Shown here: positions 1-64,000 of the stretch, in pieces
How the letters are laid out: the number at the start of each line of letters is the position of its first letter
Numbering within the stretch: position 1 is the stretch's first letter
Source: Prorocentrum cordatum
Lineage: Eukaryota > Sar > Dinophyceae > Prorocentrales > Prorocentraceae
NCBI GenBank assembly: GCA_963575745.1
Contig: CAUYUJ010014206.1
Span: 319,979 to 383,978, forward strand
Direction: 5' to 3'
Length of the DNA: 64,000 nucleotides
Translations under genes and position numbers: made by a program
Notes under the pieces: generated by a model
Databases searched by the model: none
Told to the model about the DNA's origin: nothing
What the model saw: the letters and a program-made list of their open reading frames with translations, nothing else

Positions 1-780
1 GAACCGGCGCTTGCGCTGGCCGGACATCTACGATTGTGAGGAGCGCGCGGAGGCCAGGGGGGCCAGGGACTCACATCGCGGGGGGAGGAGGAAGGAGGGA
101 TAGGAATAGGACTAGGAATAGGAATTGCAGCATGATGGTGTCATGACAAGCAAGATGGCCGAGAGCGGGTTGTCTTCTCGGCAGCACTCCGAACCATGGG
201 AACATGACCTCGCCTGATACGATTCAGATACTCTCTCTTGGTATCGTTCAGGGGCTTGTGGCACGACTCTTCAAGATCGCTCCGAAGGTTGTGGGAACCA
301 AGAGAACCGCAAACCAAGAGAACCGCACCTCCCGCATAATCACAGCCATAGTGCGAAGGTACGCTAATTCGTCCGATTCGCTCTCCAAGCCCCCAGCTAT
401 GTGCAGCCTGACCCTCTCATGCTTATGTGAGACGACCGAATCGACAGTGATTAAATCGAAGCAGGGCGTGCCCACCACTCTTTATCAGTGGTGAGGGTAG
501 CACTACTAGCACTACAATGACAAAGGATACGTTTGAGGCCGCACTCCCGAAGGGAATGGGGCGTGCGGAAATGTGCACCTACTGACGGATAAAGTGGAGG
601 AGGAGGGGGAGGTGGAGAGGCAAAAATTTGAAAACTTCACTGGCCACAAAAGAGAGTCGGCTATCACGCTCGGCGGCTCTCTCAGCAACCGCGGACTCAA
701 AGGAGGCTATCGGGAGCCGCCTCTGAACAAGCCCAACCTTGGGTTCACAATCGAATGTCCGGGCACGAGTGGGCAGATCG
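1..780. other. no recognisable gene
   Basis: I see no supportable gene. There is a short GGAATA-like simple repeat around 97-125 and GGCCAGG-rich text at 48-70. Short open frames on both strands look random. The right end may hold the extreme 3' end of the minus-strand LINE remnant that follows. Confidence 0.4.
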
Positions 781-789
781 ACTCGATGC

Positions 790-1735
790 CGCTCCGCGGC
801 GCCTTCCGCCTTCTGCTAGCGAGTTCGCAACATCATTACTTACCAGCATCTAGTTATCTATCTTCTTTTGGGTGGCCGGCCACCTCGGCGGACAAGTGCG
901 AAAGTACCTGCAGAACGACAAGTTCAGCTGGGCCACGCTCACTGAAGTGGCTGCCGATGTCACTCCGTAGGGCGCCCGGCTTACAAGCACATTCGAGGTC
1001 TTGCTGGTGGTGCCAGCCTTTACAGACGGCTTCGTTGTCTGTGACGTAGATTTTGGGCCAATTGATCCTCGAGCAGCCCACTCGAGAGCTCGAAACTCGC
1101 CTCAAGGGGGGGACTGCGCGCGGCTCGCCAACGGTCCTGAAAACCTTACTTTCAGTCGTAGCTCTGACAAAATATGAGACGATTGTGAGACCAATTCTGA
1201 TTCGCCCAAGCACTGGATACCTGCGATCACCAAATCCAGAGGCGTCTCCGCAAAAGAAGGAGTGGCTCAGCAACGGCCCCCGTGCCCAATCTCTTAGGCA
1301 ACAGTTCATTGTATTGCGCGGTGGTGAGGGTCAAGTGCTCCACGTCTGCTGGTTGTGCACGAGCCGCCGCTGCAGGGATGAGGCCGCGAATCCAAAAACC
1401 GGTGTAGCCTGTGGGACATTGTCGCCCGTGGAATTGTATGTTTTGCCACAGTGGCTGGCCATGCAGAGCCAGCCTCTATGCAACATTGTCCCCGTCGCAC
1501 CGTTGCAATGTTGACAGATGGGGGAATCGCAACGGCCGCAGTCGCACTTACACTGCCGTGTCCAGAAGCCGCCCGTCGAGATGGTGAGCGTCAGTTCCGC
1601 GAGCTTGGCGCCATGCGGCAAGTCCCTGAGCCTGGTGAGGAGCGTACGCGGCGAATATTTGTCCGTCCCGTGGTCCAGGCCGCCGCCGCAAAACTCAGAG
1701 GAGGTTTGCTGCCACAGCTCGCCCTCCAGCGACAC
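790..1735 (-). pseudogene. LINE pol remnant (zinc motif and RNase H)
   Basis: Read on the minus strand, this holds the 3' part of a non-LTR retrotransposon polyprotein. At about 1460-1552 lies a Cys/His cluster with the pattern C-x2-C, a Gly-Thr, then His-Arg and a final Cys (CQHCNGATGTMLHRGWLC). This type follows the reverse transcriptase in dinoflagellate LINEs. Further downstream is an RNase H-like stretch: VTDNEAVCKGW near 1010-1045, a VLSHLSAE segment near 880-910, and NDVANSLAEGG near 800-840, which corresponds to the family's GNxxAD motif. The parts lie in different frames, so the copy is broken. The reading frame at 1869-2171 may be a further N-terminal piece. The assignment is by motif pattern only. 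Confidence 0.55.
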
Positions 1736-2699
1736 CTTGAAATCGTGTCAGGATTTTGATGGATCCACATTTTTGGGAGCAGCCGCGACGTCGTCTAACA
1801 TCCAATCCATTTGCTGGTTCAGTGTGACGGCGCCGGGGGGTCCCACCCTGCATTCACTAGGTAGGTGACTATTGCCGAAACTTGACCTCGCACGTGTCTA
1901 GATCTGCCCGAGGATGGAAGAGACTTGATGCAATCGATTTGCTTGCCCCATATACGACGTAATCCGTTGCGAATCTCCAGATGGGAAAGCCACAGGCATA
2001 GCTACTGCTTGACATACAATGTAGGCGACCTCGCAGCTGGATCTGTCCAACAGCCATGAGATCGAGTGGCGTCGTCAGACGACTCCCACTCGCCAGCGCT
2101 GAGAAGCGCCGGCCACGGCGCCGACTGGCCGATGCATTTTGCGCAGCTCGGCCCCCGAGGACGTCGTGCACCTAGCGCGCAATCCGCCGAAACCTGAGGG
2201 CCCACGATCATTGCGCGCTTGGTTGCAATATGTCATTTCGATATGGAGCCGTGTCCTCTCAACCGCTAGGTCTAAGCTTTTGCCCTGGCGACCGCGGCAA
2301 CTCGGGTGGCCCGCGCTGCTCGGCGGCCGTCGCCCAGGTGAACGCCCAAGTGGCTCGCTTGACGCGCCGCCTGCACGTCGATGCCCACCCTCCCCAGCGC
2401 GGGCGCGCCGCCGACGTCGAGTCGGACGCAGGGCCGCGCGGCGCGAAGCTCTCCGAGACAAGATCGAGCTGCTGCTCGCAAAGCTCGCCTCGCACCACAG
2501 CGAGCCCGCCCACTGGCGCCTCCGTCGCAGCCGCGCTGGAACCCCGCTGCCCGAGGCAAAGGTCGTCGACCCTGATCCCGCGGCTGGGGTGGCCCGTGCC
2601 GTAGAGAGAGCCCAGATGACGCAGCGCGCGAGGCATCGGCCGAATCGAACTCCGCCTCGCCTTCCTTGCGCCGTGCTTCCCGCAGCTTGGAACGGCCGC
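1736..2699. other. unassigned, possible LINE extension
   Basis: A 100-codon minus-strand frame (1869-2171) ends just upstream of the LINE remnant and could be its decayed RT C-terminus, but I find no catalytic motif. From about 2270 the DNA becomes very GC-rich and all frames stay open, so open frames there carry no weight. Confidence 0.3.
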
Positions 2700-3150
2700 G
2701 AGCGCGCCGAAGGCCCCGCCGGTCGCGACCGAGCGGCGGCGCGGCCCCCCCCCAGCTCGGCGCGCCCATCCGTCGCGGATCTCGCGGCCCCAGTGCTGCG
2801 TTCGCATGGCGGTGCCTCCGCCACTTCGGCGCGCCGCTCGCGAGCTTCGCGGCCATGCAGAAAGCCCCGCCGAAGGGCCCACGGGCTTCGTTCGCATGGC
2901 GCCGCCGCCCCCTATTCCGACGCTTTGATCCCCGATCGGCAGCTCCGCCGGGTGCTTCATCGGCTGCGCTCGCGCGGCGGCGCCGCCCCCAGACCCCTCG
3001 CGCGCTCCGCGGCCCCGAAGGGAGCTCCACCGCAGGCCGCGGGCCCCAGGGGCTGCGTTCGCGCGGCGGCGCCGCCCCCGCGTCGGCGCCCCTCCACGCG
3101 CGCCGCGTGGCCCTGTGGGGGGCCCCGCCGAAGGCGATGTTCGCAATTGC
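2700..3150. repeat. GC-rich degenerate tandem repeat, about 85-95 bp unit
   Basis: A block starting with CTGCGTTCGC, followed by GGCG and GCCGCC and ending in a CGAAGG/GCTCC segment, recurs near 2793, 2882, 2964 and 3052, with a weaker unit before 2793. The units differ by substitutions and short indels. The long overlapping open frames here on both strands are best explained by this stop-poor repeat, not by genes. Confidence 0.5.
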
Positions 3151-6100
3151 GTTCTCGCGACCGCGTGCGATTTGATTGTTGCTCGGGCAACATGCTGGAT
3201 TCTTTTGGTTTTTCAAGCATTTGCCGCAGGGCCCCCCAGGATTGGGGGGATTCCTGGAGGGGGGGTTCAGCAGGGGCGGTCGAGGATCCTGAAGAGACCC
3301 ATGAGTGAGTTCCTCAGGACCCATCACGATCCCCGAGGGATTCCTGACAAGAGACAACCTTCTGGAATCCAGAGGATCCCCGATGATCTTCGGCAATGGC
3401 ATTCGGTTTCGCGGGAGAGGTTCGGGAATATTTCAGGCACCGTCGAGGGCCCCCTGGGGGCGCCTAGAGGCCCAGCAGGATTCCGCAACGAGGCGCCTGC
3501 ATGGATCGTCCGGTTTAGTCAGAGAGCCCCCAGATTCCTCTGGGCCCCCCCCAGGGGTTCTCAGGGATCGGGGGGGGGGGGTCGTCGGGATTCCGTGGGA
3601 GTGCTCAAGGATTGGCACGGGCCCATGAGATATTCTTTTGTTCTTTAAAAATTTCGAAGCATCCCGGCGTTCTTCGCGGACGCCCGGGCACGTCCAGGAA
3701 ATGGCATCGGGGCGCCCGTGATCGCGCGCCAGAGCCCTTGGGGGCACGGGTCGTAGGTAGAGGGCGCTCGCGCAGCGCGCCCCAGGACCCAGCGTCGCAG
3801 GCCCGGGGGGCTCGCGTCGCAGCTCCCGGGGCGCGGCGCCGCGGCTTCCAGGGGCTCTCGCATTAGGCTCCAAGAGTGACCCTCAAGCCGAAGACGCATT
3901 CTGGACATCATGGGGCGCGCTCGTCTGGAAAGTTCCTCGCGAGATCCCCGGCAATCGCCTGCCGGCCCTCGTCGCTGTTCTTCTTTCTTCTTCCCCATCG
4001 CCCCGTGACCGGCTGCCCATGCCGAGCTGGAACTAGACGACATGGCGAACGGCAGATTTTCTGACGCGGGCAACATTCCCTCGCAAGTCGCCGCCGTGGA
4101 CTTTCCATCGCGAACGCGCAAGCTGCAATGCTGGGCATTCCATAGCACTGCTCTGTCCAAGAAATGATAAGGAATGCTTAGCGCGTCTACTTGGAATCGG
4201 GGCCGATCATCTCGCAGCCTCGGGGCCCTAGGCCGACCGCCCCGAAGGCGCGAGGCCCTGGGCCCCCGCCGCGTCGCCCGCGGAGTCTGGGGAGGCCGCT
4301 GGGGGGCCCATCCCCGCCGGCGGCCAGCCTGGGGCGCCAGCGGGCTCGGCGCGCCTGGCTCTGGCGCCGTTCGCCAACATCGCAAGGCGCGGCGGCCCCA
4401 TCTGGCGAGGATAGGGCTGCGTGTGCTAGCGGTGCCGCGCCTAGTCGGCCAAGTTTCCGTCGGCCACATCAGGAGCCCATTGTGTCTAGCATCGTCCCTG
4501 AGGCTACCCGTGAGCATGCGCGACGCCACCACTTGGTCACCGCGGCCCCTCTCGCGCGCTGAATCAGTTGTGGCGGGCCAGCGTCCACCAGGCAATCCCC
4601 CGCGTTAGTGGCGGCCTGCGGGGGGCCAGTCGATCGGGGCGCTCGCCGTCTCCGCGCCGCGGCCTTCAGAAATTCCGAGGTTGGGCGCCGCCCGCGAGCG
4701 GGCGTTTTCCCGGGCGAAGATGCGCCCCGAGGCTGGGGCAGTCGCGTTTTAAGTTTGTGTGATCTTCCAGTTTTGGCAGGCTGCGGACCCCATCAGATCT
4801 GCGCCCCCCCTCCCCCCCCGCCCCCCCTCTTCGGACAGCCTGGGGGGTGGCCAACTGGAAGGGCCAGCGCGGCCTCCGCTGGCCCCCCGCGGGCCGCCGC
4901 AGACCGCCGCGCCCTTGCCTTTGCAAGCCCGCAGACCCCAGCGGGGGCACTTGGCATTTGCGCGGGCCGCCCCGCGCATCGATGAAATCAGATCGCGGGG
5001 CGCAGCGCGCGCCGCGGGGGGAAATTCCACGGCGCGCGTTGCGCCCCGCAGGAGGGCGCGGCGAATTCGCCGCGACGCGCAGGCCGGCGCCGCGCTCGCG
5101 CACGCCGCGCCCTCCCCATAATCGGATTTCCCGACCCCCGAGCCGCCGCCGCCACGCCAGAAGGGTTGGCGTCGAAGATGGCTGCGCGCTGGGGCGCCCT
5201 CGGACCCGCGCTCGCGCCGCCCGCGGCGACCCCGGCGAAGGGGGCGCCCGCCTGGGCCGCTCGCCGCATTGAACCTCTCCGCGCGGCGAAGTCGCATTTG
5301 AGGAGGGACCGCGGCCTTCCTCGCCGCGCGCCGGCCTCGCTGGCCGCCGCCGCGGTCGGGCCGCCCCCGGGGGCAGCGCCTTCTTTCGAGCGCGCTCATG
5401 GACGCAGCGACCGCCTGGTTAAAGGGGCCCCCACCAGCCGCGTAAACTGCGCTGCTCGGCCATCCAGCGCAGGCCAACGTCGGATGTTGACGAGCCTTTC
5501 AGAACTTGCTCCGCTGTCGTGCGTTCCTGGGTCAGAACTTCGAGGGCGCGCGCCCCCCCCCCCGCCGCCTTCGCCTTCGGCCCCGCGTTGCCGGGGGCGG
5601 CCCGGCAAACGTGGAGTTAGGGGTCTCCGCGGAGGGCTCCACATGCGCGTCGCAAAGCACTTCGACGGGGCGCAGCGACGCTGTCCTGAAATGCGCCATC
5701 GGCCAAGGTGTCGCGCGCGTCGCTGCGCCGAGCGAGACAACGAGCAGCGGCCGCGCGCCGCCGCGCCGCGCCCGCTGTCGCTGCGCGAGACATGCGGCGA
5801 ATGGCATGCGGCATATGTGAGTGGGAATCGCGCGGCAACGACGGCAGCGACGGCGCTGCTGCTGCGGCAGCGGCGGCGCTGCTGCAATGGCACGACGGCG
5901 CTGCTGCTGCGAGCGGTGTTTGCGACACGTTCGGCGGCTGTGCCGCGCGTCGGCTCTGCCCGACGCCACCGCGTGGCTTTCGCGGTTGCAAGTCGAGTTT
6001 GCACCGTGCAGGTGCCGGTATTTCCAGCATCACGGCGTCGTGGGTGGGGTGGTGTGGCGTCTTGTTTGGCCCATGTGCTTTGTACTTGCAACTCAGATGA

Positions 6101-6200
6101 TAGCCGGAAGCTGCGCGCTGGCGGCCCACGCTGGCGACGAGCCAGGCCACCTGCCAACGCGTGGCATCCTGCAGCACGGCATGGATGGCACAAATCATGC
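3151..6200. other. GC-rich region without a supportable gene
   Basis: All six frames are open over long distances because of the base composition. I recognise no domain. At 3220-3600 the sequence is rich in GGATTCC-like and poly-G motifs. At about 5835-5920 there is a cryptic GCN triplet run that would encode poly-Ala or poly-Arg. No RNA gene or promoter is evident. Confidence 0.4.
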
Positions 6201-6213
6201 CCCCCTGTGCTCA

Positions 6214-7990
6214 ACTAGTCCTGACGACGCCAACGGACAAGGCCCTTGGCGAGCTCGGGCAACAGGCCGACCTCTGTTGCGCAGCAGACATGTCCAAGGT
6301 CGTAATATCAGTGCCACAGCAGCGACTGTTGATCGACGTCCGCGACTTTGTGACGCGAGCATCTGCGGCGGCGGCTTCGCAGTGGTCCGCAGTCGTCAAA
6401 CAGGACCTCCCCGCGAAATCTGAGATCCAAGCGAACTCGGTTAGGATGCCCAGGGTGCACGTGGCCCAAAACATGTTTGGATGCCAAATGGTTCAACGCG
6501 CGAGAGGTCTAGGACGCGTCAAACACAATAATTAGCCATGCGCGCGCGGAAATATTTCAAGACCGGACAAGAAACATGATCACGGGGGCCATGGACCTGG
6601 AGGCGTTCGATGGGGGGCCTTGTCAGGCACGGCGGGGCGATCGAGCCCTGGGCCGCCCGCCAGCGCCCACGGTTGGGCGAAATTTCAGAGCGCCGCGTCC
6701 ACGGACGTTGGCAATTATGCGCGACGCGAGTTTTCCGAGGCAGCCGGCGAGAAAGAGCGGGTGGATTATTTGATTTTGCCTCCAGATTCCACTGCCGTCC
6801 GCCGGTCGCTTCCAGTTTTCGCGCCTCACGACTAGTCGAAGCGCCGCTTGCCGCGGTACCTTGGGCCAGGCAGTGGCGTCGCTGGTGCCGCAGACGCCCC
6901 GCGGGCGTTCGCACTGAGGCTTCCCGCGGCCGGTCGAAGGTCGGGGTTGTGACCCGCGTCGCGCAGTGCGCACGCCGATGACATAAACGCGGCTGGCAGT
7001 GAGGGCCGTTGACAAGTGCGCCGCGTGCGTTGGGAACGAACTTCATCATCACACCTGCGCACATTGCGGCGCGGGACACGCCGGGCTCGAGGGTGGCGGC
7101 GTCGCCCTGTGACCATGGCGAGCGCGTCGCACGCCGCCGCCCGACGCGGCGCCCCGAGCGCACAGGCGCTGACGATGAAGGGAAAGCGACGAAGACTTCC
7201 GAGGACATGTCCATCTGTTTTCAGGGTGCTTTGGCTTGCGCCAGAATTGCCCAGGCGCGGTTGATGGCGCGCGCAGTGCCCCTGTCACGTTTCCAAGAGC
7301 TGAACGACATACAGGTGCGACGACATACCGCTGCAACCAGGAAGTTGCAGGCAGGCCAAAAGACAACCGCATGCCTAGTTATGACAACCAGGGAGTTCGA
7401 CCTGCCCTGGGACCCCTGCTACCGACGCGCCATCGGCGACGCCGACGATGAGGTGGATGGGCGCTGCGTCAGAGGTGCCAGCGTACTTAGGCGTGGAAAC
7501 GCGCAGAGTGGAAAGCCTGTCGTTCGTCTGGTAGACGCGCGCTGCAAGTCCCATCGGCTGCGGTTGCGCTCCGGCCATTCAGCGGAAACGCTCGCAGCTG
7601 CCCGCAGACGGTGGATTATTGCGACCCGACCATCGCGACGCCGCGCAAACTTCAAGTGGGGCCGCTCACCCACCCGCAGTTCATCGCATATCGGAGATGG
7701 GTGGTCTACGCGTGAAGGGCGCATCGGCCATCGACGCAGAGGCCGTGTTCAAATCTCAATCTCGCAAGGACCGAACGAAGCCGACGGAGCGTCTCGGTCG
7801 TGCGATTTGGACCAGACGAGTGACGGCCAGGGGTCTCGCGCACAGTGCACGATTCGTGATGCGCAGGATGTCATTGCCAGCGGACATGCCACATATTGCA
7901 TTGCTCGCGACTGGCTCCTACAAGCGGCGTCAGACATTCAATCGCTCAAGCAGGACTTGAAGACATGCTTACCGTGCAGGGCGAATCAGG
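6214..7990 (+). pseudogene. decayed copia-type pol (RT and RNase H), element-B family
   Basis: This is a broken relative of the 3' pol region of element B (57700-59530), in the same order and with nearly the same spacing. Matching landmarks are MSKVV near 6290 (57757 in B), MDLEAF at 6591-6608 (58097 in B), GDADDEV near 7435 (58960 in B), LLRRGN-SGKPVV near 7485-7530, SAETLAAAR near 7580-7605, and an AIWTRR segment near 7803 corresponding to HISWIRQMME in B. Successive landmarks fall in different frames and stops intervene, so it cannot encode a working reverse transcriptase. No LTR was found beside it. Confidence 0.72.
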
Positions 7991-8505
7991 CTTCGACTTT
8001 TACGCCTGGGTCTACGAGGGCCATCGGTTGGAGCACCTTTTCGAATAGTATGGCCATGTGCATTCCACGCCGGGTCAAAGGCCCGCCCATTTGTTTTGGA
8101 TTGGCTCGGGCGTCTGGATCTCTGGGCGCCTGATCCTCTCGAGGCCACTCGCCTCACAATTTAGTTTCACCCTGAGCGGACTCGTAACCGAATGCGTCCG
8201 TCGATCCATTGGCTGGGTAATGGGGCCGTTCGCCGCGCGGGCTTTTCTCGCGCTGTTTCTACGAAGCTGCTGCTGTGAACGGATATGATAATCGTCTTCT
8301 CCCTTGTCCGATATTGAACTGACTTCAAAGGGGAGCGGGGCGAGCTTTCCGCTGCCGTTGTGGTTCGCAGCGGCGTGCAGCATCTTTTGGTTTTACAACT
8401 TGTTGATTTTTTGCGTGCGACAAACGTACATCGCACGTCTCTCAGGGACCCTGCCACATCTCACATATGCTGCTCCATGTCTCTTCTCGTTGTTCTTTGC
8501 TTGCG
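7991..8505. other. no recognisable gene
   Basis: The copia similarity fades out near 7990. A plus-strand open frame at 8304-8579 is hydrophobic and cysteine-rich but matches nothing I know. I see nothing else here. Confidence 0.3.
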
Positions 8506-10228
8506 CTACGTCGCACCTTGGAATGGGGAGCGCCTGGTGCGTTCTATGTGCTGCGGCTCAGCGTGTCGCTGGCGACTGATCCTCGCACGTGCCCATGTGA
8601 GGGCAACCATTTCTGATGTAGTAGAATTGTGAGGTGCGGTGTCGCCGTTGTTGTTGGGGCCGTTTGTCCTGACGGCCATGTTGCCATTGTCTGCGAATCC
8701 GTCCTTGTCCTCTGCGACAATGACGACTGCCCATGTTTCCTTGGTCGATATGTTGCTGGTGTGTGTGCCGTCCGTGTAGGTTGGGTGAGAGTGCTCCGAG
8801 GTGGGCAAGGATGCGCGTCGTTGAAAAAAAGAAGCGAGAGGCTCGCTAGGCGTGAAGGGAGGGCACATTGGCTGTAGGTTGGTGCCTGTCGTCCACATGT
8901 GGACGTGGCAAAGATCTTGGCTGTAGGTTGATTCCTTGCAAGTCCTCGTTCCTTCCAAGCGAACCCATTGGTACCACTTGGTGGTTGCGGCCCGCGCAGG
9001 GCGTCGTTCCCTTTTCTTGCTTTCCGTTGGTTTGCAGGTCGTGCTGTCACCGTGTGTCTCTTTCGGTCTAGGGTTTGGGTGTCCAGTCGCTGTATTTCCT
9101 GGTGTGCCAGAGGCTGTGTCGCCTGACGTTTCGGCTACATGTATGGAAACGCTTCGGGCGTGCACCACGTAGCTTTCGTCGTCCACGTTCCGTGTAAACA
9201 AACAATACTTTCTACTCGGCACATGCATTCTGAAAACTGCCATTGCTGGGGGCTGTCGTCGAATTCTTGGATCCTCCTCTGTGCTAGCGGTTGCATGGAA
9301 GGGCGGGTTATTTTGGGCTGTGTTGTTTCAGTCACAGGTGGGCGCGGCCTCTGATTCTCCGCACCTCTTCGTGCTCAGCTTTGCTTACCCCCGCCAGGAA
9401 CGGGGTCGTCCGTCATGTCGTCGTCACCCGCCAGTATTGGCATGCTTGAGTGGTCTTCGTCTGCTGAGAGAGGGAAGCGCAACTGCCTCCTAGGGTGGTC
9501 GGATGTCTTGCGGCTCGCCTTAGGTATTGTCGATGTCTCGTCTCTTCCTTTGTGCGGTCGGGGGCTTTGTGATCGGGACTTGCCAGGTGTACCCATGCAT
9601 TGGCATCCCCGTGCTTGTTCTGGTGTCATTGGCTCGTCTGGTGCTGACTGCATCGGGGGCCCCGGACCCCGTAACGGAGCCGCTAGGGCAAGGCATCCGA
9701 CGGGGATCGTTTTGTCGTCTTGTCCGTGTTTTGGTGCTGCAGCCCAGACATGTCATGCGTTGTGGGGGTTATCGTACTTCGGCGATGGCCTCCTCAAGTC
9801 CGTTGGTGCGTCGTGTGAGCACGCTCTCGAATGTGATCTCGACCTTTCCTTGGGGGTCGGCTGCTCTACGGGCATGGATCTCTATGTCACATTCGTCGAT
9901 CGGTGCTCAAACAGTCTTGGGTATGTAATGGGCGTCGGTAGGAATGCGTTGCCTTGCTGGTGTCTCGGCGCCGGTGCATCGCCGAGGGAGCCTATTTGTC
10001 GTCTGGTGGTGTCGGCGTTGTTGTGCCTTCTTGGTTGGTTTCCTCAGTTGTTTTGGGCGTCGTGGTGCCGTTTTTTTCTGCTTGGCGCACGTGTGGTAGA
10101 CCATATCGGTTTCTTCCAATTCCTTTTTGAGATCCTGCTCCCTCTGCGTTGCCTCCTGGTACTCTTTGCGTTTGTTGTTGTCCCTGATAGTTTCCCTCCG
10201 CACGTCCTCCATTGTGTTGGCGATCCAT
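8506..10228 (-). pseudogene. antisense protein-like sequence, function unknown (left part)
   Basis: The minus strand reads like genuine decayed protein. One segment starts at MEDVRRETIRDNN (10212 downward) and continues as a charged, coiled-coil-like stretch containing LKKELEETDMVYHTC. Another near 9785-9895 contains GKVEITFESVLTRRTNGLEE. A third, at 8506-9243, is a 245-codon open frame rich in Thr and Asn. No domain is recognised. It stops exactly where LINE-1 begins, and similar sequence resumes beyond LINE-1 at 17.27 kb, which suggests one older unit split by the insertion. Confidence 0.4.
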
Positions 10229-10242
10229 TATTTCCATCCTTT
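10229..10242. repeat. target-site duplication of LINE-1, left copy
   Basis: The 14 bases TATTTCCATCCTTT at 10229-10242 recur exactly at 17253-17266. They flank the spliced-leader relic on the left and a short A run on the right, as expected for target-primed insertion of a LINE. Confidence 0.85.
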
Positions 10243-10259
10243 AGCCGTTCTGGCCCAAG
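10242..10259 (+). other. decayed spliced-leader relic at LINE-1 5' end
   Basis: TAGCCGTTCTGGCCCAAG matches the last 18 bases of the dinoflagellate spliced leader (TAGCCATTTTGGCTCAAG) at 15 of 18 positions, and all three differences are transitions. It begins right at the target-site duplication and lies 122 nt upstream of an ATG at 10381. The same arrangement occurs in LINE-2, where the leader is exact. This implies that LINE-1 was copied from a trans-spliced RNA. Confidence 0.75.
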
Positions 10260-10380
10260 TTTTTGGGCTTGCAGCCGCAGTCTTCAGAGCGGCAGCCGCT
10301 GCTGCGAGTCATTGTGGCAACAGCGTTCTTGCGCCTCCCTGAGGCATCCTCTTCCGCGCCAGTGGAGCGCTCCACGGCAG

Positions 10381-11603
10381 ATGGTGTCGATGTCTTGCCA
10401 GGGCCGCGCGCGCCATTCTGGTCGTGTTCGTGTGGGCTCTCGTCAAACTGGGCTTCGCGCCTGGTCTGTCGCTGCGGCAAACCCGCCCCCGCGGCGGTGG
10501 CCAAGGCAGCCCGCGGGAACGCAAAGCATGCTCAACGTACTACTGCTGGTGGTCAACAGCCTCGTCAGGGACTCGGGGCTCGCACTGGCAGCATCACAGC
10601 GGCAAAGCTATCCAAGCAGCCTGCCGAACTCCAGAAGAAGTATGATAAATTGGTTGGGAACGGCAATGGTGGCAGTACTAACAATGCTGGCGGGCCTCCT
10701 GTCGGCGCTGGTGCTCCCCCAGAACCGAGTGGAGGCGAACGTAAGGAACAAGCGCTACGTGACAACATCGAGCAGCTGGAACAGGCCCGCACCGCGGTGG
10801 ATAAGGTGCCCAACAGTGATGAGGCCAAGGCTGCTCTGGATGCGCAGTTGTCTGAGGCGCGCAAGCAGTTATCTAGCCTCAAGCCTGAGCTCACGGTCCA
10901 CACCAACATTGGGCACCGTTTGCAGCGGGCGGAGGCCAAGGTCGAGAAGATATCAGCTCAAGTCTCCGAACAGCTCGACGTTCTTCGTTTAGCTCAGGAG
11001 AAGTTTGACAGCCTACAATCGCAACACTTGTTGGCGTCTAAGGAGGTGGAGCAGCTACGAGGTGAGCTCGTGGCGACACTCCCATCCTCGGTGGCCCAGA
11101 AAGATGTCGGGCTCGATATGCAGGACTTGGCGGAGAATGATGATGAGCAGGCTCAGCTGGATGCATTCTTGCAGTCTTCCCACTTCAAGCTCTACCAGGA
11201 GGCCCTCGCGAGGAAGGCCAAGGCGAAGCAGAACAGTTCTCGTGCTTCTACTTCGCCTTTCGATCAAGATGGTGATGTTCGCATGGGCGAGCGGAGTGGG
11301 TCACCTGCAGCGGCGCGCGATACAGCTACTGCCAGCGGTGCCCACCCGGCCGCTGCCGCCCACGATGTAACAAGTACACCCCCTCCAGCTGCGCCAAGTA
11401 CACCCTCACCAGCCGCAGCTGGCGATGCAGCGCGAGCAGCTGGAGGCGGAGGTGACCTCGGTGGACTGCACCATGAAGTCCCACCAGACCCCGAGCTGGA
11501 CCAGGAGATGGACGCGCTCTTCTGGGCCGCGCAGCGCGTGGGCAAGCGGATCTTCCACGCCCAGCTTGCTGAGCTGCTGGCCAAGCGGCAGCGCTTGGGG
11601 TAA
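10381..11603 (+). pseudogene. LINE-1 ORF1, zinc-finger and coiled-coil protein
   Basis: This is the putative nucleic-acid-binding protein of LINE-1. The frame ending at 11603 is open from 10245 but has no ATG before its domains. The ATG at 10381 lies one frame away and matches the ORF1 start position of LINE-2, so a single-base indel just after the start is likely. A RanBP2-like zinc finger (FWSCSCGLSSNWASRLVCRC) lies near 10418-10480. A long charged helical segment follows at about 10740-11060, then acidic and Ala/Pro/Ser-rich text, and a C-terminal helix ending KRQRLG. ORF2 follows in a different frame. Being a retrotransposon ORF1 rests on position and on similarity in plan to LINE-2. Confidence 0.75.
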
Positions 11604-11656
11604 CCCTGCCACTTTTACCTAGATGCTGTGGTTTTCGCCTGACGCGCGCAGGCGCT

Positions 11657-14600
11657 GTGCAGCCTCCCCCCGCTCCTCCTCGCCTCGACCCCGACTGTGA
11701 GGAGGGCTCGTCTGGTTATGGTGGAGTGCTGGAGTCCTATAACGGCAACTCTTGGGGGACCCTGGGGGACAGGCTGGCGGTCAGTTCGGCCCTCATTTTT
11801 CTGGCCCAAGAGGTGGGGTTCACTGAGGACTACTTGGGTGAGAAGTGCGCGGCTGTGGGTAAGTCGGGGTGGAAAATGCTGGCCTCCCCGTCGACGGTTG
11901 GGACCAAGGGTAGGCCCACATGGGGGGTTGCGGTGCTTGTGCGGTCCCATATCGGCCTGAGATGGCCAGTCTGCGGCGGCGTCATTGTGCCGTCTCGAGT
12001 CATGAAAGTGGTCCTTGACATCCCTGAGTGGCCCCCTCTGTCCGTCGTCTGTGTGTATCTGAAGAGCGGCACTGGCATGTGTGATCTGAACGTGTCTTAT
12101 CTGAAAACTATCGGTCGTGCTTTAGAGCACGACAAGCTCTTTGTCGTCGGGGGGGATTGGAACTTGGACCCTGCTCTGGTTGAAATGTCTGGACTGGCGC
12201 GGCGTCTCGGCTCGCTGCTTTTTGTTCCCCCAGGTAAGACTTGTGTCAGTGCCAATGCTCTCAGCACTATCGATTTCTTCCTGTGCAGCTCGACTTTCAC
12301 GCGAGCCGTCAGCAAGGTCGAGTGTGATCGTTATTGGAGCTCCCGACCGCACCACCCAGTGCGATTGCAGCTCAAAGATCAGGTCACGCGTCTGCATCAG
12401 CTAGTGTACCGTTGTCACCAGAGACTCCCAGTGGAGCCACAAAACGGTCCGCAGCCTCAGCCACAGGATTGGAACGCCCCGAGAGATATGGCCGAAACCG
12501 CGGCCCGAGCTGCCCTCGAGAGCCCCGTTGGATTCGCTTGGGAACTTCTCACGAAGGCGTGGCAGGCGTTCTCTACTTGCTTGGAGCTTGAACTTGAAAG
12601 TTTTCTGGGAGTGCCGATTAAGGATAAAGGGCTCAAAGGTGTGACGCATAAAGCTGCTTGGGTCCCCATCTTGTCTACCCCTAAAAGTGCTTGTACCGAG
12701 CTGGTTAGCCACGGACGGGTTTGGTTATCGCAGCATGTTTCAGAGACTCTAGGCGTGGCGACACGGCTGCTGGCGGCCGCGCAAGACGCCGCGGCGGACC
12801 CTGTGCGGGGCGAGAGCTTGGCAAGTGACACCGCTCAGCAGGTGCAGCAACTTTTACATGAACCGTGCCCTGGTGAGGGCTTGTCTGCCAGGCTGGATGC
12901 GACGGTCCAGTCGGCTAGGACTCTCTTGCAGCATTGGCCTCCGTCCTCGCTCGAGCGATGGGTGCAAGAGCTGCGCGAGTACCCCGCCTCGTGGGAGGAC
13001 GACCGCGTAGCAGCGCAGAAGGGTCTCGGGAAGGCCAAGCAGGACTCATGGGATGAATGGCAGGAGAAGGCGTTGAAAGGGGGTGCTAGGGCCATGCGCA
13101 GGCTCACTAAATTGAAACAGAAGTGGGTTCCCACGGTTGTCGAGTCGTCCCCAGGTCAGTTCAGTAGCGACCCTCAGGCTCTGCTGAGGGCTGAGCGTGA
13201 CACGCTTTCCCGTTTTTGGCATGCGTCTGACAAGCCAGCGCTCGTTGATGTCCCTGATCGTGTTCACCTGCCGAGGGCCTCGCCCGAAGCTATTCGCAGT
13301 GCCAGTGCTAGCTTCTCTCCGCTCACGGCGCAATCTTTAGATGGAGTGCATCCTCGTCAATTGTCGCTGGTGTCGGACGCGGCTCTTGAAACTTTGTCGG
13401 CGTTGTATCAAGCTGTGGAAAGTTTAGGGCTCTTGCCCAAGCAGCTGTTTTGGATGCTCTTCCCCCTCCTCGAAAAACCAAAAGGGGGGCTTCGACCCAT
13501 CTTGTTGTGTGCTGGGCCCGTGCGTGTTTGGGAGCGACTGAGAAGACCCGAGCTCCCCCGCTTTAATGATAATTTCCCCCGACGTTTCTGGGCTTTCGGT
13601 CCAGGGCGTAGTGCTGAAGATGCCGTGTGGCATCTGGCTACCAGGGCCGAGGTGGCGGCGCATTCTGGCAAGCATACGGTGGGGGTGATTTGGGATGGGA
13701 CCAAATACTACGAGAGTTTCGATTCGGATTTGTTGAAGACCCGCGCTTTGGCCCACGGCTTTAACCCTGTGATTGTCAAAACGACGTACAGTTTTTGGCG
13801 GGGACCCAGGCTTTTGAGACTGGGTGCGCAGTACGCTGACTCCCCCGTCTTTGCCCAGTCGGGATTGCCAGCGGGTGACATATTCAATGACTTGTTTGTC
13901 AAGGTTTATAGCATAGAGGCTTTCGACCAGTGCACTTTGGAGCACCCGCTGGTCCCCCTGAGCAGCTATGTTGACGACGACTCCCTTACTACGGAAGGTG
14001 AGTCCGAGACCGAGGTTCTCGACCGAATGTGCAGGGCTGCAGCGGCCATGTACATTATCTTTCGCGATTATTTGAAGGTGCAGTTGCAGGCGGACAAGCT
14101 TACCACGTTCGCTAGCTCGTCGCCCCTTGCACGTAAGCTCGGCAGGCTGCTCGGCGGCATGGCGGGCACTGTCACCAATAGTGCGGTGGTGCTGGGCACC
14201 GACCTGGCCACAGGACAGCGACGGGGGGCCAAAAACGCGGGGTGGAAACGTCGGCAGCGTCTCAGGCAGATGCACGCCCGGCACACGATTTTAAAAAGGT
14301 ACCGTGACCGTTTGCCTCGCCAGAAGGGGCGGATCGGCAAGATTTATGTTGCGGGTGTTTCCCCTGCTGCTACGTTTGGCGCTGCCGTCGGAGGGTTAGA
14401 CGACACTGAGCTTCAGGAAGCTCAAAGAGTCGTGTTGACCTACAAACCTCCTTATCACCGCGGGGTGTCGTTTCACGCCAAGTTAGCGCTCTCGGGGGAC
14501 CCTGTCTGGAGGGCGGGAGTTGCGCCAGCGTTGCACTGGGCGCACATCGTTTGGACTGCCCTCACTTCCCCCTCCTCCTCTCACTACAACATTAAGGAAA

Positions 14601-16441
14601 TATGTCAGATGTGGTGTGCTGTCCCCATGGACGAAGAAGTCACTTGGAAGAGTTCGCGAGGGCCCATCCAGATAATGCATTTGTCGTTGAATCGTATTGG
14701 GTGGCGCAGTGTTTCTGCTCTCGCGTGGCTCGACGACGCTGATAGAGTCGTGCATCTTGGGTATAACTCGCCTGCCCTCCTAGGTCAGTTGCTGCAGCTC
14801 GGCACTCAACGACACCATGAGAGAGTTTTGGCTAGGCTCCTGCCGCCCTTCAATGGGACGCGTGTTTGCACGGAACCCTTGGCCCGATTGTTGTGCCCCG
14901 AGTCCAAAAAGTTGGCCCCGAGGGAAAAATACCTTGTCACCACTGCGTTTTGTGAAGGACTCTGGACCAGAGCCAGAGCCCGAGCTTCAGGCTACTTCTG
15001 CGATGGCAGGTGCCCACTCTGTGGCGAGCCTGACGGAGTCAGGCACCGCGCCTGGAAATGTCAGCATCGCGATGCTGTCCAGGCTCGGCAAGATGCGGCT
15101 GTTGATCATCCCGAATGGTTGCTGGAGGCGACCGAGAGCGCGCATCACTGCTTCTGGGGCGAGCTCAAGTTGGACCATCCAGGGTCGAAGCTCCCTCCGC
15201 CCAGCTCCGACCCCAACCCGAAGCTGTTCAATCCCGAGGGGCAGGAAATTGTTTGGGACTCCATTGACCTCCAGGGCCTGGACATTTGTATGGGCGGTTA
15301 TTGTGCTCGTCATGTTGTGAGGGATTTGTCTCGGGCCGCCTTCGCTTGGGTCTTTTTGGACCCGTCAGGGTCGATTGTTGCTTATGATCAAGGAACGGTG
15401 CTGGACGTGCTCCAGCAGACCCCGCAGGCGGCTGAGCACCAAGCCATGGCGCTGGTGCCCTTGTTTGTTGAACACAGCGGGGATCGTTATTCTGATTGTG
15501 CCACCGTCACTAAGTTGTGAAACGCGCCAGTGCAGCATCAGATCTCGAGAAAACACCGCTACGCGGGAATGCGCCGTGGGGCTTCTCTGAATGAGAAACG
15601 GGGCCATGAGTGCAAGGTTATTCACACGCCAGCCCACCGCTCTCAAGCGGTTATCGATAGTCTCCCAGGGCCTGAGAGAAGGATCGCTATAGGTAACCAA
15701 GCTGCGGATGCCTTAGCCAAGCAAGCTCTCCTCCTCCACCCTCAGGCCCCTCCTGCGGTGCACCAAGAAGTTAGCGATGATATTGATAAATTAGCGTTCG
15801 CGGCCAAGGTCATGGCCAAAGTTTTGTGCGTTTTCCCCGTCGAGAAATTCGAGCGGCCCCAGTCTGGACCGAGATGTAAATTTTTACGGACTGGAGGGTG
15901 GCACCACTGGGAAAATCTCGATGGGGGCCGTGCCAGGTGTCTGTGATGCCTTCAGTTGAGTAGTGACCCTGACAGCCGGCCTGAACTGGGCTGCCGAGGG
16001 CCGAATCGTACTTGGAAGGGTGTTCTGGATTTCACCAAGGGCCAAACTCTCGCGCACACGTTCGTCACGCGCAAGCAGAAAGTATCTAGCATGATGTTTT
16101 GTACCACGTGCGGAGCTTACACGTCCCGCCGATGCTTCAAGCTCGGTCAAGAATGTATCGGCAAGAAGATGCCAGGGGCTAAGACGACCCTCCCTAGGAT
16201 CATGTCTGGCCTCCACCCTCACTATAGGAACGAGGAGGATCGTGTTTCGTCCACTTCTCGAAGAGGAGTGAACTATCTTTGTTATGCTGCCACCGCTCCG
16301 CCTCCCCCAGAGGTCTCTCGGCCTGCCTTCGGGATGGAGGGACTGGTGCAGACGCCTGGGATGCTAGCGGTTCTGGCTCGCATCCAGGCACGTGAACTGG
16401 CGCGCGGGAGAACCCCACAGGCGCCAGACGGAGGCGGATAG
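11657..16441 (+). pseudogene. LINE-1 ORF2: endonuclease, reverse transcriptase, RNase H
   Basis: This is one continuous frame apart from TGA codons at 15518 and 15944. An endonuclease of the APE/EEP type comes first: FLAQEVG carries the catalytic Glu (11800-11820), GGDWNLDP the Asp/Asn (12150-12173), then STIDFFLCSS and HHPVRLQL. The reverse transcriptase follows with EKPKGGLRPIL (13471-13503), GRSAEDAVWHL, GLPAGDIFNDL and the catalytic YVDDDS near 13969. A Cys/His motif CPLCGEPDGVRHRAWKC lies near 15010-15060. The RNase H domain spans the first TGA (AAEHQAM, then IHTPAHRS and GNQAADALAKQ); its usual first Asp motif appears as CMGGYC, so it may be inactive. A second Cys cluster (FCTTCGAYTSRRC) follows at 16097-16135. 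The true start is uncertain; 11657 is a GTG. Confidence 0.88.
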
Positions 16442-16496
16442 TTCAGATTGACTTTCTGTGGCGCAGGGCCGCCCTTCAGTTGTCGTTTGATTGCAC

Positions 16497-16815
16497 GGCC
16501 CGATGCGACTGACCCTTTTTGGCAGGCATCCGTGCTAAACCCCACATCTGGGGCGAGTCTGGCAGCCGTCCTGGCGCTGTTTGCACCAGGGGTTTCTGGC
16601 CTCGTCGTCCTTGCGTGGGTGGTCGAGTCTTCCCAGTGGCGAGGGTTCGCCGTCTCGTTCTATTCTCTGCGCGGCCCGATGCGGCTGACCCTTTTGGCAG
16701 GCATCCGTGCTCTACCCCACATCTGGGGCGAGCCCGACGGTCGTCCTGGCTTTGCGGCGCCAGGGACTGTGGGCTCGTCGTCCTCTTGTGGGTGGTCGAA
16801 CCTTTTTCTTTGATT
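16497..16815 (+). repeat. 176-bp tandem duplication in LINE-1 3' region
   Basis: The block beginning GGCCCGATGCG, with CTTTTTGGCAGGCATCCGTGC and then CCCACATCTGGGGCGAG, starts near 16499 and again near 16675, a period of 176 bp. The second copy is diverged and shorter. A third weak echo (CCCCACTTCTGGGGGAAG) lies near 16870. No coding role is apparent. Confidence 0.75.
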
Positions 16816-17252
16816 TGGTTGTGTGCGTTCTCGTTGTGCGTGCGTCCGTCGTGCACGCGTGTCAGGCGCCCCACTTCTGGGGGAAGGGGCATGCACACCT
16901 AGGGTGCGCGTCTTCATGGTCCGAGCACTGTTGCTGTGGCCCTTGAGCTTTGGTTCTGGGCCCCAACATCTCTTTTTGTTGGCGTTGGGCGCGCGTCATC
17001 GTACAGGCTGCCTCGGTTCGGCCCGCTGCCGAGGTCGTAGCCTCACGCCAGATCCACACGGCTATCGCCCCATCTGAGGACGAGGCCCCGCTCGCTAGGC
17101 CGACGGATGTGGATTCTGGAACTGATTGTGAGGACTGTGCTTAACCTAACAAGTAGGTCAGCCAAGCACGGTCTTGGTTGTCGCACATCTTGTGCGCATG
17201 TCGGCTAACTGTCGCCGCCCTCGGTCCTGCCCACTGGCTCGCAGAGGAAAAA

Positions 17253-17266
17253 TATTTCCATCCTTT
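17253..17266. repeat. target-site duplication of LINE-1, right copy
   Basis: This is an exact copy of the 14 bases at 10229-10242, directly preceded by the short A run that ends LINE-1. Confidence 0.85.
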
Positions 17267-18738
17267 GCAGTGTCCTCTCGCTTGGTTGACCTCCATCTTG
17301 GTCACCGGTCTTTAGTGTGTGTGTGTGTGTTGCCGTTAGTCGTTCAGGGTGTCTATATCAGTGCGGTATTTATTGTTATGCTTGTTAGTTGTATTTCATG
17401 CTTGCCCTGGATGCTGTCCCCATGAGTTTTACAGGTATGCATATCCTTCTTGTAGTGTGCCATCGCTTGTTCTTCTCTTGGGAGCTTCTTGTTCAGGCTC
17501 TCGTAGCGGTCTGTGGCGGTGTCGTTTGCAGATCCCAGTGATGGTGCACCAACGTTTCCATGGTGCCGTCAACTTGGATGTGGTGTGGCGCTCCTTTGCC
17601 TAGTTTTGCCTGGTGGTTTGTGGTCCTCGTGCTCGTCTTCCGCCCCCTTCTCGAGATCCCCGATTACGTGTTCCATCATTTGTGCGTACACGTCGAGCTT
17701 GCGGTGGACCTCGCCGATGTGTTCGTTGACTTGTTCGAGGTGTTCCTGCGCGTTGTTTCTTGCGTCCTTGAACGTCTTCCTGTAATCATCAAGGTCCTGA
17801 GCGGGTCTGTAACCCGGCAGTTGTTCAGGATCATGGCCTTGTTGAGCGCAATCATGTTGCGGGAGTCCTATGAGAGTAGTTCGGCGTGGTTATGCCTGAG
17901 CGCGACGAGCGCGTAGGATTTTTAGCGTCTGTAGCGCGTTGTCCTTCCATGTAGCGTATTTCAATGAGGATCCTGGCGGTTCCTCCCATTGGGGGTGGTT
18001 GGTAGCGTCCTTCTTTCTCATGAGTAAGACGTCTGGTGTGGTGGTGTCGATGATGGCGTTGCGTTGCAAGGCAGGATGATCTGGCTTCCTCCTTCTCGTG
18101 TTGGATGATTTGGCTCTTGTCATTCTGGGTGCTCTTGTTTCACGTGGCCAGACCTGCGCCGACTGCCGGTTTGGGCCGTGCCGCTGGGTTCGGTGACGAT
18201 TGTGATCGTTGTGGGCGTGGTTGCCACTGCTTTGGGTACCATGGCGGCTGCCTGAGGTTGTGGTTGGTGGTTGTTGGGCGTTGTAGGGAGCGCTGGTAGG
18301 ACGAACGCGTCGGCACGCGCACGGCGGAGGCGCCTGTGTCAGGCGGGGCTGCGAGTCCGCGTTGTGGATGTAGGCGTGGCCCCACGCCAGTGAGCGACAG
18401 CAACAGATTTCGAAGAGGTTGTGCAGGGTATCGCGGGCCCTGGGGCCGCGCTTGGCCGCCGCCGCGAAAACCTGCGGGCCTGTCCCTCCTGGGGCGGGTT
18501 CGGGCACACGCGGCCACTCCTCGGCATCCTTCTCCTCCCCCTCCGCATCCCGAGGGAGCAGAAGAGCGACCGCGGCGCCGCGGGCGATGACGACGCCAGC
18601 GGCGATGACGACCTCGACCTCGTGATGTTTAATGTGCCCCCCCGGAGCTCTGGACCCCTTCTCCGAGACTGACCTATCAGTCCGCTGAGCATTTTTGTTG
18701 ACGGGTCCGGCGCCGGAAAATGAGGCCCCCTTCAGCAC
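17267..18738 (-). pseudogene. antisense protein-like sequence, function unknown (right part)
   Basis: On the minus strand the sequence again looks like decayed protein. A 282-codon frame runs 18738-17890 and ends in KYATWKDNALQTLKILRARR. Beyond an in-frame TAA it continues as a clearly helical, charged stretch (FKDARNNAQEHLEQVNEHIG near 17715-17775, then IGDLEKGAEDEHEDH). Further down is YESLNKKLPREEQAMAHYKK near 17420-17480. No domain is recognised. It is probably the upstream half of the sequence left of LINE-1 (8506-10228). Frameshifts and stops make it a pseudogene if it ever was a gene. Confidence 0.4.
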
Positions 18739-20030
18739 GAAAATGGATAGACAAACGCTTGTCGTGACTTTTCGACAGTCAGGAATTTTGGTTTAGCGTG
18801 TCGCGCCACCAGCCACCAGGTCAGGCCCACCATGCTTCGGGGCGACACGCTGTCCTCTCCCTGGTGCCCTAGAGTCAGTATCCCAAGACTTTCCCAGCCT
18901 CCTGCCCCGCGGAACGGAGCGACAAACTCTCCACTCGCAGGGCATAGCGTGTCGCCGGGGCCGCCGCGGCGACGCGCTAAACAAAGGTTCTTGACCGTAG
19001 ACACGAAAGGTTGAACCATTCGTGGCTTGAAGAATTTGCGACGCCGCCGCAGAAGCTGGTTCTGCGGTGGCGGCGGCTGTGACGACGACGGCGGTGGACC
19101 CGAGAGCCCCCGCGCGCCGCGAAGCCTCCGCCAGGCGGGGCTCGGCGACGCCGGCGGCGGTGCCTCCCTCGGCGCAGAGGCGCGGCGGCTGAGCGACAAG
19201 GCCCCCGGTGCCGTCGCCGTCGCCGCCGCCGTTGTTGTCACCGCCAGCACCGTCGTCGCCGTCGACGACGCAGACGCTGCCGCCGTCGGCGGCGACGCAG
19301 ACGCCGACCACGGCGCCGACGGCGGCTGGCGCTGGAGGCGGCTGTCGCGGCGCCCCTCGGGCGCTGACCCTCCGTCTGCGAGTAGGAGCGCGCGCGCCTT
19401 GCCCTTTCGCCGCAGGGGAGCATGCTCGGCATGTCCCGGCGGATCGCGAGCGGGATCTGCGTGAGTTCTGTGCCCTTTGGTAGGCGCGGCGAGGCGGCGC
19501 TTGCACGCTCGCATAGAAGCTACTGCGTCCTCAGACAAACGGGTCATGAGGTTGTTCACCGCTTTTGGCCCCCTGGGGCCCTCCACGGCTCAGGAACTGT
19601 CAGAAAGCGACTCAGGACCAACAGTTGTTCTCTGGGAAGGCTCAAGAGTCTTGGACTAGTTTCTCTCAGGACCCGCTTGCTTCATACCAAGCAATCTTGG
19701 CAGCGCAACGCATTGAGCATTTGGGAGGTGGTCAAGCGCTCGCGGAGGCGTGCGCGCGCTCGTGGCGTTGGACCCCCCTGCCTACGCCTCCGATGCCGCC
19801 CCTTGCTCGCTTCGCGTGCCAAGGACCAAGGAGGAAGGTCCAGCGCTGCAGAATTTAATTCGCGCGGACATCCGAAACCTTGTAGGTTTAGGCTGTCCTT
19901 TTCTTTGAGTACAAGGAGGGTCGTCTTCTCTGCGGCTGAAGGACGCGACTCCTCCTATCCGCAGCCGCGTTTTCGTCTCGACAGGAGCAGCTTCGGCGGC
20001 ATAAGTGCGCACAGTGCCACCAGGGCTCAA
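18739..20030. other. unassigned GC-rich region
   Basis: Two competing weak coding signals overlap. One is a 284-codon minus frame at 18732-19586 with a sensible N-terminus (VNNLMTRLSEDAVASM) but an Ala/Pro/Ser-rich middle. The other is a plus-strand stretch at 19630-19780 reading DPLASYQAILAAQRIEHLGG. I cannot identify either. The GC-rich centre at 19080-19400 is a run of imperfect GCC/GTC triplets. Confidence 0.25.
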
Positions 20031-20032
20031 GG

Positions 20033-20110
20033 AAGGAGGAGGAGGAGGAGGAGGAGGAGGAGGAGGAGGAGCAGGAAGAGCAGGAGGAGCAGGAGGAGAG
20101 AGCAGTAGAA
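20033..20110 (+). repeat. GGA microsatellite
   Basis: An almost pure GGA triplet run lies at about 20034-20072 with degenerate GGA/GCA text after it. A second GGA run lies at about 20247-20290. The poly-Glu or poly-Ser open frames across them are by-products. Confidence 0.85.
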
Positions 20111-20299
20111 AGAGGAGGACAGTGTAGTGGAGGTGCATCCATTCGGGGCACTACGCTCTGCCCTTCGCCTCTCTCTTTGTACTTGCCTTTATGTGCTTGG
20201 TTCGGCTACGACTTTGTACTGCAGTCAGGGGCCGACCGACCCAGGAGGAGGAGGAGGAGGAGGAGAAAGAGGAGGAGGAGAACGGAGAGGAACAGGATG

Positions 20300-22078
20300 A
20301 GGTGGGCCTACTGCGTCCTCGCAAGGATTCGACCCCCAAGACCGTCAACGATCGAACCGCGGCTGGGTTGGGCCCGAACATCTACCCGAACTCTGGGGGC
20401 CTGGAGCAACATCGGAGCGTCGGATATCTGAGATGGGGATGGTGGGGAAGCGGGGGCGGACGGGGAGTGAGGGGAGACGGGTGTTGGAGGGGAAGGGCAG
20501 GGAGGGGGAGGGCGCAGGTGGGTGGTGTTCTCCCCCTTGTCGGACGACGTCCCAGGCTGTCATTCTGGAGCTCTCCTGGGGATCTTTGGAGCCGTCGTGG
20601 AGGTTCGGGGGGGCTGGCCGAACAGCCCGTTGTTTTCGGCCTTCAGGGCGCCCACGAAACCACAACCAGACAACGACGTCGCCCCAGGACGGACCACAAC
20701 CTCCCACGCAAGGTCCAAGACGCCGCCCAGCAACGGCCTCGGAATTGGACACCTGACGTGCCCCAGCGGTCTTCTGAATTACCCAATATGACCTCCCAGA
20801 CCGCCCTCAGGCTTCCAAGACGCTCCCCGAGGCCTACACCAAGCTCCCCATGGCCTTCCAAGACGCTCCAAAGAGGCCCTGGAGAATGACCCCAAGGAGG
20901 CCTCCAAGAGGCCGTACAATAGGACCCCAAGAAACACTCAAAGACACAATGCCGGGCGAACGAGAGGCTTCCAGAAACACCCAGTGACACCCAAAGCGGT
21001 CACACATGGCCCAATAGAGCCCCGAGATCATGGTTGGAAGTACCCAGAGACCCTCAGGAAACCGCCGCCCTCAACAAGACCCCACAATGCCCCCCTCCCT
21101 CCACCCAACATGTCCCAGCCACCGTTTTCGATGTGTGTTCGTTTCCGTTCCGTTGTCCTTTGCTGTGTAGCGCGCGGTTTCATGAAACTTAGGGATCGGG
21201 GATCGCTGTTCCTTGACACCTTTCTGAGGATCTGCGAATCGACGTGTCCCGAAGCGTCGCTTGGAACGTTGTTCGAGCCGTGAGGACGAGGATGAGGATA
21301 ACGGGCGACCAGAATGCACGGAAGGAGAAATCAGGCAGAATGTAGAGGAGGAGTATCACGCTGTTTTCGAACTGAATTTCTTTCTAGCAGCCCCTAAGAG
21401 GCCGTCCAAAACCCTACACATGAAACAACATGGCCTTACCATTCCAGGTGGACATCCATGATCTCATACGTATTATTTCTGGGAGCCTTCCCAGTAACCC
21501 AGTGATGAGGCGGACGGCACATATGACGAATGAAGGAACGTTAAGAGATAATGAGGGGGCAGCACCCGAACCGACCCCAACACAGCCTCCGAGCGGCTTC
21601 CCAAGAAACCATACATAGTCCAGTAGGACTCCCTTAAGATCCTAGACGGACGTTCCCAGAGTATCGGACACCAGGTGACTCGCCGAAGGCGTCTTCGACC
21701 CTGAGCATTAGTGTCAGACTCAGTCCCCGGCCTGCGCGCATCTGAGTATGTGCGTACGTCTATAGTTTGTCGCTTTCCCTCCTCTCTTTCTTCGAGGGGA
21801 CCTTTTTCTTTCAAACGATGGCGCGTGAGGCCCCATTGACCAGCGTTCGCCTGGACATCTTGTCGTATATCCAGAGGCGACTGCTACATTCCACGATTTC
21901 GTGGGCCCCTTCTTCTGGGCCATATCGGTGTGCTCTTGTAGTTTTGTTTTGCTGCCTCTCACACAGCCCCCGGGAGCCTCCCAATAAGCTCGCAACGGGC
22001 CTCCAAAAGCACCCACATAGGTCCCAGCGGCTTGCCGACGAGGCCTCGAACAACAAAACAGTATGCTTGCCTACGATT
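20300..22078. other. unassigned; degenerate short repeats
   Basis: I see no recognisable gene. At about 20760-21070 and again at 21390-22020, phrases such as AGGCCTCCAAGAGGCCGTAC and CCCAAGAAAC recur in diverged form. On the minus strand they read as Trp/Leu/Gly-rich text (LGGLLGVILQGLFGASW). They look like relics of a short tandem repeat and not a conserved protein. Confidence 0.3.
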
Positions 22079-22574
22079 CTACAGTCAGGACGGGGAAGGC
22101 CAGGGCACGGGAAGGCGGGGCAGGCCAGAGAAGCCAGGGGGGCCAGGGCACGGGGCCGACCAGTGAGGCCAGGAGGGGAAGCAAGGGGAGGCAACGCCGA
22201 CACGAGGACACGAACATAAAACAATTCGAACAATTGGGGGGAAGGCCAAAAAGACCAAAGAGGCCAGGCAGGCCAGGGCAGGGAGGCCACGACGACACGC
22301 TAGGGCATGGGGGAGACCAGGAGGACCAAGGGGGCCAGGGGAGGCCACGACGGCACGACGACACGGCAATATAGCAACCCGCCTCCGTGTGGGGTGGGGG
22401 GCAGAGAGGGGGCAGGGAGGCCAGGGCAGGGGGATGGGGGGGACACTAGGGAGGCCAAGGTGGCCAGGGGAGGCCGCGCCGACACGACGACGCGAACATG
22501 ACGCAATCCGGTGCCCTGGGAGGAACGGGTGAGGCCAGAGAGACCAGGCAGGTCAGGGAAGCCAGGGCAGGGGG
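22079..22574. repeat. G-rich minisatellite, left flank of element A
   Basis: GGCCAGGG-rich units of about 135-150 bp each carry a recognisable segment like GACGACGCGAACATGACGCA followed by a CCTGGG and GGCCAGG tract, seen near 22196, 22349 and 22485. The array ends GCCAGGGCAGGGGG right at the 5' LTR of element A and resumes beyond its 3' LTR, so element A sits inside the array. Confidence 0.8.
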
Positions 22575-22751
22575 TGTGATATATACGCAGTACATCTTGC
22601 GTAGTGTGCAGAGCATGACTGTAGCATAGCGAGCGTACTGTTACGTTTTTGCCAAAACCCTTTGGGGTCCTTGAGTCGAGCGCGCCAGCGGTATGAAGAA
22701 ATCATCATATGTTCTTCTGGCTGTTCGTTCTTATTGCCATCAAAGCCTTCC
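22575..22751 (+). repeat. 5' LTR of element A
   Basis: This sequence recurs in diverged form at 30184-30372. Shared landmarks are TGTGCAGAGCATGACTGTAG/TGTGCAGAACATGACTGTAG, CATAGCGAG, and TTGAGTCGAGCGCGCC. It starts TGTGAT and ends just before the primer-binding site. Divergence between the two copies indicates an old insertion. Confidence 0.85.
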
Positions 22752-22767
22752 TGGTAGCGGGGCCTGG
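22752..22767 (+). other. primer-binding site of element A
   Basis: TGGTAGCGGGGCCTGG directly follows the 5' LTR. Its first eight bases equal those of the yeast Ty1 site that pairs with the 3' end of initiator tRNA-Met. Element B has nearly the same site at the same place. Confidence 0.8.
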
Positions 22768-22996
22768 TAAGCCAGGTTCACGCTTCGACCTTCAATATCT
22801 CAGCGACCTCTCTTCGGATCTGGTTGCCGCTTCCATAAGCAGCTTCGATCCCCCAGGTGATCTCAGCGATTTCACAGCAGATCCCAGAGGAGATTTTCAA
22901 GTCAGTTTCTCGGCAGCCCACACACACGACCTCACAGTCGGTTTCATAGACAAGGGCAGTTTCGATTTCGATCAGCAAGCACCGGACGGCAATTCC

Positions 22997-24202
22997 ATGC
23001 AGGTTCAGTTCAGCACGATGTTTAAGCCAATGGCGGACATGCTATCGGAGCGAGGAGTTCCACAGTTCGACGGCACGCCCAGCAAATGGACAGGATACGA
23101 GGAGCGGGGGATTATTTTCATTGCGAAGCTCACATTGGAGAAGAGGGAGGGCGAAGCGGCTCCCATGCTCAGCGCAGGTCTCACAGGTGAAGCATGGGAC
23201 GAAGTTGAGGACCTCTCAGCAGACGAGCTCATCGAGCCCAACGCGGCGAAGCAGCTCATGGCCATATTACGGAACTGTTTCAAGATGGACGACAGGACGG
23301 AGATCGCGGACGATTTTGAGGAGTATTTTTGCAAGCTCAGGCGGTACAAGGGCGAGACGCTGTTCGCCTACATCTCCAGTGTGCGCGCTGCAGAGCGCAA
23401 GCTCAGGACGCGCAACATCGAGCTACCGGCGAAGGTCCGAGGCTGGCTCGCGCTGCGACGAGGGGGGTGCAGCGCGGACCAGAAGGTGGTCATCATGTTT
23501 GTAGTTGGTAAGGATACCACACAGGTGAAGTTGATCGAGGCGTTGGAGACAATGTTCGGGCAGGACAGCATCATGCACGTGCCGAATCACGCACGGAAGC
23601 AGTATTTCGTCGACGGGGACACAGCAGAGTACTATGGCGAGGAGTTCTATGCTGGCGAGCCTGAGGACGAGCCAGACGACATTGACCAGACGTACTTGGC
23701 GGAGGATGACGAGACATGGTACGACTGCGAAGAGAGCGACTACCAGCGCGACCCCAACACAGCGCAAGAGCTCGACCAAGTCGAGCACGACGAAGTCTAC
23801 GCAGCCTACGCGGGCGCCAGGATGCGGTTCAACGACCTGAAGTTAGCGCGCGGTTTCGACCCAGTAGTGGCGATGGTAGGCGGAAATCCATTTCGGCCGC
23901 AGCATCAGCAGGAGGTTCACACGGACGAGGCTGGCCAAGCAGCACAGGCACCAAAGGGCGCGGCAAGTCCGAAGGAAGCAAGGGCAGCCCAAAAGGATCA
24001 TCGCCTCCAGGCGCATACAGCAGTCCACGACCGACAGCAGCGGACCCAATGGGCAGGGCAAGGGCAGCTACGAAGCCAGCGCCGACATCAACACCGTCGG
24101 CCAACGGCCTACGACGCGGCAAGCCCGGCCACTGGGCTAGGGACTGCACCGAGCCTCCCAACAAGAAGCGGGTCCACGCCGACGACAGCTCGATGGCGAT
24201 GA
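22997..24202 (+). CDS. element A gag
   Basis: This is the capsid-type protein of element A. The frame is open from 22709, but that ATG lies inside the LTR, so the ATG at 22997 is a likelier start. The region from about 23030 to 23560 has the gag pattern of dinoflagellate copia elements: FDGTPSKWTGYEERG, then MLSAGLTGEAWDEVEDLS, a EEYFCKLRRYKGETLFAYIS segment, and LPAKVRGWLALRRGG. An acidic Asp/Glu stretch follows. After about 23900 the correct frame seems to shift, since the zinc knuckle lies in the next frame. Confidence 0.8.
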   Translation: MQVQFSTMFKPMADMLSERGVPQFDGTPSKWTGYEERGIIFIAKLTLEKREGEAAPMLSAGLTGEAWDEVEDLSADELIEPNAAKQLMAILRNCFKMDDRTEIADDFEEYFCKLRRYKGETLFAYISSVRAAERKLRTRNIELPAKVRGWLALRRGGCSADQKVVIMFVVGKDTTQVKLIEALETMFGQDSIMHVPNHARKQYFVDGDTAEYYGEEFYAGEPEDEPDDIDQTYLAEDDETWYDCEESDYQRDPNTAQELDQVEHDEVYAAYAGARMRFNDLKLARGFDPVVAMVGGNPFRPQHQQEVHTDEAGQAAQAPKGAASPKEARAAQKDHRLQAHTAVHDRQQRTQWAGQGQLRSQRRHQHRRPTAYDAASPATGLGTAPSLPTRSGSTPTTARWR

Positions 24203-24762
24203 TCTATTGGGGCGGCAAGTGTCATAGCAAGGCCAACGCCAGCGCAATACCAGCAAGCAACGGAGTCATGGACTGCGGAGCGACGACCCCGATGTCCGAC
24301 TCAGAGACGATCAAGGACCACGTGAGGGATTGCCGAGAGAAGCCGTATCCCATCGATGACCTCAGGTTCTGCAAGTGCCGACGGCCCGTTCGGCTCGGTA
24401 ACGGCAAGATCGAATGTGCGCAGCGGTGTGGCGCAATGTCTGCCAGCTTCGAGCAGAAGCCAGGCGCGCTCTACACGCGCGCGGAACCGTGGCGCGCGCC
24501 CTTCTCATTGCCGAGGCCGTTGCTGGAAGTGTTCGGAGTTCAGGTTGACAACGCCGCGCGGGCAGCTGCGTGGAACGGCGGCGAGTTCGAGGCTGCAACG
24601 TCATCACCACAAGGACACTACGCGGTGGACCCTCTGGAGGAGCCGGACGGGGAGACGAGTCGCCGCGCGAACGACTTCGAGCGCGAGCCCGTCGATGCAG
24701 CGCAGTTCCTGGGCCCGAGCAACGAGGCCATGAGCGGCGTGGAGTTTTTGGGCAACACTTAA
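24090..24762 (+). CDS. element A zinc-knuckle remnant and aspartic protease
   Basis: In the frame that ends at 24762, RGKPGHWARDC (24111-24146) is a CCHC knuckle whose first two cysteines are lost. Downstream, VMDCGATTPMSD (24267-24300) matches the active-site D-S/T-G-A motif of retroviral-type proteases with Cys in the second place, a form I associate with dinoflagellate elements. The frame overlaps the end of the gag frame. Protease identity rests on this motif and its position between gag and integrase. Confidence 0.65.
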
Positions 24763-24763
24763 C

Positions 24764-25760
24764 GTGGCGGACTCCAGCGAAAACGGCGAACAGCAGGAGC
24801 AACCACAACGTCGTCCTCGCACAGAAAGCTATTCCCGACGCGTAGTACAAGTTGGTTGTTGCAGAGCCTACATGGATCAGTGGAAGTGCCAGCGGCATTC
24901 CTCATGTGGCAACCTGTGCTTCACTACGACAGCCGTTGAGCCATTCGGCACCGTGCAATTAGAGCCATGCTGGTGCCTACTACCACATACGACGGACGAA
25001 GTCAACTTCAGCACCGACGACGACCCCGATGACGGCGCCAAGCAGATTTCGACCAACTTCGTTCGCCAGATCGACTCAGCCGCGAAGCATGCCAGCGAGC
25101 AGCACCTACAGACCATGAGGAGGGTAGCTCAACAACGGCGCACTACGAGACGGACGATGTGGGAAGTCTACGCTGGAGAAGCCAGGCTTTCACAAGACTT
25201 GCGAGATCTAGGAGCGCGCGTGGAGACGCTTGGGCTCAGTGCCGGCGGGGATTTCGCAATGGAGGACCATCAGAAGGCATTCTTCAAGAAGTTGACGGAG
25301 GAGCAGCCTGGCGAGGTTCATCCGTCACCAACGTGCGGACCCTGGCCCAACATGCAGGAGCTCAACATCCACCGGCACCCCGGCTGGAAGGAGTACCCCA
25401 CCGAGCTACGAGAACGGCATCATCGAGTACATCTACAGTTTGTGGCCAAGGTATATCGCATACAGCAGCAGGGAGGACGACATGCTCATATCGAACATCC
25501 AGCTACGTCGAGGGCCTGGCATACCGTGGCGCTCAGCCGCCCATGCGGCGAACGCAGCACTTTCGACCAATGCATGCGCGGCCGTGCGATCGAGGGCAAC
25601 GCCAGCACTGCAAATAAGCCGACGACACTTGAGACGAACAAGAAGGTCACGGCAGCGGTACTCAGCGAGCGATGCGACCGATCACATGGACACGACCTAC
25701 TGGAGGGGCGGAAGTTCACCAAACCCGCCGAGGACTACCCGAGATCTCAGCAGCGACGAT
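24764..25760 (+). CDS. element A methyltransferase-like accessory domain
   Basis: The domain runs from about 25157. It begins MWEVYAGEARLSQDLRDLG, resembling the glycine-rich SAM-binding motif I. It continues through SPTCGPWPNMQELN (25324-25365), which resembles the Pro-Cys catalytic motif of C5-cytosine methyltransferases, and then RRH-AHIEHPATSRAW (about 25475-25520), FDQCM, KPTTL and ERCDRSHGH. Element B has the same set of motifs at the same place (54.4-55.0 kb). The methyltransferase reading is inference from motif pattern. The domain could be enzymatically dead. The C-terminal end after about 25700 shifts frame. Confidence 0.6.
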
Positions 25761-25899
25761 GGCGCATTCATGGTCGAGCCGGGGATCGAGGACACTTACG
25801 CGGCGGATGATTCTGCGCAGTCGGAGGACAACCCGAGCGTTCGGACTCCAGTCGCGAAGCTCATCAGCACGCGCGCCTGCGAGAGCAGCGCGGCACGGA

Positions 25900-27199
25900 G
25901 GCGCTGCGCTACTTCGAGAGACTTCACCAGAACATGGGGCACCCCAACCAAGCAGTACTACATCGTCTACTTCAACAGGCAGGCGCCCAGGAGGACATCC
26001 TACAGCGTGCATCGGAGTATCGGTGCGAGAGCTGCATGGCCCGACAACGTCCACCAAAAGCACCCAATGCGTTAGCGAAGCGGGCTTTTCAGTTCAACGA
26101 GATCGTCTATACGGGCGTCTTCTGGATCAAGATTAGTACCGGCAAGACGCCAGTTAGACCGGGCCACGCGTTACTGTGCAGTACGTACTATCAAGACCGA
26201 GGCGGTAGAGGAGCTGATCAGGGCAGTTGCGCGCGGCTGGATCAGGCAATTTGGACCCATGGGGGAATTGCGGACAGACGACGGTTCAGGTTTGGCTCTA
26301 GTTTCTAGAATTTCATGGCATTTCGATCGTCACTGCAGCATGCGAGGCGCATTCCAGTCTGGGAGTGGTGGAACGTCGGCATCAAGTTGTTCGAGAGGCA
26401 GTGGAGCTTCATTGCGCAGACGTTGCCGACCGTGGCGCCAGGGCGGCTATCGCGGAGGATGTGATCACGGAGGCTTGTATTTATGTGCCACAGCACGTCC
26501 ATCGGTTGGCTTCCACAAAGTGCTCTTCACCATGCCAGTGGGTTTCCGGAATTGATCCGACTACTACCATGACCCACTCCAGCGACGAGCTTTCACCGGT
26601 TACCCTGTGCCAGATGAAGGAGGATGAGGACTTCAAGAATGTGCTTGAGCGAAGGCCAATGGCGGCATCAGCGTTTATGCAGGCGGACGCATCGGCCGAA
26701 ATACGGCGTGCACTTCTACGACGTCACGTTGCCCTCAAGCGCGATCTTGCGACCGGCCAGCGGCGCCGCTACTGGAAAGAGGACACGGCCAACAAGCTCA
26801 TCAAGAAAAAGTGGAAGGGATCCGCAATCGTGCTCTTCAAAGGGATGGGGCAGGACGGGGGCCGACAGGATTTACTGGATCCTGCGCGGCGCGAGCGCAC
26901 TACGCTGTGCCCCACGACGCAGTCGACCAAATGTCAGCGATCAGGGATGTGTTCTCTTGGAGAACCTCACGCAGGCCAAGGAGACGCTCGGCAACATGAG
27001 ACGGACCGGAGTCACGCAGTTCCACGATGTCGGCTCACGGCAGCAACCGTTCGACGCGCCGGGCGGTTCGGACATGGACATCAGCGACGACGATGGGCCA
27101 GGAGACGAACCACCCAAAACGACAGAGGGAAACACCGTTTACTGGGGCAGCAGCAGCTTCGGCAACAACGGAGATGGCATCACACCCCCTCCAGTCTAG
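25900..27199 (+). pseudogene. element A integrase (frameshifted)
   Basis: The zinc-binding HHCC part is clear in one frame (25934-26130): MGHPNQAVLHRLLQQAG, then YRCESCMARQRPPK. It leads into NEIVYTGVFWIK, where the first catalytic Asp seems replaced by Gly or Thr. LRTDDGSG at 26263-26286 holds the second Asp in another frame. VERRHQVVREAVEL (26368-26409) holds the catalytic Glu in a third. The C-terminal part includes WKEDTANKLIKKKWKGSA near 26775-26825 and IYWILRGASALRCAP near 26870-26915. At least three frame changes make it non-functional. Confidence 0.75.
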
Positions 27200-27599
27200 G
27201 CATGCCCAGCATTGCAGAGGACGAGCGGAGGGATGTCCCCCGCGCACCTCAACAAGAAAGACAGCCAAGCGAAGCACAACCATATAAAGAACCAATACCA
27301 CCAACACCCCCACCTCAGACTATGGGATCACCAGGACAGTCAATGACCCCACCAACCACGCAGACACAGTCACCACCACCACCAGTTCAGCTGCTAGCGC
27401 CAATACCAGCACCAGCTATGTTGGGACCAGCGGCGGCAGCATCGTCGAGTTCACGAACGCCGGCTCCAACATCTGCCACGGCGGCTTTGGAGTTAAAGGA
27501 GGGTCGCAGGATATTGGATGCAGCAGGTGCTTCCATCCTTACCCGACCTGGATGAGCATATCGATGACCACCGCCATCAGTACCACCGGCAGAGTCTCA

Positions 27600-28700
27600 G
27601 CCAGTCGGAGACGACAGCGCAGACGACGAGCTCGCAGCCATGCAGCTCACGCTAGAGGACAAGGACATACCGTCCAGATGGGAGTTCGACGGCAACGAAG
27701 CGAAGCTCAATGACATTTACGCCGAGATCAGTACCAGGACCATGACATTACACGAGCGAGCAGCGCTCATGGATGGCAAGCGGAGGAGTTGTTCGGAAAC
27801 GAAGTTTGGGAGTTGCATGCGCCTGCCAGAGAGGAGGGCCCCGAGCGCATCCTGAAGGCAAAGTTGGAACTGAAACGGGCCAAGAGCGATGACGGTACAC
27901 CGAGGGCCAAGGCACGCCTAGTGCTAAATGCACTAGCGACCCAGTCGCACTGGACGGCAAGATACCGAAGGCATCACCTATACCATCCCGATTGGGACGT
28001 CAGTTGGCCATGTTGTTGGCAGCAAACCTCGGGTGGAGAATGTGGACAGCGGACGTGGCAAACGCATTCCTACAGGGGCGGCCGCAAGAACGAGTGCTCT
28101 ACGCCAAAGTACCGCGAGACGCAGCAGGGCTCATGGGCATCGAGCCGGACACGCTCATGAAGCTGATGGAGCCTTTGCACAGACAAGTGGACGCACCATG
28201 CAGTTGGCGGCAACGACCTCAACGCCAGCGGGCTCAAGCAGCACCCCCGGGACCCATGCCTCTTTGTTAGCTGCGGCAAGGGCGGCACGTGCGACGGGCT
28301 TGTCCTATTCTACGTAGACGACATGCTCGGGGGAGGAGATCGCAAGTCAAGAGTACGCCAAGAGCAAGTTCAAGCTTCGGAAGTGGATAGAGGAGGACAA
28401 AATGGAGCATTGTGGATCGGACCTACACCAAGCCACTCACTGGGACAACAAGCACTTCGACGGCACTGAAATCAACATCAAGATGTAGTCCTACGCCTCC
28501 AACCTTAAACCGATCACGATTGATCAGAGGGACGGCAACAACGACCGACTACCCACGCCAGAGGAGATACGCCAACTTCGAGGACGATTTGGAGCTCTAC
28601 AGTGGCCGAGCTCGCAAGCGTGCCCGCACGCGTCAGCATCGGTCCGCATTCACCAAGGGCAGCTTCAACGGCGACGAGGACGACAGCAAGGGAGGCAAAT
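27600..28700 (+). pseudogene. element A reverse transcriptase (frameshifted)
   Basis: Copia-type RT motifs appear in order but in changing frames: PRAKARLVL (27900-27926), GRQLAMLLAANLGWRMWTAD (27995-28054), VANAFLQGRPQERVLYAK (about 28055-28110), and the catalytic FYVDDMLGG at about 28308-28334. Several indels separate them, and an in-frame stop follows near 28487. The RNase H domain follows in a frame of its own. Confidence 0.8.
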
Positions 28701-28775
28701 AAAATGTTGAGGTTCCACAAGCAGAACGCGGGCGTCGGTCTCAAGGTGTAGAAGATTAGCAAGGTCAGCGACATC

Positions 28776-29411
28776 GTGCCCGTAGCGATGACGGGCGCCA
28801 TTTGGGGAGTACGACAAGACGGATCTAGTCAAGGAGGATATGTGGTCATGGTATGCCACTCGAAAGTATCTGACGGCGAGGATTCAGATTCCCTCATTGT
28901 TGATAGGAAGTCTTTCAAGTTGATAAGACTGGCCAGGTCATCGCTACATGCAGAATCCCAAGCGGCGGCGTCAGGCATGGACGCACTAGCAGTTGCGAAG
29001 CGATTCTGGGCAGCCCTCATCCACGGCAACGCGAACTTCAACTTTGGCGAGAGCCCGTGCTACGCGGGAGAGTCAGCACTCGGCATCGATGAGAAGGCGC
29101 TCTACGACGCAGCCAAGAAGGAGAGCACCACCAGCGTTCAGGATAAGCGCACCGACATCGAGGCATTGGCACTACGAGAACGGATGGATGCTACACAGGC
29201 GCAATGGAAGTTGGTCGCATCAGAGCGGCAGAATGCGGATGGTCTCGCGAAATCAGCGGCAAGGCAACTCTTTGCGAACAGACTTCGAACTGGGCGACTT
29301 CAGCTACAGCGCGACCCTACCTATACGGCAGCCAAGAAGAATACCAATGAGGAGTGGCATGATATCATTAAGACAAGTAGGATGGAGACGTCATCAGCTA
29401 CTAAGGCCTGA
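28776..29411 (+). CDS. element A RNase H and pol C-terminus
   Basis: An open frame of 211 codons carries copia-type RNase H features. These are QDGSSQGGYVVMV, then DRKSFKLIRLARSSLHAESQ with the catalytic Glu (28900-28960), the KALYDAAKKE segment with Asp, DKRTDIEAL, and the C-terminal SERQNADGLAKSAARQL. The first ATG used here is arbitrary, because the domain is normally part of the pol polyprotein. The frame ends in TGA at 29409 and continues open beyond it. Confidence 0.78.
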   Translation: MPVAMTGAIWGVRQDGSSQGGYVVMVCHSKVSDGEDSDSLIVDRKSFKLIRLARSSLHAESQAAASGMDALAVAKRFWAALIHGNANFNFGESPCYAGESALGIDEKALYDAAKKESTTSVQDKRTDIEALALRERMDATQAQWKLVASERQNADGLAKSAARQLFANRLRTGRLQLQRDPTYTAAKKNTNEEWHDIIKTSRMETSSATKA

Positions 29412-29420
29412 TCACCACTC

Positions 29421-29966
29421 ATGCAGGTGGCAGTATTTGCCACGTGCTGTTGCAAGTCCGCGGCAATTTGCACTCCAACGTTCGGCTACCGCACAGAGTA
29501 CAAGTACTACTATGACGAGATCGCGAAGTCTTCGTTGTTTTCTGGCGGCATCTGGGATGCAGTCACGTTTACCATGATTGGAATGGCAGTGGCAGTTCCC
29601 GCAGTCTACTACACATTGCGAGAGTCTATGGAGCATCGAGACGACTCCAGTGTGAAGTACCAAACTGAGACCAGCAACAAGCATGAGACGACAGAGGATA
29701 CAGCGACGACCAGCATCGACAAGGAGACGACCATCCACCTCAAGAAGGCGAGCAGCAACCACAAGCAGGTGCGACGGCGGACGGTCGGCGCACAGAGTAG
29801 GGCTACTCACGGGCTGCAGGGGGATCAGCGGCGATTCGGTCACAAAATGAATGGATTCAAGAGACGACAGAACCCAACCAGTGACAGGGCGGCGACGATC
29901 GACCAGCAGACGACAGCCCCAAGGGCTGCAGTGAGTGAGCCAACGCACCAGCGCAATTTCAGATGA
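29421..29966 (+). CDS. element A 3' ORF with one membrane segment
   Basis: A 181-codon ORF in the same frame as the RNase H lies beyond a single TGA. After an N-terminal Cys-rich piece it has one likely transmembrane segment, AVTFTMIGMAVAVPAVYYTL (about residues 52-71), then a Thr/Glu/Lys/Arg-rich hydrophilic tail. It lies where envelope-like or extra ORFs sit in some LTR elements. It may also be the polyprotein tail with a mutated stop. I do not recognise a family. Confidence 0.5.
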   Translation: MQVAVFATCCCKSAAICTPTFGYRTEYKYYYDEIAKSSLFSGGIWDAVTFTMIGMAVAVPAVYYTLRESMEHRDDSSVKYQTETSNKHETTEDTATTSIDKETTIHLKKASSNHKQVRRRTVGAQSRATHGLQGDQRRFGHKMNGFKRRQNPTSDRAATIDQQTTAPRAAVSEPTHQRNFR

Positions 29967-30148
29967 TTTGTTTTGCACATTCAGTTTGCATTGCCAGTTA
30001 TGCACTTCATAGCTCCCTTGCAGACACAGGTTCGCATTTCATATTTTTGCAGTTTGTTTATGCCCGTTCGTTTATGCAGTCTCTGCAGTCTGTGCGGGAT
30101 ACGTTTGAGATGTTTATACATGGGGGTTCAAATTTCACATGTCATACT

Positions 30149-30158
30149 GAAGGGAGGG
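30149..30158 (+). other. candidate polypurine tract of element A
   Basis: GAAGGGAGGG lies about 25 bp upstream of the recognisable start of the 3' LTR. It is the only purine run near the expected place. The gap means either that the LTR begins earlier than the similarity shows or that this is not the tract. Confidence 0.35.
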
Positions 30159-30183
30159 CTTATCCCTCTTTCTTCCTTCACGT

Positions 30184-30372
30184 TTGTGAGATATGCGCAG
30201 CACATCTTGTGTATTGTGCAGAACATGACTGTAGCATAGCGAGTGTGCTGTCACGTTTTGGCCCAAGCCATTTAGGGCCCTTGAGTCGAGCGCGCCGGCG
30301 GTGACCATCAGATGTTATTATTGTTTTTCGTTGGCATTGCCACCTCAGAATTTGGGGGTTTTGAGAAGTTCC
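30184..30372 (+). repeat. 3' LTR of element A
   Basis: This is the diverged direct copy of 22575-22751. It ends AAGTTCC next to the poly-G run where the minisatellite resumes. Confidence 0.85.
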
Positions 30373-31390
30373 TGGGGGGGGGGGGGGGGGGGGGGGCGCA
30401 CTTGCGGGGCCAAGGTGGCCAGGGGAGGCCGCGCCGACACGACGTGGCGAACACGAAGCAATCTGGCGCCCTGGGGGGGGCGGGGGGGCCAGAGAGGCCA
30501 TGCCGGGCAGAGAAGCCAGGGCGCGGGGGGGGGCGCCAGGGGGGCGGGGGCCAGGTGAGGCCGAGACGACACAACGACACGAACATAAACCAATGCTACG
30601 CCCTGGGTGGAACCAGCGAGGCCAGAGAGGTCAAGCAGGTCAGAGAGGCCAGGGCAGGGGCGCGGGGGGGGGGGCGCTTGGGGGGCCGAGGGGGCCAGGG
30701 GCGGCCATGGCGACACGGCGACGCGAACATGAGGCAATGCTACGCCCTGGAAGGAGCGGGGGAAGCCGGCGAGGGCAGGCATATCAGGCGGGGGGGCCAG
30801 GGCAACGAGGGGGGGCGTTTGGCTGGGGGGGCCAGGCGAGGCCACGCCGAGACGACGACGCGATCATCAATCAATCCGACGCCCCGGGGGGAACGGGGCA
30901 GACCAGAGAGGTCAGGCAGATCAGGGAGGCCAGGGCAAAGGGGGCGGGGGCGCCGGGGAGGCCAAGGGGGCCAGGGGAAACCACGACGACAATACGATAC
31001 GAACACACAGCAATCCTACGCCTTAGGGGGGGCGGGAGCGGCCGGAGAAGTCAAGCAGGTCAGGGAGGCCAGGGCAGGGGGGTAACAGGGAGGTCGAGGG
31101 GGCCAGGGGAAGCCGCGCCGACGCGACGACGCGAACATGCGACGATCCGGCGCCCTCGGGGGGAATTCAACGGGCGCGGCCAGAAAGGCCGCCAGGCAGG
31201 TCAGGGAGGCCACGGCAGGGGGGCGGGGCGCCAGGGGGCCCAAGGGGGCCAGTGGAGGCCAGGACAACACAGCGACACGAACAGAAAGCAATCCTACGCC
31301 ATGGGGTGGGCGGGAGGGGCCAGGCAGGTCAGGGAGGCCAAGGCAGGGGGAGGGGCGCCAGGGAGGCCGAGGGGGCTAGGGGATGCCACG
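30373..31390. repeat. G-rich minisatellite, right flank of element A
   Basis: There are about eight units with period roughly 120-150 bp. The marker segment (ACGACGCGAACATGA..CAAT..ACGCCCTGGGG) recurs near 30438, 30560, 30707, 30844, 30980, 31108 and 31260. It is the same family as 22079-22574. Long plus-strand open frames across it come from the absence of stops in G-rich repeats. Confidence 0.85.
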
Positions 31391-31399
31391 ACGACGCGG

Positions 31400-34210
31400 C
31401 ACTTTGAAGGCTTCTATTTATCGCGTGGGTGATTTCAACTTCTCGGTAACCGACGAGAGAGAGATTTGTGGCTGGAACGGGTGGGACGCTCGCGGTTTCC
31501 TCAAGGATCGCCAAGCATGTTGACACGATATGTCCGTCCTTCCTCGGGGTCGACCAGCCGCATTACACGCATCGTATTAACCCGCGTACCCCCATCCCCT
31601 TCGTTGTCAGTCCGATCTCAACGAATGCGATGCTCCTCTTCCTCCGATCCATGCCTGGATTATCAATCACCCGCACTTTAGAGACGCGTTCGAATCGCCG
31701 GCGGCGGCCAACGAGCTCAATGCTCACCATCCAGCTGTCGTGAGGGAGGTGAAGGGTTCGATGCATGCTGTTGCCCAGGAGGTCAAGTGCTTTGTTGAAA
31801 AGGACGGCGCCAAGTGGAACCCATCCAAAGTTGCCCAGTGCCTTGACTTTCTTCGGGTCCACCGTGGGGGGCCCCGTCGGTGTGCCCAGTGGGCCCTTTC
31901 GGGATTCCCTGGCCTCCTGGAATTCTTCGACTTCAATCTAGTAGTCTGGACTTACTTCCATGTTTTCATAAAGCGATTTCGCCAGTTGGTTATCCGACAG
32001 CTTTCTTGCGAAGAAAACGGCATCTGCCAGGACAATGGCCGCGCGAACGCCCAAAAGGACACCCATCTGGCACGCCTCGGGAGAAGGCGCGGTGCTTGGG
32101 CAAGGACCCGCCCGCGTGTTTTCCAAGCCTCGGTGATCGAGCGCGGGGGTGAAAACGCGGCGCAGCCCCTTGTGGAGCATTGGCAGCATATGTTCCCCAA
32201 CACCCCGCACCTAGATGCGAACCTCTCGCCGCTGCTGACTGGCATCGCGCCCGTGCAGTGTAATGGTGATCGATATGTTGCCCCCGCCCGCACCTGCCAT
32301 CATTGGGTTTTGATTATGGGTACGTTCGTTTCCCCTCGCCCGACGCAAGAAGGGCTCGGCACCTGGGCCCGACGGGATCAGCCACTCTGGGTGGGAATCG
32401 ATTGGCGAGCTAGCGTTGCACGTCCTGTGCTCCTTCAGCATCCACCTTATGTCCTAGAACCCTCTCGGCCCCATGATCAAGTGAAGGCGAACTCTCGGGA
32501 AGTGGCGCCGAGGCGACGCCTCCGGATACTACTAGACCGTTGCCCCTTTTAGCAAGGCTGACAACAAAGTGCTCTTCGGCCGCCGTCGCCGACCAGTTAG
32601 ATGCTGCCATCGTCGACGTCGTCGATCGCTCGCAGAGGGGTTCGGTGCCTGGCCGACCGCTCATCGACAATCCCCCGCGCAAGCTGATGCGCACGATTTT
32701 TCCCGAAGGGGAACTGCGCGGCGTAAAGGTCGGGAGCGGAAAAGAGGGGGGTGATGACTAGGGGGGGTGGATTTCATGGCGCGGGCCATGATATTTCCCC
32801 ATATTTCATGGCGCCTCTTCTTATGTCATTACGTCCCTTGCCCCCCCGCTGGGCCGCGCACATGCCGCCAGTCATGATTTGCACACGCCCCTCTTGGACA
32901 CCCCCCTCTTGGCCGCTCCCGAAAAGGGCGGCGGCGCCGCGCTCTTTGATCTTAAGCCGGCTTCCCCGTCAAGACTGGATCGCAGCGGCGTTGGACAAGC
33001 CGGGCGCCCCGTTCTGCATCCGCGTCGCGACTGCTTTGCTGTGTTCTCAGATCTGAACCATTGTTCCCATTTCTGGCGCCGAGGGATTCGGCTTCTGGGC
33101 CTCGAGGGACACGACCCAAGGCTGCCTGTGAGCGGGATCCTCATCGCCCATCATCCCCTCCATGATACGGATTAAACAGAACCAGCGGTCCTGCGGGTTC
33201 ATCCTCCCCGCGCGTGCGGACGACATTGTGCTTGTGACCAGGGGCTTGTCACAGGTGTTACCTCTTGATGCGCGGGGGTCAGCGCAGGAGTCCCAGTGGA
33301 CGGGCTGGGCGCTAAACGTAGCGAAATGCCACATCATGATGTTGAACATCACCGATGAAGACACTGATGTCCAGCGTTTTGTTTGAACAGTATCCTCAAC
33401 ATGAGCGTGAAGAAATGTTCGTTCGGTTCCAGTGGCCCACCGACGGCTATTTCTGGAGTTGGCGCAGCACCGCCCCGAAGCTGCTTGAAATCTGCACGTG
33501 CGTAAAGTCCTCAAAACTGAGCTTTTTCCCGCTGCGTACAACACTTTCGCCCCCCCCCCCCCCCCCCATCACCTTCCACGTTGCGCGCTGCTACGAGCTG
33601 TCTACTTTGATCTTTGGGAAAGTGAGGTTGGGTCTCCACCATGTTCGAACGCCCCGATATGATATGGTTTTGCCCCAATCGCGCGCACCAGCATGACAAA
33701 TATCGTCCTCGAGATTGAGGCTGAACATATAAAGAAGGTTATGACCCCTGCTGCTCCGTTCCGCGTTGCTGTCCGCTCCGATGCAGACGAGCGAACGGTA
33801 GACAAGTTCCACGAGGCCCGCCAGGGCGAGGAGAGCTGCCTCGCCCCGCCCGTTGGGCACCCTTAGGGTCGTACTATTGTGGCCAGTCTGCTGAGGCTGA
33901 TGACCCGCCACTCATCGCCCTGGGGATCCCCGCGTGACGTGAGACCGACATTTTTGCAGCAGTCTGTAGCCAAGTGTTTGAAACAGACTTGTTTTCTTCG
34001 TTTCCAACTTCCAGAGGCCTTCTGATTCCGCGTCTTCGGTCTTTGAACACTGGGGCCGACGGTCTTGAAGCGGACCTCACCTTTTTGCGATTAGGTATGA
34101 TCGGCAAGAAGTGCCCGCCGAGTATCACAAGTGTTGTCGTACCGTACAGAGCCCCCTTAATGCTTGGCCCACGTCCCGAAGGTTTCGGGGTGGCGCTTAA
34201 GCGGGCCACC
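31400..34210 (+). pseudogene. remnant of a second LINE type (endonuclease to RT)
   Basis: Scattered LINE motifs appear in order and in changing frames. VGDFNFSVTDERE at 31424-31463 carries the endonuclease GDFN motif. LVEHWQHMF near 32169-32196 is the linker pattern before RT. RSQRGSVPGRPLIDN (32629-32673) is the RT Q-G-x-V-P-G-R motif. ADDIVLVTRGLSQ near 33217-33255 holds the catalytic DD, and WALNVAKC follows near 33307. The sequence is too decayed to define a start or end. It differs from LINE-1, since its PGRPLIDN and ADD motifs are of another type. Confidence 0.7.
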
Positions 34211-35170
34211 TTGGAAGCTGCACCTTAGGGAGGGGCAGTATTGAGCATTGCTTTCGTTGCCTTGATGTCATTGTGTGCCTTCTGGCTCTGTTCCACTCCC
34301 TCTCCTCGGGTTGGGGGTTCCCCCTTTCTGTCCTCCTGTTTCACCACCTCCCCTCCTGCTCCGCCTCGTCCTCCCGTTTCGTTCCTTCTCCCCTCTTTCC
34401 CCTTCCCTCCTCAGTCCCGGGCTCTCGCTCTTCATCTCATCCTGTCCCTTTTCCTGCTTCTCGTCGCTCCTCCCTCCCTACCTCCCTCCCCCTGTTCCTC
34501 CATCCTCTTCCCTTCTCTTGATCGTCCCTACTGCTTCTTCTGGCTGTTCTTGCACCTCCGCCCCCTCCTCCTTTATTCGCCTCGTCCACACTGTGCCTCC
34601 TCCCTTTCGCTCGCCCTTTTCTTATCGCCTTCCCCATCTCCCGCCTCGCATGCCTCTCTCTTCGTCCGGCGACGACGACTCCGACGACAGCGATGGTTGG
34701 GAAGGTCGGGGGCAGCCTCCGTTTCGGCCCTGACGCCTTCGTCGAGAGTCTCCTCTTCGTCGGCGTGCAGCACATGTACTGCGCAGGTGCCCGTCGCTTC
34801 GCACTCTTCCTCGCCTTCCTCCTCCTTCTCCACCTCCTCCTCCACCTCCTCCTCCTCTTCCTCCACCTCCTCCTCCACCTCCTCGTCCTCCTCCTCCTCC
34901 TCCTCCTCCTCCTCCTCCTCCTCCTCCTCCTCCTCCTCCCCCTCCTCTTCCCAGCCGCCGTCGCGGCGCAAACGCACACTCCTCGCGGCTGTTGTACCTG
35001 TCAGGGCGCTCGAGTCAGAGGCAGTGCTGTTCTTTACTCTCGTGCTGGGCCTGCGCTCTTCGAGCGAGGGAGGGTCCCTGTGCCCGCGCTGCCACAGGCT
35101 CCCCGCCTTGTGCGACAGCTACCAGCACGTCGGGCGCGGGACTGCCCTGAGCACGGAGGCCTGTTAGAGC
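34211..35170. repeat. CT-rich low-complexity region with TCC microsatellite
   Basis: Pyrimidine-rich text runs from about 34280, with an almost pure CTC/TCC run at 34806-34945. It yields Ser-, Leu- or Pro-rich frames on one strand and Glu/Arg-rich frames on the other, none of which I accept as genes. Confidence 0.7.
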
Positions 35171-38100
35171 AGTTGCGCCAATCCGATACACTTGTGTGGA
35201 TTACGCGGGGAGGGTCTGTCGGAGGAGTTTGGGGATGCGGGCGCGATGGTGTTACAGGGGACTTGCAGGCGAAAGGGACATGATATGATGCGCCACATAG
35301 AGTATTTTGCCGTCCTGGTCACTACGAAGTTTCTGATGGGTTTTCGAGATCATCCAACACGTCTTGCGGCACCAATACTGTGGTTCATAACAAAGTATTC
35401 CCTCGGCGCTGAATCGATGTGGCGCAGGTCGCCTCACATCGGGAACGATGGAATTTATATATGTCCCGATGTACTTCTTGTGAATTCGCGCCAGCGTGCA
35501 GGCAAGTCACAAGAACGACGTCTTGTGAATAAAATGATGACCGGGAGTTGCAATGTTCTGCTGACGGCCGGGGGACATTGCACACCGATCGTTGGCATTG
35601 ACCTGCGCGACGGCGATGGCATCGCACGTGAGTGTTATTATGAGGGCTAGGCGGCTTTTGTTGAGGAGGAGGAGGATGGCGACATCGTCTGCGTTGGCCC
35701 GTGCGGCAAGGACACGGAAGGAGTTGCTGGCAGTGCCCTGGGACAGCTGCTGGTGGACTTTCGGATGTGCTCGAATAGCGCGTCTTTGCCGCTGGGTCCA
35801 AGTTTATGCGGAGTCGGTTCCTCGTCCTCACGAATTGAGTTGATGGCGATTCCGCAGCAGTTGCCCGCCCACACATCGATTCTTCAGGGGGCGGGGCGCC
35901 GATTACAACCGAGAGCGACAGTTGACGATAGAGAGCGCAGACTCATGTTTTCTGGATGCCAATCTGATTGCAGGCGCCGTTCGAGGACAGATCGTCGCTC
36001 AGGAAACGTCGACAAGATAATGCGATCGCTGACGCTGGGCACTGCGTGCACTTCGGCCTTGGAAGCGATGCAGGCGACGGCTGCGGATTTTCCCGAGGCG
36101 GAGCGGTTGTGCCTCTGCTCGAGAGCGGTTCCGGACCAGGCATGGGACTCGGCAGCTCCCCTCATGATGCGGCGAAGGCACGCGATGTTTTCTCCAGGCG
36201 AAGCGAGCAGGAACATAAGTTATCGTCTTTGGAGCATGAGCGGCCGGCTCTTTCACGATCGAGGAAGCACTGCAGAGGTCAGCGCATCGGAAGTGGACAC
36301 GCGGTGGAATCTTCGTTCTTGGCTGAGTTGGGCAGGGGGGAGCTGGTTCTTCATTTCGCCATAGTTTCATATCGTAGACGCCGACATCCGAAACTGATCA
36401 ACCAGAAAAATGAGGACGCCGCCATCGCTGAATTCAATGAGACGTGGAAGTCGCATGACTACTGTATTGTTCAATGCCTTATTCGTCGTTCGCGCAGGCG
36501 GGCAGCGGACCTCGACGAAGAAGGTGATTCGTCCTGAAGTCGGACGGCAGCGAGGCAAACGACATTTCAGATTTTGCGTGTCGACTCGCTACGGCTGGCG
36601 GGCTGGGGGCAGCAGCGCGCGACTTGCAGCTCGAGTTCCCCGAGATATCTGATCGCCCACCATCTTGAGACAGGGGCGTCACCAAGGAGGTTCGCTACAA
36701 TCCGATGCAGTCAGCTCGCGCGCCTGAGGCGCAGTCCGGTTCGATGGCGATTATTCGACAATTGAGACGCGCCCCCCAAGCGGCGAGCTACTCATTCCTG
36801 GCCTCTTCCCCCAGAGCTCCTGTTATTGCTGCTTGGGGGGGGGCGCCGGGGGCAGCGGGGCGGGGGCTCGCTGGGCGCGTTGCTTCGACCCGCGACGGCC
36901 GCCGCATTCCTCGACAGTTTTCTCGACTTGTTGGCTTGCTTGCGCAGCGCGGCTGCGACTCGATTCATCTGCGACGCGCCCTCGCGCCGTGGACTGGGCG
37001 GGCACAGTGGGAGGGCGGGCGCTGAGATCCAGCGTTGGATTCATCGATGTTGAACGCGCATCTCTCGGTCAGAGCGCGTGGAACGCGCACCTCTCGGTCA
37101 GAGCGCGACGGCGTCGCGGTCCGCTTCCGCGCGCGTGCCACGGCCAGGCAAGAAAACGTCGCCGGGCAGTCGCCAGTTTAATTCAATGTGCTTATTGTGG
37201 GCTTTAGAGGCAGGGTTATTTTCGTGTCGCGGTCAATGGGGAGTTAACAGAGGCTGTTTCGAGTGCGTCAGGAGATTGCATTATGCTGGGCAATTTGATC
37301 TGGGTTGCCTCCCCGCGGATGTCAGGCCCCAACATTGGCGGGTCTTTCGAGGCGCCTGCCAGATCCTCGCCCTGGGCCAGACGACGCGCCCGCGCCCCGC
37401 GACGGGCGATTCCACTGGCCATCAAAATGCCACGCGCGGGTTGCCACGGGACTTCTCGCAGACTACATGCGCGCTGCGGCTGGGCCAGGTCGCCATCTCG
37501 CGGCGCTTGCCCGAGTAAGTAGCGGGCATCTGGGGCGGGCCTTGGCCCAGATTGGCGCGTCGCTGCATCTTGAAAAACGTGCCCCCCCGGTCAAGGCAGC
37601 GGGTCGTGGCTCGCTTGGGCAGCGGCGGTTGCGGCGCTCAGCGGGGCCGTTGACGCCGCGGGGCAGCTGCGGGGGTCCACGAGCATTCCTGGGGGCCGGC
37701 CCGCGACGAGCGGGCCCCTGCAGGTAGAACAGATCGATCGAACTCATGCAAGACGGGCTGGTCTTGGCAAGATCGCGTTGCCCCTCGGGCACTCGGTCAT
37801 CCTGGGCGCGGAATGGGCGGCGGTGATTGCGCTTGTCCAATCTGCCCTTCTTTCGGGGATGAGGGCGGGGGTTCCCGATGGGAGTTTTTGCGCTGCGGCT
37901 GATCGGCTTTTTCTTTCTCTACGAGCTATCAGGAGATGTCTAGGTGTTCGAAGTCTCGAGGATCACGGGAAGCAGGAGTTTCGTCGCTGGCCGGCGGGCC
38001 CCTTTCGCGCGCGCATTGGCGATTCCTTCCGATGGCGCGCCGTCTTCGATGGTGCCAGAGCTGGCGCAAGTGCCCCGAGGCCCACCGATAAGCTCGTGCC

Positions 38101-38770
38101 AGCGTTTGTGGACGCCTGTGCTCCGAGGAGGTCATCTCGTCTGCCTGGGCAGGCTCTGCGGGTGCTAGAGGACCCCTCGTTCGTGCCCGACTGCTCGGGG
38201 GAGTTTCAGGGCCTGCGCCCGTCGGGGCACTTCTTGGCGCGGCTTTTCTACGATCAGGAGTTCGGCGCTTGAGCTGATATCAAATTCGCGATCATAAGGC
38301 CCCATGTCGCCTCGAAGTCGATCGCCCCCCCCCCGGCTTCGCCGCGCCGCCCGCGGTCGTCGAGGCGTCCGACGACGAGGTGGAGAAGGGCCGCTTTCGC
38401 CGCAACGTGCCGCGCGAGGATGGATGGGGCGCTCGGGGAGAGATGCGGGCCTTTGAAGCAGTTGTAGTGGCGCGCCGGCCCCGCGCGCTCGGCGAGGAAC
38501 GATGCGAGCCTGCCCGCCGCGACGGACCAATGCCCACGTTGTCAGCGGGCTCTCGGGTCGCGCGAGAGCGCGCAACGTCGCGTCAAGAGGTCGCCTTTGG
38601 AAAATCGCCGCGTCGCGGTATGGGGCACGCGCGCCCGGGCCGAGATTGACGCGCCCCCCGTGCTGTCGCGCCCAGTCTGTTGCGACCGGGTTCAAGACCT
38701 CCACCCGCGCCAACCCCATCCGAATTCATTGCTCGCCGCGCGCCCCCCATTTGGCCAACAGACGGTTGCG
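35171..38770. other. unassigned region
   Basis: I find no recognisable domain. Moderately long open frames occur (35192-35650, 35753-36364, 35968-36537, 37778-38272), but overlapping alternatives are equally long. A perfect-looking short tandem duplication of about 29 bp (GAACGCGC, then CTCTCGGTCAGAGCGCG) lies at 37051-37107. GC content rises after 36.8 kb. Confidence 0.35.
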
Positions 38771-38778
38771 CCGTGGAC

Positions 38779-39460
38779 ATGGATCTCGACAAGCTGCCGC
38801 TAGGAACCAAGTCAAAGGCAACGGCCCCCGCCGGCGGCGAGGGTCTGCCCGGCGAAGGAAGGCTCAGCGCGATGGCAGACATTCCCGGCGGCGAGTTGGC
38901 AAACGTGGAAGGTGTTTTGGAGCGAGAGGACATCTCGGCGGTGGCCCCAGTCGAGCGCCCGCCCACGGTCGCGCCCAGGGATGCCAGGGACGCGTGCGCA
39001 GAAGTGGTGGCGGCGCAGGAGATGAAGGCCAAGCTCGGGCCTCCACATTTGCACATCGTGCGCGTTGCGTTCAAATCGTCGCGCGAGAACGCGCAGGTGC
39101 TCGCGTTGATCGAACCGCGCCAGGTGCGGACCGGTTTCTACGAGAAGAGCATTTTGGACGCCACGATGGAGGACTTGGGATTGATCATTCGCCACTTCGT
39201 GGCGCGCAGGTGCTACGACGAGACGAGCTGCCGTCTCCAGATCCCAGATCAGCATCGCGGGCGGCTCTCAGATCCCGAACGCGGACGTCTCGAAGCTGCT
39301 GTTGGGGCAAGCGACGACCAACGCGATGGGTCACCTCGGCGGCCGCCTCACATTGGGCATACCCCCAGTCGGGCATCTCGAGGTGACAGCGCAGAAGCTA
39401 CTGCGCGGCCTGGAACCCCAGGGGCAGCAAGGCTGGAAAATAAATCCCGACGCGCGCTAG
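38779..39460 (+). pseudogene. hypothetical protein, one frameshift
   Basis: From ATG 38779 the frame reads like real protein: MDLDKLPLGTKSKATAP, an acidic helix, then PPHLHIVRVAFKSSRENAQV, KSILDATMEDLGLIIRHFVA, and CYDETSCRLQI at about 39240. The protein-like text then moves by one frame and continues as IPNADVSKLLLGQATTNAMG and HLEVTAQKLLRGLEPQGQQG, to a TAG at 39458-39460. The total is about 225 residues. I recognise no family. The break could be an indel or an unrecognised intron boundary. It could equally be an ORF1 of an unknown retroelement. Confidence 0.45.
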
Positions 39461-40330
39461 AGAGAAGGATTCTACTTAAACATGAGTTGAGGGCCAACGC
39501 GTCGACCACTATCCGTTGGGCTCATGTTCGTTGTCTGTATTCGTCGCCTCTGTCCCGCAAGCTGAGCTGGGGGCTTGAGAGTTGCGAGCCGCGCTCGCCG
39601 CTTCCCACCTGCGCCTCGGTTGGGGGGCCAGGTTTCGCCGCCGAGAAAATGCGGTTTACGGACAAGGCTTCATGTCTCAATCCGTATTCCAAGCGGCCGT
39701 ATTTGGTGGGAGTGCTGGCGGTCTTGCGTTAGATTTCTCTTTCATCTGGCTGCTGACTTCTCACGCGCCCTGCGCGAGGTCCTCTGCTTCGCCCTCCCGC
39801 CCTGAGCTCGCTGACGCCCGCCCCGCGCGATTCCGAGGCTCCGCCCAGCTGCTGGCTTCGCCCCTCCTGCGCTAGCGTTGCAGTCATAACTGCGTTGTGA
39901 AGGATAGTTGTTCTGTGAGTCCGCACCTCTCTCCGCTGCGGCTTGCTTGCCCTCCTTCTCTCCTCGCTCCAGCTGTCTCTTTCGCGCTATTCCTCGCTGT
40001 CTCTTTCCTTTCTCCTCCGTTTCGATCTCGCCGGTCGCTGCTGCCTGCTAGGGCGCGGTCATAAACTCGGGGAAGCCCAGGTGCCCCGGGGGCCTGCCTG
40101 GGGCCCACCGCCCCGCCGGCTTCGGCTCATGCGGGGCCCGAGAGGTTTCGCGCCTCCCGCTCGCGCGGGTCTCAGGTATCAGCGCTCGGCCTCGCGCGCG
40201 TTCGAGTGCGGGGCTGCGCGGCGCGCTCGACCCCGACCTCGGGCGCCAGCCCGCTCGCTCGACCGTGAGAGGTGCTATTTTGTTGATGGCAATCCACGGC
40301 AGTTGGCGTGTGGCGTTATGCCGAGTCTTA
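39461..40330. other. unassigned region
   Basis: Nothing recognisable. CT-rich at 39880-40040 and GC-rich at 40080-40260. Confidence 0.3.
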
Positions 40331-40334
40331 TGTT

Positions 40335-40510
40335 TATGTTTATTCCTCCTCTCCTTTTTCCTCCTCGTCATCGTCCTCCTCTCTTCCCCCTCCCTCTCCT
40401 TTTCCTCCTCCGCCTTGCCCCTCTCCTCCCCCTCCTCCTCCTCCTCCTCCTTCTCCTCCTCTTCGTTTTCCTCCTCCTCCTCTCCTCCTCCTCCTCCTCT
40501 TTCGCCTCCC
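40335..40510 (+). repeat. TCC-rich microsatellite
   Basis: A CTCCTC/TCCTCC run, nearly pure between about 40430 and 40500. It resembles the run at 34806-34945. Confidence 0.8.
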
Positions 40511-40743
40511 CTCCTGCCCCGCCCCCTCCCAATCGAGAGGTGGGTCTCGGATGGTCTGCGCTGTGGCTTCGCTTGCCCGCCCGCCGCCGTCGGCGGCCCA
40601 AGGAGGGCGGCCTCCCCCAGTGTGCCCGTATAAGGCGCGCATTATTGTAGTCTTTAACCTTGTGACGTTTCCCCAATCAGTGCTTGCACTGAAAGGGTCC
40701 CAGCAGAAGTTGAAAGATTTGGCGGAACTTTCCCGCCGATTTT

Positions 40744-40850
40744 GGTAGCAGGCTGGGTTCCCGGGTTCCAGGTTCCCGGGTTCCCGGTAATTGGTTCTGG
40801 GCCGATTTCGGTGGGTTTTGGGTTCCCGGGTTCCCGGGTTCCAGGTCGAT
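40744..40850 (+). repeat. GGGTTCCC short tandem repeat
   Basis: GGGTTCCCGGGTTCCAGG-type units of about 8-10 bp occur in two clusters (about 40755-40790 and 40818-40843), separated by AATTGGTTCTGGGCCGATTTC. The unit itself is nearly palindromic. Confidence 0.8.
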
Positions 40851-41411
40851 CTCCTCAATCCATTGATTGTGGTTTCTCTCTGGTGTAATAAACAAAAAGA
40901 TCATCGCACACAGCGCCATGGTCAATCTTTTCGCTTCGCTTCTTCTCCTCCTCCTCCTTCTCTCTGCTGCTCCTCCCTCTGGCATGGTAGTTGTCACGCA
41001 CGACGGAACCATTGAGCAACGTGTGTGCGTTACGGTGGAAGAACTAGCATTGGAACTATCAATTTTTAGTTGGCAGAAAGCTCCGGTGCTCTTCCAATGC
41101 CTTCCCGCATTCATCGCCCTCGAGGCACCGCTCTCTTCTCGTCCGCTGTCTATCACCTGGGCATTCAACACGAGGATCGAAGTCTTTGATTTTTTCGCGG
41201 GCTATTTTTCGGGGGCCTCCCGTCCACCGATGACGGGGGTCCCCAGTGGACGGCGCAAAATTCGAGTTCGCCGAGCCCCCCCAAAGAATCAACGCCGCAA
41301 GAAATCGAGGGGGCGGCGACGTCCTCCTCGGAGCTGCGGTCCGAGGCGGCGGGGAGTGCGTCGAAGATCCCGCCGATGACAGCAGGAGAGTATTGTTTTA
41401 TTGATTTGGGC
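40851..41411. other. unassigned region
   Basis: A plus-strand frame at 40867-41379 begins with a hydrophobic stretch (LFASLLLLLLLLSAAPPSG), but this comes from another CTC/TCC run. The C-terminal half is Arg-rich. I do not accept it as a gene without support. Confidence 0.25.
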
Positions 41412-42995
41412 ATGACGGGCGTCATGGCCCCTGCACCCCCCCCCATACGTAATGCTTCCCCCCCCCCGGCGCAATCCGGGCACTGCCGCCTTGCGCACCG
41501 GGGTTTGCATATGTGTTCGCATCGGAATCCGCATGGGAGTTTGGTCCGCAGACGTCGTCGTCCTCGTCGCTCGTCGCTCGTCGCTCGTCGCTCATCGTCG
41601 TCGTACGCGCGAGCGCGGCTGGAGCCTTGAAGAAGAAATGCAACAATCCGGGCCGATCACGGCAGTCATTTGGGAGGGGGAGATGGGGAGGGGGCCGATG
41701 ACGTCACGTTGCGCGCTTGTTGCGTCTGGTGATACTCGGGAAAGGCCCAGGACGGGTAGCAGCAGCGTGTAGGTGGCGATCTGGACCACAGCGCGTGTGT
41801 ACACCGCAGTGCTTGCGTGGACCACAGCCTTGTATACACCACGCCGCCATTTACACTACAGCGGCCGCGTGCAACACAGCGCCAGAGCGCGCCACAGTTC
41901 CTGCGGGCACCACAGCGCCGGTGTACCCCACAGCGAATGTGTACACCACATCAGCCGTGTGCAACACAGCACCAGTGTACACCACAATGCGCGCGTGCTC
42001 TTCAACGCCTGTGGACACCACGGCGCGTGCGTGCACCACGCCGACCGTGTGCAACAGAGCACCACTGTTGAATCATACTTTCGAAGGGATCCTTATGACA
42101 GAATGAAGCGCTTGTGGATCTGTGGACTCCACACAAAAGAATTGTTTTACATAGTATTTCGAACGGAATCCGTATGGAAACAGGAGCGCTGCGGGAATCG
42201 ACGAATCCTCTCGAGTCCGCCCGCATCAGCGCAACTCCTCCCACTTGCGCCCAGGAGGCTCCAGGGAAATTTGTCGTCCGAAAATCAACAGGTATGATTC
42301 AGTAGACCATGCTGCAGTGCATTTTGACATGCTCACGTGCGTCGTAGCGCCGACACTCGCGACAGGGGGGGGAGGGTGAGGGAGGAGGAGGAGGAGGAGG
42401 AGACGGGAAAGGAAGAGGAGGAGTAGGAGGAGGAGGAAGCAGGGAAAACCGCCGCATCCCATTTCGCACTTCCTTGGCATGTCGTTTAGCTGTCCGCAGC
42501 AGATCCTGACCGACATGCTTCTTCTACCTGTCCTGTGCACGCAGGCGTTGTGGTGTACACCAGCGTTGCGTTGCACCCGGATGCTGTGGTGTAGACGGGT
42601 GCCGTGGTGTGCACAGGCGCTGCGGTGCACGCAAAGATTGTGGTGTACACAGGCGCTGTGTTGCACATGGTTGTTGCGTTGTGCACATTCGCTGTGGTGT
42701 ACACTGGCGCTGTGGTGCACGCAAGCAGTGTGGTGTACACCTGGTGTTGCGTTGCACATGGCTGGTGCGGGGTACGCAGGCGCTGTGGTGTACACGCGCA
42801 TTGTGGTGCACGCGAGCAACCATTGTGATGTACACAGGCGCAGTCAGGCAGATCGCCACCTAAATGATGTTCTCGCTGCTCGTCGCTCATCGCCGTCGTG
42901 CGCGCGGGCGGGGCTGTGGTGCCGGAGCCACACGGCGGGGGGGGCGTTACGTCATACCCCCGTCCGTCCCCCCCCCCCCCCATGACGCCCGTCAT
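41412..42995. mobile_element. foldback element with long inverted repeats
   Basis: Both ends carry ATGACGGGCGTCAT (41412-41425) or its complement (42982-42995). Moving inward, the arms match as reverse complements: a C run and ACGTAATGC near 41430-41460 against GCGTTACGT near 42940; GTCGCTCATCG near 41590 against CGTCGCTCATCGCC near 42873; TAGGTGGCGATCTG at 41770 against CAGATCGCCACCTA near 42848. The inner arms are arrays of short repeats like GTGTACACCACAGCG (41780-42065) and their complement (42540-42840). The left arm has about 170 bp extra. No transposase is present, so it would be non-autonomous. Confidence 0.7.
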
Positions 42996-43069
42996 CGCCA
43001 AAAACAAGTGGCACGCGCGCCCTGGCTCTTGTTCATTTGAGGAGAGACAGAGGAGGAGGGGCATGTGGG

Positions 43070-44138
43070 GGGCGAGAGGGCCAGGGGATGGGGGGCCAGA
43101 GCCAGGGGCACGGAATCATGAAAATAAAGAGTCTGAGGCGAGGAGGGCTGGGGCCAAGGCCAGGGTCGGGGCGAGTGGGGGTCCAGGGTCTGGGGCGAAT
43201 GGGGCTGGGGCGAAGGTAGGGGTCGGGGCGAGTGGGGCCAAGGCCAGGAAACAAGTTGAGTTCAGCCAGGGCCAGAGGGCTGGGGTTCGGACCAGAGGCC
43301 AGAGGTCTGGGTTGGGGCGAGGGGGCGAGGGGGGGCGGGCCACAGCCCGGGGGACGGGGGCGAGGGGAAGCGGGCCACAGCCAGGGGGACGACCACGAAT
43401 CACGAACCACGAAAATAAAAGGAGAAGGGCGAGGGAGGGACGCCAAGGAGGGAGGCTGGGTTCAGGGCCAGGGCAGGAGGACGGGGGCCAAGGGGCCAGG
43501 GAAAGTAGGCCAGAGCCAGGGGGGCGACGACGAACCACGAAAATCAAAGGTCTGGGGCGAGGGGGGGGGCGCCAGAGCCAAGGAGGGAGGCTGGGTTCAG
43601 GGCCAGGGCAGGAGGACGGGGGCGAGGGGACCAGGGGAAGCAGGCCACAGCCAGGAGGACGACGACGAACCGCGAAAATAAAAGATCCGGGGCGAGGGGG
43701 GCTGGGGCCAGGGCCAGGGGGCGCCAACGCCAAGGAGGGAGGCTGGGTTCAGGGCCAGGGCAGGAGGACGGGGGCGAGGGGGCCAGGAGAAGCAGGCCGG
43801 AGCCAGGGGGGCGACGACGAACCACGAAAAGAAAGAGTCTGGGGCGAGGAGGGGGTGCGCCAGAGCCAAGGAGGGAGGCTGGGTTCAGGGCCAGGGCAGG
43901 AAGACGGGGGCGAGAGGGCCAGGGGAAGCAGGCCACAGCCAGGGGGACGACGACGAACCACGAAAATATAGGGTCTGGGGCGAGGGGGAGGCGCCAGAGC
44001 CAAAGGGGGAGGTTGGGTTCAGGGCAAGGGCAGGAGGACGGGGGCGAGGGGGCCAGGGGACGCAGGCCAGAGCCAGGGGGACGACGACGAAACACGAAAA
44101 TAAAAGAGCCGGGGCGGGGGGGGCTGGGGCCAGGGCCA
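43070..44138. repeat. G-rich minisatellite, left flank of element B
   Basis: Units of about 134-150 bp are marked by CTGGGTTCAGGGCCAGGGCA, starting near 43450, 43591, 43742, 43879 and 44013. Each contains CCACGAAAATAAAAG and GGCGCCAGAGCC. The array stops at CTGGGGCCAGGGCCA, next to the 5' LTR of element B, and resumes at 59968. Long plus and minus open frames across it are artefacts of the repeat. Confidence 0.88.
44133..44138. repeat. target-site duplication of element B, left copy
   Basis: GGGCCA at 44133-44138 recurs at 59968-59973, immediately outside the two LTRs. The site lies inside a minisatellite unit. Because GGGCCA is common in the array, the exact length (5 or 6 bp) is uncertain. 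Confidence 0.6.
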
Positions 44139-44395
44139 CTCTAAAGCGAGCTGAGGGACGTAAGGAGCGGAAGCGAGCGTGCGCCCGCGGCCGCGTCGGC
44201 TCAAGCGGCCGGCCGCCCAAATATGACTGCGCCTCATCGCGCGGCACACGATTGTTATCGATATCAAAAGGATATATCGCTTAAGATGGCACATTTTCTC
44301 CTACCGGGACTTTCGTTACTACGGTACAGCAGAGCAGGAGCTTGGCTTCGCCTAAGGCGAAGCTGCTGGCTGGACCTCCCAGCCCCCTTCAAACT
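44139..44395 (+). repeat. 5' LTR of element B
   Basis: This direct repeat of about 257 bp is shared with 59699-59967. Landmarks are AAAGCGAGCTGAGGGACGT, CCGCGGCCGCGTCGGCTC, CGGCCGCCCAAATATGA, TTAAGATGGCACAT, and AGCAGGAGCTTGGCT. It ends CTTCAAACT directly before the primer-binding site. The copies differ by substitutions and small indels. Confidence 0.88.
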
Positions 44396-44410
44396 TGGTA
44401 GCGGAGCTGG
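44396..44410 (+). other. primer-binding site of element B
   Basis: TGGTAGCGGAGCTGG begins right after the LTR end. It shares TGGTAGCGG with element A and its first eight bases with the Ty1 site for initiator tRNA-Met. Confidence 0.8.
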
Positions 44411-44490
44411 CCTATGGTTGTCAGCTCTAGCTCTACTCCTCACCATCCACGGCACTATCTGGTGGACTACGGACATGGTGGAACATCAGG

Positions 44491-47059
44491 GTGCAGTGGG
44501 TTTTGCGCGGAGAAATGTACTTAGCAACGCACTATTGCAAGGACACTTGCAGCGATACCTCTGCTTACGCGGAGGCCTCTTACTTACGTCCTACATCCCT
44601 GCGCTTCTACACTCCTGAAGCCCACCCACCTACTCCAAGTGGCAGCTTCTTCGAAAATGCAACGCGTGGGAGCATGCGATACGACATACTGCCGCCTCCA
44701 ACCACGCGCATACTTTGCGATTGCACAGCGGAGATCCCAAACGACTACTTCCGACCACGACCTACGAGGTCATTGGATTGGCATTGATACTTTTGGGCTC
44801 ACATGGGTCGCTGTCGGGCGCGCGGTCGGATATGTGCGTGGCGGAGGCGACACAAGAACGACCGGCCTTCACTGGAACCCAGCCGGTTAAGTACCCTTTT
44901 CGCGGAGTCGTCCGCGAAGTACATGCCTGGATCAACGTGACCGCAGGCATTTTGACGCCTTCCCAGCAGGCTGCAGCTCTGCAGCGAGGTTTGGGAGGTC
45001 TCGCACGGACCATCGCCGTGAGAGTTTATCCAGCAGTTATCAATTTTGGCGTCAACATAGGTGGCCGCCATGCTGACGGCGCCACCTACATCATGTTCCT
45101 CTTAAGCACGAAGTTCGGGAATTTAGAAGAGGAGCGCCAACTCAACTCTGGTACCGCTCTCATTGACTTCGAGTCCACGCGGGGGAACGCATAGACCAGA
45201 CGTTAGCACGTTTTGAGATAGCCCGCTATGAAGATGAAACGACCGGCTTCAATATCCCCACATTCCAAATCTTACCAGCGACTTTATTCTGAGCTCTTGG
45301 AAGTGGTGACATCGCGTGCACAACAACTCTTGCAGCCTCCAAAACCACCACATGCCGAGAGACCAACAACAATTTGACGCTCTACTCGAACGCGCGAGGT
45401 CATATGCTCGCACTGCTGAGAGAACCCCTGGCAATAGTGGTGGCGTCTTCAGTCACGGTCACCGAACCGAGACCTCTCACGTGGAGGCAAACGCAGGGCA
45501 ACCTGCTAACAACGTCTAAAATGATGATCCACAACCACCTGAGACCCCTACCCTGCTGGCTCAAAATGGTGGAACGGCCTCGGGGTCGCAAGACTTCTGG
45601 GCCGCGCTTCGGGGACCGCCCGACGCGGCAGTCCCTCGCGCAAGCCGTGGCCCGAATTGGCTCAGCGGGGCAACCCGCCGAGTCCGACTTCGACTCCAGT
45701 GCTGATGCCGATGCACCTTCGGACGATGTAGCCACCGCCCTTGACTACTCGGATTTGCCTGCCTACCTCGCGAAAGAGCAACGAGCGCAATTGTTATTTC
45801 TCGGATGCCAAAAACACAGGCGCCGATGGCGGAGGTTCATGAAGAGACCAGTCCAAAAGGTACGGCGTATCGCACGACGAGCACTCAGTGGAAAAGGCAA
45901 AGGTCGACGTAAAGGTAAAGGTAAGCGTCAGCGATTGCATGGTAGGGGCATATCAGCATTCCTAGCATCTCTCACTGGACCACAATATGGATACATGTTT
46001 TTAGGCACAGGCAGAAGCCGCAGGCATGCATCAGGAAACGGCAAAGGACGCCGGGGAAGCCCAAAGGATGCTAACGGTAAGACTATGGAGTGTGACATAT
46101 GCCAGAGCACACAACACATTCGCCTCGAGTGCCCTCAAGGCGATGGAAGATGCAGGGGTCCGTCAATACATCTGGCTCAAACCGGCTCCGACATGCGGTA
46201 TGTTGACTGGGAGTCTCTTTTAGCTGGTCCTGCCGATAGCTCCGCTGCAGTAGTCAATTTCACGGCTGCCACATATCTTAGCGCCAGTTTGGCCCTCGAG
46301 AATGGCGCCGGCGAGCTGTTCGAGGAGGCGTTCACTGGCCACGACGACATCGATCTGGCAGAAAGGCTGGGCAGACCCATCGCGGGGCAACCTGTGGATA
46401 TCGAGTTCGTCGAGAACTTCCGCGCGCCCGCCGAAGGAGATGCCGACGTGGCGGGGGCGCCCGCTGATCCAGAAGTTACCATTCCTGTGACTGACGAGGA
46501 AATACAGTCGATGCTTCATCCTCGGGTTATTGGAACTCCGACAGAAATGGAATTGAGTCACGGTGTTCCTTTGCGGGGAAGCCCGGGAGACGCTAGTGAT
46601 CTATCTGGGCGTATTCAATATGAGGTTGGCCAGAATGAAGAGTTTCAATATGCCTTCGTTGCTTCAGATCGGCCCATGGGCCGCCAGAAGCGAATCGACG
46701 AGCCGCCTGGGTTTGGAGGAAGAAGTATCGAGCCGACAATGAGGACGACGAGTGGGGAGACAGCGAATGCGCGATACGTCGCGGTCGGATGCCCGGTCGC
46801 TCACCCAGTCGCGCGCGCGCCCGCTCCAGCGGCGCTCGCTCTAGCGGTCTTCGGCGCCCTCGCCCCCCTGGCGCGGGAACTCCAGCGGCCCCGCCACGGC
46901 AGGCTGGGCCTGCCACTCCCCCGAGGAGGGAACGCCCGCGGGGGCGCCCTCCTCGAGGAGATCAACCGCGAGAAGAATATCCAGAGAGCGGAATGCGGCG
47001 CTTTGTTGGCTGCGCGGAAGCTGGATTGGCTCGCCAGCGCACGCCCCCGGAAAAGATGA
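44491..47059 (+). pseudogene. element B gag with zinc knuckle (frameshifted)
   Basis: Protein-like text runs through three frame segments: 44491-44787 (FYTPEAHPPTPSG, RYDILPPPTTRIL), 44715-45194 (KYPFRGVVREVHAW, ARTIAVRVYPAVINFGVNIG), and 45374-47059. A stop at 45192-45194 and a frame change near 45316-45520 (HMPRDQQQFDALLERARSYA lies in another frame) break it. A basic stretch (RRRWRRFMKRPVQKVRRIAR) at about 45815-45880 precedes the CCHC knuckle CDICQSTQHIRLEC at 46090-46131. The part after about 46750 is Arg/Pro-rich, and the protein-like frame changes again (to 47319). Confidence 0.75.
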
Positions 47060-49812
47060 GATATTATTTGGATCGGGGTTCGGCCGAGCATCAGATCCGC
47101 CACTGGCATTCTCTTTGCAATGTTAAACGAGGTGAGGACGGCAAGATCATTCGCTCGACAGGGGCCGGACCTAGTAAAACGCAAGTAAAGATGGCCACGC
47201 GCAACCCCAAGAAAGCTACCATCGAGGAACGGAAGCTACAGAAACGTTCGTTGCTCATGCCCCGAAAATGCCGACCACAGGATTGGCTGTCCCATGGGGC
47301 GCTCATCGATCAGCCTTAACTTCAAGAGGGCACCGTGGGTTTGTCCCCATGGTGATGGTCGCGGATATTGTACCGATCCTAAGACAACGCCATATGAGGA
47401 GCAGTTGACGGAAGACGACTACGACCACGCCACATCCGATGAAACATCCCGATCAAACTTCATATGGAAACACTTGTCACCTCTTCATCCTCTGACGCAG
47501 TTCAATCGCGATTGGCACGCAGGGAAACCTGCTATTCCTTAATCAGAAGATGACGATCAACCAGAATCTGATGGAGATGAGGCTGACGCGACGGCCGAAG
47601 AGGTAGACCCCACGGACGCGGCCCCTGCAGGGCACGCGTCGAACGACTCCATTGCTACGGACGTCACGTGCAAAACGGACACCCCTATCGGTCCAGAGTA
47701 CGTTGTCACAGCAGATATGGATCGTTCTCCTGGAAGGCGGATTGCCTATCGTGCTGGAGGCGCGGGCTGGATAAATACCATCATCGGAAAAAAAGGTTTA
47801 GTTCTACCAAATACCATGTGGCTGGGAAGTAAAAGACCATTATCAATAACATGGCCCTCCGAATGCCAAGTGGTATCAACTTGAAACCCGGCCGGGCCCC
47901 CGCGCGACATGGGCCATGAGTGCTGGCAGGGGGCGCGACTAAGGCTGCCCCCGAGCCGAAGCCAGAGACGCCTATGGATATTCCTCCATCTTCGAATTCA
48001 TCGAGTCCGTCGCTTGGCCCTGATCATCTCAGACCCAAGCAGATGAAAAGGAAGAGCTCAGATGACCCCAATCCTGGAGACAGTGCGCAGCAACGATCCG
48101 CGGGGCGACCTGCTGACAGACGTCGACCCAGAGGACCGGCGGTGGCCGCCGCAGCAGCTGCGTTTCAAGGCACCAGAGCTCCTACTCCAAGGGATCCTGT
48201 GCCACGTCGCGGCCCTGCGCCGGGTCGGGCGCGCAGGACATGCTGGGCGCCGTCGCTGGAAGGGTCAACAAGGGACGCTTGTTCAACAAGGCGTGGCACC
48301 GAGAAGAGGGCAATGGCAACCTCATCGAAGGAACCAGGAATGGCCCCCAATAGTAAGACAGCCGAGTCCTACAACATCAAGGAGAAGAAACGCCATGACT
48401 TTGACATCCGCACCCCGCCAGGGACTCCTCGGACGCCTAGGAGAACCGCTGGCGCTGCCATATTGGCGGCTAACGCCACAGTTCCTGTCGCACTGGCGAC
48501 AGCTCAGAGCCGAGCGGGGCAACCTGCTCAGAGTTATGCGGGGCAACCTGCTCTTACTTTGGAAGTGCCAGTGGAATGCCGAGAGTACTGGGGCAAGTTA
48601 TGCTCGCCCAATCGCATGAAGATCAAGCCCGCAAATCATCCTCAATTTGACGATGGGGCCGATGGATACATTGCAGCGACTTGCGATCTCGAGGACGCCG
48701 CCGCCCTGGCTGACAGGGGCGCGCACGCGCGCCAGATGGTGCGCAATATTTTGCGCAGGCGCCCGGCACTTTCATACGATTCGGAGGGGGGCGACTCGAT
48801 TGGGGCCCTCGACGCAGAAAATCTCCGGAAGCCGCAGTTGAGCTATGAGGATCAGCGCCATTGTTCAGAGTGGCTTACGGCTGCTCTTCGTCATAAACCT
48901 TTCCATCTTTCTGATAGGTTCCTGCGTGAAGTACCATCCTTTGATGAATTTGATGGGCGGGTCGAGCTCGCAGAGCTGCTCGACCACTGGCCACCTGCAG
49001 GACATGGGCATTACCATCGCAAGGCCTGGAGACTGTGCGCCAGAAGCTCAAGAACCACCACTGGACGTACTAGGCTGTAGTAGCTGTGCTGAGCCTGATA
49101 GGCATGGTCGACCATGCTGGAATGCAGCAAAACAGGCTGTAGTTCAGGAAGTGCCAGTACTCCTCCGAGTCGCACGTGGCGTATTTTACTCGTCCTAGCA
49201 ACGGACACAGCAGCCCTGGGATAAAGTGCCCTGAATCTGTGTATATGAGAATTGCAGATTTAGCTTTTCCAGGTGCACATTGTTATCTTGTCCATGGTAC
49301 TCAGTGGGCAAGTGCCCCTAGCATACTCAACATCGGGCCGTCATGCCGCGCCAACGACACCAGCAACAAGAGGGGCATGCAGCTTGTGCATGGTTGCCTA
49401 TACCTTCCTGGTGACAATAAAATCAAGTCTGTGCGTTGATTCCGAGGTGTTGGTCATGGTTAGCTTGAAGAACCTGCTTCGGGACAATATGCTTATTTGG
49501 CGCTCAGCAAGTGACATCATCATGTCAGCAGGCCGTGACGGCAGAATTCCTCCGACCCACGTCGTTCAGTTCATCGGTATTCTGCCCAGCGAATATTGCA
49601 GGTACAGTCGCGTGGGACACGTATGGATCAATCCCTTGTATCTGCGGGGCAACCGATATCAGCCGTATCCAAGTGGTAATGTGTCTATCGGGAGTATGTA
49701 CGAAGATCGAAACGATGTATCAATTTTGAAAGACTGGTTCATCCCAAAAAAACCCTGCAATTAGAAGTGCCCCGAACCGACGCCCATTCAGGAAGTTGAG
49801 TTCTCAACAGTG
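47060..49812 (+). pseudogene. element B internal region after gag, Pro/Ala-rich
   Basis: Open frames at 47294-47542 and 47920-49080 look protein-like in part. A Pro/Ser-rich start (ETPMDIPPSSNSSSPSLG) is followed by basic text, AGQPA microrepeats at 48514 and 48538, and an end with QRHCSEWLTAALRHKPFHLS near 48855-48910. No domain is recognised. The stretch 47543-47919 and the sequence after 49080 hold only fragments. This lies where gag-protease linker sequence would be, but I see no protease motif. Confidence 0.4.
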
Positions 49813-51150
49813 GTCATGATACAGGACGTGTGTCAGGCGGGGACACCTGCAGGGGGATCGGATGGATCTTGGATGCAGGCTCCGAGTGCGGACATGACAG
49901 GCATTACTTCAAGTGGCATCGCGCCCACTGGCACGCTATACGCCAAGGATCCGTGGCGTGCTCAGGTGCAGCACCGCAGGGCAACCTGCTTCATTTGCAC
50001 CGATGAGCAGAGCCACAGCCCCATTCGGTACCCCACAGAGTGCTGGGAGCACCAATAGCCTACAGGCAGTGCTCCAAAGCATTCGAATGGACCCGCAGGT
50101 CCACCAGGCTTTACAGGCGACATCGCCATATGCAGCGCCGCGTCCACATGCGGGGCAACCTGCCTTTCCTGATCACCATGCTGTACAGAGAACCGAGAGT
50201 TTGGTTGGTCAGCAAGAACGGACGCATCGGCAGGTGCGTGGAGCTGTTGAGAGCATGCGTAGGGGCGGCGTCGACCTCCCTAGCGCCAACTGGACGCCGC
50301 CTTGGGAGTATGTGCAGGATCCAAATCCATCACAGGACAACCCCAATCGGTTTGGACACGTGCCAGCATTTTTCAGTCACCCGACATGCGATCCGACAGC
50401 TGCAGATCGCCCCACAGCACCGCCAATGGGCGCCCCACTGTATCCTGACTATCATGCTCACGTAAGTGGCAATCCTCGAGTGGGGACGCAGCCGGAAACC
50501 CCGCATGCACGGGCGACGGCCGACGACTTCTACCAGTCTCAGTTGTCGCGTTGCCCAGGCGACACGTCAGGCGTGCCAGGCCAAGTTTTTCACCGTGGAT
50601 ATTTGGCCGCCCCTATGGGCCCTGATGTACAGCAACAGGCCCCGGGCCTAGTAGTACCATCGTCCATGGGGGAACTGCGCCCAGATATCCTGGCCATCCA
50701 CGAGGCACAGCAGGCCAACATGGCGATGCACTCCTGCCCGCCAGCGTCGCAACCAGGAGCGTCAGGCCAACTGGATGCTGAATCGTGCGGGGGAACCTGT
50801 AATATCCAATGCAGCAGGGACACCTGCGATCAGTCCAGCAGCGCTTGCAGCAATGCAGCTACTGACGGTTTCACCGATTCGGTATAAAGCTGGTGAGACC
50901 ACTCTAGAGCGCCAGACGCGTATCAGGCCATCGGCAACACCGCCCATCATCAGCGACGTCGACTTCACCAAGTGTGCCATATGCCAGGACCATTTATTTC
51001 ATGCGCCACGAGGAACTCTGGAGGCTCCAGTGTGGTCACATTTCACGCGCAGCGCTGGGACCGAGTGGCACATGCTCATGCGGATAGACAGTTGGCTGGG
51101 AACATGGAAGTTCCGCAACTGAGGCACCCTGCGCCATATGCAGGGGCGCT
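49813..51150 (+). pseudogene. element B Pro/Gln-rich ORF with RING-H2-like motif
   Basis: A 325-codon frame (49913-50887) is Pro/Ala/Gln-rich with AGQPA repeats. The next frame (50775-51122) carries KCAICQDHLF at 50970-50999. This is followed, after a one-base shift, by LQCGH and FHAQRWDRV (51025-51070) and then VPQLRHP (51110-51130). The order C-x2-C, C-G-H, F-H, (C)P-x-(C) fits a RING-H2 finger in which the last Cys pair and one other Cys are mutated. RING fingers are typical of ubiquitin ligases. Here the domain is decayed and its role in the element is unknown. Confidence 0.5.
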
Positions 51151-51153
51151 GGC

Positions 51154-52014
51154 TTGCTCGCAGCTGAGTTCCGCTACGCCCTCGCTGGAGATCAGGAGTC
51201 ACTAGATCGTCATGGAGATATACTCCGAGGGGCGAGCGAACTCAGGGACCTCCGTGAAGAGCTCAACCGCGTCACGGCGATGATGATGAGCAGTGCGGCA
51301 GCCCTTGCAACAACACCAGCGGGGCAACCTGCATCATCAGCCAACGCGGGGCTAGTAACGGAGGCCACCACACCTGTGGGGACACCTGCTGTGGACACGC
51401 CTATGCCACTAGCAGAGACCGCGAACAATGCAGGGACACCTGCTGCAGCAGCACTTCCTGCTGTGCCGGTCATTGACACGTGGCTGAGGCGCACGGGAAG
51501 GGCTGCTGATAGGAGCGCTCAGCGGTTTCATTCTCCACATGCGTACATGCCATATGGGCGGGACATTCGCCCGCGCAATCAGCGTAGGTCAGAGAGCCCA
51601 GTGAGCGCGCGCAGCGGCGTCAGTGCGATATCCGAACGCGACATGCTGCATACTGTGTTAATGGTAAACAGGGATGGTCAGACGGGCACGTGCGTGGACG
51701 AGGATGCGTTTCTGAACCTGCCTACTACTTTTGCATCACGCCCAGATACATATGACGAATATCCCGCGGCCTGGATCTTCGAAAAGAACCCCACTACGGG
51801 AGAAGAGGCTCGCCGATATATGAACGTCTTTACATCTTTGTCACAGGCGACTGGGCGTTGGAGCAGAGGCGCCGCAGGGGGGCGCGCGGTTCGACGATGT
51901 CTGAAGTGCCAGGACTATTTGGTGAACGCCACGAATATTGGCTTCGGCAGCAAACAGTGGAAACATGGTAAAGTGAATGTTAACTATTCTTCTGGATATC
52001 AGCAGTCATTTTAA
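51154..52014 (+). CDS. element B hypothetical ORF, 286 codons
   Basis: The frame is open and protein-like throughout. An N-terminal helix (ASELRDLREELNRVTAMMMS) leads to a Thr/Ala/Pro linker with AGQPA, VGTPA and AGTPA microrepeats (51319-51443), then an Arg/Ser stretch. The C-terminus contains VCVDEDAF-like text, EYPAAWIFEKNPTTGEEARR and a closing RRCLKCQDYLVNATN. The single C-x2-C near the end may be half of a metal site. No family is recognised. It probably belongs to the gag-pol polyprotein. Confidence 0.45.
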   Translation: MLAAEFRYALAGDQESLDRHGDILRGASELRDLREELNRVTAMMMSSAAALATTPAGQPASSANAGLVTEATTPVGTPAVDTPMPLAETANNAGTPAAAALPAVPVIDTWLRRTGRAADRSAQRFHSPHAYMPYGRDIRPRNQRRSESPVSARSGVSAISERDMLHTVLMVNRDGQTGTCVDEDAFLNLPTTFASRPDTYDEYPAAWIFEKNPTTGEEARRYMNVFTSLSQATGRWSRGAAGGRAVRRCLKCQDYLVNATNIGFGSKQWKHGKVNVNYSSGYQQSF

Positions 52015-54413
52015 TATATTGATTTAAAGACGGCACAGACCTTCGAACGGGCATCTCGTTCCCGCGGACACGCCGTCAAGAGGCTAAACCTGACGAAGAG
52101 GCTCTACGTGTCCGGAGTGGGATATGGCGCCGCGATATGTGATACATCCCTGCGCTGCAAGATTGCATGCGAAGAGGGGAGATCCGGCGGGGGCACCTGC
52201 TGTGCCGAGACTTGATACCTACTCAGCAAATGTAGCTGAGGGTTCTGGGGGGAACCTCCCTGCTATCCTGGGGCCGAGAAGCATGTCTAACATGGGGGCG
52301 ATCCTGGTCCTGGAGCAGGGGCACGAGTAGATTGTCATCCCTGGCTCTGAGATGTGCAAGCTTCCACTTGGAAAGGGTGCCCGAGTCCTTGTTTTAATGA
52401 ACTTCCATCTGGACATTTGGCATTCAAGGTCGACGAGTACGGGGCCGCTACTTGGGATAAAGGGTCGATGTCGCTTACTATTGCGGCCAATCCTCAATGC
52501 GAAGATGCTCCGTTGCTCGTCAAAGAAGCATTTGGTCCAGAGCCAGCCGCGGAGGCACCTGCTATGAGTGACGCTCATACGTATGATGTCACAGGATGCC
52601 AAGGGCATCAGATCGTCCATCAACGAGGAGACGCTCACTTCCACGATCCAAGACAGGAATGTGTGCTTTGGGACCGACCCGACCTCGGCCGACAAGGACT
52701 TCGCCTTGCGCAATTTGCAGGCGAAGGTATAGCAGGCCATCTACGAAAAGGGCACGGAGTGGACGCCGCCCGATGCGCAGGCAGGGACACCTGCGGAAGG
52801 AGGTGATGCCGCTGAGAAGTTTGATATTTTTGCAAAGAGCAGCGGCTCTGCAGCCGAGCGTGGCACAGGCATTTGGACGCCCCCATCGCCAAACGAGCGA
52901 CGGGGGCAGGCGCGCGCCACGGCCGCCCGCGCTTGCTCAGACAGGCCGAACACTCAGGTGCAGTCATCAACCGCTGGACAACGTGCATGATTTTCCCATG
53001 CGCCGGCTGTGCGCGCCAGGGGCAGTGGCCAGCCCGGCTGCACGGCTGCCGCGGGTAGCAGCGGACCCAGCTGCGTGGCCGCTGCAGAAACAGAGAGCTT
53101 ATCGCATCATTACTATTCTCGTGCATTTGTTATTGAGGACATACGGACAGCTTGCGCTGACTTCCGAGCCCGCGGGCACATGTGTGACCGTATTACACAT
53201 GCAGAGGTCATGATCTCCACTGGTGCACAATATTGAGGTGCTTTATTCTCGGGTGACTACCAATTGTTATGGGTGGGTACACCTGCCGATTGGCATGTGA
53301 GATTGCTTGGCAAGCGGTCAGGGCCACATTATCAACGCATCCAAATTTTGATGACCAAGGCTCGGGCACTACGCGTGACTATTGTGCTTATGGGACCACC
53401 CGGATTTTTTGTGGAAGCCAGGTCCAATAGGAGACGCTGTTGAAGATCTTGACTTGCAGGTCATGCGTATGCGATTCTGCCACTCGGCCTCAAGTGCGGC
53501 CATTCTCATACGTTGCCTAGCGGATCATACCTGCTAGGGCCAACTACCTGTGCGCGCAACCCGACCAATTTGTGGCGGTACACGCGCAAAACAGCAGGGG
53601 GACCTGCACGACCTACTGAGCATGTCTTGGATTGGCATGGACAAGGAGCTCAGTAGGCCAAATGGCGCAAGAAGACGCTAGCGATCATGACCGCAAGGTT
53701 GTTTGACCAGATCGATCTACACAAGACGCAACGAAAACACAAAAGTACTGAACATCTTCGTATCCACACTCGAGTGGATCAACGAGTTCGAACTTACGTT
53801 CCGTCTCCGAAGAAGGGACCTGAGTGGGACCATGTTGTCAGACGGGCAACGATGAACCTGGACGACAACACGACCATACAGGACATCAAGATCCAGGACC
53901 AGCCTATCGGGCACAAATACAACGCACTGGTACCAAGCGGTGCCACCAACATCCGTGCTCGACTTTACTGGGGGCAGCCTGAACCGGCTCTCCTCGGACA
54001 CGGGGGTTTGCGTCCACACCCAGGGCGAGCTACGGTTTTCGATGGCGATCGTCTCCCTCTCCTTTCGATTGAGCGCGGCCGCGTGCTCCCCTCGATTCCC
54101 GAATTTCCGACACTCAGTTCACCTGAGACTGAACCGCAGACAGCACCACCGACCGATGCCCGAATCAAACAAAAAGAGCAACAGAAAGCAGACAAAGAAG
54201 CGGGCAGCAAACCACGCAAGATACCAAGATAGTCGAAGAAGGTAACGACGACTGCGGGGACGACCTGCAATATTTCGGATGAAGCGCGCACTGCACCGAC
54301 GCACCTCTCGTCTCCGACACGGAAAATGATGATGAAGAGGAAATTTTCATCGCGTTACTTGCGGGGCAACTTGCTGAATCTTACGCAGATGTACTCTCCA
54401 TAATCCCCACCTT
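52015..54413 (+). pseudogene. element B decayed internal region
   Basis: Protein-like text persists in short pieces that change frame, such as GHLAFKVDEYGAATWDKGSM near 52410-52470. A 181-codon frame lies at 53687-54232. Hairpin microrepeats lie at 52187, 52549, 52781, 53273, 53594, 54254 and 54361. I expected a protease here but found no D-S/T-G or DCGA motif. Between 53240 and 53690 I see nothing beyond microrepeats. Confidence 0.35.
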
Positions 54414-54990
54414 GTGCCATGGACGTCACAGGCGGAGATGCTGGAATTGCGCGGAGGAAGTGGGGGCATCTCGCAGCTAGCATTCAGCCGAGATTTGTCC
54501 TCAGGGGGAAATCTCGTCAAACGTGTCTTTGTTGACATTGGAAGCATGGATGTTCAGGATGCAGTGCTGCACTATCTAGACGTTTGTTCCGTCAAAGTTG
54601 TTATATTACAACCGAACTGCAGAACGACTGGGTTACCTTCTGATTTCAATGCCCAGCTTAATTGCGATATTTGGCATGAACATCATAAAGAGGATTTGCC
54701 GCATATCAAGTTATGTGGGAAGGTGGCCATACGTCAGAACGATCTTCGGCGATTCTACTTACGAGAACAGTGGGTACTTGGGTGGATCAGATACCACCAT
54801 GGACTACGTTGGCCAACAGCAAGGGCACTTGCAAGGTGAATATGGACCAATGCGCTACTGGTTTACGCGATTCCCATGGGGTGCTGATACGAAAGCCGAC
54901 TGAGATCTTGGCCGACCACCGACTTCTTATCTACCTTTTTCGAGCGAAAGCGATGTGCTGGCCATCATCAACATGCGTCGGTATGTAACA
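54414..54990 (+). pseudogene. element B methyltransferase-like accessory domain (frameshifted)
   Basis: The first part (54414-54780) reads LELRGGSGGISQLAFSRDL, like a SAM-binding motif I. It continues FVDIGSMDVQDAVLHYLDV, VVILQPNCRTTGLPS (54600-54645, in the place of the Pro-Cys motif), and WHEHHKEDLPHIKLCGKVA. After a one-base shift near 54770 it continues TWVDQIPPWTTLANSKG, VNMDQCATGLRDSHG and KPTEILADHRLL. Element A has the same motif order at 25157-25700, including the DQC and KPT landmarks. The enzymatic reading is inference. Confidence 0.58.
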
Positions 54991-55120
54991 GAGAACTGTC
55001 CACGGCTGCAAATTATACTCCAAAGATGGCGTCGATTTTGTCGCTGCTGCTCAGATCGCGCACGATCTCTTCCAAGTAAACCGTGATCCTTTCCATGGTC
55101 ACCCTCATGCGCCCACCGTT

Positions 55121-55597
55121 ATGGCGACCACCGTGAGGGGATATGTCTTGGACGACCCGAGTCTCCCTCGGCAATCCGATGGCTCGATCGTGAGACCATC
55201 CCCGGGAGGGCTCGGGTGTCCCGCATGCGCGGATAATGTTAACGTGCGTTCTTCCTCACATGACAGAAATCCTAAACATTGCAGGTGTTACGATAAGGGC
55301 GACTACCATTGGGACTGTCCGAGCTGCAAGCAGAACCACGGCAGGAACAAGCCTGGACGCGTACTAACACTTGGCAAATGTAAGTTTGCCAAGCCCTGGA
55401 AGTTGCCCGACAATCATGGACAGGCACCACCGGTTCCTGCCGAGCCGGCAGCAGGACCTGCACCACCAGCTCCTGCTGAACCAGCAGCACCGCCACCCGA
55501 GGCGCCAGCCGCACCACCACTTACACGGCTAAGATCACCAAGACCCGGTTCTAGAGTTGGACCTACAGCGGGCGCGAGCAGTCGCAATTTTCCGTAA
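55121..55597 (+). CDS. element B Cys-rich domain ORF
   Basis: A 158-codon open frame. The front half has CPACADNVNVRSSSHDRNPK, a C-R-C-Y-D segment, and HWDCPSCKQNHGRNKPG, ending in a KCKFAKPW motif. Two C-P-x-C pairs plus other Cys/His suggest a zinc-binding fold. The back half is an Ala/Pro linker. It lies between the methyltransferase-like domain and integrase, so it is probably a piece of the polyprotein and not a separate gene. I cannot name the domain. Confidence 0.5.
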   Translation: MATTVRGYVLDDPSLPRQSDGSIVRPSPGGLGCPACADNVNVRSSSHDRNPKHCRCYDKGDYHWDCPSCKQNHGRNKPGRVLTLGKCKFAKPWKLPDNHGQAPPVPAEPAAGPAPPAPAEPAAPPPEAPAAPPLTRLRSPRPGSRVGPTAGASSRNFP

Positions 55598-55739
55598 TCA
55601 GACATGCTGCCGAACCTGCTGCAGGGCAACCTGCCTCGGGTGGAGCTGGTAGTTCGCATGGCCATCTCCGACTCCCACAGGTTAGAGTCAGACGTGGCCG
55701 GCAGCAAGGTGGAGAAGCACCGCCTCCGCCACCATCGGG

Positions 55740-56857
55740 TAACCCTGCTGCGCGACTACGACATCCAGACTGGCCACGGTTCGACGTACAAACCAGTCTT
55801 CAAAATTTACGAAGCCTTGACCTAAGCGTGGTAACGCGCGAGTTGCGGAAAGCTACACGTGCTCTGGTTCCATGCCAAAGAGCCTAAGATGAGACTCGTC
55901 CTAAGCAAGATAGGTCCGGGGAGCGTCAGCCTCAATTTGATTAAAGGTGTCTGCGACGCATGTCGGGAGTGCAGAGCTTGGGACAAGCCTGGGCATGCGG
56001 TTATGCCCTCCACTGCACCTCCTGGTAAATTCAGTAAAGAAGTGGAATGTGATCTGATGTCATACAAACTAGAACACACAATCTTCCGGACCATCGACCA
56101 TTGTATTTGATATGCTATTGTAATGGAGATACCAGGTAAGATTATTACCAGCTTCTTGGATGCATATCATCAGTGCTGGATGAAGTTTGCACTTGCAAAG
56201 GTACTCTACTCCGACGGAGAGGGCGCCCTGAATAACGACACTTCGAAAGTTGTCCTTAAGGAAAAAGGCACTAAACTTAGGATACGTGCGCGTGGACAGC
56301 GCGCTACGGCGATCGAAGCCAGAAATGTCACATTGCGCCAACTGCTTCATATCATTGAAGCTGAACTCAACAGGTTGGATATACCTCTTATGTTCACACG
56401 GCTAGTGCACCAGGCTTTGTTCGCCGCCAGCGCGCTCGCTCTCTACAGCGAGGTGTCTCCGCGCGACGCTCTGTGTGGACAGCAACCAGCAATGCTTCCC
56501 GACATGCCTGTCTTGGACCACGAGCAGTCGACGGAAACGATGGACCATTCTCGTGAACAGACGATACGCAAAGTGTGCACTGAAGCAATAACACAGGCCA
56601 CAGCAGTAGCTAAGACCAGTCGTGCCCTACGTGCTAAGACAACTGTTACTGGTCCGCATTATTACGATGAAGGAGACCTGGTCGATTACCATCGCCCCAG
56701 AACCACTAGGGACGACTGGGGAGGCCGGAATGGCGCATTCCCAGTTGCAAAGAAAGATTCCGAAAAAGGGGTCAAGTCATCATCCGAGTGGGCGAGTGAG
56801 ATGTTGAAGTACAATGCGGCGATGCACGGCGTTCATTCTATATTGAAGCACTGCTAG
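55740..56857 (+). pseudogene. element B integrase
   Basis: The zinc-binding part reads LWFHAKEPKMRLVL, then GVCDACRECRAWDKPG (55947-55994). The catalytic core has ECDLMSY with Asp near 56052, LYSDGEGALNND with Asp at 56213, and IEARNVTLRQLLH with Glu at 56315, giving the D,D,E triad with about 33 residues between the last two. The C-terminal part carries EGDLVDYHRPRTTRDDWGG (56670-56730), an SH3-like motif of copia integrases. A TGA at 56108 interrupts the core in frame; otherwise the frame is continuous from 55859 to 56857. Confidence 0.8.
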
Positions 56858-57585
56858 CTTGAGAAATTGGCTCCGACAGCACTGCGCTACGGACAGCGTT
56901 GACATCCATGGCCAGCCCGCCAGCGGGGAGTCCTTCTATGACCTTTGGCTATGTGCCGACCAAGAAAGGGGTGCTTCAGATGGCGAGTGCAAGCCGTCTC
57001 TCTCCCAAGGTACATTTCGCTCTACAGCACCTTATCAGGATTTCTTCCGCACTGAGAGTGTAGTTTCAGTCAGGACAGTTGAGCAAAGTCATAGGCGACC
57101 TCCAGCTACTTCTGCTGACAGCTGCACATTGGTTCACTACGACGTCGATGTGACTCCAGGGTTCCACTTCTATGAATGGTCCACTCTGGCAACGATGTGC
57201 ATCCAGGATCACACTACTATGAAGCAGAAGGCACTGCGCTGAATAGATACGACATAACTGGATCAGCACATTCGAGAATCATCCAGTGTCTGGAGTCCAC
57301 TGAACCTCAAACAGTTTGATCAGGACATGACAAGATTTGAGTCATTGGTGGGTACACCGACACCAGATGTAAACGCAAGAGAAGCCTCAGAAGCTGAACC
57401 ACCGCATGCTGATGGACGGCGTTCTACGATCTACGAGGAAGTGGGGGCTGAATCCGAGTCACATGTTATGGAAGTGTGGTATGCATAACGACAAGAGGAA
57501 AGGGAACCGCTGGAGGCAACTCGAACAGAGGACCTCTTTATCATACCCACACAGATGGTTCCAGATCAAAGTGTGCTGATCACTG
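56858..57585. pseudogene. element B decayed linker between integrase and RT
   Basis: A 127-codon frame (56859-57242) is weakly protein-like. The rest changes frame often. I recognise no domain. Confidence 0.35.
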
Positions 57586-59493
57586 TTGCTGATGAATGAA
57601 CAGCGGGGAGATCTGCCTAAGTGGGGGCGCGCTCACAACTCCGACACCGAGGAGACGTACTACGTCCCAGTGTGTACCATGGTTGAAGACTACAACCACG
57701 GACTGAACTCAGACGATAATGGCCAATTTGTCGAACTTTGCTTCACGGCGGAAATGTCAAAGGTAGTCTTGTCCGAACAACAACGCAGGATACTAGATGC
57801 CGACCGCGTCACCGCTATGCGAACATGCGCTACTGCCGCTGCAAAGCGAGCTGCGGTCGTCAAGGAAGACGACCGCCTCGCGAACGCTGACGCCCAGGCG
57901 AATCCCGATAAAGTATCCATGGCCCTCTACATTGATCTCAAGACATGGTTCGCCAACGAGTGTTGCAACGCGCAATATATAGCTAAAGCGTCGAACAGCA
58001 TGACTTCGAGATGCGTGCGCACATGGAAGTTTGCGAAGAACGAGAAGGGCGAGATGGAACGCACCATCAGATTACGCCTGGTACTCCGAGGTTTCATGGA
58101 CCTGGAAGCCTTCGGCGAAGAAACCTTTTCAGGAACAGCGCGACGGTCAAGCCAGAGGCTACTCGCTAGCACCGCAGCGTGCAATAAGCAATGTGTCAGG
58201 AGCTGGCCCATTAGGAACTTGCTGAGGCCACTGTTAAAAAGGAACGCGCGGCGTGTTTTACCCTGCCGCCTGGATCGGCCACAGCGCTTTGAACTCTCCC
58301 GGGATTCGAACGCTGCGACGAGTTAAAGCATTGCTTGCAGCGCTTGGAACCAGGCGCGGGCACCAGAGACGCACCGCGAGCTTCCCCACTAAAACTCAGA
58401 AGGGCCACCAGAGGCTTTGGTCTTCGACCCGCGTCTTACGACGAGGGGTTCGAGACGAGCAACAACCTGCTAACGGCCAAACATGTTGATGATATCAATA
58501 TGGCCGGCACTGAGGACACCATTGGCAAGAGCGTCAGATGCGTAGAATACACTTTTGGCAAGTGTTAACTCAACAAGCACACATGCGCCACTTGTGCTGC
58601 GACATTTGCCAAGGAGGAGGGCGGCAATGTCACTTTGGACCAAGATGAATACATCAAGCAGCTCCGTCCTATACAACGTCCTGAACTTACCGGCGCCGAC
58701 GCTGACGCTCGGGCATCCAATATGGTCGCAGACATGTTCGCCGGCCTCAGGGGCGCGCTGGCGTATGCATTAATCACCCAGGTGTGGTCGATGGTGCATG
58801 TTGTATCTCTACAGCTTGTCTAAGAACCGACCAACATCCAAGCGCGACGACTGGCGATCGCCAGGAAGCTGCAGGCCTGCCCAAGGGAGATCGCCTACCA
58901 GGCGATAACCCCTACGGGCGAGGTTGACCTTCACAGCGACTCAGGATGCCGACGCCTGAGTGGGGACGCCGATGACGACGTCAAAGGCCATGGTATTCGC
59001 GGGGCGAACCTGCTACGACGTGGAAACACGTCATCCGGTAAACCTGTCGTTCACTTGATCGACGCGCACTGCAAGTCTCGCTGCTTGCAGGCCCGCTCGA
59101 GCTGTTCAGCAGAGACACTAGCAGCAGCCCGTACTTCGGAGGACTGTTATCCCACGATTGCGACTCTGCACGAGCTCCACGCAGGGCCGCTCACGCCCAC
59201 TCAGTTGAAAGATGTACTTGACTTGGGTGACCTGAGCATCAAGGTCACTTTGACCATAGATGCTGAGTCTGTGTTTTAAGTCCTTGTCAAGCAAAGACTT
59301 GCAGAAGCCGACTGAGTGTACCCTTCTAGGGCACATCAGTTGGATACGACAGATGATGGAGCGTGGAACCGTGCACAGTATTCAGTGGTGCGACACCCGC
59401 GACATGGCTGCGGATGGTCACGCCAAGGGGAGCATCGACAGAGAATGCTCCTACAAGTCGTGGGAGATATACAGGCCTTCAACCATGACCTGA
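57586..59493 (+). pseudogene. element B reverse transcriptase and RNase H (broken)
   Basis: The copia RT start is clear: AEMSKVVLSEQQRR, RTWKFAKNEKGEMER (58018-58062), LRLVLRGFMDLEAFGEETFS (58075-58134), ARRSSQRLLASTAA. After a frame change come RLEPGAGTRDAPRA (58338-58380), and GFGLRPASYDEGFETSNNLL with AKHVDDINMAG (58478-58510), where the usual Y-V-D-D is H-V-D-D. The RNase H part has VDLHSDSGCRRLSGDADDDV, SGKPVVHLIDA, SAETLAAAR and LTIDAESVF, then after a TAA LLGHISWIRQMMERG and DTRDMAADGHAKGSID, ending near 59493. Stops at 58567, 58823 and 59279 and several frameshifts disable it. Confidence 0.85.
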
Positions 59494-59698
59494 GGAGTCA
59501 TAGTTCATATCGGGCCGACCAGACATCTAGTTCTGACGCCGCCTGAGGAGTACTTCAAATACAGAACTGTACAAGCAAGGCAACTTGCGAGCGGGTCCGA
59601 CTTCCTTCTGGCCCGCCCCTTTATTGTCCTTGTGTATATTAGCTGTTGTGCCTGCTGTATAGGGGCGACGGGCTCGCGCTTCGTCCCCCTCCCCCCCG

Positions 59699-59967
59699 AA
59701 AGCGAGCTGAGGGACGTGATGGGGCGGAAACGAGCGCGCGCCCGCGGCCGCGTCGGCTCGCGCGGCCGGCCGCCCAAATATGATTGTGCTTCATCGAGAG
59801 GCACGCGATTGCTATCGAGACCAAAAGGATTTTCCTATTGCTTAAGATGGCACATCTTCTCTTATTGGGACGATCGCTACTACGGCACAACCGAGCAGGA
59901 GCTTGGCTGCCGCTTGGCTTCGCCTAGGGCGAAGGTGTTGGCCGGGCCTCCCAGCCCGCTTCATGTT
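59699..59967 (+). repeat. 3' LTR of element B
   Basis: This is the diverged direct copy of 44139-44395, ending TTCATGTT before GGGCCA. A purine-rich AGGGGCGACGGG at 59661-59672 is a weak candidate polypurine tract, about 26 bp before the recognisable LTR start. Confidence 0.87.
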
Positions 59968-60150
59968 GGGCCAGGGGGCGCCAGAGCCAAGGAGAGAGGT
60001 TGGGTTCAGGGCCAGGGCAGGAGGACGGGGGGTCGGACCAGGAGCCAGAGGTCATGGGTTGGGGCGCGGGGGCAAGGGGATGGGGGGCAGGGGGACGACG
60101 ACGAGGATGGGGCGCCAGAGCCAGGGGGGCGACGACGAACCACAAAAATA
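59968..60150. repeat. G-rich minisatellite, right flank of element B
   Basis: GGCGCCAGAGCCAAGGAGAG, TTGGGTTCAGGGCCAGGGCA and a final CGACGAACCACAAAAATAAT are the same unit as in 43070-44138. At least one and a half units remain. Confidence 0.85.
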
Positions 60151-60711
60151 ATGAGGCCCGAGCTCTAGAACACAACTGTGCAACATAATCAAACAACGCT
60201 CTCCGCCGACTGCGCCGACGTCAGCGAGCCTTCGGCCGAGGGGGCCATGGGGGGCGCCGACGCGGCCACGTCACCCCCCGCCCCCTGCCTTGGACTTCCC
60301 AGCAGGGGCTGACCCTGACAGGGCGCCCCGCCCCACGCTAGGGTGACCCAAAGAGGCGCGGTGCTTCAAAAAACTTGAAACGCCGCAAATTCGACCTCAC
60401 GGAGGGGGTGGGTGGAGAGGGGGGGCCGACTGCTGCAGTAGACGCTGACATACTCGTGCGGGGCACCCATTCTACGCGCCCAGCGGAGGAAACGCCCCCA
60501 GTCTCGTTGCCCCCCTTTCCCTCGAGGAGCCCGCCACCCGTGGTTGTGGAATGGCCAGGGGCGGGTTGGCTGCGTGCGGCTTGGGGGTGCACCCTTGCCC
60601 TCAGCTCCCGTCGTAGTGTCTGCATCGTAAAACATCAGAGTGGGGGGGCTGGACCGAACGATCACTCACTGGCCCCAGGTGCGAGGCTGAAGTGGAATTC
60701 CGCGATGCGGA
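60151..60711. other. no recognisable gene
   Basis: A plus frame at 60375-60842 is open but runs into the GTT microsatellite (poly-Val) and has no recognised domain. I see nothing else. Confidence 0.35.
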
Positions 60712-60750
60712 TTATTGTTGTTGTTGTTGTTGTTGTTGCTGTTGTTGTGG

Positions 60751-60809
<59 letters not shown>
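60712..60809 (+). repeat. GTT microsatellite
   Basis: Nearly pure GTT units with two interruptions (GCT and GTG). The run abuts the left copy of the 178-bp direct repeat, whose right copy starts with only two GTT units, so the array probably grew from the repeat's own end. Confidence 0.92.
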
Positions 60810-60980
60810 GAATTCTCACTTCTGAAGAATAGATATTGTTGATCCCCCACCACCGTTGCATGGTGTTTTTCCCAATCAAAGTGTGCCCCTCGACGCTCGC
60901 ACCCTGTTTTTTGACAGGGAAAGTCTTCCTGCTCAAACTGGGCCCCTGGCCCCCGGGTTACAACAACAACGGTTCCCGCC
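60804..60980 (+). repeat. 178-bp direct repeat, left copy
   Basis: It matches 61832-62010 almost throughout, including GAATTCTCACTTCTGAAGAA, TCAAAGTGTGCCCCTCGACG, CACCCTGTTTTTTGACAGGG and CCCCCGGGTTACAACAACAA. It begins GTTGTTG and ends with CAACAACAACGGTTCCCGCC, so its ends are short inverted repeats. It could be an LTR of a small non-autonomous element or a promoter monomer. Confidence 0.85.
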
Positions 60981-61537
60981 TGAGACTTCCTTGCAATTTA
61001 GCCAGGACCCCCGCTCCCGCCCGAGACTTCCTCGCATTTGGGGAATCGCGCTCTCGCTTGGGATTTCCTTACAATTTGGTTCAGGAATCGCTTTCCCGGC
61101 GCTTTGGAGTCGCGCTCTCGCTGGAGTTTTGCTTGCAACTTACTGATTTCGAAGAATGGCCTTGCGTTGGATTTCTTTTTGCAATTTGCCCAAGCGCCGC
61201 GCTCCCGACACCCAAGCACCCAGGAGTCGCGCTCGTTGTGGCCCCATGTGCATGCCCTTCGTGGCCCCGCTGTCGCCATTTCTGTCCCCTTCACTGTCCT
61301 ACGTGGCCCAGTTGCTACCCGCAGTGGCCCCACAGTTGCCTCCTGTGGCCCCGCATTATTTGCACTTCGTGGCCCCCGCTCGTTCGCGCTCTCCGTGGCC
61401 CCATACGGATTCCCTTCGTGTCCTCGCTGTCGCCCTTCGTGGCCTACTTCGTGCCCTTCGTGGCCCTGCTGTCGTTTTCTCTCGCTGTCGCTTTCGCTCG
61501 TCGTCGCCGTCGTCGTCGTCGTCGTCGGCCTCTTCGA

Positions 61538-61569
<32 letters not shown>

Positions 61570-61831
61570 TCGTTGTCGCCGTCGAGGTCCCCTGTCCGTC
61601 CCTCTTGCGGTCGGGTCGACGGTCCGCGGCCGCCCCGCCGATCAGCGCTGCCGCTGGCCAGGCCGACGGTCCGCGGCCGCCCCGCCGCTTGCCGGGGCCC
61701 GGCCTGCAGGGAAGAAAGGTATACTCCCAAAAGGGGTTCGATCGAAGACGATGAGGGCGGGTATCGAGGGTTAGGGAAATACGCATCATTTGACACTCGA
61801 GCATATAAGGGCGAGCAGTCTTAAAAATATG
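60981..61831. repeat. repeat-rich spacer between direct repeats
   Basis: Phrases like TTGCAATTT-GCC recur near 61000, 61070 and 61180. CGTGGCCC-type units of about 20-30 bp run 61230-61470. A CGT/GTC triplet run lies at about 61497-61585. The segment GACGGTCCGCGGCCGCCCCG occurs twice (near 61618 and 61661). No gene is supported. Confidence 0.5.
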
Positions 61832-62010
61832 GTTGTTGCTGAATTCTCACTTCTGAAGAATAATTATTGTTGATCCCCCCATCGGTGCATACTGTTTTTT
61901 CTCAATCAAAGTGTGCCCCTCGACGCTCGCACCCTGTTTTTTGACAGGGAAAGTCTTCCTGCTCAAACTGGGTCCCTGGCCCCCGGGTTACAACAACAAC
62001 GGTTCCCGCC
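61832..62010 (+). repeat. 178-bp direct repeat, right copy
   Basis: The second copy of 60804-60980. The similarity ends at GGTTCCCG(CC), exactly where the spliced leader of LINE-2 begins, so LINE-2 appears to have inserted at or just after this repeat. Confidence 0.85.
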
Positions 62011-62029
62011 GTAGCCATTTTGGCTCAAG
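62008..62029 (+). other. exact dinoflagellate spliced leader at LINE-2 5' end
   Basis: The 22 bases match the dinoflagellate spliced leader without a mismatch (core TAGCCATTTTGGCTCAAG at 62012-62029, with G at the variable first base). A genomic leader followed by coding sequence is the mark of a reverse-transcribed, trans-spliced RNA. It lies 124 nt upstream of the ORF1 ATG. It is not a spliced-leader RNA gene, because no GT donor follows the leader (GCTAAG follows). Confidence 0.95.
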
Positions 62030-62152
62030 GCTAAGCGTTGAGAAGGGCTATAGACGCCCGAGAGTCAGCGATTCGCTTTTGGCCGCGTCCGTGGCCATCT
62101 GTCGAGCTTGCGGCCAGCAGGTGGCCTGTTTTCTTTCTTCGACTCTCGGCAC

Positions 62153-63163
62153 ATGGCTCCCAGCGGGCCACGCAGCAATGGCAAACCCTCGTCATACTGG
62201 GGTGGCCAAGTCTGGACATGTGCAGTCAAGAAGTGCAAGTTCGCGAACAATTTCGGATGGAGGCGCACATGCTTTTGCTGTGGTGCCTCGAAGCCTGGCG
62301 CTGCGGGGTGTCCCAACGCGAATGCAGGCGACAAGGGTTCGGCCAAGGACGACGAGGTGGAGGACTGCCAGGTCGAGGCTTTTCTCGCTCTTGATGATGC
62401 TCAGTTTTGCGCTCTGGTGGCTCTTCTGCCCAGTCAGCAGCGTGGTCGCATCGTCGCTCAGCGAGCGGTCAAGTCTGGGGACCCCACTGCCGTCTTGAAG
62501 CAGGCCAAGGTGGAGCATGACGCGCTCAAAGCCAAGGTGTCCAAGGCCGCCGCAGCCCTGGACAAAGCCAAGGCTCAACTGGCTTCGCATGTGCTACGTG
62601 TCGCAACCCGGCAAGTCGAACATGATGAGCTGCTGGCGAAGGAGAAGGTGGCTGCCAAGCGCGCCGCCGATGCCTACGGCCAGCTCTCGGGAGGTGCGGC
62701 GGCTCCCGAGGCGAGTGGTGCATCTTTATCGGATGACCCTGCGGTCGACCTGCGCATGCAGCTGTGGCCCTTGGCTGTGAGGCCCCTGTGTTGGGTGACT
62801 TCGACAGGCTCATCACAGCCCGTGACGCTGCGGCGGCGAAACGGCAGAAAAAAGGCTGAGGCCGACAAGGTGCAGGCCGCAGCGTCTGATGGCGCGGCTG
62901 CATGCGATGGTGGCGCTGCTGCTGGTCCTGTTCCTGTCGCCCGCCCTGAGCCAGGCAGCGACGTCAGCATGTCCACCTCTTTCAGTGACCTCGACGGCGA
63001 CTGGATTGACAACCTCATCAAGACGGCCAACGAGGCACCTGAAGCAGCCGAAGGAGACTCTGAGGCCAAGAGCGGCATCACCCGCTCTGCCGTGCAGGCA
63101 GCGCTTGAGGAAACCTTCGAGCGCGCTAAGAAGGCTAAGCATGATAAAGCGTCGACGGGGTAG
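62153..63163 (+). CDS. LINE-2 ORF1, zinc-finger and coiled-coil protein
   Basis: The ATG at 62153 (MAPSGPRSNGKPSSYWGG) is the first good start after the spliced leader. It opens a frame of 336 codons. A RanBP2-like zinc finger, WTCAVKKCKFANNFGWRRTC followed by FCCG, lies at about residues 20-42. A long Ala/Lys/Glu-rich helix (ALKAKVSKAAAALDKAKAQL) follows at about 120-190. Near the C-terminus is an acidic SFSDLDGDWIDNLIKTANEA and a final basic ERAKKAKHDKAS. The plan matches LINE-1 ORF1, but the sequence is clearly different. The likely role is RNA binding in the retrotransposition particle. Confidence 0.82.
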   Translation: MAPSGPRSNGKPSSYWGGQVWTCAVKKCKFANNFGWRRTCFCCGASKPGAAGCPNANAGDKGSAKDDEVEDCQVEAFLALDDAQFCALVALLPSQQRGRIVAQRAVKSGDPTAVLKQAKVEHDALKAKVSKAAAALDKAKAQLASHVLRVATRQVEHDELLAKEKVAAKRAADAYGQLSGGAAAPEASGASLSDDPAVDLRMQLWPLAVRPLCWVTSTGSSQPVTLRRRNGRKKAEADKVQAAASDGAAACDGGAAAGPVPVARPEPGSDVSMSTSFSDLDGDWIDNLIKTANEAPEAAEGDSEAKSGITRSAVQAALEETFERAKKAKHDKASTG

Positions 63164-63231
63164 CCCGTGTCAGCATTCGCGGGTTCGTGCCCAAGGTGTC
63201 TGGACATTTATAACCTGCAGAGTTACAGAGC

Positions 63232-63955
63232 GTGCTGGGCTTGACATATTCCTCTCCTCTCCGCACTCAGAGCGCTGATGTGCTCGCAGTTCAGGAAACT
63301 CACATCGTGGATACAGAGGCGCAGGAGGCTGCGCTGCGTGCCCAGGGTCGTCGAGCTCACTTATACCCAGCTGTTCCTACGGGTCGCGGGGGCACTTCTG
63401 GGGGCCTCATGATCGCTACCCCGAAGCACCTTGGGTTATCTAGAGTGGAGGGCTACTCTGTTAATTTTGAACCAGGTCGAGTCGGTATGCTGCATCTTGG
63501 AGGCGTAATACCTGGGGGAACTTTGGTTGTCAGCATCTATCTTCGCCATCGTGTTGGTCTTTCCCCGCAAAACTGGCCGATTCTGGTGTGATCTTGGAGC
63601 CCAGCTCAAAGCTATTGGGATGCCTCTTATTCTGGTAAGGGATTTTAACCTGGAGCCTGAGATCTTAGACTACAGCGGATGGGTCACTGCTCTTGACGCT
63701 GTTATTGTTGCTACGGAAGGAGGGACCTGCCGCCCCGCGGATCGAGCGATCGACTATTTCGTCGTCAGCCGCGAGCTCGCAGCTGGAGCTCAGGCAATTG
63801 TGCTTTACGACGTGGCCACGGCGCCGCACTACCCTGTTCAGCTTAGGCTCGCTTGCACGAAGGACTCCTATCGTGTCAGGGTGGCGAAGGTCCCGGGGCG
63901 TTTCCCGATTGAGGCCCCTGCTGGACCCAGGAATCGGCCCCCCGAAGGCCGATGA
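63232..63955 (+). pseudogene. LINE-2 ORF2 start: endonuclease (frameshifted, partial)
   Basis: The APE/EEP-type endonuclease begins with ADVLAVQETHIVDTEAQEAA (63277-63336), which holds the catalytic Glu, and runs through GGLMIATPKHLGLSRVEGY to VVSIYLRHRVGLSPQ. The frame then stops at 63589. After a one-base shift near 63580 it continues LGAQLKAIGMPLILVRDFNL (Asp-Phe-Asn motif at about 63641, with Arg where Gly is usual), AIDYFVVSRELAAG and APHYPVQLRL with the catalytic His. The frame ends at 63955. The RT is outside the window. Confidence 0.82.
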
Positions 63956-64000
63956 GATCAGGCGAGTGCCGATGTGCAGTCTGGGGACATCTCGAAGTCT

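Follow-up and report, generated by a model that had tools for sequence, protein, structure and literature searches.

The two LINEs of the window

The analyzed window is a stretch of 64,000 nucleotides of Prorocentrum cordatum DNA whose forward strand carries two LINEs, here termed LINE-1 and LINE-2 (Table 1). LINE-2 is headed by an exact copy of the dinoflagellate spliced leader (SL), whose first position (G, at 62008) is ambiguous with the target. The first-pass annotation had placed an exact SL 124 nt ahead of the ORF1 start codon of this element, and this was borne out by the ATG at 62153, with 123 nt in between. Two copies of a target repeat, one of them without an element, share 93% identity (169/181), and this similarity stops where the leader starts, give or take an ambiguity of 3 nt: following CGGTTCCCGCC, the upstream copy continues with TGAGACTTCC and LINE-2 with the remaining SL. 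Since the SL is the point at which the upstream copy and LINE-2 diverge, the former could be used as an empty site. Target and SL overlap by the three letters GCC, and the first three SL bases may thus stem from either the element or the target. At this position, the SL forms the 5' terminus of a LINE. The flanking array picks up again near the window-equivalent position 69619 (84% identity over 160 nt to 61042–61200). A target-site duplication of LINE-2 was not found, the longest exact stretch common to both flanks being 9 nt. With some of the target lost as well, the insertion was either irregular or later altered.

The closest relative of the LINE-2 ORF1 product was the P. cordatum protein P0001 (52% identity; the one match among approximately 8,000 candidates scored). 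A full-length relative of LINE-2, L044, encodes an endonuclease (Exo_endo_phos, E = 3.8e-9, above the cut-off), a reverse transcriptase (RVT_1, E = 1.3e-6; 28.7 bits, just under the Pfam cut-off of 29.6), and an RNase H (RNase_H, E = 2e-6). For LINE-1 of the window, the corresponding matches were RVT_1 with E = 8.5e-6 (26 bits, just under the same cut-off of 29.6) and Exo_endo_phos with E = 3.6e-5 (24.1 bits versus a cut-off of 24.5), and a search with its ORF2 protein yielded two matches among approximately 8,000 scored candidates. The combination of a reverse transcriptase and an Exo_endo_phos endonuclease that characterizes LINEs was thus found in both L044 and LINE-1. Self-comparison of LINE-1 revealed an internal 3' repeat only, which is a direct repeat of approximately 135 bp (16492–16626 and 16668–16799; 82% identical). 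No ribozyme was detected by Rfam searches (E up to 1) of the regions around the 5' ends of LINE-2 (61950–62450) and LINE-1 (10200–10700). An osmY match on the minus strand at LINE-1 (20.4 bits versus a threshold of 46.9) was sub-threshold and taken as chance.

Table 1. Features of the two LINEs and of the LINE-2 target in the analyzed window.
Feature	Position	Strand	Remarks
LINE-1 5' target-site duplication, 14 bp	10229..10242	+	
Leader-like 5' end of LINE-1, conserved in the family	10242..10259	+	differs from SL at 3/18 positions
LINE-1 element, about 7.0 kb	10243..17252	+	
Open frame holding LINE-1 ORF1	10245..11603	+	no ATG in the window copy at the place of the relatives' start codon
LINE-1 ORF2 open frame (endonuclease and reverse transcriptase matches)	11573..15520	+	frame shift after it
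LINE-1 3' target-site duplication	17253..17266	+	
Target repeat without element (paralogous empty site)	60801..60980	+	
Target repeat 5' of LINE-2	61832..62010	+	
Exact dinoflagellate SL, 5' end of LINE-2	62008..62029	+	exact match; identity to empty repeat stops here; homology between LINE-2 copies starts here
LINE-2 5'UTR	62030..62152	+	first ~77 nt are a module common to many copies with different bodies
LINE-2 ORF1, 336 aa	62153..63163	+	weak RanBP-type zinc ribbon; coiled-coil-like
LINE-2 ORF2 start (endonuclease region)	63200..64000	+	frame-shifted in the window copy; runs beyond the window; from translations, domains in relative L044

Abundance of the spliced leader in the genome

Genome-wide counts refer to an assembly of 4,128,499,153 bases in 21,875 contigs, which includes the window. 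With up to three mismatches allowed, the SL occurs at 48,069 sites (121 with the reversed pattern), or approximately once per 86 kb. The SL is therefore not a rare feature, a single copy is to be expected in a window of 64 kb, and the informative part is its position. In two Symbiodinium genomes, 496 and 244 DinoSL sequences were counted by another method, according to an excerpt of the respective study (PMC8045281). Within the window, the SL of LINE-2 is the sole match with up to three mismatches, and none was obtained in 100 shuffles.

When 28 exact SL sites were compared by the DNA downstream of them (up to 420 nt), they fell into 23 clusters; as the SL leads into so many different sequences, it does not belong to any single family. 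Eight SL loci (L002–L009) had no match to LINE proteins in a tblastn search (1e-3). Zinc-ribbon-like motifs were found at sampled SL loci by a loose pattern, and in five of the 28 the available stretches were too short for a domain test.

A search for relatives on viral contigs retrieved one SL-bearing contig (L001, IMGVR_UViG_3300045993_001077), which is not a LINE. It is an AT-rich contig with glycosyltransferase genes, in which a GC-richer stretch at approximately 1780–2913 on the minus strand harbors an exact SL twice, along with a 267-aa open frame and an A-rich end. This stretch resembles an SL-cDNA of dinoflagellate origin that was integrated into a viral genome.

The leader as regular 5' end of the LINE-2 family

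Relatives of LINE-2 were searched with positions 62030–62352 as query, leaving out the SL; 40 of 266 candidates were scored and 30 loci fetched. At 20 of these loci the match reached the first base of the query, and in all 20 an SL or a relic of it was located directly upstream. An SL with up to four mismatches was present within 330 nt at 26 of the 30 loci (exact at 17) and lacking within this distance at L020, L021, L036, and L041. Some of the 26 SL-bearing loci (L022, L023, L024, L026, L030, and L035) carry another 5'UTR. The homology between LINE-2 and four other full-length copies (L042–L045) starts at the SL, and these copies end at a GGA run. Within the family, the distance from leader to ORF1 start codon was 122–124 nt in five of five full-length copies. 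A further locus, L046, has no more than the initial 98 nt (SL included) in common with LINE-2, indicating that the 5' module occurs on different bodies.

The module itself (first 27 nt 3' of the SL, up to three mismatches) was found at 402 genomic sites, and at least 355 of these also had the eight preceding SL bases; both reversed controls gave zero hits. For a sample of 40 module sites, taken from those listed outside the previously fetched loci, the 21 nt preceding the module were scored. They contained zero mismatches to the SL at 19 sites, one at 12, two at 2, and three at 3 sites, amounting to 36 of 40 with no more than three. The remaining four differed at 5, 6, 8, and 11 positions and appeared by eye to be eroded, gapped, or partial leaders. 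At one of the 40 sampled sites, L131 (G000:C7365), the leader is duplicated locally along with the initial letters of the module. Conserved sequence extending 5' beyond the leader, which according to the first-pass annotation would speak against a leader-headed family, was not seen by eye in any of the 40 copies. A chance origin of the LINE-2 leader was rejected based on the shuffles, the empty-site boundary, the genome-wide module counts, and the 40 sampled copies. Two details argue against trans-splicing: an SL is lacking at four of the 30 fetched loci, and 8 of 31 module copies have C as their first SL base. The D (T, A, or G) at this position of the SL does not cover C, except where this base is part of the target.

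Insertion into GGA/TCC microsatellites

The first 48 exact SL sites listed were preceded by TCC repeats in 22 cases, by GGA repeats in 11, and by other DNA in 15. As background, 1.1% of the 30-mers in the window count as GGA or TCC, compared with 21 of the first 28 exact SL sites (P = 8e-36). Genome-wide, one-phase patterns retrieved 2,657 sites for GGA plus SL and 8,569 for TCC plus SL, with zero hits for the controls. The 40 sampled module sites were flanked by GGA (n = 23), TCC (n = 9), or other sequence (n = 8). As read from these flanks, the data show that most LINE-2 copies reside in (GGA)n or (TCC)n microsatellites. The lack of such a flank at 15 of the 48 SL sites and on the 5' side of LINE-2 in the window counts against the explanation preferred below. 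Three loci (L079, L099, and L108) share a common sequence after the SL (gccatgga...) and have CA- or TA-rich flanks rather than GGA/TCC; they perhaps represent a family with another target.

The leader-like 5' end of LINE-1

LINE-1 begins with TAGCCGTTCTGGCCCAAG, which deviates from the SL by transitions only and overlaps by 1 nt with a target-site duplication whose two copies are identical (14/14). An 18-nt leader with three transitions directly at the target-site duplication had been described in the first-pass annotation and was confirmed as such, but not as decayed: the duplication is intact and the same letters occur family-wide, and decay of the leader after insertion was rejected on these grounds. 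A family search, in which 40 of 175 candidates were scored and 30 loci fetched (L047–L076), revealed a 5' end fitting AGCCGTT... at 25 of the 30 loci, including all 24 whose match reached query base 1 to 3, and TCC repeats directly preceded this end in 15 of the 25. The first ~50 nt are nearly invariant in the family at an overall identity down to 70%. This ~50-nt part alone is common to some LINE-1-type elements and might be an internal promoter or a structured RNA.

The ATG at 10381, previously proposed as start of ORF1, is out of the ORF1 frame. Among 11 LINE-1 loci with an ORF1 motif, there were nine in which 131 nt separate the A of AGCCG from the first in-frame ATG. A fixed distance between leader and ORF1, suggested to be common to both LINEs, consequently holds within LINE-2 but compares different things across LINE-1 and LINE-2.

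A fresh SL was present at three of the 30 LINE-1 loci, exact in L059 and L061 and with one mismatch in L075. The SL of L059 is joined to the LINE-1 5' end at its AG|CC. In L109, a locus from the SL sample, a fresh SL, a relic, and CCGTTCTGGCCCAGG follow one another at 15-nt intervals. Taken together, the 5' end of LINE-1 looks like a fossil leader that stems from an SL-bearing ancestor and would now be inherited as DNA. That it is a chance likeness and was never an SL might be argued from its differences from the SL, which are fixed and conserved family-wide; its exact position at the end of the element, the three mismatches in 18 positions, and the junctions in L059 and L109 make this unlikely. 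As LINE-1 copies mostly start at the fossil without a new SL, their template may be an unspliced RNA with its own start site.

The scarcity of fresh SLs in LINE-1 would also fit the notion that SL-tagged copies are by-products of occasional trans-splicing of LINE RNA, retroposed like host retrogenes, with the untagged form being the main one. Host cDNAs with leader relics are indeed known in dinoflagellates, as stated in excerpts of the relevant literature (PMC12014239, PMC6050394, PMC7245778). This notion fits LINE-1, but LINE-2 copies regularly have the SL (no fewer than 355 of 402 module sites; SL or eroded SL in 40 of 40 sampled copies), which refutes it there as main account. Overall, it is considered highly improbable.

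Is the leader regained or inherited?

In the five full-length LINE-2 copies, the SL is identical in all ten pairs and the next 80 nt are 86–99% identical. Their ORF1 sequences are separated by dS values of 0.055–0.888 and dN values of 0.019–0.21, with dN < dS in every pair. Among 17 LINE-2 copies, informative columns numbered 0 of 21 in the SL, 11 of 74 in the next 75 nt, and 48 of 67 in the following 70 nt. Taken by itself, the contrast between SL and adjoining module does not reach significance (Fisher p = 0.11), since the module is likewise conserved, and the case for regain therefore leans more on the occurrence of the SL before unrelated sequences and on tandem relics. The latter, tandem CCATTTTGGCTCAAG with a period of 15 nt, were found at 3,890 genomic sites (control 0) and in six of the 48 sampled SL sites. 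According to the accessible part of PMC12014239, CCATTTTGGCTCAAG is a relic described for dinoflagellate retrogenes. In terms of the DNA record, the tandem relics show repeated rounds in which a fresh leader would have been added onto an old one.

The alternative is that the LINE-2 leader is DNA-encoded, captured once, and now maintained by selection in the role of a start site or a cap-like 5' end, so that trans-splicing in each round would not be needed. LINE-1 exemplifies an inherited leader-like 5' end, which counts against the trans-splicing reading by demonstrating that leaders can be inherited, and the conservation of the module next to the leader points in the same direction. Set against this are the same SL before otherwise unrelated sequences (23 clusters from 28 sites), the tandem relics, which need new leaders on old ones, and the fact that the inherited letters of LINE-1 drifted from the SL but those of LINE-2 did not. 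We consider single capture rather unlikely on balance. The initial proposal that insertions regain the leader each time thus agrees with LINE-2, where copies begin with the SL regardless of their target, the SL is kept while coding sequence and 5'UTR diverge, and tandem relics occur, but fails in part for LINE-1, in which the leader-like end is inherited and mostly lacks a fresh SL.

Proposed life cycle

The most probable interpretation is that the LINE-2 family consists of target-biased LINEs that use SL trans-spliced RNA as template, and that the leader of LINE-1 is frozen and mostly copied without a new SL. Since the LINE-2 family starts exactly at the host SL, its front end seems to be borrowed from the host, and we infer from the DNA that trans-splicing is a normal part of its life cycle. 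The element would be transcribed, probably within a longer transcript, and everything upstream would be replaced by the SL through the spliceosome. The capped SL-RNA would then be translated, and the reverse transcriptase of the element would copy this RNA completely, up to the last base, into a GGA/TCC site. During the following round, a new SL could be joined behind the terminal AAG of the old leader, an exact replacement that would leave no trace and from which a single exact leader is expected. It could alternatively be joined after the TAG inside the old leader, which would leave CCATTTTGGCTCAAG as a relic and from which the 15-nt period is expected. At either joint, the old leader would serve as acceptor for the new one. 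In LINE-1, which would represent a sister group, the leader of an SL-bearing ancestor would have frozen into a conserved 5' end of the element's own.

Relation to known retroelements and significance

The DinoSL/DinoRL retrogenes of dinoflagellates resemble LINE-2 in the sequence of SL trans-splicing, reverse transcription, and insertion, and in having CCATTTTGGCTCAAG and tandem relics, as described in the sections available of PMC12014239, PMC7245778, and PMC6050394. Like these retrogenes, LINE-2 is a retroposed copy with an SL or relic at its 5' end. A host-gene parent is lacking, however: in retrogenes a host message is copied, usually as a one-off event, whereas the RNA of LINE-2 itself codes for endonuclease, reverse transcriptase, and RNase H. 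The LINE-2 family has many copies, and these regularly start with the leader. The ingi/L1Tc elements of trypanosomatids are likewise LINEs in a genome with SL trans-splicing and share a conserved 5' module of ~77 nt (Pr77). Unlike LINE-2, which carries the SL, Pr77 combines a promoter with an HDV-like ribozyme and gives rise to unspliced transcripts, according to excerpts of PMC8190864, and the Rfam searches around both LINE 5' ends of the window did not retrieve such a ribozyme. The LINE-1 family may be closer to the Pr77 way. SymbioLINE of Symbiodinium is also a dinoflagellate LINE, but is known for a DNA methyltransferase in ORF1, and the searched portion of text on it does not mention a spliced leader. 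Target-specific LINEs of microsatellites and other repeats appear to share with LINE-2 the insertion bias to simple repeats. Publications on an SL at LINE 5' ends were not noticed in the text searched, with preprints and most subscription journals outside the search.

A review, in its accessible part, calls the type of retroelement behind the SL-tagged retrogenes of dinoflagellates unknown and LTR elements more likely (PMC6050394). The location of SL sites mainly in GGA/TCC microsatellites, where the LINEs described here also lie, bears on the question of which retroelement makes these retrogenes. More tentatively, and with the balance leaning slightly against it, whole groups of LINEs in this dinoflagellate might rely on the trans-splicing of the host SL to obtain a cap and a defined start and to be released from longer transcripts, with the genomic leader acting as the next acceptor and the same LINE machinery with its GGA/TCC sites making the SL-tagged retrocopies.

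A LINE lands at random and still needs an RNA that is full-length and has its 5' end defined, for which the known solutions are internal promoters and ribozymes. If the proposed life cycle is correct, a 5' end taken from host trans-splicing would be another solution, by which an element could live on read-through transcription, and the tandem relics would be a countable record of its rounds.
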